From Brachionus manjavacas (lineage: Eukaryota > Rotifera > Eurotatoria > Ploima > Brachionidae), in contig JAHQIY010000004.1 in NCBI GenBank assembly GCA_019054805.1, positions 8,502,501 through 8,566,500 of the forward strand: a stretch of 64,000 nucleotides of DNA. Direction: 5' to 3'. The notes beneath the pieces are model-generated. The model searched no databases. It saw only the letters and a program-made list of their open reading frames with translations, and was not told the origin of the DNA. Below are positions 1 to 64,000 of the stretch, in pieces (the stretch's first letter is position 1; each line of letters starts with the position of its first letter). Position numbers and translations under genes: made by a program.

Positions 1-586
1 TCATCGTTCATTGATTTTACAATTTCTTAAATAATTAATTTGGAGAAGCAAAATAAGAAAATGAACTCAATTTACCTTTAAACAAGTTGGTCAATTCGGA
101 TACCTTTTGGTCGTTTTGACTTTTTTCAAATATTGTTTTGACTTTTAATTTTAGCTAATTAATGAAATCGTTATTCAATTTTATTTTTTAATTTTCAAGT
201 TTGTGAATGTTCAAAATTGTATTTAAAGACAGCTTTTTTTTTCAAAATAATTTTTTAAAATTTTGATGATGATAAAATAGACAATGCGAGAATCAGTCTT
301 ATGATTTTTGGAAAAATAAAATTTCAAATCACCTAAAATTTTTTTGTTTTCCAAATTCTTTGTTCATAAAATTCCTGCCTCAAGTTTTATTATGAGATAG
401 TAAGTCTCGTGCACCATTAATGCAACAATAATTATTATTAAAAAACAAAATGTATATTCTTTTAGGATAATTTTTCTGTCATTTTTTATCTCTAAAAAAT
501 ATGGCTATAAATTAAATTTTTTCCTAAAATCCAAGTCTTGTCTTTTATTCAACTATGATAATTATTATTTAGAAAAAAGAACATAC

Positions 587-733
587 GTCGTTGTAATCTT
601 CAGGATTGAACTCAATTACGTGTTCGGACTCTACATTGGATTCTTCAAAATCATATTCGGAAATTTCAAGAGTTCTTCTTGCTCTTTTACTTGACTTAGA
701 GCAATCCAAATCTATTGATGCTCTTTTAGACAT
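587..733 (-). CDS. First coding exon of an unidentified gene (partial, runs off left end)
   Basis: Reading the minus strand from the ATG at 733 gives 49 codons beginning MSKRASIDLDCSKSSKRARR. The frame then meets a good 5' splice site (GAC followed by GTATGT) at 586. The peptide is basic at first, with a Lys/Arg cluster that could act as a nuclear-localisation signal, then acidic. I do not recognise the family. The remaining exons should lie at lower coordinates; the 586 bases left in the window look mostly intronic and I could not place a second exon with confidence. The start is chosen because it is the first ATG in a clearly coding-biased frame. A chance ORF next to a chance splice site is the alternative. 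Confidence 0.4.
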
Positions 734-1099
734 CTTTTGAATAGATTTAATTTAATCAATTTTAGAATTTAAATTTTTAAATTTTATTTATTTTATTTTA
801 TTGCGATGTATTTTAAGATTGAATTTTCAACAAATTAGCATAACAAAGGTTTAATTTAGAAAAAAATTATTATCAAGTCAAATAATGTCAAATTAATTCT
901 TGGAAAGGATTTTTTGATTAAAAAAATGTAAAAATATTAATAACTTATTTTATTTTGATTTCAGGTTATTCTATCATTTTATATTATTATCAGACTTGAT
1001 AATATTTTTTTTGAAGAATTTTTTTCTTCTAGTAAACCAAGGAACAACTATATTTATTAATTTTCTAAATTAATATCTGGATCTGGAAGTGGTGATCTC

Positions 1100-1345
1100 A
1101 TCCTATTTATAGTGGACCCTCGAAGTGAAAAGGGTTCTTGGAATGCAAACGTTTACAAGGAGAGAGAAGAGTTTGTGGGTAAGAGATATCCATGAAACCT
1201 TACCTAGACTAAATAGTGTAGACTGAAAAAGCTGAGTAAAGGAAAAGTGAGAGGGGATTTGATTGAAATTTTCATATTAGTGAATGGATTTGAACAGGTG
1301 GACATGGTCAGAGATCTGGTGAATAAATAAGCAAACAAGGGTTAT
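1100..1345 (+). pseudogene. Degenerate LINE reverse-transcriptase C-terminal fragment
   Basis: Across several frames this stretch reads as the end of a CR1/L2/Jockey-type ORF2: a segment reading VRDIHETLPRLNSVD, then after frame changes GDLIEIFILVNGFEQVDMV. The latter corresponds to the RGDLIExFKIxNGxxxVD block common after the RT domain of these LINEs. Stops and frameshifts are present, so it is an old relic. It lies just outside the left copy of the 1-kb direct repeat and differs in sequence from the intact LINE that follows. Confidence 0.6.
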
Positions 1346-1443
1346 GGCGTCGCGTTAAGATAAATCAGATTCCAAAAAGAAAGCTTCCTTGCTCAAATTA
1401 GAAATTATTTCGCAATTGCAGTGAGCCTCTTTCTTAAATTGAG

Positions 1444-2464
1444 TAATTCTGAATTTGAATAAGTTGCCAGAAAATGTGGCAAATCTAAGTCAATCACTGG
1501 TTTCAAAGCGGCTTTTGATACATAATTGTCTGCTACAAATCCACACTGTCGAATGACATGCAAATTTTTAGTAAAATCAAATTTTGTTTAAAATATTTTT
1601 TTTATTTTCAGAATAATTTTTAGAATATTAGAGTTGAAATTTTCAAGTATGTCAAAATAGCTAGATCGAAATAGCTTAAATTAAAATTAATAAGTGTCAA
1701 AAAAGCTATCAATATCGCTAAATTGAAAACAAAAATTCGCTAATACCAAAACAAAACAGCTAAATTTATTTAAGAACAAAAAAAAATTATTTATACTTCG
1801 TTACAAAAATTCTAAGATAATCAAATTAATATTTCAAAACAGCGATTAATTAATTAGAGTTTCTTAAATATGTGCTTTATTATGATTAGATAACATGTTA
1901 ACATTTTTGAAAAAAAAAAGAATTTTAGTTTTGTTGTATGCAAAAATAAAATAAAATTAATTTTAGTTATTTTGACATAGAGCCGAAATTTTGTTGGTAA
2001 AAAGCTTAATAAAATTTCAATCTAAAGGTTATTTTTAAATAATTTAATTTGATTAATTAAAATATTTTGCACTTTTTATTTTTGAACAAAATTGTCCAAA
2101 CATCAAACTAAAATCTTTATTAGATGAAAATTATAAATATAAATCAATTAGAATACCTAATATAAATATAAATCAATTTTTACCTTTTTTTTCAAATAAT
2201 TCAATTTTTTCATAGGGCTCAAACTTTATTGAAAAAATAACAACGAAATCATTTTTGATAAGATAATGAAGATTATAGATGATTTTTATAACCGAAGGCT
2301 GCTTAGAATAGGCTCTCTATAAAAAGCAACACTTACTAAAGCAAAATTAAATTTATTTTTTAAACACATAATATTCACTGAATACTGATATAATACTAAT
2401 AAAAAAAATAACCCATAACTCATGCATTCTGAAAATCAAGTGAGGCATAACTAAATTGAAGATG
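1444..2464. repeat. Left copy of ~1.02-kb direct repeat flanking a LINE
   Basis: This 1,021-base segment recurs in the same orientation at 5791-6809. By eye the copies are essentially identical; the one difference found is a poly-A run of 10 bases here against 8 in the other copy. The match begins at the TAATTCTG string and ends at GATG, beyond which the sequences are unrelated. The segment is AT-rich, with no gene I can support. The LINE occupies exactly the space between the two copies. Confidence 0.95.
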
Positions 2465-2466
2465 CT

Positions 2467-2691
2467 AAAGTCCTAAAAGAATATGATGATTATAGAAATA
2501 TTTATATAAATCAAGATAAGACTTTAAATGAGTGACTAATTGAAAGTAAATTACGCTCCGAACGGAATAAACGCAACGATGGCCTAAATTCTGTTTCTGG
2601 GAGGCATCGATTTCAAGATGATGGTGAGAAGAAGTGGTACTGGGGAATCCGCAACGGTGAACTCAGGAAAATTGAAATCAAAAACAAATAG
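2467..2691 (+). pseudogene. 3' fragment of LINE ORF1, with one in-frame TGA
   Basis: One frame reads from the truncated left end of the element to a TAG at 2689-2691, broken by a TGA at 2533-2535. The peptide carries the pattern EYDDYRNIY, then after the stop a charged stretch ending with WYWGIRNGELRKIEI. The closing G-x-x-W-x-x-x-I-R-x-G-x-x form resembles the C-terminal end of CR1/L2/Jockey ORF1 proteins, which act as RNA-binding chaperones. The N-terminal part is missing. This frame is +1 relative to ORF2 and overlaps it by about 30 bases. Confidence 0.55.
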
Positions 2692-2723
2692 ACATTCAGC
2701 TGTTGGGGGCGGGCAACCTGCTG
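2679..2723 (+). promoter_or_regulatory. Candidate -1 ribosomal frameshift site between LINE ORF1 and ORF2
   Basis: The ORF1 frame ends AAA AAC AAA TAG. The heptamer CAAAAAC at 2679-2685 is one base from the classic A AAA AAC slippery sequence, and slipping back one base enters the ORF2 frame. Eleven bases downstream a stem-loop can form: CAGC 2697-2700 with GCTG 2720-2723, and GTTG 2702-2705 with CAAC 2714-2717, around a G-rich 8-base loop. ORF2 has no ATG until 3549, after the whole endonuclease domain, so some recoding or re-initiation is needed. Function is inferred from layout only. Confidence 0.4.
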
Positions 2724-5696
2724 CACATCAAAAATCTACCAAACCAGGAATTAATTCAAATATCCTCCCCTTACACTAACCATACCTGCACATGGCAAGA
2801 TAAACTTAGTTTCATATTTCTAAATCCCACCTCACTTGTTAATAAATGGGCTGATTTCAATTCTCTAATTATTAACCTTAAATTCCCCCACGTAATTGGT
2901 GTAGCTGAAACATGGTTCAATGGTTACTCCATCACCGACTTGCCGGGTTACACTAAGTATCTTAGAAACAGGGAAATTGCCAGAGGAGGAGGTGTCGCTC
3001 TGTACATCAGAAACGACATTGCATCTTTTGAAATAAAATTAAATCACAATGATAGCGAGCAAGTTTGGTGTCAACTAACCATAAAAAGCTACAAATTACT
3101 AATTGGTTGCGTTTATCGCCCTCCACATGCGGATTACATCACTAGCACTAGCATTAACAATGCCATTATTCATGCCAAAAAATTAGTTGACACAAAAAAA
3201 CAAAATGGTCTAGTTGTCCTCGGTGACTTCAATTTTTCGGACATTTTATGGTCGAACCTCGGTGGCACTTGCAAAGGTAAAGGAAGGAACTCAAGCATTG
3301 CCTTCCTAGACACTCTATCTGATAACTACCTTTACCAACTTACACTTCTTCCGACTTTTGGTGCAAACACTCTGGATCTTGTACTCTGCGATGACTCAAC
3401 TAGAATTTTCCAAGTCAACATAGGACCTTATCTCAGCTGTTCCAGCAAAAACATTCTGCATAACACACTAAATTTCGACTACCACTTAAACACACACCTA
3501 CCGGCTCCAGAATATGAAGCCAAAAGAATCTACTCAAAAGGTAACTATATGGATATGATCACAGAGCTAAACCTTACTGACTGGTACACCCTATTCGAAA
3601 ACTTGACCACCGAAGAAGCCTACGAGGCCTTCCTTCAAAAATACAAAAAACTGGTTGAAAAGCATATCCCAGTTATTCACGTCTCTAAATCATTCAGATT
3701 TAAAAAGGCTATTCCTAAGTGGTCAAATCCGCAAATCAAGAAGATAACAAAGGAAAAATTTAAGCTTTTTTCCAAACTAAGGGCGGCGTCTAAGAGTGCA
3801 GCTATTATTCTGAGATCCGCCTACAAAAAAAAATGCTATGAAGTTAAAAAATTAGTAGCAGAGACAGTGTTAAGTTATGAAAAGAAAATCGCTAAACAAT
3901 GCAAATCCAACCCAAAGCTTCTATACTCGTATATTAATGACCAAAAGAAATGCAAGGACAAGATTAGATATCTTGTTGACCGGAAAGGAAAACAGCTGAT
4001 TAATGAAGAAGATATTGCAAACTGTCTTAACGAAGCCTTCTACAACTCTTTCAACACTGTAACTGTAAGTAAACAACCACAACTATCATCAAGAACACAA
4101 ATTATTTTTGACATGAACCCATATGATGTTTTCAGCTGTCACAAAATAGGCAAATTACTCTCTGAACTGGATACTCATAAATCAATCGGATCCGATCTGG
4201 TTCATCCTAAAGTCCTAATAGAATGCAGTGTTCCCCTGGGCCCGGTCCTGTCATTTCTTTTCATTAAATCTTTCGATGAAGGTGTTGTCCCAGCCATATG
4301 GAAGAAAGCCAACGTGACGCCAATATTCAAGAAAGGCGTGAAAAGTGATCCCAGCAACTACCGTCCTATTTCCCTAACCTCTATAATAGGCAAAATCATG
4401 GAGAAGCTAATCCGCAATGAAATGATGGCTCACTTGGAAGCAAATAAACTGCTCACAAATGAGCAACATGGCTTTGTCTTTGGTAAGTCATGCACCACCA
4501 ATCTTTTGGAAAGTCTAGACTTGATCACTGAAGCCTTAAACCGAGGTTTTCAAGCATTAGTTGTGTTCCTTGACTTTGCCAAGGCTTTCGACAGTGTGGT
4601 ACACGACTTACTGCTGACCAAACTTGAATGCTATGGCTTTTCAGGTAAAATTCTTAATTGGCTCAAAGATTTTCTAACAAATAGAACGCAAAGAGTAACT
4701 GTTGGTAAATCTAGCTCAAAATGGCTAAAGGTCCTTAGTGGTGTGCCTCAAGGATCGGTCCTTGGACCGTTGCTATTTATCGTTTTCATAAATGACATGC
4801 CTGAATCAGTACGAAATACTTGTAAACTTTTTGCTGACGACAGTAAACTTATCTCCACAATACGTAATTCGCTTGACCTGAAACTTGCTCAAGAAGATAT
4901 TGACAATATAGTTAATTGGGCTGACACTTGGCATATGAAGTTTAACCAAAAGAAATGTAAAATTATGCGATTTGGATCAAAAGGCACCCTTCAAATACCT
5001 TTCACCATGAAAATAGATGCTTCACACAGTCATGTATTAGAACAGACGTCTGTGGAAAGAGATTTAGGTATCATGATAAATAATAAGCTTAAATGGACTG
5101 AGCAGATAGACAAGGCAATCCAGATGGCTAATGGAGTCCTTGCTCAACTCAAAAATGCCTTTAAATTTTGGACAACGGACAACTTTAGAAGACTCTTCAC
5201 TGCGTTTGTAAGACCACATCTTGAATACTGTACAGCAGCCTGGAATCCTTTGCAAAAGAAAGACATTAAAAGGCTGGAAAAGGTCCAACGTAGAGCTACC
5301 AAACTAGTGCCTGGTCTCAGAAATCTCAATTATTTCTCAAGATTAGCAAAAATTGGTATCCCTACGCTTGAAAGTAGAAGGAAAAGAGGTGATGCAATCC
5401 AACTATTCAAAATTGTCAGTAAACAGAGCACTGTTCACCTGCATGCCTTCGCAGATTCAAGCCAAACTCCTAAAATCAATCACTCATCGATGAATCTACG
5501 TAAAAAACCAAGACTCAGGAAGCAACTTTGCTTGTCAAGACCTAGAGAAAACTTCTTCACGAACAGAGTAGCTTCGTTATGGAACGAGCTACCGGACACT
5601 GTAGTTTCTGCAAAATCAACAAATGCATTCAAAGACAAGTTTGACAAATTCAGATCCCAGCAATTGGCGGCTAATGATACTACTATAGTCGAATAA
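2703..5696 (+). CDS. LINE ORF2: endonuclease-reverse transcriptase
   Basis: About 1,000 codons open from a stop at 2658; 2703 is a TTG near the left limit and the first in-frame ATG is 3549, so the true start is uncertain. The N-terminal third is an APE-type endonuclease: the family's Asn/Arg-Ser-Leu block appears as FLNPTSLVNKW, followed by AETW, YRPP and GDFN (about residue 174) and a NTLDLVL block. Where the family usually has catalytic Ser-Asp-His, I read Ser-Ser-Lys at about residues 247-249. The reverse transcriptase follows, with LDFAKAFD (623-630), GVPQGSVLGPLLF, and FADD (710-713) carrying the catalytic aspartates. The C-terminal block RRATKLVPGL and closing NRVASLWNELPD are CR1/L2-like. 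The protein would copy LINE RNA into nicked chromosomal DNA. The RT looks intact, but endonuclease activity is doubtful if the alignment is right. Confidence 0.92.
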   Translation: MGAGNLLHIKNLPNQELIQISSPYTNHTCTWQDKLSFIFLNPTSLVNKWADFNSLIINLKFPHVIGVAETWFNGYSITDLPGYTKYLRNREIARGGGVALYIRNDIASFEIKLNHNDSEQVWCQLTIKSYKLLIGCVYRPPHADYITSTSINNAIIHAKKLVDTKKQNGLVVLGDFNFSDILWSNLGGTCKGKGRNSSIAFLDTLSDNYLYQLTLLPTFGANTLDLVLCDDSTRIFQVNIGPYLSCSSKNILHNTLNFDYHLNTHLPAPEYEAKRIYSKGNYMDMITELNLTDWYTLFENLTTEEAYEAFLQKYKKLVEKHIPVIHVSKSFRFKKAIPKWSNPQIKKITKEKFKLFSKLRAASKSAAIILRSAYKKKCYEVKKLVAETVLSYEKKIAKQCKSNPKLLYSYINDQKKCKDKIRYLVDRKGKQLINEEDIANCLNEAFYNSFNTVTVSKQPQLSSRTQIIFDMNPYDVFSCHKIGKLLSELDTHKSIGSDLVHPKVLIECSVPLGPVLSFLFIKSFDEGVVPAIWKKANVTPIFKKGVKSDPSNYRPISLTSIIGKIMEKLIRNEMMAHLEANKLLTNEQHGFVFGKSCTTNLLESLDLITEALNRGFQALVVFLDFAKAFDSVVHDLLLTKLECYGFSGKILNWLKDFLTNRTQRVTVGKSSSKWLKVLSGVPQGSVLGPLLFIVFINDMPESVRNTCKLFADDSKLISTIRNSLDLKLAQEDIDNIVNWADTWHMKFNQKKCKIMRFGSKGTLQIPFTMKIDASHSHVLEQTSVERDLGIMINNKLKWTEQIDKAIQMANGVLAQLKNAFKFWTTDNFRRLFTAFVRPHLEYCTAAWNPLQKKDIKRLEKVQRRATKLVPGLRNLNYFSRLAKIGIPTLESRRKRGDAIQLFKIVSKQSTVHLHAFADSSQTPKINHSSMNLRKKPRLRKQLCLSRPRENFFTNRVASLWNELPDTVVSAKSTNAFKDKFDKFRSQQLAANDTTIVE

Positions 5697-5736
5697 CCCA
5701 TTGGTTATTCTTCTTCATCTGATTCTAATATCAGAT
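5691..5736 (+). other. Two tandem 3'-UTR hairpins of the LINE
   Basis: First hairpin: GAATAACC (5691-5698) pairs perfectly with GGTTATTC (5703-5710) around CATT; the ORF2 stop TAA lies in its stem. Second hairpin: ATCTGAT (5717-5723) pairs with ATCAGAT (5730-5736). In CR1/L2-like LINEs, 3' hairpins next to a short tandem tail are thought to be where the RT recognises its own RNA. That role is inferred here. Confidence 0.75.
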
Positions 5737-5748
5737 TGTAGTCTCTCC

Positions 5749-5791
5749 TTCATATTCATATTCATATTCATATTCATATTCATATTCATAT
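5749..5791 (+). repeat. TTCATA microsatellite tail of the LINE
   Basis: About seven head-to-tail copies of the hexamer TTCATA close the LINE and run directly into the right copy of the direct repeat. Short tandem tails instead of poly-A are characteristic of CR1/L2-type LINEs. Confidence 0.9.
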
Positions 5792-6809
5792 AATTCTGAA
5801 TTTGAATAAGTTGCCAGAAAATGTGGCAAATCTAAGTCAATCACTGGTTTCAAAGCGGCTTTTGATACATAATTGTCTGCTACAAATCCACACTGTCGAA
5901 TGACATGCAAATTTTTAGTAAAATCAAATTTTGTTTAAAATATTTTTTTTATTTTCAGAATAATTTTTAGAATATTAGAGTTGAAATTTTCAAGTATGTC
6001 AAAATAGCTAGATCGAAATAGCTTAAATTAAAATTAATAAGTGTCAAAAAAGCTATCAATATCGCTAAATTGAAAACAAAAATTCGCTAATACCAAAACA
6101 AAACAGCTAAATTTATTTAAGAACAAAAAAAAATTATTTATACTTCGTTACAAAAATTCTAAGATAATCAAATTAATATTTCAAAACAGCGATTAATTAA
6201 TTAGAGTTTCTTAAATATGTGCTTTATTATGATTAGATAACATGTTAACATTTTTGAAAAAAAAGAATTTTAGTTTTGTTGTATGCAAAAATAAAATAAA
6301 ATTAATTTTAGTTATTTTGACATAGAGCCGAAATTTTGTTGGTAAAAAGCTTAATAAAATTTCAATCTAAAGGTTATTTTTAAATAATTTAATTTGATTA
6401 ATTAAAATATTTTGCACTTTTTATTTTTGAACAAAATTGTCCAAACATCAAACTAAAATCTTTATTAGATGAAAATTATAAATATAAATCAATTAGAATA
6501 CCTAATATAAATATAAATCAATTTTTACCTTTTTTTTCAAATAATTCAATTTTTTCATAGGGCTCAAACTTTATTGAAAAAATAACAACGAAATCATTTT
6601 TGATAAGATAATGAAGATTATAGATGATTTTTATAACCGAAGGCTGCTTAGAATAGGCTCTCTATAAAAAGCAACACTTACTAAAGCAAAATTAAATTTA
6701 TTTTTTAAACACATAATATTCACTGAATACTGATATAATACTAATAAAAAAAATAACCCATAACTCATGCATTCTGAAAATCAAGTGAGGCATAACTAAA
6801 TTGAAGATG
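5791..6809. repeat. Right copy of ~1.02-kb direct repeat flanking the LINE
   Basis: 1,019 bases matching 1444-2464, shorter by two A residues in one homopolymer. It starts at the last base of the LINE tail and ends at GATG (6806-6809), after which the sequence diverges from the left copy, where the LINE begins. Confidence 0.95.
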
Positions 6810-9345
6810 GTTCTTGTGGATGAACTAAAATAATTACATTAATTAGAAGCATGAAAAAAAGAATAAATTTTTATAAGCTAGAATTCATGAAAAGACTTAA
6901 ACAAACTGATGAATTAAATAAATATAAATTCATTATAGATGCGGAAAAATTATATTTTGAGAATATTGATGCAATTTCAGATAAATTATCTGTTTAATCT
7001 GTAATAGTGTAAATATCTAATCAAGAAAAGCTAATAATCTAAAAAAGTATAGTAAATTATGAAATATCCTTCTGATCATGAATTATAAATAATGAATTAT
7101 TGATAAACACATTAGCACTGCATCTGTGAATTACTTTAAATGTCTGGTTAAGAAAAGTCCATGAAAGATGATTAAAAAATCATTTAAAAAAATTATAAAA
7201 AGAATTATAAAATAAATAGTGAAAATTTGTGGATTGGATTATATCATTAGTTTATTTCATTTATTATCTACATTTTTGTGATAATGGGCTAATCAAACTT
7301 TCTGATTTTTTGAATATATGTTTTTATTAATGTAACCTCGGGGTTAACAACTAAAACAAAAACTTTATTTTAATGTAAATTAAATTAAAAAAATTATTCT
7401 AGAATTATTTGTATGAAGACTTTTCTTTTTTAAATGAAAAAATATTTGATTTTTAAATATGTCAATTTTGTACTTTATTTTATTTTTATCCTTCGAATAA
7501 TTGATTTCTATTCCTTATAAAAATTAAAAAAATTTAAATTGTGGTTCTGTTATTTAAAAGACGTAATTAACTTAAAAAAAAACATACATATAATTTGAGA
7601 AAAACCTTAATCAATTTGACACGAAAATCGGAAATTTAAAAGGGGCTAATCGATTTAATGACCATAACTTAAATATTACCTCGATTAAATTTATTTCTTA
7701 GTCTCCGTTTAATTCGAACAAAAAAACTAAAATATTTAAATTTAAGATAACATTTTTTAAAGATCTTATTAAACGCCAAAAATTTTCCATATTCTTTAAA
7801 AATTATAACATTCTATATGTTTAGAAAAAATATCTTTTACAAAAAAATTAGAACAATAGCAAAAAAACATAATAAAAAAAGCATTTTATTACATGGTCTT
7901 TGCTATTGAGAGTTTGATATTGAATTTTTTAAATTTCTTTATTTGAATGTTAGATCAAAATTACATTAAGAAAGATTAAGAAAAAATAATAAAAAAGTTT
8001 TCTTTTATTTGAGTTTTTATTAAAAAAATAAAATAGGCGGAAGAAAAATTAATTAAAAAAAATACAATTTAGATTGCTTGGCATAAGTTTTTTGTTGAAA
8101 GAAATTTTCCATGCTAAATAAAAAGTTAACATAGATGCTACATTCATCATTTTTGCGTATATCGAATTACGCAAATAAACTTAAAATTACGTAAATCGTT
8201 TATTTTTTGTAGTTTCTTTTGAGCTAATAGTTGTTGATAGGTCTCTTTCATTATCTATTTTACCATTTTTTTAAGATTTTAATCCCAAAAAATCTATTAT
8301 TTCTTCAACACTTGATTTACCTTCCGATTCTAAATCATCATATAGTAAAAGGATGCATAAGTAATGTTATTGTTCCTTTTGTTTCAAGTACTTTTTTCAG
8401 TCAAATCAGAAACTAAACTTTGAAAACGAAGTTTAAAATTTAACTCAGAATCTTCAATCTTTGCAAATCCGTAGCTTGATATATTTTTTAATTTTTTTTT
8501 TTAATCGAACTAAAATCTTTATAATTAAAGAGTAAAATATTTTGTTTTTTTTTAATTAATTATCTTTGCTTGAAAAAATTTTCCACAATTTTTCCAAAGA
8601 GTTGGGCATTATTTTCAAAATGTGCTATACATTTTTTTTATTAATTTCAATATTAGTTTTTTTTTCAACATATAAATATTTTTTGAATATAAACAGAAAA
8701 TAATTTAAAATCCCATGATATGAATCGAAAAATAAATTGTTTATATTGAATTCTAATTTTATTCCAACATCGCAATTTATTTTTTTAAATGGATTGAAGA
8801 TTTAAAATGTTATAATTAATCATGCTAAAGTTTATTTTTTTTTGATAGTTTTATTAAACATTAAAAATTTTAGTTAAAAAAAGATCAACTATCATAAAAT
8901 AAATTAGAACAAAAGCAAAAAACCAAAAGCTTTTTTTGTTTTCAGCAAAATAAAAAAATATTTAAAAAAAACACTCCATCCCGTGTTCTTCGCAACTGAG
9001 AGTTTAAAATTAAATTTTTAAAATCTTTATTTAAAATTTGTATTTTATAAATTAAAATTAAGATCTATAATTGTTCCATCTATACTAAATAATTAATAAA
9101 TATATTTATAATAGCGTTCTTTTGCTTCGCTTAAATGGACGAAAATTTTTTTTCCAAAGCGATAGAGAAAAAGAGTAGACAAATGATTGAAAAAAAAGCT
9201 TTTGATTACTTGCCTAAATTATTTATTGATTTTATGACTTTTAATAAAAAAAAATTCATTGATATTAATTAGCCAAACGAGAAAATTAAAAGATAAGATT
9301 TCGAAAAAATATCTTAGCCTAGATGTAATTGTCAAACGATGTAGC
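6810..9345. other. AT-rich intergenic stretch, no supported gene
   Basis: Long A and T runs and short chance ORFs. One small plus-strand frame from about 6853 to 6997 (MKKRINFYKLEFMKRLKQTD onward, 48 codons) is Lys-rich and might be a fragment of a gene or transposon, but nothing identifies it. The 61-codon frame at 8231-8416 is Phe/Leu/Ile-rich as expected of random AT-rich DNA. Confidence 0.5.
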
Positions 9346-11663
9346 TTAATTTTTGAGTAAACGAGCTCTCATTGACTTCAAATTCTCCATGTTTCTTTTG
9401 ATTGAATCCAAGTCATAACGGGTTTTTAGCTTATTAAATTAAAAAAATTAATAATCAATTTGAATAAATTCTTATAAACAAAATTTACAGTTTTGGCGCT
9501 CATTCTGTGCACTCGGTCAACCACACCACCATTGTCTACCAGCCATTCTCTTGAGTTTTCAATAGAATAACGATTATCGGCAATTTTATCAGCACACTCG
9601 TCATTCAAACGTTTGTACTCTCTTTAATTAAATTAATAAACTAATAAACTAATTTAAAATTTTTTCAATCTTACTTTCCTCTCTCGATTTCGTCCTCGCA
9701 TCTCCAGTGGCTTGGCTTGTGGTCAACAGCGCGACTCAAGCCGTCGTATTTGACACCTACATCGGTAATGTGATTTCTCTCTACCCAAACATACTTTAAC
9801 CAAAATTGCATAAATTTTTCCAAGCAAAAAACCCAACTCTTTTTTTTTCAAACATTACCTCGTTTGTGTAGTGGTCTCTGAATTTGCTTCGGTCAATTAC
9901 TTCGCCTGACAAACCGTCCGGATTATTGGCCACGTATTGCATTTCTGTTTATTATTTAATTAAAATTAAAAATCTAATCATCAAATTTAATTTAAATCAA
10001 CAAGAAAAAAATTCAATTTTTTATTCAAAAAAATGAAAAAACAGATTCATAGAATGGAAGCTAGTCTGTTTTGAGTTTACTTAAATACACTTTGCCTGCT
10101 TTGAGCTTAGCTTTGCATGATTAAACCAACACTAAAAAAATAATTGTTTATTATTTATCCGCAGCACCTAGCAATCTGGATACTTTTGTTTTAGAGTTTT
10201 CGGTGTATTAATTAGTAAATATTTGCATTAAGATGAAGGCTCTAGCTTGGCTGGGGCCAAGTTGGAAAATTTTATCCAAATCTAATTATTTAATTCGCCA
10301 AGTTCGAATAGAAACAAAAAAACGGGAGTTTTATATAGTTTCAGGGAGATGGTAAAGATTTCGTAATACTCCAACTCAATTGATTATTACTGAAAAGCAT
10401 AATAGAACTTATTCGCTTCTTATTGGCAAAACCAATAGTATAGACTAGCATAAATAAAGATAAGATAGAAAAGCAGAGCTTTCGAGTTACATAAGCCTAA
10501 TGGAATTATTATTCGATGTGTTCTCTTGGTAGGCTTAAGCCATATTAAGAAATTATCTATTCGCGTTCAATAGAATAAACATTAATCTAGTAGATGGATC
10601 GCATTACCACTGCTGATTTTAATGCAACAACCAAAAACTCAAATCAAATAGATTAAAGCTTTGAATTGGAAATTTTTCATATAATTAAGTACAATTTAGG
10701 ATAAACTAAAAATTGTAATAATGCTTACTTTAATTGCATTTGGAAAAAATCAGGTCGGAATATTTAAAAATAATTTTTGATTTTTTGATCTTGATATAAA
10801 TACCTAACTTAATAAATTGTTTATATTGCTTGAAAAAAATTTGCTTATTTTGACTTTTTCATTATTTAGCTTTACAATTGACCAATTTTCCAGAAAAGAA
10901 AAAAGAATCGATCTGTAATCGTGGCAGTCTGCTTGCTTCGGAAATTCAACTTTTGGAGGAAAAAAATTAACAAAGCTTAAAATCTGTTCTATTTATCTTA
11001 ATAATTAAAATACGAAATAAACTTTTTTGCACAACAACAAAAAATTCTCTCTCTCTTTATTTGTTTACCTGTTTTGGCTCTTTGTTGCCTCTCTTGATCT
11101 CTTTTTTGTTGCCTGTTCAGCAATTGGGCCGAAGCATTCTGGTACTGAAGCTCTTGAGCAAGATTGGCAGCAACACTAGCAGCGCGGCGATTAGCAATCA
11201 GCGACTCGAAGGCCTGCGAAGCACTGTTCGGAACATATCTATCCACAGATGACCGCGAGGGAAATCCAACACTGGTTCCGCGGGTTTTCCTGGCAGTTGA
11301 CTTGGCGCGGCGCGCTAGATGACGGCTGGCAAAGCCCACGGCCGGGATTCCGCGCGATTCATAGCGGAATATCAGCTTCTCGCGGTCTTCATACTCTGGC
11401 TCGTGGTCGAAGTAAGATCTGGCTCTGGAGGCGCTCTCCCTGATCGGCGCCACTGGCGGCAGGCTCTCATTGCCATAATTTAATCTGTCTATTTCCTCAT
11501 TTAGGATGTTCATGAAGCCTCTTCTGTCCACAATGGCGTCAATGTCGCTTTGTCTCATGCGGCGCACCGAATCCAAGCTAGTGAAGCCATCTTCCAAAAA
11601 ACTGTCATACAAATCCTCCAAACCGATGGAGTACAACCATTCTTCTACTTCTGAGCGGAACAT
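9346..11663 (-). CDS. SAM-domain protein, five exons, 338 aa
   Basis: Exons, all with GT-AG borders and consistent phase: 11663-11069, 9944-9859, 9793-9675, 9621-9489 and 9429-9346, the last ending in TAA. Residues about 5-62 form a sterile alpha motif (EEWLYSIGLEDLYDSFLEDG then an Asp/Ile-rich helix 5 region), which usually mediates protein-protein contacts or oligomers. A basic, low-complexity middle (about 65-198) is followed by a compact charged C-terminal part with the segments VERNHITDVGVKYDGLSRAV and SREWLVDNGGVVDRVHRMSA. I do not recognise that C-terminal family. No signal peptide or membrane segment is seen, so a cytosolic or cytoskeletal role is likely. Intron 1 is long (1,124 nt), the others 53-65 nt. 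Exons 2-5 could not be found as single ORFs; they rest on splice phase and coding appearance. Confidence 0.8.
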
Positions 11664-14105
11664 TTTCTAGTGAAAATTGTATATCTAAATTAGAACTAGC
11701 AATCCAAATTAATATTAAACTTCCTTCTAGTTGAATATTAATACTCAGACATTATTGGAACTAAGTAGCAAAATATTCAGGTTTTATACAAACTTTAATT
11801 AATTAACAAGACATTCTAGAGTTTCTAAATGCCTACTAAATAACAACTATTTTCTTTTTTAAAACTATTATAGCGTACCTTCGGAATAAAACCCAATTGA
11901 TGCTGATTATCTTGGAAGAGAAAAGAAAAACTCTAAGAAGAATGCTCAGTGATAACAATTGAAGAAAGCAAATTACATCATTTTAACATAAACCAGCTTA
12001 AGCTTTTTATTCCACACATTTAAGCCAATCATCATTTGCAGAGCCCTAATTAGAGAAATGCTTGATGCCATCTGAATACATTACCATATTTTCATATAAA
12101 TAAACAATTAACATATACATCTAGTGTGGGATTAGACAAAGCTTGGCAAATTTGAATGTTTTTTTCTGATCCTCTACCAATGTTTTTGTTCTTCTTCATA
12201 TTTGCTGCTTTTATTAACAAAAATATAAACTTATTTATACACTCTGAAAGCTTTGGTCTATTATTACCAAACTGATTATTTATTCTTGAATAAAACAAAT
12301 AGTTAATTTTATTTTCGGATCGAATCGTTAACCTTCAAGTTTATTATTAAGAGAATATAAAGCAAAACAAGAGTCGGGTGAACATATCTATTTGATTTGA
12401 TTCTAGGCTGCTCTTAAAATAATTTTGTACTAAAATTTTTAATTTCATTTATGTTATGTAATGTTTAAAAATTATTAAATGTAAAACTTGAGCATAGCTT
12501 TTTTTAATTGCGCTCTCGATCAGGAGCCATGGAATATTCATTGAAAAATATTATGCAATTAGTTAGATGGTGTCAATTTGCCAAGCTTTGCTTGTGTTAT
12601 TCAACTATTTTAGGAATAATCTGAATGTAAACATCTTGAATAATGGATGAGCCAAAAGTTTTCGAAAAATATTTAGACATATTTCCAACACCAACATATG
12701 TTCTACTTCAAAATTTTTCTCTGAATTGAATAATTTGTTGGCTTATAAAAACAATTTTTCGAATCAAATAATTTCAAACAACTTATCTATTTGATTTATT
12801 CATTTATTGCTGATTAAGAGGGATAGAAAGTTGTTGCAGAACCTGTGGTTTGAACTAAAATTAGCAAAGATTTAAATATTCCTCTGGCAAATTCTAATTG
12901 CACTCTTTTGAAAGAAAAATGGTCTATCTAAGAACGCATAGATTGATTTGGTTTAATTCAATCTGCTCTTGTTTTTCAAACCATGAAACTCAATACTCAA
13001 GGATCTTATTTATTATTTAAAAGTTTTTTTTTGTTATCAATAATAACTTACAAATGATAAAAGATTTTTTTATCTAGTGAATCAATCAATACCTTATTGA
13101 TCCAAAGTAAAAAAATTATGAAAAGAGGCTAAAGAAAAGCGACCAAGCTCAAAGAGAGAAATCATGCAAAGAAAGGCACACTTAATTGGAACGAATGAGC
13201 TCAGAATAGCATACCAACTAGGCATGGTCATTTGCAATAGTTTAAAATAGTATATGATATTAAGTCAATTTTTTTATGAAAATTATTTTGAATGTAGAAT
13301 GTTTTAATTGATTAGAATTATTAATAAAAATATACCCATTTCTTTTCAAGTTATAAAGCTTTTTCGATCTGAAAAGAGCAATAGTAACAGTGTCAGAAAC
13401 TTAATGTGATAAAATTATTTTATTCTTACGTATCTTAAGAATTTAAGTCTTTTTTTCACTTTTAAAATAAAGAAAATTTCGACTTGTCTAGAATTTCAAT
13501 TGCTTCAATTTCTGTGATATAGTGCGCTTTTCGACTTATTACTCACTAACAGGTAAAAAATTTACGATTTTTTTCTTTAATTCGCCAAATATTTATAGCT
13601 TTAAAAAAAAATAAAAACATTGGGTATCTGAATGTTAATCAAAAATTTATCATCCTATGGCTCTAAAAGAAAAATATTAAATGGAGTGAAAAACTTTTTT
13701 ATTGTAAGAAAGCATTGGTAATGTTGTGTATGGTAATGTAAAATCAGAATGGTTTGATGTTTCAAGTGGTGTTTCACAAGGATCGGTTATTGCGTCTTTA
13801 TGATTTATCTGACCCGATGAATTTTTGACACGACATTGGAAAAAGCATTTAAAATGGCTATTTTAAGTGACAAAACTATTGATTTAGTATAAAAATGTTA
13901 AGAAAATAAATTTTTATTAATCTTTATCAAAATCACATGACCACAGTTATGCAACTAATTATTTAGAAAAACGAAATTCAAAATACAATTTATTTCAAAA
14001 TTTTTATAAATCTTTACAAGACTTGCATTTTCTGTTCTTCTAAACAGACCCTAAAAATTGCTTTTTCACATTTAATTTGTTTTAATTTCTTTGCATAAAC
14101 AAATT
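11664..14105. other. Intergenic stretch between SAM gene and next minus-strand gene
   Basis: AT-rich DNA upstream of the SAM-domain gene, so it probably holds its promoter, but I see no defined TATA or initiator. The only identifiable item is the LINE scrap listed at 13732-13800. Confidence 0.5.
13732..13800 (+). pseudogene. LINE reverse-transcriptase scrap (motif B region)
   Basis: Twenty-three codons read WFDVSSGVSQGSVI, matching the VxxGVPQGSVLGPLLF block of LINE RTs. The next bases hit a stop and the upstream frame is broken. It is a short decayed fragment of a LINE. Confidence 0.5.
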
Positions 14106-14479
14106 TTACATTTTTTTCTTGTAATTGGAGTCATCATAATCTTGATCTTCATAATCTGACGAATTAATTAATTTTGTTTGTGGCTGATATTCTTCATCAC
14201 TCTCGTTTTCATTATTTATTTCCTGGTCGGATCAAGTCAAAAACCAAAAATGACACGACTCGTGATAAAAAGATAATTTTTTTGCACGAAAAAATTTTTT
14301 TTAACTAATTTCTTTATTTTTATATTCATTTTAAGCAAACAATAATAAAAATTAAAAAAAAATTTGCTCAGAAACATTGAGAGAATTGCTGGGCACATCA
14401 CTTACCAAATCAATCTTTTGGTTCAGAATTTTTCTGAACAAATGAGGTTTTTTGGTGCCTGCTGGCAATTGAAGAAGTC
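14106..14479 (-). CDS. 3' exons of an unidentified gene (partial)
   Basis: The last exon (14222-14106, 38 codons plus TAA) encodes an acidic, Tyr/Asp-rich tail ending in NYKKKM. It follows a CAG acceptor. The preceding exon ends at 14406 with a strong donor (TTG then GTAAGT) in matching phase and encodes LLQLPAGTKKPHLFRKILNQ. That exon may start at the acceptor ending 14480, or continue upstream in a frame that stays open to about 14590 but becomes Asn/Lys-rich. I do not recognise the protein and could not place its 5' exons. It lies downstream of DNAJC17 on the same strand, about 0.6 kb away. Confidence 0.45.
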
Positions 14480-15053
14480 CTTTTAAATTAATTAAATATT
14501 TATTTTTACTTTTATTTATGCTAAAGCATCCATTGATCAATTTATTTTGGCTTGTGTCGTTTTTATTATAATTTAATAATAATAATAAAATTAATCTACT
14601 CAGGACAGATCATTTCTACAAAAATAATCAGAAACTATCTGAAAATTGCGTCGCCAAAATAAATTAGTAAAATAAATTTTAATAACTTTATGCTGGGCAA
14701 TTATATGTTAAATACTAAAATAAAATATTTTCCAATTTCACAGAAATTATTTGACTTTAAAAAAATTAATATCTAATTAATTTCAGTAATTTTGAAGCTA
14801 TTAGGATTTCTTTTTCTCTTTAAGCTTACTAAATGTCTTGATAAGAAATGGAACATTGAAACACATTAAAAGGTAATTTACTATTTTTAGCATTAAAATG
14901 GATAAGGCAAAATTATTAAGAGGCAAAAAGAAAATTTATGCAGCTTCCATAATGGAAAAAAATTTGAATCTTAAAGTAAAATAATTTTTAAAAAAAAATT
15001 TTTAATTTCAATTATAAAACAAAAAAGCAAATTTACATTAAAAAAATATTTCA

Positions 15054-15962
15054 TTAGCTGGAAGCTGCCTTTAATTTTTTCAAAATTTCCATTTCCATAT
15101 CTTCGAAACTTTTTGCGGACTCTGAATTGGAAAAGGTATCCAATTGTACATGATCTCTTTCATTCAAATTTTGCTGAGATGTATTTTTATCCAAATCACC
15201 TAATATTTTAACACACAATCCATAACTGTTTTCAAGATTAGACTCGTCATGATAACATCTAAGCGCTGCATCTTTGTCTTTATACTCTAGAATAGCTGAT
15301 TTTTTACTCATTACCAAAACTTCAATTTGTCCATATTTTGAAAACAAATGCTCCAATAAACTTTGATCAAACTTAATTTTACAACTTTCTTTGGAACTGT
15401 TTGGTAATGTGATTTTTATTCTCGGAACAGGCCCTTGAACATTTTCTTTAGGATATTTTACTTCATTCTCTTTCGATCGCTTTTTTTCCTTTCTTATTTG
15501 CTGGTTAATAAAATTCATCTCCTCTTCTAACAATTTACTGCCTTCTTTCCGTAAGCGGTCAACTTCTTTTTGTAACCATTCTTCTTCTCTGCTTTTTTTT
15601 AGTACATCGACTTTTTTTTCAAAGTTTTCTTTGGCGGCAGCCTCTCTTTTTTCCAAATCTTCTTTCAACTTGCGCCTTTTTTCGTCCAGCATCGCATCCC
15701 GCTTCGCCTTTTCCCGTTTTTGACGCCTGACTGCATCGTAAGCAGCTCGTGCTGTCTTATCAGCTAAAATTTCAAATGCTTTTCCTAATTCTACGAATTT
15801 TTTCTCAGCTTCTTCTTTGTTATTCGGATTCTTGTCCGGATGAAGTTCCAGCGCCTTCTTTCGATAAGCTTTTTTAATCAGATCTATAGAAGACTCGTCT
15901 TCTACATCGAAAAGCCTGTACAAATCAGTCTCAAGAAGTTTATTCTTTATTGCTTCACTCAT
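15054..15962 (-). CDS. DNAJC17: DnaJ homologue C17 (J domain plus RRM)
   Basis: Single-exon, 302 residues, close to the usual length of about 304 in vertebrates. The J domain covers about residues 11-78, with the HPD motif at 41-43 that stimulates Hsp70 ATPase. A long charged helical region (about 80-170) follows, then a degenerate RNA-recognition motif (about 178-255, PRIKITLPNSSKESCKIKFD onward). J domain, coiled coil and RRM in this order define DNAJC17, a nuclear protein tied to pre-mRNA splicing. Absence of introns is notable beside multi-exon neighbours. It is divergent from the RING-ligase gene to its right, 2.35 kb away. Confidence 0.92.
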   Translation of the reverse strand: MSEAIKNKLLETDLYRLFDVEDESSIDLIKKAYRKKALELHPDKNPNNKEEAEKKFVELGKAFEILADKTARAAYDAVRRQKREKAKRDAMLDEKRRKLKEDLEKREAAAKENFEKKVDVLKKSREEEWLQKEVDRLRKEGSKLLEEEMNFINQQIRKEKKRSKENEVKYPKENVQGPVPRIKITLPNSSKESCKIKFDQSLLEHLFSKYGQIEVLVMSKKSAILEYKDKDAALRCYHDESNLENSYGLCVKILGDLDKNTSQQNLNERDHVQLDTFSNSESAKSFEDMEMEILKKLKAASS

Positions 15963-18310
15963 TTTACAATTTTTTTTTTTAAATAATTTTTTTCTTTAAT
16001 CAATTTATAATCAAAATTTTTGCATACACTAAGAAAATTTTTCGCCAATTTTTTAATATCAAAAATTTCACTCAAATTTGAAATTAATAAATTTAACAAT
16101 AATGCAGCATTCTGATTACTTTTCTTTTAAAGTTAATTTTTAGATCTTTATAAGTGATATACACTAAGGGATATATACTGTTGAATTGGGACAATTCCTC
16201 AAGAGGTGGCTTTGCTCGATTACCAAAAGAGTAATTACTAGCATTATATAAAAATAATAAAAAAATTAAAAAAAAAGAAAGAAAACGACTGAGAAATTTT
16301 TTTTAACTAAATATTATCATTTTTCTAAACTAAAAGAGAGCGACCTAAAAATTCTCTTGTGACAAAAAAATAATTAATTAAAAAAGTTCCAGTTAAAAAA
16401 AAAAATTAAAGTAAAAATTAAGTCTATTAAACATTATCTCTTCTAAACAGTTTAGACGAATTAATAAAGCCATGATCATGGTCCTCTTCTTTCCGAATTA
16501 ATGGCACATTTAAAATATTTTTTAATTCCATTCAACATTTTTTATTCTTTTTAAAAAAAGTAGTTTACAATTGTTATTTTGTTAAATGCAAGAATTTTTG
16601 TTTCAAAAAAGTATTTTCAGATAAGTGATAAAAAAGTGAAATTAGTGCTAGAAAGAATTTCAAGCCAAAGAAAATTATATTATTTAATGTAAAAATTAAC
16701 CAAAAAAATATATTAAAAAAATTCTGAAATTTATATTTTATATTTTGTATTTTATTTTTAGAACCATTTAAAAAATTTAACTAGACTTGTTGAAAAGCCA
16801 CAAGTCGAGTAACAGTCTTTGAGTTGTGGAAAAAATTTAATATCTTATATTTTAGATAATTTTTTTTTTACTTTTCGGCCAAAATTTCATTTGACATATA
16901 GACGTTTCTTATTCGTATGGTCATTTTCATTAATTTAAAAAATAATTTACACAATGGTTTAATCATTTTTTTTAATTTTGATTTTTTCTTCTGAATAAAA
17001 AAAAAAGTCTAAAATTTAGTCACTGAATCAGCATCTAATAAAATAGTTAAAATCGATCAGAGATACTAAGATACTTAAATTTTTCAGAAATTTTTTAAAA
17101 ATAATTATTGATTAAATTTTTAATCTAAATTCGAAATTTTTACCATAGTAATAAAAATGATAAAGCAAACCTTTGGACTAAAAATAAACAGAAAATAATA
17201 CGAGCCAGATGCTACGACAGCATATTGGCGACACATTTTAGTTTTTTCATTTCAAAATAAACAAATAGATATGCTTTTAAATAAATATTCTAAATTGACT
17301 ATTTATTTTATTTCTTAACACCTAAAACGCTTATTACAACTACTTTTTATTTTATTGAATCTATTTTTTTTTTTTAATTTAGAAAATTTTAATTTCAATA
17401 TTTTATTAAAAAAATAAGTTAGATACTTTAATTATTATGAAAAATTTCAAGTCAATAAATTTTCTTGATCAAAAAACATTTTAAAAAATGACCAATTTTC
17501 TAATTCAAATTTTTTTACAAAAAGTGTAGCTTTTAAGATTTTTCAGAATAACTTCAGCAAAAATTAACAGAACAAAAAATAATTAGTAGCTTGTTTTAAT
17601 CATGATAAAATTCTCTTTAAAATGATGCATCGAAATAGCAATTTAAATTTAATATCCCTTGAGAAAAATGTCCGGTCAGAGTATTGGTCAATTCCAAGGG
17701 TTGAACATGCAAACAAAAAAATTAAAATTAAAATTTATTATTTTTAAAAACTGGATAAAATTTTTGTCAAATTTCCAAAAAATTTTTTATATTTAATCAT
17801 GATTTTCCATTTAATTGAAATTTCGGACAACCATTTCTGGACAAAGTTTATATTTAAATTTTTAAATTTATTTGAGGGTGAAAAATTTTATTTTATTTTT
17901 TTGTTTAGAGTTTATTCTAACCAAAATCAAAATTTTTCTATTAATTTTAAAAATAAATTATAATTCCAAATATTTTTTTTAAATTTAAGAAATTATTTTC
18001 TTTTATTTTTCAATTTTCTGAAATAATTGAATAATTTTTAGTACATTTTTTTGACCATCCTACTTTCTATGCCAAATTTTATCTCAAAAATTTGTTCAAC
18101 CAGGTAAGAATGAAAAGTTAGATCTAAAAATAAATATACTAGTGAACAAACATTCAAATTAGAAAAAAAATTTCATAATTTTAAAAATAATTATGATTTA
18201 AGAAATAAAGGAAAAAAATATTATCTAAGCATTCTGAAATAAAATCCAAGAAAAATTAAAGTCTCTTAGAATTAAGCAAAAAAGACCCAAATGAATTTAA
18301 ATTACTAAAA
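15963..18310. other. Divergent intergenic region between DNAJC17 and the TRC8-type ligase
   Basis: About 2.3 kb of AT-rich sequence that should hold both promoters. I see no gene, repeat or identifiable transposon in it. Confidence 0.5.
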
Positions 18311-20653
18311 ATGGAGCAACGACCAAACCAAAGAGTTGATCCAAATTATCCGCGCCGATTTTCGTCTTACTTTAACCAATTTATTTCGAATAATCGCTCA
18401 ATATTCAGGAATGTGGCAATCATTTTCCTACGATTACCAAGCGTACTAGTAGCTGATCTGGTCCTGATCAATAGCAATCAAATAGTTGAATATTTCGAAT
18501 CCAATTTGACCCAGAGCCTAAGCTCCTTAATGGTTTACTTTGTTTCCAAATTTCTTCTACTTCTTATTTTATTTTTTTGTCTTCTTCTTTTTGTTCTAAC
18601 TCCCCATAACGTTATTCGCATGTACAACATTTTCGGTCTAGTTTCCCAGCCATTTATGTTCACTTACTTGATAGAGTCAACTCCTCGAGATCAATCTATA
18701 TTTTATCACTCTCTCAAAATACCAAGACTGTTTTTGATTTTTTTAATCTACACTCTCACCGCCACATTGACCATCTTTTTCTATTATCAGACCTATTACA
18801 AGTTTATTCTGGATAAATACGAAATATACCGATATTATCAACTGTACAACAGTAATGGCGAGGAATCTCATTTTTTGGAATTGCTCACAAACGATGGATA
18901 CAAAAGTATCAAAAACTTGGTTCTTCAGGACCACGAAATCAAGGGCAAAGTGCAAGAATTGAATAATTTCCTTGCCGAGACCAGATTGTTTTTCGATGCG
19001 GAACAAAACAAGCCCAACAGCCTAAGACTTTGGATCATTGTGTCATATTCTTTATTTGGATTTATTATTAATGACTGGATGGACAGAGAGGAACGAATCA
19101 ATGCCATATCACTGGGATATTTGTGTCTGCTTGGATATGATTTAATGTCTAACTTGGATCAAATGCTGCTCAGACTTTTGTTGAGGATAAAAATTTTTGC
19201 CAGAAAATTCACCAACAATTCAGCCTCTCAGTTGCCCATAAGTCTCTCAGGCGAACACATAAATGCAAAAATGGTTCTAAAGTCATATTTTTTATTCAAA
19301 ATAATAATTTTTATTCTGAATTTTCTAAAACATAAAAATTATTACATCAGTCTTGATCAACAATTACCTTCAATTAATCAATCTAATTCTCTTTTTTTAC
19401 AGCTTAAGTCGTATTTTTTCAACGGCATAGAAAAAAGTCAGCAAGAAAACAGTCCATCGTATGAGAATTTCCTCTACGCTTCTACTTGGTCACAGCTGGT
19501 TTCACTGTTTGACAAGCCACTGGAATACAGCAATCAAGTTGAAATAAAGCTTTGGACCAAAATTTTGGTATTTATCAAATTTTTGATTTTTAATCAAACT
19601 TGCTCGGTCATTTCACTCTTATCGACAACCATAATTATTTCTTATAAATTCAGGCTGATTGGGCTCTATCTGCGAAGGCTCATTTATTCAGAAGAAAGCT
19701 TGACAAGTGGACAAAATTCCGAAGACTTGAGCAACGTGGGCGAAGTGACCGGAATTTTGTTCTTTCTCCTAAGCCTTCAGTCCAGCATCACGTCCCTTTC
19801 AGGCTATGAACGGATAGAAAAATTCTACAAAAACTACTCCCTACTTTTCATAGCTGTGCTGCATTATTTTCACACAAGCTTGGACATCAAGCTAAGACGT
19901 CTGAGCAATGTAGCTTGGAACGAACAGCACAAGCGTTTGATGAAAATAAGTTTTGTAATGATACTAACGCCCTCTATTCTAATAATTCTTTCATTAAAAT
20001 ACTTTGAATTCTCCACATGGCTTCTGTCAATGTCAGCATTCAATGCCGAACTAATCGTGAAGATGGCTGTATCTGTTTTGCTCTATTCGCTTTATATGCT
20101 GGACAGGAAGAGAGCTTTGGAAGATGAAGACATTAAGAGCGACCATGGTACAAAAGACGGAACTAGCGGCTCTATGGACAAGTTTGATGACTATATTTAC
20201 TATATAAAAGTGTTTGGTCATGTGTTTGAGTTTTTGGTTGCCATACTTTTATTTCTGAACAGTGGCTATATTTTATTGTTCGAATCTTATGGAGCAATCC
20301 GCGCCTTAATGATCCTTCTGCATGCATACTTTCATATCTGGTGCCAAGCATATTATGGATGGTTGGCTTTCAAAAATAGGCGAAAATTGGTCGAAATGTT
20401 CGATAAATTGCCTCTGTTTGATCAAGAAAATTTTGTTCAAATAATGAAAAAAAAGCATCCGGAGAAAGATGATGAAACTTTGGTTTCTAGTTATGACGAA
20501 AAGTTGACCGATAGCTGCTCCATTTGTTTCGATAGATTGTCAAGGGGAAGAGCTTTAATGACAAGATGTGATCATGTTTTTCACTATAGGTGCATTAGAA
20601 GATGGCTTAATCAGAATCAAAATTGCCCCATGTGTAAACAAGATGTTTTTTAG
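18311..20653 (+). CDS. RNF139: TRC8/RNF139-type multi-span RING E3 ubiquitin ligase
   Basis: Intronless, 780 residues, longer than human RNF139/RNF145 (about 660). Many hydrophobic segments are spread over residues about 45-690. The stretches FFLLSLQSSITSLSGYERIE, IAVLHYFH, KFDDYIYYIKVFGHVFEFLV and IRALMILLHAYFHIW match the TRC8 N-terminal membrane domain closely. A C-terminal RING-H2 (residues 736-775; CSIC, CDHVFHYRCIRRW, CPMC) supplies E2 binding and ubiquitin transfer. In animals this family sits in the ER membrane and degrades sterol-pathway and quality-control substrates. Oddities: an extra charged loop (about residues 603-625) just before the conserved FDDY block, and the protein ends five residues after the RING, without the acidic tail of the human protein. 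RNF145 is the alternative orthologue. Confidence 0.9.
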   Translation: MEQRPNQRVDPNYPRRFSSYFNQFISNNRSIFRNVAIIFLRLPSVLVADLVLINSNQIVEYFESNLTQSLSSLMVYFVSKFLLLLILFFCLLLFVLTPHNVIRMYNIFGLVSQPFMFTYLIESTPRDQSIFYHSLKIPRLFLIFLIYTLTATLTIFFYYQTYYKFILDKYEIYRYYQLYNSNGEESHFLELLTNDGYKSIKNLVLQDHEIKGKVQELNNFLAETRLFFDAEQNKPNSLRLWIIVSYSLFGFIINDWMDREERINAISLGYLCLLGYDLMSNLDQMLLRLLLRIKIFARKFTNNSASQLPISLSGEHINAKMVLKSYFLFKIIIFILNFLKHKNYYISLDQQLPSINQSNSLFLQLKSYFFNGIEKSQQENSPSYENFLYASTWSQLVSLFDKPLEYSNQVEIKLWTKILVFIKFLIFNQTCSVISLLSTTIIISYKFRLIGLYLRRLIYSEESLTSGQNSEDLSNVGEVTGILFFLLSLQSSITSLSGYERIEKFYKNYSLLFIAVLHYFHTSLDIKLRRLSNVAWNEQHKRLMKISFVMILTPSILIILSLKYFEFSTWLLSMSAFNAELIVKMAVSVLLYSLYMLDRKRALEDEDIKSDHGTKDGTSGSMDKFDDYIYYIKVFGHVFEFLVAILLFLNSGYILLFESYGAIRALMILLHAYFHIWCQAYYGWLAFKNRRKLVEMFDKLPLFDQENFVQIMKKKHPEKDDETLVSSYDEKLTDSCSICFDRLSRGRALMTRCDHVFHYRCIRRWLNQNQNCPMCKQDVF

Positions 20654-22462
20654 AAATGTTTATTTATTGTTAATATTTTTAAATTTGTTAAGATTAAAAA
20701 TTTATTTTTTGGATCGAAAAATGTTTTAGTCTAAGATAAGGAAAGTTAAATTTCGTGTTTAAAAATAAATGATTTACTAGAAAAATAGAAATATTTTCAG
20801 TCCAAAAATTTTTAATAAAATAAGTATTTTAAAAGAATAATTTACTTTTAAACTTAAATTTTATTCAATTAAAGAAAAAGAATTTTTTGTTACTTTTATT
20901 AATAAAATAAGTAAACAATTAAAATGTTCAATTTAAATGATTAATTGTAATCTTTTTTTTTATACAAATTTCAGATTTGTTTAAAAGTCTCAAATTAAAT
21001 TCAAGGTACAGACTGTAGAATTTTTTTTTCAAAAGTCCAAGTCTGGACATCTACTAGACCGTCATAATAACTACCTAGAACTGCAAAAATATCATTTGTT
21101 CGTGATTCTTACTGATAAATTGCCGATGCTATTTATTGGACTCGGTTTAATTAAAAAAGATTTTATTTTTTTTAAAAAGTAATCAAAATAAAGGTTTTTG
21201 GCTCGGACTTTTGAATAAAAAAAATTCAAAAGTCCGGACTTGGACTTGACTTGAGACTTATGACTTTTAAAAACTCTAATAAAATAATGAAATAATCTAA
21301 AATTTATTTACTTAAAAGAATTTATTAAATATAATAAAATTTTTCCTAGCTAGTTGTCAATGGTTGAAGATTTAACTGACTGTTTCTATGGCTAGGCCCA
21401 TAGATAATTTATAAAGTTCCAGAAGTTCAAAACTTAAGTGCTATCTGAATTTCTAATTTTTCACATCGTGAAATTCGTAAAATTCGTCCTTTGAAAGCTC
21501 AAAAAAATTTTTATTCCCTTCAAAAATTAACCAACTCTTTAAAAAGTTGTAGTTCTTTCTGTTCCAGGTATTCAATGATAAAATTGGAATATTTTTAAAA
21601 ATAATGTTTATTCCGAAAGAAAGAACTGTGCATAAAATTTTCTTTTCTTTTAATTATTTTTGCTGACATATCTATTAGAAAAATAAAATTTTAATTTTCA
21701 AAATCTTTTGTTTTGAGGTTGGTCATCTGTAACAGATTTCGGTTAGTTTTTTTATCCACGAAATCTTTATCTCAAAGTTAAAATTAAAATTGGCCTCAAC
21801 TAAAACTTAATATTTAACCAAATCTGCTTCTCAAATCTGACTTAAGTTGGTTACGAAAATAACTTAAGTTTTTTTCTTATTAACTCAAGTCATTATTTTA
21901 ATTAACTCAAAGCAATATTTTTAAAAAAAAAGTGCCTTGACTAATTTTTTTTTGGGGCTTGAAATAAACAATCAGATCTACTGTTCTATCAAATAAACAA
22001 TGAAATCTTTTAATTTACAGTATTATGAAAAAATTAAGAAATGGATGTTTAATTTTGAATTATCTTAATTAAAAAACGCTATTATCCAAAAATAACAAGC
22101 TTTAAAAAAAAACTTTTCATTACTAAAAAAAAGAATCTTAAATCTTTAAAAAAATATGTTTTAAATATTTTTTTCAGTTTCAAAAAAATAATTTTGAGTT
22201 AATATTGCAAGCAAAAAACTTTGTTTTTTTTTTTGAATTGTGATGATCCTTAAGATAATGTTTTTAGTTTAAAAAACAATTAAAATATAATTTTCCATTT
22301 TTCATAAATTGAATTTTTTTTAAATGCATCAAATGAAAGTCAATTATCGCTAAAGTCAAAATTTAAAAATAAAAAAAAAACAAGTTTTTTCTGAAACAAA
22401 AAACAAGTATTTCTTGTTCTCAGTTTTTATGAAAAATTAGTTCACCTAATCTAAAAATTTTT
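20654..22462. other. AT-rich intergenic region with AAGTCC-type repeats
   Basis: No gene is supported. Imperfect copies of a motif built on AAGTCCAAGTC / GACTTGGACTTGAC occur at about 21030-21060 and 21225-21265, partly in inverted orientation. A related string lies at about 33950-34010. They may be one small dispersed repeat. The rest is poly-A/T-rich. Confidence 0.4.
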
Positions 22463-22650
22463 TTCAACAGAACCGCTAACATATGGAACTCACTGCCAAA
22501 TCAATTAGTTGAAGCCCCCAATGTTAACAGCTTTAAAGCAGGCATTGATTGCTGGATGAGCAGCAATCAATCACATCAGCTATCTTAGTGTGCCTTATCA
22601 GCACACTCGCTGGCTAGTCAGCTACAGTCAAAACTACTATTACTACTAAA
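22463..22650 (+). mobile_element. LINE 3' end fragment (ORF2 C-terminus plus tail)
   Basis: A 41-codon frame to TAG at 22586-22588 reads FNRTANIWNSLPNQLVEAPN, the closing block of CR1/L2-type ORF2 (FxNRxxxxWNSLPxxVVxAxSVxxFK). About 45 bases of 3' UTR and a short TACTAC-like repeat follow. Everything 5' of this block is missing, so it is a severely truncated copy. Confidence 0.7.
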
Positions 22651-23086
22651 TTGGAAAATTTGCGTGACCAAATGTTTATTTAGGTGACCAGGTTTAAATT
22701 TTTTATTAACATTCTTACCAAATAAATAATATTGTCTGGTCACCAAATCGACAACTGATCACATAACAGGCAAGACCCAGAAAAACAAATAAATAAATAA
22801 ATTATTTTAAAGTTTAAAAAAGAATTTTCAATAATTTTTTCAAATTTACAAAATAAAATTAAGCTCATTCTATTTCACTTAAGAGTTTAATTTCAAATAT
22901 GAAAATGCTTGAAATAATTTTTTTTGAAACTGAAAAAAATATCTGAAGCATCGAACTTTTTATATGTTATTTCAACATTGGTTACATTTTGTAATTCAAA
23001 CACAAAAAATTAAACCATATTAAATTTGATTTAAAAAATTATGTGAAAAAGTTAAGAAACGATTTGATTTAAGCTTCTAATAATGT
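22651..23086. other. Intergenic, with inverted repeat and AAAT tail
   Basis: GGTGACCAG (22683-22691) is mirrored by CTGGTCACC about 45 bases later, and an AAAT microsatellite lies at about 22785-22803. These suggest the end of another small mobile element. No coding content. Confidence 0.35.
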
Positions 23087-23785
23087 GAAAATCCATCTAT
23101 CTTGGCTCTTGCTTAGCTATCTCTTTATCGAGCCAATTCCACAAATTTTAAATGCAATCAAGATCTGGGCTGTTAGCTGGCAAAGATAAAACCTCAATAT
23201 TTTGCTCACTTGAAACCAATCTTTGACTTTTTTGGCTCGATGGCACGGTGCATCGTCTTCCTGAAATATAAATGGTTCATCTTTTAGTAGCAAATCCATT
23301 GATGGAAGCAAATTATTTTCTAAAATATCAACAAACCTGTGAGAATTGAGTCTTCCATCAAATATTGAGAAAATTCCTAGCCCATAATAGCTCATACAAC
23401 ACCATATTCTAATTGAACCACTTCCTTGCTTCGCACGTTTAATTATACAATTTTCATTATACTTTTCTGACTGCATCCTTCTTATTCTTATTCGAGTCCG
23501 GTTTTTTGTGTTAACCACCTCTATTTTCTTTTCATCACTAAATATTATTTGTCTCCACTTAGCCTTGCTCCATGATTTCACATTGAGACAAAAACTTTTT
23601 CGAGCTTTTTTTTGCGCTTTAGATAATTTTGGTTTTAATTTTGGTGAACCTCATATTTCCATTTGAGTTTCTTTTCTAATTATCTTCGACGCACAAGAGA
23701 AGCCGATGAACTCATCATTGTCAGCCGAAATCCTTGGTCTTCCAGATCTTGGACGATCATCGTACGATTTTGTTTGGTTTTATCA
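23087..23785 (-). pseudogene. Tc1/mariner-family transposase pseudogene
   Basis: The best frame is 23581-23117, starting inside the DDE core: WRQIIFSDEKKIEV with the first catalytic Asp, then FQEDDAPCHRAKKVKDWF with the second Asp. Upstream the frame continues through KLKPKLSKAQKKARKSFC to an in-frame TGA, beyond which a paired-type helix-turn-helix tail (RPRSGRPRISADN) is visible. Downstream a frameshift near 23190 is needed to reach the block LPANSPDLD, where a further stop replaces the usual NPIEN residues. The gene is dead. I saw no clear terminal inverted repeats. Confidence 0.85.
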
Positions 23786-23920
23786 ATCAATAATGGTTTT
23801 TATACATGATTTATTTATTTTATGAAAAGTATAAAAAGTAGAATAATAAAAGAGTTTTTAAGCTAAACAAAATTTTTCTTTTCAACTCAGTTAACAGTTT
23901 TCTCTAATTTTTATTTAGCA

Positions 23921-24052
23921 GAGTCCAACTTAAAAAATTTAGAAGAATCGCACATTTTTATGGATGGTACTTTTGATACAGCACCTAAATTTTTTAAAAA
24001 AGTCTATAGTATCAATGCTCTTGTTAATGATCGATGTTTGGCAATGGTTTAG
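23921..24052 (+). pseudogene. MULE-type transposase fragment
   Basis: Forty-three codons before TAG include HIFMDGTFDTAPKFFKKVYS. This matches the start of the MULE transposase domain (xxADGTFKxxPxxFxQ), where the Asp in DGT is the first catalytic acid. The rest of the domain is missing. No terminal repeats were seen. Confidence 0.65.
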
Positions 24053-24803
24053 GCATTGTGAATTTTGGAACACTGAACAAAAACAAAAATTTTAAAATGA
24101 AATAATTTATTTACTATAAGCCTGAAAATTTTTCTGCAAAATGTATCAGCTGATACAATTTTAGCTTTTAACACCCAAATTTAGTTTCTGCAATAACTCT
24201 GCAATTAAATTTTAATGATTTTCTAAAACATTTAGCGCTTTGCAGCCTTGCGGAGTCTTTGCAGAGATTTAATTTAGGTAGTACAAGGTTTGTATCAGCT
24301 GATCCATTTTGCATAAAAAAATTTAGGCTTATTTATTTATTTATTTTATAATTTATAAACTGCACCTCATAGGCGACTTAAAAATAAAAAAAAATTATAT
24401 AACTTATTGTAAATAAGTTATCAACTAAAAATTTTTGTTCTTTGTACCAAAATTCACAATAAAATAGAGAGAATATTGAAGAAACTCTAATTAAAGAATC
24501 ATTGATTTTAAAATATTAAACCTTATATTAAGCCTAAAAATTTTGAAGTATTAAATATTATTGTAATTTTTGGATTTTCAAGTTTGGGTGTTTGTGCTTC
24601 CATGTCTCTTTTCAATTTTTTCATTCAGTATTGAAATTACCAAAAGTTGGTTGTTTAGTATTTCATTCATTCAAAAAATTTTTCTATTGAATAAAAAATA
24701 AATAAGACCATAAAGTTCATTGATAATAAATAATCAAAAAACTCCTTTGTAAACTTCTCAACTAGAAAAAATAGTCATCAAGTTAAACTGAATTTTAATA
24801 GAG
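24053..24803. other. AT-rich intergenic, nothing identified
   Basis: No coding frame, RNA gene or repeat that I can support between the MULE scrap and the tRNA. Confidence 0.5.
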
Positions 24804-24812
24804 AAAAAAAAA
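24804..24812 (-). terminator. RNA polymerase III terminator of tRNA-Asp
   Basis: A run of nine T residues on the minus strand begins at the base after the tRNA discriminator, as expected for Pol III termination. Confidence 0.85.
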
Positions 24813-24884
24813 CTCCGTGACGGGGAATTGAACCCCGGTCTCCCGCGTGACAGGCGGGGATACTCACCACTATACTATCACGGA
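24813..24884 (-). tRNA. tRNA-Asp (anticodon GTC)
   Basis: 72 nt, no intron. The acceptor stem TCCGTGA pairs with TCACGGA, followed by discriminator G. The D arm contains AGTGGTGAGTAT (A box), the anticodon stem is CCCGC/GCGGG around CTGTCAC with anticodon GTC, and the T arm is CCGGGGTTCAATTCCCCG (B box). All arms pair fully, so the gene looks functional. It delivers Asp to GAC/GAU codons in cytosolic translation. Confidence 0.97.
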
Positions 24885-25289
24885 TCTGAAATTTTAACAG
24901 TGAATTTTTGTTAATAAAATTTTTGCCAAAAAGAACCATATTATTAAAAAACAGAATGATGATTTATTGCACGAAAAAAGGCACTTATAGGAAATTTTAG
25001 AACGCCATTAAAAACATTAAAAAATATTTTTACTTCACATTTAAATTAATTCAGTTTTTTTATGGTTAAAAGCCATTTTTTATAGAAATTTTTAATTTTA
25101 GAAAAGTAGGAAATTTCAATCCAAATAAAGACACTTTTTTAGTCAGATCGCATTATTGCAAAAAAAATTGTTGATCGTGTTAGTTTAGATTTAAACAAAA
25201 ACTATTTAAGTAATTAAATTTAATAAGTAAATAAATTTGGAATTTAAAATTTCAGTCATTGAATTAAATTTAAAATTTCTAATTACAAT

Positions 25290-28200
25290 ATGGAAGAAGT
25301 AACAAAACAAATTAAATTTATCTGTTTACTTAATTATTTTTTTTTAAATAAAAGCAAACAATCTTTTTCAAAGAAATTTCAAAACTAAATTTGTTTGATC
25401 TTAAATCAGAGGACCGGATAGATTTAGCCAAGACTTTTCGTCTTAAACTGGTAGCAAACTCGAATAAATATGGTATCGTAGCTTTTGGATTCAATAATGG
25501 TATTTATTTTAAAAAAATTAAAAAATTAATTTTGAATTAAAAAAAAAAGTCATAAAAATTTTCAATACAAATGAATTTGAGTCTGTATCGGAAAATCAAG
25601 TTCCGAATCACGTAGCCACTGTAAATCTGGAACAAGACAATAAATTTGTTCATATTGAATTCAATAGCACCCAGACTCATTTAATTGCCTTGGTTATAAA
25701 TCTCAAAACAGACCAAAATTTTGAATACTTTTTGAATGTTTACGCAATGGAAAGTATTAAAGTTGACGCGAACAATTCACAACAGGTACTAAAATTTTTC
25801 GCTATTAATTCTTTTGCTTTCATTTAAAGATGAATTTTTTCTTTCTTGAATCGCTGCTGAATTGTAGCCTAAAAATGGCTTTTTTGATTTGTGCAAAAAG
25901 TTTTTGAACTTGGCATCCTTTCTTTGATTCAGAAGCTCCCAATATTTGGATTTCACTTTCGAATAATCAATTGCACTTTCTGATTGAGACACGGTGGCAT
26001 CGTTTTGATCCGACACATCTTCATTATTTGCTTCATTTATGGTTACAGGCGGGACATTTTCTAAAATAATTTCTTGGTCTATTTTTTGGTTTTCCGTGGT
26101 CAGTTCCAAATTTGCTGATCCGGATATTTTATTTTTGTGAAAAAACTTTTTACATGTAAAGAACAAAATGGCCACACTGACGCAAAGTCCAGTTAGAAAA
26201 AAAGAAAGTATTATTAAAACAGCCTTCCAGAGCTGAACACGCATTGAGAACATTTTTGAGGATATTTATCATTTTACTTATTTTTATACTTTCAATTCAT
26301 CAAAACTACCTTGTCTTTTAAATGACGCAAATAAATTAAGTCTCCTAAGATTTTTAGATAAGATATAGAATTTTTTTTTTAGTCTCCACTTTTGCTGAAT
26401 AGAATAGCGTTAGAAAAAGACAATAGCCCAATAAATGACCTAATAGTGTCGCCAAATGACAGTGATTCGGTATTATTGAGCAAAGATAACGGAATAATTG
26501 AAATTATCTCCCAAATAATGGACCGAAAATACAAAATTAATTCAAAACAAATGAACGCTTTTTGCAGTAAGATAAACTGAGTTTTTTTTTAATTCTCTTT
26601 TTTTTGTTAAAAAGCTTGTTGGAGTCCGACTGGTAAAAGTTTTGCTTATTGCGCCAAAGATAAATATCTGTATTTATGTAGTCTTAATTTTGACATTAAG
26701 TATAAATACCAATGTCTTGAAAATGATTTAGAGCGTAATTTTTCTTTAATTTATTATTTGATTTTTATCTGTGAATTTTGAAGCTAATAGCATTAAATGG
26801 TTGGCGAAAAAAGAATTTTTAGTGTCCTACAATGATGCTGAGAATAATCCTAAAATTTTTTATCATGAAATTTCAAAAAATCAAGTAAATCATTTTTCTT
26901 ATCATCAAAAAATTTTTTTTATTTATTAGATTTCAAAACTTTTGAAAACTTGAAGCTCAAAGATAATCTTTTTTTTAGAAAGGAGAAGGCATCTTCAGTA
27001 AAGAACTTGATGCTGTCTATGCATTCGGTGAAAAGGACGATGTTTCATGGATCAATTTCCAAATTATAAATGAATTGTAAGAATGAGTTAAAATCTAATT
27101 TAATGATTTTAATTTTTTGATTTTAGTAATTTAATATTATGCGCTTATTCCAAATGTCCAGAAATAGGAGTTCTGGTCAAAGATAATTCAGTAAGTTAAA
27201 CGAATTAACTAGTTTTGTGATCATAAATGATTTGAATATTATTCACTTAGAAATGTTTCCAAATTGAATTTTGTATCAAATAGAAAACCATTAAAAAACG
27301 ATTGTAGCATTTAGTTTAATTTTTGTAAAATTTATTTGCTAATAGAAGGAAGAGCCTTTTTTTCCTGTAAGTTTTGTTACAAAAAATTCGCATTTTACTG
27401 TATTCTTTTGAGACCTGTGCAAAATTAAAATAAAAAGTAACTTTAAAGTCTTTTCAAAGCTTTTTGGCCTTCTATTTTAAATTGAAATTATTCACAACTT
27501 TAAATAAACAAGTCAACATTTTTGAAGCCAAGTTAGACAACTAAAAAAATGAAAAAAAATTAAAAAAAAATCTTTAGTGTAATTTTATTAATTCATGACT
27601 TGTTTATAATTATTAGCAAAAAAAACTTGACTCAGATAAATTTCAAAAAAAACAAAAATTGATTTTTAAATTTCAAAAAGTTTAAATTTAAAAAAGAGAA
27701 ATAAACTTTAGACAAATCTGAGTTCTTTTACCCAGTTTAGTTTTTATTTAATTTTCTTCTTATATATTGCAAAAATTTATAAAGTTTTTTCAAAAATATA
27801 AACTTTTCAGCCTAAAAATTAATCTAAGAAATAAAAAAATTTTAATTTAAAAAAAATTAAATTTAGAAAAATTCTAAATCCTTTAAAAAAAAACACATAA
27901 TCAATTATCTGGAAAAAAGGCTCCAATTTAAAATTTTTAAAACCAATTTAATCAAAAATGATTATTACTCTCATAAAAAAAACTCTTGTAAAATTAACAA
28001 ATTTATGTTTTTTAAAAAAATGATAAATGATAAAATCGAAAAAAAAACATTTTGATACAGAAATATTCTCTAATTTATTGATATTTGACCAACCCTTCTA
28101 ATTGAATAAAAAAATTTCCATATTCATAAAACTATTAAACATTGATTTACAAAAAATTTAGTTTTAATGAAAATAAAAAAAAAAAATTCTAGGGATTTCA

Positions 28201-31200
28201 AGTGCCATCCTTAGAAGAATTAAGACCCAATTTGCCGATGTCTTCGAATGACAATGATGTTTTTCCAATCGGAATTGAAATTAGCTTAAACTCCCAAAAA
28301 GAATTCGAGTTTTCCACGCGAGCAAAGCGACCACCTAGTCCCCTTTTATTTTGTTTGGCCGATACAGGCTTTTTGTCAACATTTTACGTAATAAATTTGG
28401 CCATGTCCGATAAAACCGTGTGCAAAGCGGCAGAAAAATTGCCTTACACCCAAATGAAAGCCTCTCTTTTACCAACGCCTCAACCAAAAGTGTCAACATT
28501 TCAAAAAGATTCAATTTTTTCATCTATCAATTCTCAAGCTTCTTTTCAATTCAAACCAAACGAACAACAAACGGCCGCTCCATCAATATTCCGTACCTCG
28601 GATTCAATTTCATTATCAAAAATTGAACAGCCAAAAGAAAATGTACCAAGCCAGCCTTTAAACCTTCTACCCAAGGATACACCAATTCATCAACAGCAGG
28701 CACCTAACAATTTTCCAAAATTTGAACAGCCAAAAGAAAATGTACCAAGCCAGCCTTTAAACCTTCTACCCAAGGATACACCAATTCATCAACAGCAGGC
28801 ACCTAACAATTTTCCAAAATTTGAACAGCCAAAAGAAAATGTACCAAGCCAGCCTTTAAACCTTCTACCCAAGGCTCCATTAATTCATCAACAGCAGGCA
28901 CCTAACAATTATCCAAAATTTGAACAGCCAAAAGAAAATGTACCAAGCCAGCCTTTAAACCTTCTACCCAAGGATACACCAATTCATCAACAGCAGGCAC
29001 CTAACAATTTTCCAAAATTTGAACAGCCAAAAGAAAATGTACCAAGCCAGCCTTTAAACCTTCTACCCAAGGCTCCATTAATTCATCAACAGCAGGCACC
29101 TAACAATTTACCAAAAGAGATTTTACAAAATGTTCCATCTTTACAGCTTCTATCACCAGCTCTGCCTGATATCATGCGACAACAGCCAGTCAAAAAAGAG
29201 ACTAAATTGGTTCAGTCAAACGAAAAAGATGCTGGTCCAAAGACAGATCAAATGAGGGATGATATTTTGGCCAGTTTTGATCGGGAAATGCAAGAATTTA
29301 AAGAAAGTGTGAAAAAATTATTCGATGGAAAAGACTTGTCAAAAAATTTAGTTGATTTAAAGGTCATTAAAGAAACAAAGCATTCGATGGAAATTTATGA
29401 TAAGCTGAATGAAGAAATGGTTCAATTTGGTGAAATTTGCTCGAGTGCAAGATCGGCTTTGTTCACCAATTTTAACAATTTGGAAATGCTACGCTTGCTA
29501 AAATTCAATATAGAAAATAAAAAAGGTATCAGCTTGATTAACCAGTTCGACCACGATCCCTATATCAAGTCCAAATACGAAAATATCAAAGCAATGTATA
29601 CCAAGTTTGATTTGGAAATGGCTGATTTGAAGGAGCGTTCAGGATACCGACGGTATGACACTAAATTCAATAATTACAGAGAAATTTACGCGAAAATTTG
29701 TGCTCTGGATAAAAATGTGACCGAACAGAACCGAAAATTGAACAGGCTCATGGAACAATTGAAATCAACTAGAGTTGGTAAAAATGTTCTGCATGAGTGC
29801 AATTTAAGTTCGCCGAGAAAAAAAGATGAGGAAAATTCAGCACACATCAATTCAATTTTAGACAGAATAAAGAAAAAAAGTGAATTGAAATTGCTAAGTG
29901 GAAAAATGTCCGATTTAAACTTGGACAAGGAGATGAGACAAAAATGTGAAAAAAACTCTAAACTAAACTCTCAATTGTATGATAGACTGAAAAAAAGAAA
30001 AACAGTACCTAAACAGCTGGTTAACATAGGCCAACTTGAATCAATCGCTTCAAAGTACATTGAATCAAAATCAACCCAAGTGCCACTTAATGATACCAGC
30101 TTTTTGCATTTTAATCAAGCATCGCCGAATGCTAGCCGGGTCTTGGATGGTTCGATACAGCAAAAGCCTTTGCAAATTCAGCAAATGCCACAATTAAGAG
30201 AAATTCACACGCCAATACAGCAAAAAATCAATCAGCCTGTGTTTTTCACAAACCAAGTTCAACAAAAAGAAAATGAGACCCTGACCACAAGCACTCCGGC
30301 TCCTTCTGCATCATCTGCATTTTTTTCTGGCTTTGGTCAAACAGCTAAGCCATCTATTGCTGATAATTTAGCCTACGCCCCTAACCAAAATCAGTCTCAA
30401 GCCGTAGATAAGCCTATGTTTAATTTCAGCCCGAATCCAACAATTCAAACCGAAATTAAAGCCAAAGCTTCACAGCCTCAGATAACCACGAGCCAAAGCC
30501 ATCCCATTTTTGCAGCTAATAAACCAAAGCCACAAGCACATGAACCCAAGTTACATGAAGAAAACAAACAGCAGCCTTCTGTTCACGACCAAAAACCACA
30601 ACAAAGCCAAACCATCAAACACTTCGAAAGTAAAGAAACTACAAAAGTTGTCTCGAATCAAATAGCGTCTAAATCGACAGAAAAAAAAGATTTATTTAGC
30701 TCTAAATCAGCTGAGAATATTAGCAAAGAGCCTACTCAATCGAATTTAAATCCACCTGAACCGGCTAAACAAGTTGAAGCTGTTGAAACTAAGCCATTAA
30801 TTACAAAGTTAAAATTAGCTCCAGAACAACCTGTTAAGCTACCTGAGCAACAAAATACCCAGCTATTTAAGGCCAGTACAGCAGCGGAAAAGAAAAATGA
30901 ACCAGCAATTTTACCAAAGCCTAAAGAACAAGCGTTTGCTTCCGCAGATGCTCAAGTCAAGTCTCTTGAGCCAGTTGACTTGGAAAAAAAATCTTCAGCT
31001 TTTAAAATTAATTTTGGCTCGAATCAATTAGCGGGACAAGATCTGGCAAAATCTGGAACTAAAGACGAAAAAGTATCTGTTCAAGAAACACCTTTGTTTG
31101 GCACTGGAACAAATTTTTTAGCTGAACAAAAACCAGCTGAAAAAACCAAAGAACCTGCTAAACAAAATGAAAATTTGTTCAATAATTTTTCTACTGGGGA

Positions 31201-32841
31201 TTCTAAACAAGCAGCTGGAAGAGCATTTGGATCCGGTTTTGCCAATACGCCTGGAGGCATATTCGGCACCAAGACTGAAGCCAAACCAGCTTTTGCATCA
31301 ACTTTTTCCTCCACCAAGCCTGCTACTAATCCATTCGAGAGTAAAGAAAAAGAACAGTCTAAGTCAAGTATTGGCTTAGATGCTGGCCAGTCTGACAAAC
31401 CATCTGAGACAAAAGAAACTTTTGGAATTGAGCAATCTGCCAAGCAGTCAGATGCAAAAGAAAAAGATGTAAAAGCGACAGAATCGTTGGATTCAACGAG
31501 TGCCGAATCGGACAAAAAAATTGAGCCATTCGGGCCATCAACCCCTATTCCTTTATTTGAAACAGGAAACTTGACAAAATCTGATTTTAATAAAGATAAA
31601 AAAGAGGAAACAAAATCCGAGACAAATTTATTTGGTCAATTACAGGGAAATAAACCACCAGCATTGGACAAGTCTAGCTTTGGTGCATCAGCAGCTTCTC
31701 AATTTTCATTTAATCTTAACCAAGCTAAAGCTGAAGATAAGAAAGACACAAATGCTGAAAATGCCAAGTCTGTTGTTGAAGAGCCTAAAGACGAAAAAGT
31801 ATCTGTTCAAGAAACAGCTTTGTTTGGCACTGGAACAAATTTTTTAGCTGAACAAAAACCAGCTGAAAAAACCAAAGAACCTGCTAAACAAAATGAAAAT
31901 TTGTTCAATAATTTTTCTACTGGGGATTCTAAACAAGCAGCTGGAAGTGCATTTGGATCCGGTTTTGCCAATACGCCTGGAGGCATATTCGGCACCAAGA
32001 CTGAAGCCAAACCAGCTTTTGCATCAACTTTTTCCTCCACCAAGCCTGCTACTAATCCATTTGCAGCAATTGCTTCTCAAAAACAATCAGCAGCAGAAAC
32101 TGATGCAGACATGGATTCTTCATCGGTTTTGCCGTCAAATGATCTGTCATTTGGAGGCTTTGGTCTAGGCTCATCGAAGCCAATTAATGAGCCGACAAAA
32201 AATGTGTTTGGAGGAGTACAATTCTCAGCAGGTTTCACCAAGGACACAGCTAAATCGGCATTTGGAGGAAGCGTCATTAAAAATGCTACATTTTCAAACT
32301 CGACCCAACAAACAACCGTGAGTACTGGCTTTGGCAATATTTCAAGCTCGACAACTACTTCTACTGGAGGTAATTTGTTTAGCGCATTTAGTTCGCCAGC
32401 TAAGGCAACATTCGGCGCCGCACCGACTTTCGGAGGTTCTCCTGGATTCGGTCAGCCAGCTTCATTTGGAGGATCAGCAACTTTTGGAGCGCCGTCGGCG
32501 TTCAGTGCAAAGCCGACGTTTGGATCTACTTCTGCAAAGTACTTATTTAATTTTGATGTGAGTTAATTTGGATTAATTTTTTGAATAAAGCACGCCTACC
32601 TTTGGTGCTTTGTCATCTGGCACTACACCAAGCTTTGGTGGATTTAGTCAGAGCTCGTCAAACACGGCAACTGGTTTCGAAGCCCTAGCAGCTCAAAATC
32701 AATCTGGATCACTTTTTAGCTCATTTACAGGTAAATATTTTATCAATTTTATTTTTTGTCTAAATTTTTCAAATTTTTCTTTAAGCTAATCCAGGGACAG
32801 GATTCTCAAATAACTCTTCATTTACAAGCTACCGAAAATAA
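25290..32841 (+). CDS. NUP214: Nuclear pore protein NUP214, 11 exons, 1,832 aa
   Basis: Exons: 25290-25298, 25355-25499, 25550-25785, 26383-26566, 26615-26734, 26784-26884, 26979-27076, 27127-27190, 28193-32538, 32591-32730, 32786-32841. Every junction is GT-AG and phase-consistent. Residues 1 to about 390 form the N-terminal beta-propeller (KYGIVAFGFNN, CWSPTGKSFAYC, NSIKWLAKKEFLVSYND), which in animals docks the DEAD-box helicase DDX19/Dbp5 for mRNA export. Proline/glutamine repeats (463-627) follow, then a charged coiled-coil region (about 675-920) expected to bind NUP88 and NUP62. A long FG-repeat tail (about 1020-1832; TFGAAPTFGGSPGFGQ) acts as transport barrier and exportin dock. The C-terminal GFEALAAQ block is family-typical. 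The ATG exon carries only nine coding bases, the least certain part. Introns are mostly 48-94 nt; intron 3 holds an antisense gene and intron 8 is 1.0 kb of plain AT-rich DNA. Confidence 0.9.
25789..26253 (-). CDS. Antisense single-pass membrane protein nested in NUP214 intron 3
   Basis: 154 residues, ATG to TAG, on the strand opposite NUP214. Residues about 10-33 are a strong transmembrane helix (VLIILSFFLTGLCVSVAILF) followed by a basic stop-transfer patch, so it is probably a signal-anchor with the polar remainder inside or outside. The rest is acidic, then Lys-rich, with a segment DYSKVKSKYWELLNQRKDAK likely helical. I do not recognise it. The reading frame nearly fills the 597-nt intron: its stop lies four bases inside the NUP214 donor, so its mRNA 3' end must overlap NUP214 exon 3. 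The coding-like composition and sensible topology argue against chance. Confidence 0.65.
   Translation of the reverse strand: MFSMRVQLWKAVLIILSFFLTGLCVSVAILFFTCKKFFHKNKISGSANLELTTENQKIDQEIILENVPPVTINEANNEDVSDQNDATVSQSESAIDYSKVKSKYWELLNQRKDAKFKNFLHKSKKPFLGYNSAAIQERKNSSLNESKRINSEKF
28622..29116 (+). repeat. Five 99-bp (33-aa) tandem repeats inside NUP214
   Basis: Five in-frame copies of a 33-residue unit beginning FEQPKENVPSQPLNLLPK. Units come in two types, one with DTP and one with APL after LLPK, in the order A-A-B-A-B. This suggests that a two-unit block was itself duplicated. DNA identity between units is very high, so the expansion is recent. Confidence 0.95.
31059..31335 (+). repeat. 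277-bp segmental duplication in NUP214 FG tail, copy 1
   Basis: Matches 31785-32061 with two differences noticed, both amino-acid changing (QETPLFG against QETALFG, and AGRAFG against AGSAFG). The unit encodes about 92 residues with FG/GFG motifs. The copies sit 726 bases apart, in frame. Confidence 0.95.
31785..32061 (+). repeat. 277-bp segmental duplication in NUP214 FG tail, copy 2
   Basis: Second copy of the segment at 31059-31335, in frame. The match breaks right after the NPF codons at the right and at the codon before Lys-Asp-Glu-Lys at the left. Confidence 0.95.
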
Positions 32842-34429
32842 TCAATTGCTGTTTTATTTAAAATTTGGTCATGTTTTTTTTTCTAATTTAAACATAAAAA
32901 ATGTTTAATTAAATTTATTTTGATTAAAAAATATTAAAAAACTGTATAATAAATAAATGTTCATCTTTTATTTAAATTTCAAAAAAATAATCACATTTAA
33001 TTTATAATTTCATTCAGCCATGAGGTATTAAAATTCAATGGAAGATAAGTTAAATAATAAAATTTAAATCTAGACATCATTTTTTTTAATTTAGCGGTAT
33101 TTCATTTAGAGCAATGACTAAAAAACTTAATTATAAATACAAGAATTATTCAAAAATAACAAAAAAAAATATTTCTATAAGTGACTTACTTATTTACTAA
33201 ATTTAAAGTTAAGTCACACTTAAGCATATTATTAATCATGTCATATTTCTGTTTTATTGATAAATTAATGAACAATTTTATATAGCTTTGGAAATTTTTT
33301 TTTTATAGATTTTACAAAAATAATATTAGAAGAAATAATAGAAAACGCAGAATATTAATTAAAAAAAATATATTGACACTTTATACTTAAAGAGCTTATC
33401 CTTTATATTGAACAAAAACATCAAAAAATTTAATAATTCTATTTTCACATTTGTTTTCTGTATCGGGCTCGAGCTCCTTTAGAATAAAATATAAAACAAT
33501 AAATAGAAATAAGGTAAAATAAGTTAAAATAAAATGAAAACAAAATAGAAAGACATTTATTGTAATAGAGTTTTCAATGAATTTTCTTTCAATAATTCCA
33601 TTTTGTAATTGCTACCTTACCATTTATTCTTTATTTCCTGAAAAGTTTTATTTTTAATCAGAAGAAGCTTTAGCTGGACCCAAATAAAACAAATAAAAAA
33701 ACATCTCTGAAAATTTTTCGTACAATAATTAAAACTTAACTATTAAAAAAAAGACAAACTAAAATAATCAATTTAAAAATATACAAACAATTTATTTTTT
33801 CGTAGTAATTTCTATCATTTCTTTGTTTTTTTGAGTTTTTGAAATTTAAAATTTTTTATAATTTTTTTTTATTTAAAAAAAAATCAAAAAGGTTATTTTT
33901 CTAACATTTAACTAATTTTATAAAAAATACCAGGATTGTTTAAAAAATTCTCAAGTCAGGTCCAAGTCAAAGACTGATTTTTTTTAAATTAAAGTCTGGA
34001 CTTGACAAAATTTTGAAAATTATCGATTTAAATTTGAATATCTAACAAATTATATTTTTATAAAATATTGATCAAAAAAAACTTGTTTTTATCTATTAAA
34101 TATTAATCTATTTTAAAAAGAATTGTAAGGAGTTAGAAAGTTAACCAGTTTTTACTCGGATTTTTTTAAATATTAAATTTTAAAATAAAAATTATAAAAA
34201 AAATCCTGTAGCAAGCACTTAATATTTAAAAGACTCATTTTATTAATAATCTCCATATTTGGCTATTTAATTGTCTTTTAAATTTTACTACCTTTTTTAC
34301 AATATTTAATTTCAATTTGACATATTACGCCAATTTTTAAGCCCTTTCATTTGTCAAGTTGTTTTTTGCAATGTTAAGATACTCTTATGTTTTGGAATTA
34401 GTGTAAAGGTTCCCAGATCATAGGTAAAT
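32842..34429. other. AT-rich intergenic region 3' of NUP214
   Basis: Contains AATAAA-like strings that may serve NUP214 polyadenylation, and a copy of the AAGTCC-type motif near 33950-34010. No gene is supported. Confidence 0.45.
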
Positions 34430-34871
34430 TGAGATAAGCAATAGGTTTTGTAAATAAGATTGAAACAAAGCTAGTATTTTACATTTTTCTAAGCCAAGGT
34501 TTGAAAAAGAAAATAGTTTGTTGTACTTTTGAAAATTTCTTAATTGCAATGCCATCAAAATCTAAATTTGCTGGAACATCAACTCCCAAATACTGTAATT
34601 TATGGGATTTATTCTATTTACTTAAAGTAAATTTACTTTTGAAAAGTTATTTTCAAATTCGATTTTTTTAAATTTTTAGGATAAAAAATTATTTTCATTT
34701 TGTTTCCGTATTCGGCACAATTAGTGGTGTGAATCTACAGGACTTGATATGAGTATACCATTTTTGTAAACAACTATGCAGACCTTATGTCTATTGAAGA
34801 GTATTGATGAATACATTAAATAAACAAGGTGAGATTGTTTGACCCCACAATAAACTTTAAATTTTCTTGTC

Positions 34872-34902
<31 letters not shown>

Positions 34903-35070
34903 TATTTCAATGAACGCCTTGAAGGCGATGTAAAAAAAACAAAAAAAAAATTTTAAAAAAATTTTATCACATCGTTAATATTCATTTTTGATATTAATTT
35001 ATAGAAAAGACCGTTCCTTTTACTATATCAAAAGCCTTTTCGGCGTCTAGCGAGGCAACTTTACATCCTG
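34430..35070 (-). pseudogene. Degenerate LINE reverse transcriptase (minus strand)
   Basis: Three RT landmarks occur in order on the minus strand: LDAEKAFD (motif A) at about 35030-35060, GVKQ followed by a broken LxPTLFNxFI block (motif B) at about 34800-34846, and YLGVDVPANLDF with KKFSKVQQTIFFFKPW downstream at about 34450-34600. Frameshifts and stops lie between them. A separate LINE tail is inserted between motifs A and B. Confidence 0.7.
34876..34945 (-). mobile_element. LINE/SINE 3' tail with hairpin and ATT repeat
   Basis: On the minus strand, CGCCTTCAAGGCG (34915-34927) folds into a perfect small hairpin followed by TTCATTGAAATAAATAATAAT and more AAT units. This is a standard LINE 3' end. 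It sits inside the older minus-strand LINE, so it is probably a later, extremely 5'-truncated insertion. Confidence 0.6.
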
Positions 35071-35168
35071 ATTTGTTTTTTTACATTTTTAAATAAAGTC
35101 TCTTTTAAAACAAAAATTAAATTGCATAATGTTTTGTTAATATTTACCACAACTCTTGAACACTTACA

Positions 35169-35276
35169 ATTGGCGCAGCGATGACTTTCGGAGGTTCTCC
35201 TGGATTCAGTCAGCCAGCTTCATTTGGAGGATAAGCAACTTTTGGAGCACAGTCGTCGTTCAGTTCAAATCCAAAT
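35169..35276 (+). pseudogene. Stray copy of the NUP214 FG-repeat 3' region
   Basis: About 108 bases match NUP214 exon 9 at 32411-32517 at roughly 85-90% by eye (GACTTTCGGAGGTTCTCCTG onward). A TCA codon has become TAA, and further changes follow. The match ends in unrelated DNA on both sides and contains no other exon. It is a decayed partial duplicate 2.3 kb downstream of the gene. Confidence 0.85.
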
Positions 35277-35806
35277 TAATTATTATTTTCTTATTTAATT
35301 TAGATTTTTTTTAAAGTGTATGTTTTTCTATTCTTTTTTGTTTTTTAATATGTTTTTTAAAAAATTATCAAAATTAGAAGCGGTACAGAGCCCTGGTTCA
35401 GGGAATAGGGGCTTAGGTCAAAGGGTTTCGGGGAATAGGGGCTTAGGTCAAAGGGTTTCGGGGAAGCAGGAGGTTAGGGTATTTTAAATAAAATAGTCTT
35501 TAATTTAGGGGTTTATTTTTATTCAAATAGCGTTGAAGAAAATTATGGGCCTTTTTTTAAAAATTTTAATAATATTATTGAAAATTTCATCTATCTTTAA
35601 AAATATCCAAAATAATATATTTTAATTCTATGCATTAACTCTTTTACTCAAAATTATTATTATTCATATAATATTATCATATTTTTTTCGCTTATTATTA
35701 ACTAGCTTAACGAGTTAAAGTTAAATTTACTTTTTAAATTCTTTTGACGGCCTTCGCTAGCTCCAAAATCAATTTAAAGAGTCAATTTCCTAGTTTTTAA
35801 GGAATA
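35277..35806. other. Intergenic, with one G-rich tandem repeat
   Basis: Apart from the 30-bp tandem repeat at 35401-35465, this is AT-rich DNA without a supported gene. Confidence 0.45.
35401..35465. repeat. G-rich 30-bp tandem repeat, two and a bit copies
   Basis: Two exact 30-base units (GGGAATAGGGGCTTAGGTCA plus ten more) and the first five bases of a third. A similar GGTTCAGGG precedes them and GGTTAGGGT follows. The several G runs stand out sharply in an AT-rich background and could form a G-quadruplex. Confidence 0.9.
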
Positions 35807-36849
35807 CAGTAAAGTACGGTTATAACGAACACGGATATAACGAAAATTCGTTTATAAAGAAAAATAAAACACTGTTGTTCAGAACAATAATACTTTTAAT
35901 ACATTTTCTTACGGTTATAACGAAGTACGCTTATAGCGAAAATTCGGTTATAACGAAGCATTTTTTGATAATTTTCAATGAAATTTTATTCGCTTATAAC
36001 GAAAATATTAAAAAATACATTTGAGAAATATTGGTTTCTTAATTTTTAATAATAGAAATCAGCAAATAAGTATGAATTTTCTTGAATACCGAAATCTTAA
36101 AACTAATCCCTACTTAATGAACAATTAATATTCTGAAAAATCACACATTAACCTTTATAAAATAAAAAAAAAACAGGAAAAATATTATGTTAAAAAAATG
36201 TTAGAAAAAACAAAACCAACTAAACGTAAGGTTTTTACGTTGCATGAAAAAGTAAAATACATAAAGCTTATCGATAGCAAAAAAAAAACTCAGACCGAAG
36301 TCTGCGAGGAATTTAAAATTCCAGTAGGTACAATGAGCGGTATTTACAAACGTAGAGAGGAGTTTCTAAAATTATTCGAAGAGAACGCAGCAGCAGCAGA
36401 ATGTCAAAAAATCAAATCTGGAAAATACGATTATCTCGAAAAAGCACTCGCAGAATGGATCAGAGAAAAAGTTGGAAATGGTATACAGATAGATGGACCA
36501 ATAATAACAACAAAATGATTATTCAAATAAGGAAGCATCTTTCAAAATCAAAACATAATTTTGAGTCATCAATTGATAGCTTGGGTTCAATTGAGAATGA
36601 TAGCTTGGGTTCAATTGAGAATGAAATCTTGGGTCTAATGGTTAAACAAAAAACCATCTCCGATTATTTTAAAAAATAATATATAATTTTTTTTCATATT
36701 TATCATTATTATTTCTTTTTTAATTCGTTTTAATTAAATAAAAACTTTAAAAAAAAATTTTTTTTGTCTTTTTCGGATGTAACGAAGTTCGGTTATAACG
36801 AACGGTTTTTTGATTCCCCCAGCGACTTCGTTATTACCGTACTTTACTG
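35807..36849 (+). mobile_element. Pogo/Tigger-type DNA transposon, internally deleted
   Basis: 1,043 bp bounded by TA at 35805-35806 and 36850-36851. The termini are inverted repeats beginning CAGTAAAGTACGGT; 22 of 23 terminal bases match. The TA target site and CAGT start are pogo-superfamily hallmarks. The motif GGTTATAACGAA or close variants recurs about ten times near the ends, a likely transposase-binding array. The coding part keeps only the N-terminal DNA-binding domain and a C-terminal tail, so mobility would depend on a full-length relative. Confidence 0.9.
36198..36679 (+). pseudogene. Pogo/jerky-type transposase with catalytic core deleted
   Basis: From ATG 36198 to TGA 36516-36518, 106 residues give a CENP-B/Psq-type N-terminal helix-turn-helix (KVFTLHEKVKYIKLID, then KTQTEVCEEFKIPVGTMSGI) and the start of the second DNA-binding domain. 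The DDE catalytic domain is absent. In another frame up to TAA at 36677-36679, the tail GLMVKQKTISDYFKK resembles the C-terminal end of Tigger transposases. The tail contains an exact 24-base tandem repeat (SLGSIEND twice). The first part could still make a DNA-binding protein. Confidence 0.8.
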
Positions 36850-36851
36850 TA

Positions 36852-37078
36852 TTAGTTGTATGCTTTTAATTTTAACACTTTTAACTAAATCATTTTATTA
36901 AATATAATTTTCTCAATAATTATTTTTCAATTTTTAATAGCAATGTCCGAATGTTTGATTATTTTCTTTGGAAAATTAAGAAAACTTGAAATATTTAAAT
37001 AAAAATATCAAGAAAATGTTAACTTATTTTACATTCATTAATATGCAGAAATGCAAAATCTGCTAGAATACAAATTAA
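36852..37078. other. AT-rich intergenic between pogo element and next repeat
   Basis: No feature is supported. Confidence 0.5.
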
Positions 37079-37190
37079 TAATAATAATTGTCCCTATTCT
37101 ATCCTAGTGGATAAAGGAGAGGTGCCCATCTCCTTTTCAAGAACCTTTTTGAGCAACGGCTTCGATCTGACCCAGAGGCTACTGCTTTGA
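37079..37190 (-). mobile_element. Probable LINE/SINE 3' end (minus strand)
   Basis: A pocket clearly richer in G and C than its surroundings. On the minus strand it ends in GGATAGAATAGGGACAATTA followed by ATT units, and contains GGAGA...TCTCC, a small hairpin. GC-richer 3' UTR, hairpin and trinucleotide tail make a retroposon end likely. No coding frame remains. Confidence 0.5.
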
Positions 37191-37493
37191 TAAAAAAAAA
37201 TAGAAATAATTTTTTATTGCATTTGAAAATTTTGAAAAATGAAATTTGAGCAAAATTTTTACTTTGCCGTAAATAGGCTTATCATAAACAGCAAAAAGCT
37301 GATTTCAAAACCATAATTTTGATTAAATGAAGTTTTAATTTTTTTCAAAAATACGAAAGGGTTTAGGGTAAAAGTATACTTTTGTCTTCAAAAAATATCA
37401 TTGAATAAAATAATTTATTAAAATGACTAAAAAATATTATTTAAGCTAAGAGATTTAAATTTAATGTGGATCAAAATCCAAAAATAAACTAAA

Positions 37494-38936
37494 TTAAAAA
37501 GATTTAAAATAAATTAAAAAATAAACAAAACAAAAAGCAATAAAACGTTTATCTGCCCATTTATTGTAGGCACTGCTGTTTTCCAATTCACAGGAATAGT
37601 CTTTTAAATTTTGGCAAAGATTTGACTCATAGTTTAGCTTTCGGCTGCACTTACTCCATTCATTTAAGTCACAATCACTAAATAAATTAATATTTAAATC
37701 AGACAAATAATTGACTATCTCACAGTCACAATTGTTCATGCCACTGGAATTGTTCGAGTTGAAAAAAATGGTCAAGCGAGAGCTCTTAAGCTGATTAAAC
37801 ACACAAGGGTCGAGTTTTTGCATTGGATTATTGTCCAAAATCAAATATTCAATCTCAATGGGACCAGTCCGAGAGCAAAAGGCCTTTTTATCAAATGAAT
37901 CTATTTGATTGTTTGACAAGTCAAGTCTACTGATGGTCGAAATCGGCAGGTCACTTCGATCTAGCGCAAATTCACTTAGAAAGCGCAAATTTTGATTTGA
38001 CAAGTCGAGCTCGGCTAAATTCACCAAGTGTCTTAAATCTGGAAAAAAATTCAAGTTATTAAAGCCAAGACGCAAAATTCTCAAATTGATCATATTTTCG
38101 AATGATTTTTGCTCAATGTCAGATATCATGTTGTTGGTGAGATCCAAAAAAACCATGTTGTAATTCATGCTAAAAGTTTCCTTTCTTATTTTTTCAAGAT
38201 GATTGTTGGATAGAATAAGCGCCTTGGTTTTTTGTGGCACACCATAATCGGTCAAGTCAGACAAAATGTTATAACTTACATCAATGTAATACAACTCCTG
38301 CATAACACTCAAATCTGGTAGTATTTCCAACCTGTTACCAGACAAAAATAGAGTTTCCAGTGTGGACTCAAGAGGCTTGAAAATGGCATTATTTAGTTCA
38401 TTTAGCTGATTGTAGCTTAGGTCGAGGGTTTTTAGGGAATTGAGTTTTGAAAATCCGCCTGGTTCGATCAGAGATAGGCGATTTTTGGACAAAATTAGAG
38501 TGTTCAAGGTATCCAATGGTGCGAAGGCTTGATTTGGAATTTTGGTTAATAAATTTTCACCCAAGTTCAAATCCTCGAGGCCAATTATGCCTTGGAAATT
38601 GCTGGCCGAAATAGACTGGATATTGTTCTGCTGAAGGTCTAGTCTTTCAATCAAAAGACGGTCAAAAACGTTTTCCGGAATCTTGGAGAGGTTGAAGCCG
38701 GAAATTTTAAGCTGCTTTATTCTGTACTGATAATGAATGCTGATCAATCGAGAAGGAAATTGATCTGTTCGGTTTGAGCCATATCCATCGCAATCAATGT
38801 CCACCACTATGTTCTTGTAGTTCGAGTCAGAGTTTTTTGTGTGTTCACAATCTTGGAACAATGGCTGGATGTCGAGATGGTATGCGCTTTTTAGTAGACA
38901 TATTAGGACCAAAAACTTAATCATATCAAGATGCAA
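37494..38936 (-). CDS. Secreted leucine-rich-repeat protein, paralogue 1
   Basis: Intronless, 480 residues. An N-terminal hydrophobic signal peptide (residues about 5-20, IKFLVLICLLKSAYHL) leads to a cysteine cap and about 12 LRRs of roughly 24 residues (LxxLxLSxNxL form, e.g. LKTLDLSYNQLNELNNAIF). A C-terminal cysteine cap (NCDCEIVNYL to YSCE, about residues 403-455) is followed by a short spacer and a hydrophobic end (RFIAFCFVYFLIYF), which could be a GPI-anchor signal or membrane segment. It is thus a likely cell-surface recognition or adhesion protein. It shares the blocks ALDRSxxxxS and KKAFCSR with the genes at 47.7-49.3 and 61.2-63.0 kb. The start used is the first ATG; the second Met (codon 5) would give a slightly cleaner signal peptide. 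Confidence 0.88.
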   Translation of the reverse strand: MHLDMIKFLVLICLLKSAYHLDIQPLFQDCEHTKNSDSNYKNIVVDIDCDGYGSNRTDQFPSRLISIHYQYRIKQLKISGFNLSKIPENVFDRLLIERLDLQQNNIQSISASNFQGIIGLEDLNLGENLLTKIPNQAFAPLDTLNTLILSKNRLSLIEPGGFSKLNSLKTLDLSYNQLNELNNAIFKPLESTLETLFLSGNRLEILPDLSVMQELYYIDVSYNILSDLTDYGVPQKTKALILSNNHLEKIRKETFSMNYNMVFLDLTNNMISDIEQKSFENMINLRILRLGFNNLNFFPDLRHLVNLAELDLSNQNLRFLSEFALDRSDLPISTISRLDLSNNQIDSFDKKAFCSRTGPIEIEYLILDNNPMQKLDPCVFNQLKSSRLTIFFNSNNSSGMNNCDCEIVNYLSDLNINLFSDCDLNEWSKCSRKLNYESNLCQNLKDYSCELENSSAYNKWADKRFIAFCFVYFLIYFKSF

Positions 38937-40948
38937 GTTTAGAAAAATTGGTCCAAGTTTTTATAGCCGTTGGAGTGCAAAAGAGAAACGGTAAACAAGA
39001 AGTAAATTTTATTTTCAAAATAAAAAAGAATCCTAATTATTGTTGGTCATTAGAGTATTAATTTAAAATTTAAATTCTTTGCCTCTAGTAACTCAAGTAG
39101 TTTGTGTTTGTATTCATGATTCGAAAAGTTAAATAAATAAAAGGAAGTTAATTAAAAGTTGTATTCTATGTTTGATGGGATTATGGTGTAATATTTTGAT
39201 CAAGAATCAACTAAAATTTTTCAAACTAAAGGTAAATTTAAAATAAATCTTATCCTTCTCTCTTATGCAATAATTGTGCTTATTTGCGTACCAAGTTTTA
39301 GGAGTTAATACTCTCTCGAATTGAGAAGGTTTTTTTTCATTTCGATAACAATATTTAGACAAAATTAAATGTTTTTTCATCTAATCTAAACAAAGGTTTA
39401 TGTTGATTTTTCAATTGCGTTAATCAATTATCTAAGATTTTAGTTTGAACAAACTCTTTTAATTAGAAAATATGAAAAAATTTATAACTGGTTGGTATCA
39501 TTATTTAATGCAATTGATTTTAGCTTTATACGCAAAATTTAGTCGAAAAAATCTAGAAAATCTATTATATTTAAGATTTTTCAAGATCATTTGAATTTCA
39601 TCAAGAATCAAAATTTGATTTAGAAAATCAAAAGACTTTTATACGATTCTAATAAAACCTTTTTTAAAGTCTTTTAAGTTAAATATTGTAATTTTATCAA
39701 GATTCTAAAAATAAAATCATTTTTTTCATTTATTAAGTTTTTTTCGAGAAAATGACTAAAAAGAACAAGAAAAGGATTATTATTAATTAGGTATTTTTAT
39801 TAATTATTTGAATGTTAAAATTAATTTTTTTTGGGTATTTATTCATTGTCAAAATTATTATTCATAAAAAATATTAATGAGTATTAGAAAAATTATTATA
39901 TTATAAAAAATATAAAATAATTTCAAAAAATACCAAAATAATTAATTATATTATTTTACATAATACACAATTTTACTGATTAACCATAAGAAAATAAAAA
40001 AATTCTTTATTTCAAAATTTTAAAACTAAAACATGATTCATTGAATTACATAAAAACACCAAATGTTTCACTATATGCTTAAATGTTTCTCCCATAACAA
40101 ATAGTTTTATTAAGTCGAGGAAAATAGTGGCTCGTGGTCTGAAAACACAGCAAAAGTATCGGTTACCTATAGTCCGGTAGGAGCCTTTTTCTCTTTAATT
40201 CGAATTGCGTATGCCTGTTCTAATTCGTGTATATTTGGTTAATAGCTTTTTTAAGATTCCAAATGTGCGCAGGATTCAAAGACTCATGTCGATGGTAAAA
40301 ATAAAAAATAGTAATATTTTATTTAACTGAATTTCCTTAAATTATTTCATAAAGTTTATTTTTTCTGATATAACTTAAACTATTTTTGTTTATTTTTTTT
40401 ATTTTTACTGGACAGAAGGAGCTTCACTTCGTATGGACAGAATGCGCTAATTTCGACATGTTGACTAGAAGCTTTTTTTTTAAATTAATTTTTATTAAAT
40501 TTAAATAAAAAAATATATCTTTAAAAAAAAATAATATTTTTGAACAGGAAAAATTTACAAGCATCTTTTGATTTTTTTATTCATTTAAAAACTTTATCAA
40601 AAACCCTTTGAATTTTGACGAAAAAAATCTTTTGTCAAATTAATTTTTGCATCGTTTGGAAAAAAATGAGAAATTTTTTCAAACTTTTTCGATGCAAGAT
40701 AAAATAACTATCAAACTCCAAAACAAAAACTTTATTTTACTTAATAAAAATAATGATGGAGTCAAATTTTGTCTCACTAATACTTTTAAAAAAAGGTTTT
40801 ATTTTTTTGTTCATCTCATTCTACGAATATTTAATCTAATTTTAAATCTTTTGTGCTAATTAAAAAAGAAAATTTATTTTTATATTTTAATTTCTTAAAC
40901 ATAATTTTAAATTTAAAAAAAAAGGAAAAACAAGCAGCACTAAACTTA
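38937..40948. other. AT-rich intergenic between LRR gene 1 and the gypsy element
   Basis: Mostly A/T-rich. A moderately complex patch at about 40100-40230 has coding-like frames on the minus strand (ELEQAYAIRIKEKKAP; TFAVFSDHEPLFSS) separated by a stop. It may be a LINE endonuclease remnant (SDH block) but is too short to call. Confidence 0.4.
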
Positions 40949-41091
40949 TGTAGTATGGTGACGTTATCAGACAATAAATATTACTTGTTATTCCAAAAGA
41001 AGTGAAGTAGTTGTTATTTTCTAAACTTATTTTAAATAAAGTGTTTATCTAAATACTAAGCTTATTATTCACACACTCGGCCTATACTACA
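40949..41091 (+). repeat. Short 5' LTR of a Ty3/gypsy element
   Basis: 143 bp, starting TGTAGTATGG and ending CCTATACTACA, giving the TG...CA ends and short inverted termini of LTRs. An AATAAA-like signal lies near its centre. Directly after it, TTGGTGACAGCGG forms a plausible primer-binding site. No matching 3' LTR was found in the window, so the boundary rests on end structure only. Confidence 0.65.
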
Positions 41092-41117
41092 TTGGTGACA
41101 GCGGTTAAGCTATTAGA

Positions 41118-42404
41118 TTGATTTCTAAAATTAAAATAAAACGTGGTAACAAGTGTGTTGAATTGTTGATTTTAGTGGTAAGCCAAAAGTTAGTGTTTGA
41201 GATGGTTAGAAAAGCTAATTCGTTCACGGGAAGAAAGAAAAAAGCTTCTAGTAATTCATTGTTTCAGACGATTTTGTACAATAATGAAGAGAATAGTTTA
41301 GCACGTGATGTTTCAGTAAAGTCATTGAATAATTCATTGTTTCAATCTAGCTTATTTAGCAGTGAAAAGAAAGACAAGACACGCGATTTTTTGGAAAGAT
41401 CGTGGAGTGATGTTTCAACGCGTGATTTTTTAAAATAAAAAGCCAAAAGTTTGATTATAAATATGAGCGAAAAAATTGGAAAAGGGAAGAATACAATTTC
41501 ATTCAACAAAAAGAAAAATATTTCATTTAGCAATATTTGGAAACATCAAATTTTCCAGTTGGAGAATAAAGAAGCTGAAACAACAAAGTGTTTGAAAGGA
41601 AAAAGTATAAACCAAAAGAGTTTAATAATGGCAAACCTAAGATTAAGAGCCCCATCAGTTTTTACTTTGGATACAAATGTGGATATATGGCTAGCAAGAT
41701 TTGATAATTATCTAGAATTAAATAGAATTTTTGGAGATAGAGATAAGATAAATGTGTAAGGATCTTTTTTGGATGATACAACGTTTAAATTGGTCGATAG
41801 TATGATAAACAAACAGTCAAATGATGAAGTTAAAACCAAATTTAGAGCTCGTTTTAGTAGACCAGAATCTTCTGCACAAGTTTACAACCTTTGTTGGAAG
41901 AGGCCAAGAGCTAAATGAAAGCCTAGTTCAGTATGCGGCAATACTGCAGGAATTAGGACGAAAAGCTTTTCCTGATCTAAATCCTATGGAATTAGATATT
42001 TATCTTCGAGGCCAATTCCTAGCAGGAGTCCGTGACAGAGAAATGGCGGAAAGATTAGCTGTATTGGATCACGAAAACTTAGATATTTTGGTACTCACGG
42101 CTACAGAACACGAAAGTGATTTCTAACTTCGAATTTGATGGTTCGAAGCCAGGATAAGCATTATGGAAATTTACAAAACAACGTTGAGACAATAAGGAAT
42201 ACGTATGAGAATAGTTTGGTTAATGCTAATTTGTCAAATTTGTCCAATTATTCAAAATTGTTTAATAATTCAAACGATGGATCATATCTTAATTCAACAA
42301 GTAGGAATTATACGACAAATTACCAAGTTCAAAAACCAACGATGAGATGCTTTTTGTGTAATCAGGAAGGACATATTAAGAGGAATTGCCCTAATGGTAT
42401 ATGA
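41118..42404 (+). pseudogene. gypsy gag pseudogene
   Basis: Pieces in shifting frames: an N-terminal basic and Ser-rich part (41202-41438), a capsid-like segment (FTLDTNVDIWLARFDNYLEL at about 41660-41720), a second capsid segment (ELNESLVQYAAILQELGRKA at about 41910-41970), and a CCHC zinc knuckle, C-x2-C-x4-H-x4-C, at about 42343-42390. Stops at 41436-41438 and 41757-41759 and a frame change break it. Gag would package element RNA; this copy cannot make the whole protein. Confidence 0.85.
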
Positions 42405-42428
42405 AACAAGAACAATCAATACTATAGA

Positions 42429-44700
42429 TTGGGTTACGATTGCCAATTTAATTCATTAAATAGATCGACGCCAATGACTACAATCAGAAATGATCAAAGA
42501 AATCAATTTTCTGAAAATTCAAATAAAATAAATGAAGGGTCAGATGATTACGACTTGAAATATGTTTTCGGGTACTTAAATGGAGAAAAGATAGAATGTT
42601 TATTAGACACTAGAAGTATGAAAACGTTAATAAGTCAAAATATCTGGAGAAAACTAGAATGTAAAGAATTACAAAAAACAAAAGGTTCATTTACGACTGC
42701 GAATGGTCAACCGTTGAAAGTTATTGGATCTTACATGGCTTCTTTTAGAATTGGTATTAATGAAGTGACACTCGATGTTTTTGTGGCATTTGACTTACAA
42801 CATGATTGATTAATTGGTCTTGACTAAATGGGAAAAGTACAAGGAACAAGGGATGACTTAAAGAAATTTTTAGTTCTCTCGGTGGAGAAGAAGTAGTAAA
42901 AGACGGAAAAAACAAAGCAGTAAATCGAGTTGAATTTTCTAAAGAGGAACAAAAGAAGATTCATTTTTATTTGAAAACGAGGATTTATTTGCTAAATCAA
43001 TGAAAGAACTTGGTTGTTGTAATATTACGATGCATAAAATCAACACACAAGGTTTTGAAAGCTGCAACGTTAAAATTAAACAAAGAGAAATGCTTCTTTA
43101 TGAAAGATGAAGTAATATATTTGGGATATGTTATAATCCGAAACGGATTTATGCCCTGTGACGACAAGGTAAAAGGAATTAAGAATTTTAAGAAACCTAA
43201 ATCGGTCAAACAACTTCAGAATTTTCTCGGAATAACAGGTTTTTATCGGAAATTTATTGAAAATTATGCAAAAATAGCTCAACCTTTGTTTGCTTCATTT
43301 AAAAATAAAAAAAAGTTCAGCCCATACAGCCCATCATCAAGACCATTTCAACTAGTTACTATTTCAACTAGTGATATATTGGATCCATTTCCAGTAACGA
43401 AAAACGGTGCGAAATACGTAATAGTCTTCATTTGTCACTTCACTAATTGCATTGAATTGTATAGCCGGGAATAACAAGAAAAATAATCCTGGAAAAACAT
43501 TAGAGGCAAGTGAAGCGGCAAAGTGACTTATGGACCCAGTTTGTCGACATGGTGTGCCAGAGAAGTTCTTGTCAGATCAAGGAAGGAATTTTGAGTCGAA
43601 CCTTTTTAAAGAAGTTTTAGAATTACTTGACGTTCATTAATTAAGAACTGCTCCTTACCATCCACAATGTGACTGACAAACGGAAAGATTTAATAGAACG
43701 TTGATTTCAATGATGAAAGTTTTTATAAATGAAAATCAGGACAACTGGGATATCCTTCTGAACAAAATGGCTTTCGCTTACAGAATGGCTGTACACATGA
43801 CAACAGGACAAACTCCATTTGAATTAGTTTACGAAAGGAAACCAAAGTTTCCTATTGATTTGGTTTTTCCAAGTGAAAATGGTTCTGTTGAAATAAACTA
43901 CTGTGACTATGTTAATGACCTAAAGGAAAGATTGATATCATTATATGGGGTCTTGTTAATTAAGTAAACAAATGTTCACATAATTTTGCAAATTAAGTGA
44001 ACATTAGATTACGTGAACAAATAAAAATAAAAATAAAAAGAGTGTGCACATAATTTCAAAATCAATAATAAGGTGAACAAATCTGTTCATCTTCAAATTA
44101 GTTATCAAAAATCAAAAGATTTTTGGCTTAGAGAACATAATTTTTGCACTTAATTTTTACAAACAACTGTATAACCGTAAAAAAACGAATTCAGCAATCA
44201 CCCGCTCGTCTCATTTAGGTTTACGTTTTGCGTGAACATATTGCGTTCTAAAAGAAAACAAAAACTTAATTACTAATACTATTTTCTTTTAGTTAATATA
44301 ATTAATTTATTTAAAAGAGCGACTCATAGGCATTAAATGTAAAAATAAAATTAAGATTTAAAATATTTACAAAAGAAAATAAGAATAAATAAATAAAAAA
44401 ATAATTAATTATTTTTTTTGTTCACCTTTATGTGACCACACATTTAACCTTTGTTCACCTATTTTCAAAATTATGTTTCTCACGTAATTATGTGAACTAG
44501 TGCGCACATAATTAACAAGACCGTATATGTTATAGTTAAGAAGCATTCTGGCATGAAGATCGATCGAATGAAAATAAACTATGATAGAAATGTAAAGCAG
44601 ATGAATTATAGCATTGTGATAAAGAATGGCTATTGAACTCGGAGAAAAAGAAAGGAAAGAATCATAAGCTGTCGAAATCTTGGAAAGGACCTAACTAACT
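42429..44700 (+). pseudogene. gypsy pol pseudogene with RT core and RNase H deleted
   Basis: Recognisable pieces: protease with LLDTRS at about residue 56 of the 42429 frame (the family active site is DTG or DSG, so the Gly is lost); the first residues of RT near 42990-43035; then directly the RT thumb (KLNKEKCFFMKDEVIYLGYV at about 43072-43131), so the YxDD core is missing. Next come the integrase core pieces (to 43474 and 43520-43967, including AYRMAVHMTTGQTPFELVY) and, beyond the MITE, the C-terminal tail (KLSKSWKGP near 44665-44690). It is non-functional. Confidence 0.85.
43948..44523. mobile_element. Non-autonomous DNA transposon (MITE) inside the gypsy pol
   Basis: 576 bp. Ends are inverted repeats: left GGGTCTTGTTAATTA, right TAATTAACAAGACCG, matching over 14 of 15 bases. 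It is flanked by TATATG at 43942-43947 and 44524-44529. Removing it and one TATATG puts the gypsy integrase frame back together without a shift, which confirms the borders. The subterminal regions carry many copies of GTGAACA/TTCAC. No coding capacity. The 6-bp duplication does not settle the superfamily. Confidence 0.85.
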
Positions 44701-44705
44701 GGACT

Positions 44706-45340
44706 CATTGTTTCGGAATTAGTTCTGTAAAGTTCAGCTTCTTGAAAGTTATTTTTATTCATGACATTGTAAATCAGAATTAAGCATGGAGTTGGAAAGA
44801 AAACGCAGCCTTGCATGATTCTTAAGCACACCTTGAAGCTCTATGATTGTCCTCTAATCAGAATTATTATGGTCCACAAGTTTTCTCTTCGAATGCTATC
44901 AAAGGCTTTCTAATAGTCAACGAATCTTATGAACAATGGACTGCTTCATTCCAGACTTCTTTGTATAATCTTTGTATTCTTCTTCGTTTCTTAGAGCAAA
45001 TCTGGTCTATGAATCCTCTTTTTCATCTAAACCCTACCTGTTATTCTCTAAGTAAACTATACAATGCCACTCTGGTTATACCCATAGTTTGGCTTGCTTG
45101 CTATTGGTAGCAGTGTTATACCTCTCCAATTGCAACAGAAGCTTGAATATAAGATATTTTGACCATTCTTCTTCACACCACATCTTGCTGAAAATGTTTG
45201 GGAATATTTCCACTGCCTTCTTTACGTCAGATTTCGACCGAAACACCGTCAATACCCGGGGCTTTCTTGTTCTTCAAATCCTTCTCCGCTTATACGTAAA
45301 AGTCGCTGGACTCCTCTCAAACCAGCGACTTTTACGTATA
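44706..45340 (-). pseudogene. RTE-like LINE reverse-transcriptase fragment
   Basis: On the minus strand, in order: KNKKAPGIDGVSVEI (RT finger block) at about 45230-45275, a degenerate GFRxxR-like region, the motif A block VDY(stop)KAFDSIRRENLWT at about 44880-44922, then MQGCVFFPT (motif B) near 44790-44817. KAPG-x-DG with this spacing is typical of RTE-clade LINEs. Stops and shifts are scattered. The fragment abuts the gypsy relic on its left and ends on its right in a perfect hairpin. Confidence 0.75.
45291..45340. repeat. Perfect 19-bp inverted repeat at the LINE 5' end
   Basis: Arms 45291-45309 and 45322-45340 are exact reverse complements around a 12-base loop. One arm continues the LINE coding sequence, so the other looks like a snap-back copy made at its truncated 5' end. 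Confidence 0.95.
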
Positions 45341-46378
45341 CCTAGCATCTAATCCGTATTTGCCCATGAGGCTTGATAACAAAATAAAATTTTCTGCTGT
45401 AGTGTATTAATATAATTTACAAAAAAAAATTATTTTCGTTTTTGTAAAATTCTTAAAAATTTAAGAAATTTTAAAAAATTGAAAAATGTCAAACATTATA
45501 AAAATTTTAAAAGAAAAATTTTAAAAAATAGTTTTTATTATTTTAATGTAATAAATATGAACTTTTCATACAGTTTTAATTCTTTTGAAAGAGATTAGAT
45601 TTTTTATCATTTCTCTCTGTTTTTTTTTGCTAAATTCAACCAAATCCAAATCGGAATCTTTAAAAACAATTCGAAAAATATATTTTTCATAGCAATGATA
45701 TCCCTCCGCCTTAAGATTATACCGCTAATTTCTTGAGTAGATAAAAAACTAAATAAAGACCGAGATAAAAGTCTAGGAAAGGAATTGCGAATAAAAATGT
45801 CAAATTTATAAAAAACAAAGCTATTAAAATACAAATTTTCATACAAATTACTTTAAAAAAAAATTAACACTTTTTTTTAAGTTTTTATTAGAAAATTTTT
45901 TGCATATTTGACATTTTTCTATCTTCATTCTGACAGAATTTATGGAAATTTTTAAGAATTTCAAACTAAATGCGGAACATCACCAAAGAATAAAATAAAT
46001 TTTTTTTTCCAAACTCAAAATTCATTTCATATATTTAAATAATTAGTTAATAAATTTTTTAAATATTTTTTTGAATATTAAAAAAGTTCAAAATTTATTC
46101 TTTTAAATCTTGATTATTAATTTTGAATTTGTGAAAAATTTTTTAAAAATATGATAAGTTTATTTTATTGAAGCTTGGAAATGATTTAAAGAATTTTAGA
46201 TATACGCAATCAAAGTTCGCGAAAGCATCCTTACCTTTACAATCTAATTTTCTCAAGAAAATTATATATTTCATTATGTTCAAAGTTTGAAGTATCGAAT
46301 TTAAACAACTTGAACATGCGAGAGTAAAATAAATCAGAAATTATTAAGTTGTTGATTTTAGTAAGCTACAGTCGTCAG
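45341..46378. other. AT-rich intergenic
   Basis: No supported gene. A frame at about 46196-46290 preceded by TTTTAG could be another upstream exon of the plus-strand gene that follows, but its phase does not fit cleanly. Confidence 0.4.
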
Positions 46379-47365
46379 GATGTAGTCAAAGTAGCGAAAA
46401 ATAAATGGATTAAAAATCTGAATTTTTCCGGTGCTGAAAGGTAGAATTCATTTTTGATTTTAAATATTTTTCTAATAATCTGAATGCAAACTACATTTTA
46501 AGATTATTCATTTTAAGGCAAAATTTACCAATTGTTAATTGTAACCCGAATTAATTCACCATGAGTCATTATTAAAAATGTTCAGTTTTATGAATAATAG
46601 TAAGCCATAATTTACAAACTAGAAATATTTTACCATATATATTGCTTAAGAATTTAGGCCGTTTTTCCTGTTTTTCAATTGATGAATTTTTTTTAAGCTT
46701 AAAAAGCTTAACTATACAGCTTTTTTATCATTTTTTGATTGAAAAAAAAATCTTAAAAAATAAATTCCTTTTTCAAAAACGCTTCCAAAATTGAACCAGC
46801 TGACCTTTACCAGATAGGATATTTAGAGCTTGCCATTCGCACTGGATATGAAGATCGATTGTTTTCGTCAAGCGAAATGGTTAAGGTTTGATCAAGTGTA
46901 ACTTTTCCGGTATGTGTATGAAAAATAGATGAACATTTAATTTATTATGCAACTCAAGATACCATGGTACAAATAAGTCACGCACTATTAATTTTTTTAC
47001 TTTTTTTTCGATGATAAGTAAAGGATTGAGTTAATTTTGAAATTCTCTGAATAACTTATTTTATTTTTTTTTGTTTTTCGAATAAATTTTTAAATCTTAT
47101 ATAATTTATTTTTTATTTGCTCGACCATGGCTTACTACCATTCATAAAACCCATTCTTTCTTAAACTAAAACTTGGTCTATTAAGTCAATACTAATTTAA
47201 TAAAATAGGTTTTGTGATATTCAGTACAAAATGATATAAAGAACAGAAAAAAGTGTAATAAAAATAAATAACTTTTTTTCCAGGAGTTTAAAAATTAGTT
47301 ATGTGGATGCAGCATGGAGCAACATTCAAAGTTACATCAAATATCTAGGTATGCTAAAGAAATAA
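46379..47365 (+). CDS. Possible exons of an unresolved small gene
   Basis: Three coding-like blocks on the plus strand, each beside splice-like signals: 46379-46440 (DVVKVAKNKWIKNLNFSGAE), about 46790-46885 (ADLYQIGYLELAIRTGYEDR) and 47284-47365 (SLKISYVDAAWSNIQSYIKY, ending at TAA). Amino-acid composition is unlike the random Asn/Lys/Phe/Ile frames around them. However, the phases of the visible donors and acceptors do not join all three, so at least one exon border is wrong or an exon is missing. I do not recognise the protein. The intron before the last block resembles LINE-derived sequence near 55.1 kb. Confidence 0.3.
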
Positions 47366-47696
47366 AAAACTTTATTAACTTTTATTTTTATTCAAATTAA
47401 GGTCAGATATTATTTAATTAAAAAATTATCTAAAATTTCTTCCAACTGTCCTACGAAAAATGCTTAATTTGAAAACAAATTAGTTTACTTAATCATTTTT
47501 TTACAAATAAAGAATAATTCTTTTAATTTTAATTTAAAAAATAAAATCTTCACATAAATTGAATTGCATTTTATTTGTTTAAATATAATAATAACTATTT
47601 TGAATAAGACTTTATCTCAAAGAATAAATTTTGATATTGTTGTTCGATAAAATTACTGCTAAAAATTTTCCATTGCCTCGCAAAACAAAACAAAAA

Positions 47697-49283
47697 TTAG
47701 CTAAAAAATTTGTGAAAAATAAAATAAAAAAAAAACAACAAAAACAAATTTAATAATTTAATAACATGAAAATTTGCCACCGACTTAACAACAGTTAAAT
47801 TATTTGAAATAGACAAATCGGCTTTTGTTTCCAATTCGTAGACTAAATCACCATTGTAAGTGAAATTCTCAAAAGAGCTATTAAATGGAAATGTTCTTGA
47901 CCAGAACAGGCCGTTCATGTGGCTCGGCGTGGTCAAAAAATTGCTCGAAAAGCACTCAAATTCTTTTTGAGCCTTACATAACTTGTGCACAAAGTCCACA
48001 TTGTTGGTCGAGTAGCCGCCACAGTCGTACTGGCTTAGATGCGCCACAGTTCCATCATCTGCCGCACACACGCCACTCAACTCGACCAGCCTACTTGCCC
48101 TGCTTATTTCGCATGCACACTTCATCAAAAAGCTGTCATTTTCCTCATTCAAAATTACCTTGGTCATTACTTTGTGTCTCGGCAGCATGGGCTCAGTGAA
48201 GCCTTTGAACAATTGGCGCAAAATGCACTCGCTTACACTTTGTACTAAATTCGAGCTCAGGTCAATTTCTTTCAAGTTGGCATAGGGTCTTTTGGCAAGC
48301 TTGGAGCAGAACGCTCGGCTCTCTATCCTCTCTATGCTGTTGTTACTTAGCAGCACTTTTTTTATCGGCTTTCGATTCGAGTATCTATCAAACGCATAGT
48401 TGTTTATAACTTTTATTTCTTGTCTCTGGGATGACAAATCTACCAACTCCAAATTTTCCAATGTGAAGAAGATGCGGCTCGGTATGTGTTTTAAACTGTT
48501 TTGTTTTAGGTTAAGAACAAGCAAGGACTTTAAATTGACAAACGAATTTTCAGCAATGGCACTGATCTCATTCGCTTCCAGATTTAAATATTCTAAATTG
48601 ACTAAATTTTGGAACGAATTGTCATTTAGTTGTTTTAGGCGATTTTTTTCTAATCTAAGCTCGATTAGACTCGAGGGAAGTAGATTTTTGTAGGTTTCCG
48701 AGTCGAGAAGACTCTCGACATAATTTTCCGCAAGACTTAGCCTGGTCAGATTGGTGTCGACAAAATTGGGCACATAAATAAGCCTGTTCTTGTCCAAATC
48801 AAGATTTTTCAGTCTGTGAAGCTTTTTGGCCAGACTGGTCAAGCGAATTGATTCCATTTGAGTTAAATAGTTGTCGCTCAGCACTAGCGTTTCAAGCGAG
48901 TTCTCGATTGGAATAAAAGTGTTAGAGTTCAGGTATCGCAGCTTGTTAGAGCTTAGATCTAGCTCTGCTAGTCTGAGGATGTCGCGGAAAGTGTCCGCGG
49001 ACAGTTTGTAGATGTTGTTGTGGCTTAGGTCTATTCTGAGCACGTTTAGGTCTGCGAAGCGGTCATCTGGCACCATTTGCAGCCCGTTGCCGCTGATGTC
49101 TATGACCATGTTGTCCAGATAGGTTTTGCCGATGCGCCGCTTCGGGAACATGGTCAGAAAGCCGTCGCGCGGACACCGTATTGTGTCTCTCGTACACAAA
49201 CAACCAAGAAATATACAGTCCGAGTAAAGCTCAACCTGGCTTAAGTATGCACACAAAACAAGGCTCATCCAAACAAAAAACAT
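47697..49283 (-). CDS. Secreted leucine-rich-repeat protein, paralogue 2
   Basis: Intronless, 528 residues. Signal peptide (about 1-19, FVWMSLVLCAYLSQVEL), an N-terminal cysteine cap (CIFLGCLCTRDTIRCP), then about 13 LRRs (e.g. LRIDLSHNNIYKLSADTF, LEYLNLEANEISAIAENSF). The shared block YAFDRYSNRKPIKKVLLSNN with RAFCSK marks the family. The C-terminal cap (CACEISRASRLVELSGVCAA to FEC, about 395-455) matches paralogue 3 closely. An Asn-rich stalk with several N-glycosylation sites and a very hydrophobic end (LLNLFLLFFFYFIF) suggest a GPI signal or membrane anchor. Role inferred: extracellular binding or adhesion at the cell surface. Its first half is richer in G and C than surrounding DNA. Confidence 0.88.
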   Translation of the reverse strand: MFFVWMSLVLCAYLSQVELYSDCIFLGCLCTRDTIRCPRDGFLTMFPKRRIGKTYLDNMVIDISGNGLQMVPDDRFADLNVLRIDLSHNNIYKLSADTFRDILRLAELDLSSNKLRYLNSNTFIPIENSLETLVLSDNYLTQMESIRLTSLAKKLHRLKNLDLDKNRLIYVPNFVDTNLTRLSLAENYVESLLDSETYKNLLPSSLIELRLEKNRLKQLNDNSFQNLVNLEYLNLEANEISAIAENSFVNLKSLLVLNLKQNSLKHIPSRIFFTLENLELVDLSSQRQEIKVINNYAFDRYSNRKPIKKVLLSNNSIERIESRAFCSKLAKRPYANLKEIDLSSNLVQSVSECILRQLFKGFTEPMLPRHKVMTKVILNEENDSFLMKCACEISRASRLVELSGVCAADDGTVAHLSQYDCGGYSTNNVDFVHKLCKAQKEFECFSSNFLTTPSHMNGLFWSRTFPFNSSFENFTYNGDLVYELETKADLSISNNLTVVKSVANFHVIKLLNLFLLFFFYFIFHKFFS

Positions 49284-51290
49284 TTCATTTAGAAAAAAAA
49301 TTTATTTTTCAAACAAAAGTAGACAACATTTTATTTTTTATTTTTTTTTAAATTAAATAATTTTTTTTTATTTTTTTCTTAACAATCATTCTAAAATAAT
49401 AAAAATAAAATTAGTCGAAATGCAAAAAAAAATATAACTTATTGAAAATTTACTATTTATTAGAATTTTGTTGGATTTTCAAAGTAGATTTAATCGAGCG
49501 AGTAGCTAATATCTGAATAGAATAATTTATGAATTAGACCCGAAATTTTTCAGACTAAAATTGTTCTATCTTATCATAAAAATTTCAGGAATGATTGCTC
49601 GGTCGAAATGGAGGAGCGACACAAGCACTGTTCCACAGCCGCCAAGCGGATAGGTGATTTTTTGTTCCTACTTTTTTTCAGGACTTGCACAAACAGAACA
49701 AGCAGCTTGAGCTCTCTTCTGAGTAGGATCGATTGAAAAAAGAGAATCAATCGAACTGTTTACATATTTGATAAAACATTTTTTTACTTATATCAGAGAT
49801 TTTGTTTTCATTTTGGTATCTCGAGTGCATTCTGGAATAAACAATGAAAATTAATAAGGAATTTTACCTAATCGAACTATAAAAATCGGCAATAAGCATA
49901 TGATTAATCAAAATATCATATCAATTAAATAAGTTTGTATAGATCCATTTAATTAGGAATCGCTCAAATATTTTGGTTACAAGCCATCAGCTCTAAATTA
50001 AATCGAAATTATACTCTTTTTGGAATAGTTGGGCTTACTTTATTGATGAAAATTGTTTATTTAACACATAAAAACGATTAACTGACGCCTTTGCAGCCTA
50101 AATCTTGCCTGTTTTATTCTTTAATTACATAATATGGAATTTTGTTTGTTTATCACTTAAATTTTTCTTAATCCATTAGTACATACCTAAAATTCCGCTT
50201 TTCTTGAAATGAAAAAAAAGTTCCAGTTAGATTTTTAAAATTAAAAATTCTTTTCTTTAATTCAAATTAAAATAAAACAATAATTTTCAAAATTCAAAGT
50301 TAATTATGGTGAATGAAAATTTTCAAAAAAAATTTAATTTTGAAAATTTTTGTATACCGCATTATTAGAGTTTAAAATTAGCTAATTTTCAAAGTTAAAA
50401 AATAAATTAAGCAAAAATTCTAAAAAATTAAAACTCGAAAGTTACATAAAAATTACATGTAATGACAATAACTCTTTCCATGCTTAAAAAATATATTTAA
50501 TATCTATTCAAATATCACTTGGGTAATCAAAATGAAAGAATAAATACGAAAAAATATGAAAATTTCCTTTCTCAAATTAAGTTATATAAACAGGTTAATC
50601 ACATGATCATTCTTTTTTATGAAATAATGACCAAAAATAATTTTTCAAATTTTTTGGCATCTCTATTTTTTATTAAGGATAGTTAAGGATTATTAAAAAA
50701 ATTATTAATTCTTTTAATTTAAGTAAAATTGCGACGTTAAAATTGACCCAAAATATTTTAAAATGTAAGAAGTTAAGATAAAAATTGAAAGACAATTATT
50801 AGTTAGATTTTTAAAATGTCTAGGTTTTTTTTTATATACCAGACATTGAAGCTAATTAAAAAAAAAAACTTATCTTATTCTTTTTGATTTTATAGATTTA
50901 TATTTTAAAATGAATTGTCTGAAAAACTATTAACGAAAGCTTTTAATCGAATTTGCAGAAATTTGATTAGAACATCAAGTGACTTCAGAATATGAGCACT
51001 TAAAAAATAATTTAATTAAACTTTTTACTAAATTTACTAAATAAAAATTATTTGAAAATTTTTTAAGAAAATAAAAATTTAATCTTCTTATAAAACTTGG
51101 TCGAGTTCTAAATGGCTTCTACTGAATCAATCAATCTCAATGAAAAACAAAGTATCGAAATTTTTTTTTTATAGCTATCAATAAGTATTCCTTTTGCTAA
51201 TTGATTTAAACTGCTACTTCGTTTCATCAAGTTTAACCGTTTTGTTTAAATAATATCTTGATGAATATTTTTCGATAAAGTTCTATTCTA

Positions 51291-51486
51291 TGTTTGTTGA
51301 GATTTATTTCCTTTTAATTAAAACTGATTTTGGATTTAGCATTTGGAATGTCAATTCAACTAAAAAACATTACCATACTTTGGAAAAATTAGTTGTAAAT
51401 TTAAATAGAAGTATTCTAAAATAACATCTGTTTAAAAGGCTTCTATTGCAAAATGTTTAAACAAAAATTAATCTCTTTTAAACTTT
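51291..51486. repeat. 196-bp direct repeat, copy 1
   Basis: Matches 52288-52483 along its whole length with scattered changes (TGTTTGTTGAGATTTA to CTCTTTTAAACTT; shared core TTTTGGATTTAGCATTTGGA). The copies are about 1 kb apart in the same orientation. No coding content and no terminal repeats, so it is either a local duplication or a small dispersed element. Confidence 0.85.
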
Positions 51487-52287
51487 GATCCGTGAGAATT
51501 CATTAATGGGTTTGAATTTAGACAAAATTTGAATAATTGTTAGATTATGTTTTATGCTAAATAAACATCCAAAGGCACAGGATTTTGTTATCCTGAGGCT
51601 TAGCAAACTAAAAGCGTAATATACGCGAAATTAAATTGAGACTTGGGAAAATAATTAAAAATAAGCTGAGTTTGGTTAGTATTTAATAAATTAACAGCAA
51701 GAGAAAGATGTTATCATATAAAAGGAGCCTAATCGAGACTTCATCGATATAATTTCTGGAGTTGTATAACTTTTGATTATTTTTGGAATGCTGTTTGTCT
51801 AGAATTGCAGTTGAATTATTAGAATCTTGAAAAATTATCTTATGTTTATTCTTAGCTTGAGGAAATTTAATTAAAACATCCTTAGAAAACAAAATGGATA
51901 TTTATTCAAAGAGATCGAGCTTTACTTTTAGAATTAAGAAACGTTTGATTCAAAAAAAATTTATATAGAATTTCGTGAATACACAATTCAATTTCATTCA
52001 AATAAAAATGAAATATGTTTAATATTAAAATGACTAAATATCATAAAATTATTGTTTATTTTCTTAAATTTTAAATAATGAGAAAACAAAAGCTTAGGAT
52101 TTTTTATTTTATCAGAGGAGTTCATATTAATTAATTTCGAATCCTAATAAAAAACCAAAACGAAATTTAATAAATTTTAAGCCTTGTCGTAGTTTTAAAA
52201 CTTTTAAAATTTAAGGAAAGATAATTTTCTTTTACTCAATTGAAATTATTTTAAAAAAAATATAAAAAGAGAAAAACTTAAATAATA

Positions 52288-52483
52288 TGTTTGTTGAGAT
52301 TTAATTTTTTTAAAATAAAACTGATTTTGGATTTAGCATTTGGAATGACAATTCAACTAAAAACATTACCATACTTTCAAAAAAGTTAGCTGCAAGTATA
52401 AATAGAAGTATTCTAAAATAACATCTGTTTAAAAAGCTTCAATTGCAAAATGTTTAAAACAAAAATTAATCTCTTTTAAACTT
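52288..52483. repeat. 196-bp direct repeat, copy 2
   Basis: Second copy of the segment at 51291-51486, roughly 85-90% identical by eye. Confidence 0.85.
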
Positions 52484-54087
52484 CTTTTTTTAGCGCAAAT
52501 TTATTTTCTTTTACTTAATTAAAATACAAATTCTTTATTAAAATCGTAATTTGTAGAAATACAACAATTTAACAAAAAAAACTTATTACATTTTGGTTAA
52601 TATTGTATTTTTTAGCTAAAATTTTCTTACTTCTTTCTCTATTTGAAATCAAGTTAAAAAGATTTGATAGGAAAAAAAATTAGATTTATAAATAATAAGT
52701 AAAGTAAATATAAATTAAATAAAAATGAAAAAAATAATAAAATGAAATTTTAATCTAAAATTTTATTCGAAATGAAAATGTGAAATCCTTAATTTTTAGT
52801 TAAATTTTTATTGAAAATTTACAAATTTGAAGAAAAAAGAATTAGAGTATTTTTTTTTCTAAGGACCATAAATCAAAAGCGTCATTGAATTTATTTTCCA
52901 GAATGTAAAATGTAAAAATTGCTTTTAAGCTATTGATTTATAACTGCATTTTTATATAGTCAAATATATCTTAATATGAAATTAATGATAGAATCATTGA
53001 TGTGAATTTTTTTTTGCCATCAGACTTTCAAAAAAAAATATTCTACCGCATTTACATTCAAAAAAATTTTAAATTATTCATGTTTTTGTTACATTGAATA
53101 AATCTTACAGTTGAGATTTATCGATTAACCAGTTTTGATTGATAAGATTAGCTGAGTTTGTGTCTAGGTATTAATATGCTTTACATTAGCTTCCAGATTT
53201 CAATAAAAAAATTGAAAAAATCTACCTTAAAACTTTTTAAAATCTAAAAAACTTTATCAGAGATTATTTAATATCTAATTGTGACATTTTTTCGAAAAAA
53301 AAAGTTGAAATACAGAAAGTTAATGCGGCTTTTTAATCCAAATTAAACCATTTGAATATCATTAGATCGCTAGAATTTTTCTTTAAAAGATGCTAAATTA
53401 AATCAATTTATTCTATTTTACAGAAATATTATCATTAATTATCATTGAATTAAAGTTATAAATAATGGCATTGATAAGTTTAAAATTATAAAAGAATATT
53501 CAATTTTTTTTTTTCTCTTTTATTAAATAAATCAGCTTTTTTAAATTTTTAAATTTTATAAATTTTAAGTTTTTTGAATATATTCAGAAAATAAATCTAT
53601 CTTTTTATCTTTTTTATTATAAAATTGTATCTTTTCTCTGCTACTTTAAAAAACTTTTATTTAAATAAAATTAAAAAATAGAAAAAACAATGATAATATG
53701 CTGAAACGGTTTACCTGTTGTTGAAATTCTCGTAGAGCTGAAATTCCCTAACCCTCATTATCTTTTTTTTGGTTAAAACTAAACTCTGGTGTTATGTAAA
53801 AACCAAGAAACGGATTTTTATTTTTTAATAATCTTTATTTAAAATTAAGAGTTATTCTAAAATAATATAAGTTTGAAATAGAATCTGTAGAGACATATTA
53901 AATTTTTGTAAAAAATATGAAAAATTGAAAAAACGAATTGATTTTAAATTTTAAATCTGCTTGGAAATCTCTTTACTGAAATAATTTTTTAATGCTATGC
54001 CAATTTGAGTTGTCGACAGACTAAGAGTTTATTTTCTTTTAATTTAAATTAATTTGTAAAAGTTTTGAATATTTCTTAGCTTTTACT

Positions 54088-54120
54088 AGTAACATTCTGT
54101 TATGATAACAGAATGTTACT
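54088..54120. repeat. Near-perfect 33-bp palindrome
   Basis: AGTAACATTCTGTTAT (54088-54103) is followed after a single G by its exact reverse complement. Such a 16-bp arm palindrome can extrude as a hairpin. No associated gene. Confidence 0.95.
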
Positions 54121-54879
54121 TGATATCACTCTATCTTAATTTAAAGTTAAACTTTTTGATTTAATTAATTTTGCTTATATAATAAACTTAAAATAATTTG
54201 AAAAATAAATAATAAAAAAAAAACAAAAAAAGATAGATATTTATAAATTTTTAGAATAATCAAAAGTAGATGAATAAAACTTTTGTTGATATCAAATGTA
54301 CTGGTTTGAAAAGAAAAAAAGGCAAGAAGGTGATTTGATTCAATTTTTTCAAATATGACAAGCATTTAAATAAGATAGATTGTTTCGATTCAATCGTTCC
54401 AATTCCAATTTTTTTTCATACAAGTCTTAGATCTTTAAAACAAAGAATGCAAAGCATTTCATGCAGTTGGTAAATTCGTTACGCGAACCACATTCGACTT
54501 CAATTGAGAACAGTTTTAATTAAATATTACATTTTCCATAACAAAGTCCGATGATAAATCGACTGGTTTCATGCTCACAGATTTTTAAAAATAAAAATTA
54601 TAAAGTTAAAAAAAAACTTTTGTTTAAGATATAATGAGAAAGTATTTTGTAAATGATCTAGCTTTTAAACATTAAGTTAAAAACACCAAAAATAGAAAGT
54701 TAAAATTCGATCTAAATTTGATAAATAATTATATTTCTAATGTAGATGCAAAACAATTTTTCAGAACTAATTTATCTAGTTCTAAATTTAGTAATGAAAA
54801 AAATTTAATCTTTTTTTTATTTATTTTGTGTTTTACCTGAATTTACGTAAATTTAGAAAAAGTAAAAATTCAAAAAAAA

Positions 54880-55420
54880 ACTTGTTATCTAAAAATTTGA
54901 CAATTACATAAATTTATTTGAATAATTTGAAATATGTGAAACCTTTTTGGCTTTCTAATTATAAAATTAGAGAAAAAATGCCAAATTCTACTCCAATGTT
55001 TGTCAAAGAAGTTAATGGTCTTCCGATATTTTGTTTTGTGAAGTTCAGTACAGAAAAACAGAACAAAGTGTAAAAAAATTAAATAACTTTTTTTCCAAAA
55101 GTTTAAAAATAGTTCTGTGAAAGAAAAAAAAACCGACATTTTGAACCATGGCGTTATGCTATCCAGGCTTATTCAAGTTTTATACAATTATAGATTGCTC
55201 GATTAAATCTCTTATTATCCTTCTCTATTCAAGCTTAGTAAGTTTTAAATTTCTAAGGCATTCTAAAGCATTCAATTCTCTAATTAGTATGGTTGCTCTT
55301 CTTTGGACACCTTCTATGATTGCTAATTCTTCATTTATCAAACTTTAACATCATGAGGAAATCTAACTAGGAAGGTATTCAACTTCTTATATGTATTCCT
55401 GTCCCGATGTTTAAATCTCC
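54880..55420 (-). pseudogene. Degenerate CR1-like LINE ORF2 C-terminal fragment
   Basis: On the minus strand, EELAIIEGVQRRATILIREL (about 55240-55310), then a broken LTKLE(stop)RRIIRDLIEQSI, and further down NFFDKHWSRIWHFF. These match the LExVQRRATKLI, RRxRGDLIExFK and NFFTNRVxxIWNSLP blocks at the end of CR1-type ORF2, in correct order. About 95 bases of it (55030-55125) resemble 47205-47310. Confidence 0.65.
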
Positions 55421-55690
55421 GTTTGATTTAAAGAGCCAAGGTTTGTATTAAATTTCTTAATGACTGCTTCTATGTGAGCTCATTATTTCAGATTGTTCAT
55501 GTAAAGGACTCTTATGTTTATTTCTTGAGATAACTTAGTTGGTTTGCTCTCAAAATCTCCCAAGTAATAATTGCTCTATTGATTATTACAACCAAAGTGA
55601 ATTACTTAACATTTTTCATTATTAAATTTTTTGAGCATTTTATATTATTTTGTTAATTAACAAAAAAATAAACATAATGGAAAATTTAAT

Positions 55691-57177
55691 TTTTCTTCGA
55701 TACTTTACTTTACTTACTTTACTTTATTTATTTGAGGGAAACCCTCAGGCTACTCAGAATGGAACAGAGTCCTTCTTTTTAGCCTAACGATTATTAAAAA
55801 GGATCAAAAATTGTTTAAATGTGTTTCGAGTAAAAATCAAAAATAAAATAAAAAACATAAATAAATATATAATTAGGGGTTGTTGTTGGATAAGCGTGTT
55901 GACCCAGAACTATGTTCCATTTAGGAAAATATTAAAGTTTTGGAACAATGAATTAAATTTGGGATTGTTATTCGTTTCGTGCAGCATGAATTCGTTAAGA
56001 TCTAAGTTTAGCTGTGCATGGTTTTCGCGTCTGGTGAAAAAACTTTTGAGAAGTGATTGAGTTCTATTTGATGTTAGCTTGATCCGTAACTTTTCGTGAA
56101 TGTGGGTTATTCTCGTCCTGATCGGAAAGAACTTAATGTGTCTGAGGGCTTTGGTTTGGAGTTTTTGAACTTGAGTTTTGGTAAAATTTTCTGAGTTGCA
56201 CTAGACAGAGGAATAAAAGCGTAATCAAAAATTGAACGAATGAAATTCTTGTAAATAATTCTGCAAAGTTCGATGCCATTCTTTAGTTTCAAACCTCTAA
56301 CTCTACTGATTAAGTTTATTTTGGACGTGGCTCTTGAGGTGAGGCTTTCAAATAGTTTTTTAAAGCAGAGCTTCGGATCAAATTGGATACCTAGAAAAGT
56401 CGGGTATGGTTCAAGTGGAATTAATGTTCCGTCTAGGATAAGTTTTAGTCCGTATTTCGATTCATAGTTAGAACGGTGACCTGCTGTTGTGAACACGGTA
56501 TGAATTGTTTTGCTTGAATTGATGACTAAACCCCATTTTTTGCAGTAAGTGGAGATGAAGTCTATTGCTCGATTGAGTGTTTTTTCAATGTCTTTTGCGG
56601 AAGCACTTGAGAACCAAATACATAAATCGTCTGCAAAAAGGGCTTTTTGGACTTCTTTCGGAATAACTTCGGCAATGTCACTAAAAAATAACGCGAATAG
56701 AGTCGGTGATAAACAACTACCTTGTGGCACTCCATTTAAAATAGGAAATCCATCCGAAAATGAATTATTAACTGATACAAGAAATTGCCTGTTGGTTAAA
56801 AATTGTTTGATCCAGATAAAAAGGTAGTGGTTGAGACCAAGTTTTTGAATTTTGTAGAGAATGCCTTGATGCGATGCCTTGTCAAAGGCCTTTTCAAGAT
56901 CGAATAAAACAGCGCCCGTGTAATATTTTTTACTAAAGCTGGAAATAACTGATTGACTTAATCTAAAAGTTTGGTCTTGAGTGATCATTTTTTTCCTAAA
57001 GCCAGATTGGCACGTCGGTAGAATGTTGTTCGCTTCAATCCATTGTTGGATCTTGTTATTGATAATTTTTTCTAGTAGCTTGGAAATACAGCTTATAAGC
57101 GAAAAAGGTCTATATGAATTCAAATCATCTGGTGGCTTCCCTTTTTTAGGGATCATTATTATTTTCTTCGATACTTT
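55691..57177 (-). mobile_element. 5'-truncated Jockey/CR1-type LINE with 16-bp target duplication
   Basis: TTTTCTTCGATACTTT occurs at 55691-55706 and again at 57162-57177, exactly flanking the element. On the minus strand its 3' end shows a small hairpin (GAGGG...CCCTC near 55735) followed by AAATAAATAAAGTAAAG-type repeats, and its 5' end cuts into the RT domain. This is the ordinary LINE insertion signature and a useful contrast with the 1-kb flanking repeats of the LINE at 2.5-5.8 kb. Confidence 0.92.
56107..57156 (-). pseudogene. LINE ORF2 reverse transcriptase, truncated and frameshifted
   Basis: About 349 codons open without a stop: the finger block IPKKGKPPDDLNSYRPFSLI, motif A VLFDLEKAFD, motif B GVPQGSCLSPTLFALFF, and catalytic FADD in KALFADDLCIWF. 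The endonuclease and RT start are lost by 5' truncation. After SATQKI near 56190 a single frameshift moves the true C-terminus (THIHEKLRIKL, FFTRRENHAQLN, about 55880-56110) into another frame. The catalytic RT residues remain, but no full protein can form. Jockey or CR1 clade by motif style. Confidence 0.85.
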
Positions 57178-57929
57178 TGCGTGGTATTTATGAATATTAA
57201 ATTTTAGCCTGGCTTTTCATTATAAAGAGTAATCACATTGGTGATAAATTTCTCTTTATGAAATTTGAAAAAGAGATTGAAAAAATAAAATTTTTTCAAA
57301 ATTTTTTTCTATCATGTATTTGTCTAGGACAGTAAAACTTAAGCTTACCACTTAATCATTAAGTGATAAGTGGTAAAAACTCAATATCTTTTACTATATC
57401 ATTGGGTTGTTTGTGGATCATTTTTTGAGTTATTTAACTCAAAGTTTTAAAAATATTGAAAATTTATTTGTTTTATGAAAAATTCATCAATGATTTAATT
57501 GTCTATCATTTAATTTGATGGTTAAATTTATATTTCTTGATTTAAGTTTGAATTTAAAAAAAAAGAATTTTCAATATTTGTTTTTCAATTTTTAATTTAA
57601 ACTCGTTCTATTAGATGAAAAAGTTTAATTTAAGATACGAAAATGCTTGCAATATTCACTTAAATTTTTTTTTTTTCAAACTAAAATATTGATACCAAAC
57701 ATTTAAAAATAAAATTAAATATAGATTAAAGGTTAATCAACAGGCTAGTGCCTATGCCTCATGAGACTGATTAACACTTCATTTATTTAATTGATTGATT
57801 TAATAGTTATTTGAAAAAATTTAATGACAAGCTATTTAATTAAATAATTCAAATTTGAAACAAAATCTCTGCAAATTAAATTTATGTTATTGAAAATTGA
57901 AAGCTTAAACGTTGAAAACTTTAACAAAG
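57178..57929. other. AT-rich intergenic
   Basis: Nothing identified apart from simple A/T runs. Confidence 0.5.
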
Positions 57930-59400
57930 CAATTTATTAATCTTGAATAATTCTTTTTGATTTGGCCGTTCAATTAGGCTATTGTTGTTCCTTAAAATAC
58001 AATACAAATTTCTTGAGTCATTTTTCTTTAATTTTTCTCTTAGATTTAGCGGAGAATTGAAATATAATTGACATTTTTAAGAGGAAGTTAGCATCCTTTC
58101 AAAAATTCAATGTTGAAATGAATAAAGACCATAATTTTCTAAAGCGTTATTTATTTCATTAAAGCTGTTTACTTCAAGCTTAACATTTAAAAGTTTTATA
58201 ATAGAGATATAATAACTCTTAGCTAATTTATTTATTGCTTCCTTTGAAAAATAGCATAAAAGCGTAGAGCAATAGTCAAAATATGGGAGGATAAAGTTTT
58301 TAAAATACTGGATCTTTACTGAAGTAACAAGATTAAAAATTCTCTTGAATAAAAAATAATTTCCTATTAAACTTGAATTGATAAATTAGATGCAAATTAG
58401 GTAAAATTTTGATCAATTATGAAACCTAATAAACATATTTCCTTTACAACTAATATGTTTTCATTACCTTTTCTAATCTTGTCTAATTTAATTTTTTCAT
58501 TAATGACATTACACTGCCAATTCTAACTATTTGAGATCTATTTTCAAAATAGTTTGAAAGAAGACCCAAAGAAAAATTATCAAAACCATAGTGAAAAAGT
58601 TTTAAAAGTAATAAATTTGAATCAATAACATCAAATGCTTTTCTAAAGTCAACAAACAAAGAAACGGTTGTTTGTTTGTTTTCTTTAGCTTTATTTATTT
58701 CACTAATATACTCATCGATTAATGTTTGACAAGAATGTCCGTTTCTTAAATCATGTTGTCCATTAAATAAAATCTTATTCGAAATAATAAGCCAAAAGCT
58801 TTTCAAATATTTTTGCTATTGGTGATAGGATTGATATAAAATACCCCTATAATTGTTTAAATATGACATGTAACCTTTATTTTAAACAAAGGATTATCAA
58901 TGGCAATTTTCCAGTCTTCCGCAATATTTTTAGAAAATAAACAATTATTAAAGAGCTCATATAATAATGGAACAAAAAACTCGTTAAGATTTTGAATAAT
59001 TTTGGTCTGAATTCCAACAAATTCAGGGGAGTTCGCCAACAGCCTTATTAATTTCATCCAAGGAGAATTCACAAAATAAAAATCTTTGAGTTAAAAGAAT
59101 TTTATTGAATTTTAATTCTCTAAAAGTATCAAAGATGTTTTTGGCTGATTCACTTTCACTGGACAAAGAGGAAGATTTCAAAAAAGCAAAGCAATTAAAC
59201 ATTTTCACTTGATCAACAGTAGTAGACGCTTTTTAACATCCGAACAAAGTTTTTCTGGAAAGCTGTCATACTCAGCATTTCCTCTCAGTTTTATGGATGT
59301 TTTATAAAAATTCCAGAATTTCTTTGAATTTTTGAAGTCATTGGACTTTTTGGCCTCAAAATATAATTTTATTTTTGACGATTTAGTTTTTTAAACTCCC
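57930..59400 (-). pseudogene. Degenerate LINE ORF2 (endonuclease-RT linker to C-terminus)
   Basis: On the minus strand, in order: KFWNFYKTSIKLRGNAEYDS (about 59260-59320), FSLDEINKAVGELP with LNEFFVPLLYELFNNCLFSK (about 58900-59080), GHSCQTLIDEYISEINKAKE and motif A FVDFRKAFDVID (about 58600-58750), and the C-terminal segment NFILPYFDYCSTLLCYFSKE (about 58230-58290). Several stops and frameshifts. The catalytic motif C region is not readable. It represents a different LINE family from the other two, judged by the C-terminal block. Confidence 0.8.
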
Positions 59401-59746
59401 TTCTAGCATCCCTATACTGGAATAGATTCTGTTCTGTTTTATGCATAATTTAATTCTGATAACGTTTTTGCTCGAATTTACAGACAAGTCGGTATGAACA
59501 TAACAATATGTCGTTAAATAATCTTTTTAATGTTATAAGACCCTGTCGTTAATTCTGAATACCCAGGTATAATGACATGTCGTTAAATCGAGCAATTACG
59601 TAAGCAATAATCCCTGATATTTCTTAATGATCTTAACTCAGCATTGAACCAAAGGGATTGATCATTTAAAGTTTAATTTAAAATGCGAAAATGCTTTCAA
59701 TATTCACTTAAATTTTTTTTTTTTTTTCAAATTGAAAAAGTGATAC

Positions 59747-59787
<41 letters not shown>

Positions 59788-61203
59788 GACCTGAGTACAG
59801 AGGTGTTACAGAACGGTAAAAAATTCTAATATTAAAATAAATATTAATTTTTACTAAACAATGACTTTTTTTCTAAAACAAAGTTACTAAAATTAAATTC
59901 TAAGTCAGGAATTAAAAAAAAGGTTAAGAGTGCGGACTTGAAATTTAATATGGAACTTTTAATCAACTCTCGAGAATAAATTCTAAAAAATCGTTTAGAC
60001 AATCTTGCCCTAAAGTTTCTTAGTTTTCTTAGAATTCTCTCTAACTGCTTTTGGAAACTTTTCTAGAATATGGATAAAGTACTGAGATGGCATTAAATTA
60101 AATACGCAAGTAGATAATAGAGTTTTTGATGACTTTCGCAATAGTTCTCAGAAAATTTGTTATTATCAAGATAATAAAAAATTAAAGACATCAAGTTATT
60201 ATGTAAAATTTTTGCTTTTTTGGGAATAAATAAAATTTAGTTAAATTCAGCTTTTATTGTAAAATCAAACTTTTAAATAAGTGAGCGTAAATTGAAGTTT
60301 TCCATATTTTGAATTTCAAAAATTTATTAGGATAATATTTCTTCAAACCAAATGAATTCAAAAAGTCAAATTTTATAATAATTAAATCAAGGACAATAAA
60401 ATATTAGACAATAAAATTTAAATCTTTTATTTTGAAAAAAAAAAAAAAAACTTATCATCATTTTATTTTAAATTAAAATCAAAGATTCAATAAAAAAATA
60501 ACAAAAAATCTTACACAAGAGAAAAAATCCAAAAAAATCAAGATAATTTCAGGTAATTTAAAATTTCAAAAAATTCCAAAACAAAAAAAATATTTATCTT
60601 AAAAAAATATCATAAACTCAAAAGTGGTAAATATTAAAAAAATAATAGTATTAAGATAAGAGCGAACTGCATGAGTAATAAGACCATTTGGCTCTTTAAA
60701 AAACTAAGTCTATTAAACATTTATCTCATGTCAAAACAAGCCGGACTAAAAAGAGCACCCAAAGTTACAAAGTGGTACTGATGTGCATCCGGCTATTTGT
60801 GGGCCACATTTCATAAAGCATTGGCAAAATTCTAAATATTGCGAACACTTGACACAAATGAGACTTGATTTCAAAAATCACCGTCGTATGCTCAGAAACC
60901 CGTGTGCGCAGTTCATTGAGCGGATCTCCTAGTGACTTCATTCCCAAGCAAACATTAAAAAAAATCTAACTTTTCCTAAAAATCAACTAATCTAAATTAA
61001 ACACTGTTTTAAGCAACTCACATTCAAGGAATATAAATAAAATTAAAAAAAAAAAAAATTTTCGGACATTGGACAAAAGTTAACATATATAATAAGCCAG
61101 CCCCAAATAATAGCACTTAATTATTGTTCCGATGTTTTGTTCTAATTGTTTGAAAAAAATGAACCATCTTAATACTTTATTATTCGGGCCCTTTGTTGTT
61201 CGT
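59401..61203. other. Intergenic with a coding-like GC-richer pocket
   Basis: Mostly AT-rich. The pocket at about 60680-60960 is richer in G and C and opens on both strands: plus 60740-60930 contains PAICGPHFIKHWQNSKYCEH, minus 60947-60765 contains MGMKSLGDPLNELRTRVSEH. I cannot decide which strand, if either, is coding; an exon of an unplaced gene or an RNA is possible. Confidence 0.35.
59751..59787. repeat. Compound TA/GA microsatellite
   Basis: About 14 TA units run straight into four to five GA units. Confidence 0.95.
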
Positions 61204-62958
61204 TCATAAAGCCTTCAAGATTAGAGTGACTAAGAGGGCGGACGCGAACAGAAGCCGCGTGTTGCCTCGGGCGCTGTCCGAGCCGTTCAATATGCTCTGC
61301 TTGGTCGGCAGCGTGTTGCTCTTGTCGTTTTTGTTCTCTTTGACTTTTTGGTCGATGACCGGTTCGGGCAGTGGCTTCTCGGCCGGCTCACTGTGCTCGG
61401 CAAGCAGAGGCCGAGTTGTGCTCTGCACAAGCCCGTCTGGTTGTTCGGCCTCGTGCACAAATTGCACTTGGGCAGCAGTTGTAGTTGGCGCCGGGGTCGG
61501 CTGTGGTGTTGTGGTGATGGTGGTGGTGGTGGGCGCCATGGTGGTAGTGGCAGTCGCAGTGGTCTGGCTGGCGGTGCACTGGTACTCGGGCATCGAGTCG
61601 CACTCGGCCTCGACCGCTTCTCTCTCAAAGTTTCCCTGGCAACTGTACGAGCTGAAGGGCACCAACTGGCCGTCGTCCATCAAACAGTGTCCGTCCAAAT
61701 TGACGAACAAACGCGCCTTCTCGAACTCGCACGAACACTTGGTGTGCACGTCGGCATTGTCGAACAAAGTCGACCTCTTGAACACCACTTTGGGTATGCG
61801 GCGATTGAGGCCCTGTATGCTGGAGTGGAAGCCGCGCCACACATGCACAAACCAACACGCGCTCACCTCACTCTCCAGCCGATTGGGCAAGCTCAACTCG
61901 ATCACGTTGATGTAGGCGCGCGACTGATTGCGCGAGCAAAAAGCCCTGTTGCTGAACTCGCCGAGTCGGTTGCCGCTCAGATCAATTGACTTGATGAACT
62001 TTTCATTCGATTGTCTGTCGAACGCGAACGCGCTTATGTTGTTCAGCATTTGGTTTTGCGAGGACAAGTCCAGCCGGTCCAGATTGATCAGAGTGAACAG
62101 AAATTTGTCGGGCAAGTGTTTGATGTAGTTGCGAGCCAGATTGATGGAGACGAGCTCGGCCAGATTGTGAAAAGCGGTCGCGTCTATGTGGCTGATTTGG
62201 TTGCCGTCCAGCGACAAGTACTTGAGCTCTCTTAGATTGGACAGTGTGTCCGCTTCGATGGACTTGAGGCGATTGTGGTCCAGGTTCAGGTCGCTCACAC
62301 TCGACGGTATTTGAGTCAAGTGTTCGATTTGGTTTTTGGACAGAGACAACTGCTTCAGCTCGTTCATGTGGCTTATGAGCGGCATTTGAGTGAGGCCGTT
62401 GTGAGCCATCTGCAGGGCGGACAGCGAGCCCAGGCCCTTGAACACGTGGCTGAGCTGCGCCGGGTCCATTTGGCCCAAGAGGTTGTTCTCTATTTTGAGA
62501 GAGCGCAGCTCGAATGTGCCGTGGCTGAACGCGTCCGCCTCGATCAGCTCTATTTGGTTGGCGGACACGTCCAGCGCCACGAAGCCCTGCAGACCCCGCA
62601 GCGACTTGTTGCCGATCACGCTTATCTCGTTCAGATTCAGGTCCAGGTACTGGACGTCGAGGCCCGCGAACGCCTCGTCCGGTATCGAGCGAATTTTGTT
62701 CGACTGAAGGTCGAATATGTACACGCGCGCCTTCCGCGCTTCGGCCGAGTTGGCGCGCACAGGAAAATTGCCAATTTGGTTGTTCTCTTCGTAGCGACAG
62801 TAGATGTCGTAGATTTTGGACGCCTGTTCGTTTGACTCCAGAATTTCGTCCTGCATCACGTCCCCAGTGCACTCGCACTTCTCGAACAAGCAAAACTCCT
62901 CTTGGCCATGCGTCGCACCGTACACGCACAATAACAAACAAAAAATTAGAATTTTCAT
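61204..62958 (-). CDS. Secreted leucine-rich-repeat protein with Thr-rich stalk, paralogue 3
   Basis: Intronless, 584 residues. Signal peptide (1-18, MKILIFCLLLCVYGATHG), N-terminal cap with CLFEKCECTG, then about 12 LRRs (e.g. LKYLSLDGNQISHIDATAF). Next come the family block FAFDRQSNEKFIKSIDLSGN with RAFCSR and a C-terminal cap (CSCEFEKARLFVNLDGHCLM to YQC, about 398-456). A Thr/Pro-rich mucin-like stalk (about 458-495, TTTMAPTTTTITTTPQPTPA) follows, then a charged spacer and a small-residue site (NGSDSARG) before a hydrophobic end (LLFASALLVTLILKAL). This is a good GPI-anchor signal. The gene is strikingly GC-rich for this window, unlike paralogue 1. Role inferred: surface recognition or adhesion. 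Confidence 0.92.
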   Translation of the reverse strand: MKILIFCLLLCVYGATHGQEEFCLFEKCECTGDVMQDEILESNEQASKIYDIYCRYEENNQIGNFPVRANSAEARKARVYIFDLQSNKIRSIPDEAFAGLDVQYLDLNLNEISVIGNKSLRGLQGFVALDVSANQIELIEADAFSHGTFELRSLKIENNLLGQMDPAQLSHVFKGLGSLSALQMAHNGLTQMPLISHMNELKQLSLSKNQIEHLTQIPSSVSDLNLDHNRLKSIEADTLSNLRELKYLSLDGNQISHIDATAFHNLAELVSINLARNYIKHLPDKFLFTLINLDRLDLSSQNQMLNNISAFAFDRQSNEKFIKSIDLSGNRLGEFSNRAFCSRNQSRAYINVIELSLPNRLESEVSACWFVHVWRGFHSSIQGLNRRIPKVVFKRSTLFDNADVHTKCSCEFEKARLFVNLDGHCLMDDGQLVPFSSYSCQGNFEREAVEAECDSMPEYQCTASQTTATATTTMAPTTTTITTTPQPTPAPTTTAAQVQFVHEAEQPDGLVQSTTRPLLAEHSEPAEKPLPEPVIDQKVKENKNDKSNTLPTKQSILNGSDSARGNTRLLFASALLVTLILKAL

Positions 62959-64000
62959 ATTTTTTTTTTCTGTTGTTGTTGTCTAATTTAGTTAATCTAA
63001 ATAAAATTTTGAATTAATAAAAAAAGGTCTTTTTTATTTTTTTTTTTTTTTTTTATATAATAATTATGTAATCATTAGTAATATTTGGCTTATCGGAATT
63101 AGCAACAACAAAAAATAGAAAAGAATGAATAACTTCAAGCCCACAAATTGACTTAATACTGAGATAAATTTTATTTAATAAATTTTTATCTAATCATTTT
63201 TATGATTTTTTGAAGTTTAAATTCAATAAGCTTGATAAATTGAATGAGTGAGCCGAGCAGTCGGCATCGGCTCGCAGCTATTGAGCAACATATGCCCGCC
63301 GCATTTCACTCGATCTGATTTCGGGCGTTTGTTGCTGCAATGAACAAGAGAACAAGAGATCAAGAAGAAGAAAAATGCTAAATATTAAACATGGAACATA
63401 TTTAATGGTGTGCCGTTGTCGATGGATAGTGCTCGGGATTGATCTGTCGAGCTTCTTATTTGTATAGACCAGTTGCAAATTTATGATCACAACTTGATTA
63501 TGAAAAGAGCTATCTCTCAACAACAAAAATCCTAACCTAACCTGATCTTTGTCTCAAGAACGGAATTGCAAGTGGTCATTTGCATTTATTAATTAGTCCA
63601 AATTAACAAGGCTTTTGTTTACGCAATTTTTTTCACTGATTTAAATTTCAAATTAAATCATGATGACGATGATTATTAATTTTACTTTTTTTGTTATGTA
63701 AATTTTCCGCTCGTCAATGCCCATGCATGCAAACAATATTTGGCAATTAAGAGCTTCCTTTGATCAATTTTAGATGTTTGAAAATTGCTTTTGAAATATT
63801 TCTAGCATTAAAAACCTATTCGGAATAGATTAGAGTCCATTTAAAAGTGGGTCAAAGAGCTGACAAAAACTTTATTCACAAATAATCTTGACCAGGCATT
63901 TTGGATTTTATGCTCAGCCTAAATTTACGAATGTTATGAAATTGTGAACATTGGGCATGAGTTGGACTCGGCCCGGCTGACTTGCAGCAATTACTCTTTT
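62959..64000. other. Upstream region of LRR gene 3; no supported gene
   Basis: Begins with poly-T-rich DNA that probably includes the promoter of the LRR gene. The patch at about 63250-63540 is of higher complexity, with an 82-codon minus-strand frame (63526-63278) containing one hydrophobic stretch (IFSIFLLLDLLFSC). It has no homology I recognise and may be chance. Confidence 0.4.

Follow-up and report, generated by a model that had tools for sequence, protein, structure and literature searches.

Kilobase direct repeats at the ends of a 5'-truncated LINE in Brachionus manjavacas: a probable duplication of the target made at insertion

A LINE copy in the genome assembly of the rotifer Brachionus manjavacas is bordered on both sides by direct repeats of about 1 kb, which raises the question of how a duplication of this size came to flank a single element. 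The locus was analysed in a window of 64,000 nucleotides (contig JAHQIY010000004.1, positions 8,502,501 to 8,566,500, assembly GCA_019054805.1). The features are listed in Table 1. The first-pass annotation had placed the ends of the LINE at the inner borders of near-identical direct repeats of 1,021 and 1,019 bases, and this was borne out by self-BLAST of the window. The two repeats, referred to as copies of the target unit, aligned in direct orientation with 99.8% identity, a single gap and an E value of 0. The sole difference between them was two A residues missing from one A-run (window 1910-1911). Zero bases lie between the LINE and either unit copy, and the direct repeats adjoin both element ends exactly.

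Table 1. Coordinates of the LINE, its parts and the flanking sequences, as window positions
Feature	Position	Strand	Details
Target unit, first copy	1444-2464	.	1,021 bp; 21.7% G+C; self-BLAST
Target unit, second copy	5791-6809	.	1,019 bp; self-BLAST
Old degenerate dispersed repeat, LINE remnant by eye	1123-1555 (approx.)	.	Spans the left border of the unit
5'-truncated LINE, family A	2465-5790	+	3,326 bp
ORF2 open frame, putative APE-type endonuclease and reverse transcriptase	2703-5696	+	997 aa from TTG; Pfam PF03372, PF14529, PF00078
Endonuclease domain, aa 60-237	2880-3413	+	PF03372 match
Reverse transcriptase domain RVT_1, aa 545-756	4335-4970	+	Pfam PF00078
3' tail (TTCATA)n	5749-5790	+	Young copies carry tails of this kind that differ in length

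The element was assigned to a family here called family A. It is classed from its sequence as an APE-type LINE (non-LTR retrotransposon), with a single ORF predicted to encode both an APE-like endonuclease and a reverse transcriptase, a 3' end shared by the copies and variable 5' truncation. The Pfam matches in the ORF2 frame were PF03372 (E 2.2e-9), PF14529 (E 1.7e-7) and PF00078 (E 4.8e-35). Young copies of family A had the same kind of (TTCATA)n 3' end and differing 5' starts. Target-site duplications (TSDs) are scarce in CR1 elements. The short-unit 3' tail of family A resembles the CR1 octamer microsatellite motif as given in PMC4316615. Family A is a candidate member of a CR1/L2-like clade. 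Copies L002 and L003 carry 638 further bases upstream of the base equivalent to 2465, with one common starting point. Position 2465 is therefore the 5' truncation point of the window LINE, and the same extension ruled out the window LINE as a full-length copy. A frame of 269 aa starts in the extension and continues into the part kept by the window copy; by eye it was taken as the putative ORF1. At the 5' junction of the window LINE, TG is common to target and element.

SDH is the usual catalytic motif of the endonuclease. The GDFN, LDLV and H (aa 253) of the family A endonuclease aligned with those of relatives. At the place of the expected SDH motif family A copies read SSKNILH, and the D was absent in these copies and in the relatives that were read. 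A dead endonuclease with the catalytic histidine lost was considered and dropped, because ten more distant LINE pieces carry an H that aligns with the one in family A, in most cases behind a gap of two residues. Searching PDB sequences for the endonuclease region gave no match below E 0.4. In the LINE families of this genome among L047-L086 with the endonuclease end read, the D of SDH was missing and the H was kept. The nearer LINE set reads K[ND]xLH or similar and the more distant set KGH, QGH, RCH, SH or YH.

The genome searched comprised 114,169,980 bases in 61 contigs. The best 40 of 119 candidates for the target unit included two full-length copies, both in the window, and 38 partial ones. 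Within the same 40, the best partial match had 77% identity over 213 bases, and most others fell within the first 112 bases, with 74-87% identity. The weak matches at the left end of the unit arise because an old dispersed repeat runs over the border at 1444; alignments of this repeat to L013, L014 and L016 cross that position at 66-74% identity. The left border thus lies within another repeat and only two full copies were present among the scored matches, and the unit is therefore ordinary target DNA. On the same two observations the unit was rejected as a repeat or LTR in its own right.

Elsewhere in the window, tandem in-frame 99-bp repeats with a unit of 33 aa were present at 28612-29116 in a long frame (28202-32566), which is rich in FG motifs and looks nucleoporin-like by eye. 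This frame also contains a 277-bp direct repeat (31059-31335 and 31785-32061, 99.3%), which is an in-frame internal duplication and not a pair of element flanks. A direct repeat of ~200 bp was found at 51289-51485 and 52286-52483, with 91% identity and 800 bp between the copies. Three frames on the minus strand (37494-38936, 47697-49283 and 61204-62958) looked leucine-rich-repeat-like by eye and are possibly a small gene cluster.

Other family A copies were found among the matches listed when the 5' part and the 3' part of the LINE were each used as a genome query. The upstream and downstream flanks of 30 copies were compared, with up to four best matches per copy; L005 was not included, since its 3' end was not retrieved. 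Copies with at least 98% identity over 321 bases near the 3' end were classed as young (16 copies among the best 40 of 83 candidates). The borders of the 14 older copies were taken as the BLAST ends and are less certain. Long direct repeats were present at the ends of four of the 30 copies, namely the window copy (1,021 bp, 99.8%), L028, L018 and L040. By age these were three of the 16 young and one of the 14 older copies, and all four were 5'-truncated.

The L028 repeat (contig C1) is 141 bp long with 100% identity and adjoins the LINE exactly. Only its two local copies were present among the best 40 of 221 matches, and two bases (CA) are common to target and element at the 5' junction. Of the three further cases only L028 matches the window copy in cleanness. 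At L018 (contig C4) the repeat (181 bp, 98.3%) stops 118 bp short of the LINE border, and in the filler between 21-22 bp of the LINE start are repeated. It sits within a dispersed repeat. The flanking copies are 98-99% alike compared to 89% for the best other copy among the matches listed, and a local duplication therefore stays the better reading for L018. The L040 repeat (contig C5; 62 bp, 96.8%) stops 8 bp short of the border. L040 is an older, 3'-truncated copy, ~90% like the window LINE; in the search on the uniqueness of its repeat no L040 match was among the matches listed, most of which were taken up by the L018 repeat. The other 26 of the 30 copies had no clear long direct repeat. A weak 22-bp match of 86% near the 5' end of L002 may be an ordinary TSD. 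The duplication length was not constant across family A copies (62, 141, 181 and 1,021 bp, and none clear in 26 of 30).

The flanking repeats of other copies had been proposed as a check in the first-pass annotation, which read the repeats as a possible TSD. This check yielded three further copies with repeats of 62, 141 and 181 bp. The TSD reading is supported by them. The single locus of the unit among the scored matches and its left border inside another repeat make an independent repeat less likely.

The usual outcome of family A insertion was different. In 18 copies that lack a long repeat (the 13 young ones and five others), the exact match at the junction was at most 7 bp, with a mean of 3.6 compared to 3.1 in mismatched flank pairs. 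Thirteen of the 16 young copies had no junction-bound duplication above 7 bp. An ordinary TSD overlooked because of wrong borders was rejected, as a tolerant search gave a match of at least 9 bp in one of 16 copies (L002) with a null of ~1%, and the L002 match was a 9-bp A-run off the junction. Duplications exceeding the 1.5-kb flanks were also rejected as the reason for the missing repeats, since flank searches gave no second local copy among the scored matches. The downstream flanks (200 bases each) of the 13 TSD-less young copies had no second local near-identical copy among the best 40 of 3,656 candidates, where each flank found itself and one dispersed repeat filled much of the list. The upstream flanks were searched with 160 bases each (best 40 of 3,410 candidates), and the locus of L003 itself was absent from that list.

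Three young copies (L022, L024 and L046) have upstream relatives of 96-97% identity without the LINE. Compared to its LINE-free paralogue, L022 has lost ~2 bp (0-3) and L046 has 3-5 bp duplicated. For L024 the range is from a loss of 3 bp to a duplication of 2 bp, and a few extra bases are present. All three junctions were read by eye, the comparators are paralogues and not alleles, and the downstream side of L024 matches well over only 24 bases. This suggests that family A usually inserts near-bluntly, at about -3 to +5 bp as judged by eye at these three copies.

A second LINE family served as control. The LINE at 55.7-57.2 kb of the window had been credited with a 16-bp TSD in the first-pass annotation, which was confirmed. 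To this copy were added 13 loci taken from 47 matches listed, chosen as short and 96-100% alike. One copy was counted per locus, which leaves out the second one at L087. One rule was applied to both families, an exact match of at least 9 bp at the junctions, with mismatched flank pairs as the null (~1%). An exact junction match of 9-16 bp was found in 11 of 14 control copies compared to one of 16 family A copies, the latter being the A-run off the junction (Fisher p 9e-5, with the three long-repeat family A copies counted as lacking a short match). With the long-repeat copies dropped the family A count was 1/13 (p 3e-4), and with the window control copy also dropped, as it had drawn attention for its TSD, p was 1e-3. 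At L087 and L099 the match is only 9 bp and lies 20-26 bases past the BLAST end. The control flanks were ~100 bp, too short to speak against long duplications in the three unmatched control copies. A control family with ordinary TSDs in the same genome means that the odd pattern of family A is not general to the host. At L087 (contig C14:2098500-2099520) two control-family copies lie ~143 bp apart with a shared downstream flank and an odd A-rich tail. This looks like a tandem duplication of the LINE 3' end and flank with ~31 bp of filler.

The two 1-kb repeats in the window are thus best read, with good though not complete confidence, as a duplication of the target that would have been made once, by the insertion itself. 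An origin at insertion is supported because the repeat borders coincide with the LINE ends exactly in the window and at L028; at L040 they agree to within 8 bp, and at L018 filler lies between. This reading and the two-outcome picture given below are based on few family A copies.

In the proposed sequence of events a LINE copy would integrate at 1443/1444. Target-primed reverse transcription would start from the strand nicked there and halt short of the 5' end of the element. In the usual family A case the second break would lie almost opposite the first, giving a near-blunt insertion. In the window case the upstream end joined to the cDNA would have reached 1,021 bp beyond the first nick, leaving these 1,021 bp on both sides. 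The cDNA would remain on the downstream end. The upstream end would be extended by repair synthesis on the sister or homologous chromatid or, alternatively, be replaced by the end of a second break on the sister chromatid. It would then be joined to the cDNA through the 2 bp (TG) of microhomology. End joining would be suited by the 2-bp sharing at the 5' junctions of the window copy and L028 and by the L018 filler with its repeated LINE start. The exact borders, the unit at one locus among the scored matches, the 5' truncation, the microhomology, the long repeats elsewhere and the near-blunt insertion at three copies were read directly; the order of events, the template and the repair pathway are what we infer.

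Repair synthesis or a sister-chromatid break at the upstream end is the most likely route and takes the larger share within the insertion-borne reading. The other route to such a duplication, in which the second cut by the element's own endonuclease falls on the other strand 1,021 bp downstream, with the duplex between opened and filled in, is rather unlikely. It gives exactly the observed geometry, and the two routes leave an identical product. LINE staggered cuts can be far apart, 126 bp being given for R9 (PMC6895275). It requires the opening of a kilobase of duplex, however, and is opposed by the three near-blunt copies with LINE-free paralogues and by the absence of a junction-bound duplication above 7 bp in most young copies (13/16). 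The variable duplication lengths rule out a fixed long stagger, and the near-blunt norm makes a distant second nick less likely. The first-pass annotation had offered nicks ~1 kb apart or insertion during break repair. Nicks at that spacing were not supported as a property of the element, given the short junction matches (at most 7 bp) at 13 of the 16 young copies and the three paralogue cases. Break-repair insertion would fit better than a 1-kb stagger.

An assembly artefact, with an occupied and an empty haplotype joined and one unit written twice, is improbable. Near-identical units are expected from such a join and the difference of two A residues could be a sequencing error, but the end of the LINE tail and the 5' truncation point would both have to fall on the false join. 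On another contig, L028 is arranged in just this exact way with 141 bp, and similar arrangements are seen at L018 and L040. A unit already duplicated in tandem, with the LINE then landing by chance exactly on the junction, is very improbable: tandem duplication does occur in the window (28.6-29.1 kb), but a hit on one position in ~1,021 would be needed, and likewise at L028, and no further full copy of the unit was present among the best 40 of 119 candidates. Least credible is a later pseudo-TSD by recombination between segmental duplications or element copies, as proposed for the long TSDs of an LTR element in PMC5488345, since with the unit at one locus among the best 40 of 119 candidates no segmental-duplication partner was seen to recombine with.

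With an origin at insertion preferred, it is conceivable, as a tentative reading of these sequences, that family A has two outcomes. Insertion would be near-blunt or would carry a duplication of 10^2-10^3 bp, with nothing clear in the usual 9-30 bp class between, L002 perhaps excepted, and the long class would come from host synthesis past the break before microhomology joining. If this were true, tandem duplications of kilobase size would regularly be started in the germline by LINE insertion. The placement of the second break and the joining of the 5' end are described as poorly understood for LINEs (PMC6895275, PMC2881922). Near-blunt and very long outcomes in one family, beside a family with 9-16 bp, would separate the part of the element from that of host repair. 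Such insertions also offer a simple way in which a LINE can give rise to duplications of kilobase size.

Second-strand cleavage by LINEs is described as downstream, upstream or in line with the first (PMC2881922). The bdelloid rotifer LINE Hebe has TSDs of 7-12 bp according to PMC2861651. Among the titles and abstract openings listed in searches of open-licence papers, no kilobase TSD at a natural germline LINE insertion was found. Closest in kind are human L1 insertions in HeLa cells, where 5'-truncated insertions were often accompanied by short TSDs, by deletions or by TSDs of extreme length (Gilbert et al., according to PMC2912911). The explanation cited there is the healing of an abortive intermediate by microhomology-mediated joining (PMC2912911). 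Both systems show 5'-truncated LINE copies with radical changes of the target including very long duplications. The L1 cases, in contrast, are cell-culture events, and in the same account TSDs of 10-17 bp are given for the insertions that were full-length or 5'-inverted (PMC2912911). The family A case is a genomic copy of another LINE family, near-blunt at the three copies judged.

In a tumour, a tandem duplication of 22.6 Mb has also been linked to an L1 insertion under a sister-chromatid model (PMC7058536). As in the window, the two copies of a direct duplication meet at a LINE, and in that model the cDNA pairs with a sister-chromatid break farther downstream (PMC7058536). The tumour event differs in being somatic and of 22.6 Mb, while the window case is 1 kb and present in a genome assembly. 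HERV-K is an LTR element with an integrase, and unlike family A it does not use target-primed reverse transcription. Its HML-2 insertions with TSDs of 111, 250 and a putative 450 bp (PMC5488345) are like family A in having unconventionally long duplications at single insertions. Rotifer R9, with a 126-bp stagger cited as distant (PMC6895275), shares with family A the long TSD of a LINE. R9 is rDNA-specific with that one cited stagger, whereas in family A the length differs from site to site, between near zero and 1,021 bp. TSDs of extreme length and duplications mediated by L1 have thus already been described, and a kilobase case in a near-blunt family is new. The new point is the near-blunt-or-very-long pattern within one family; the size is exceptional and the kind is known in outline.
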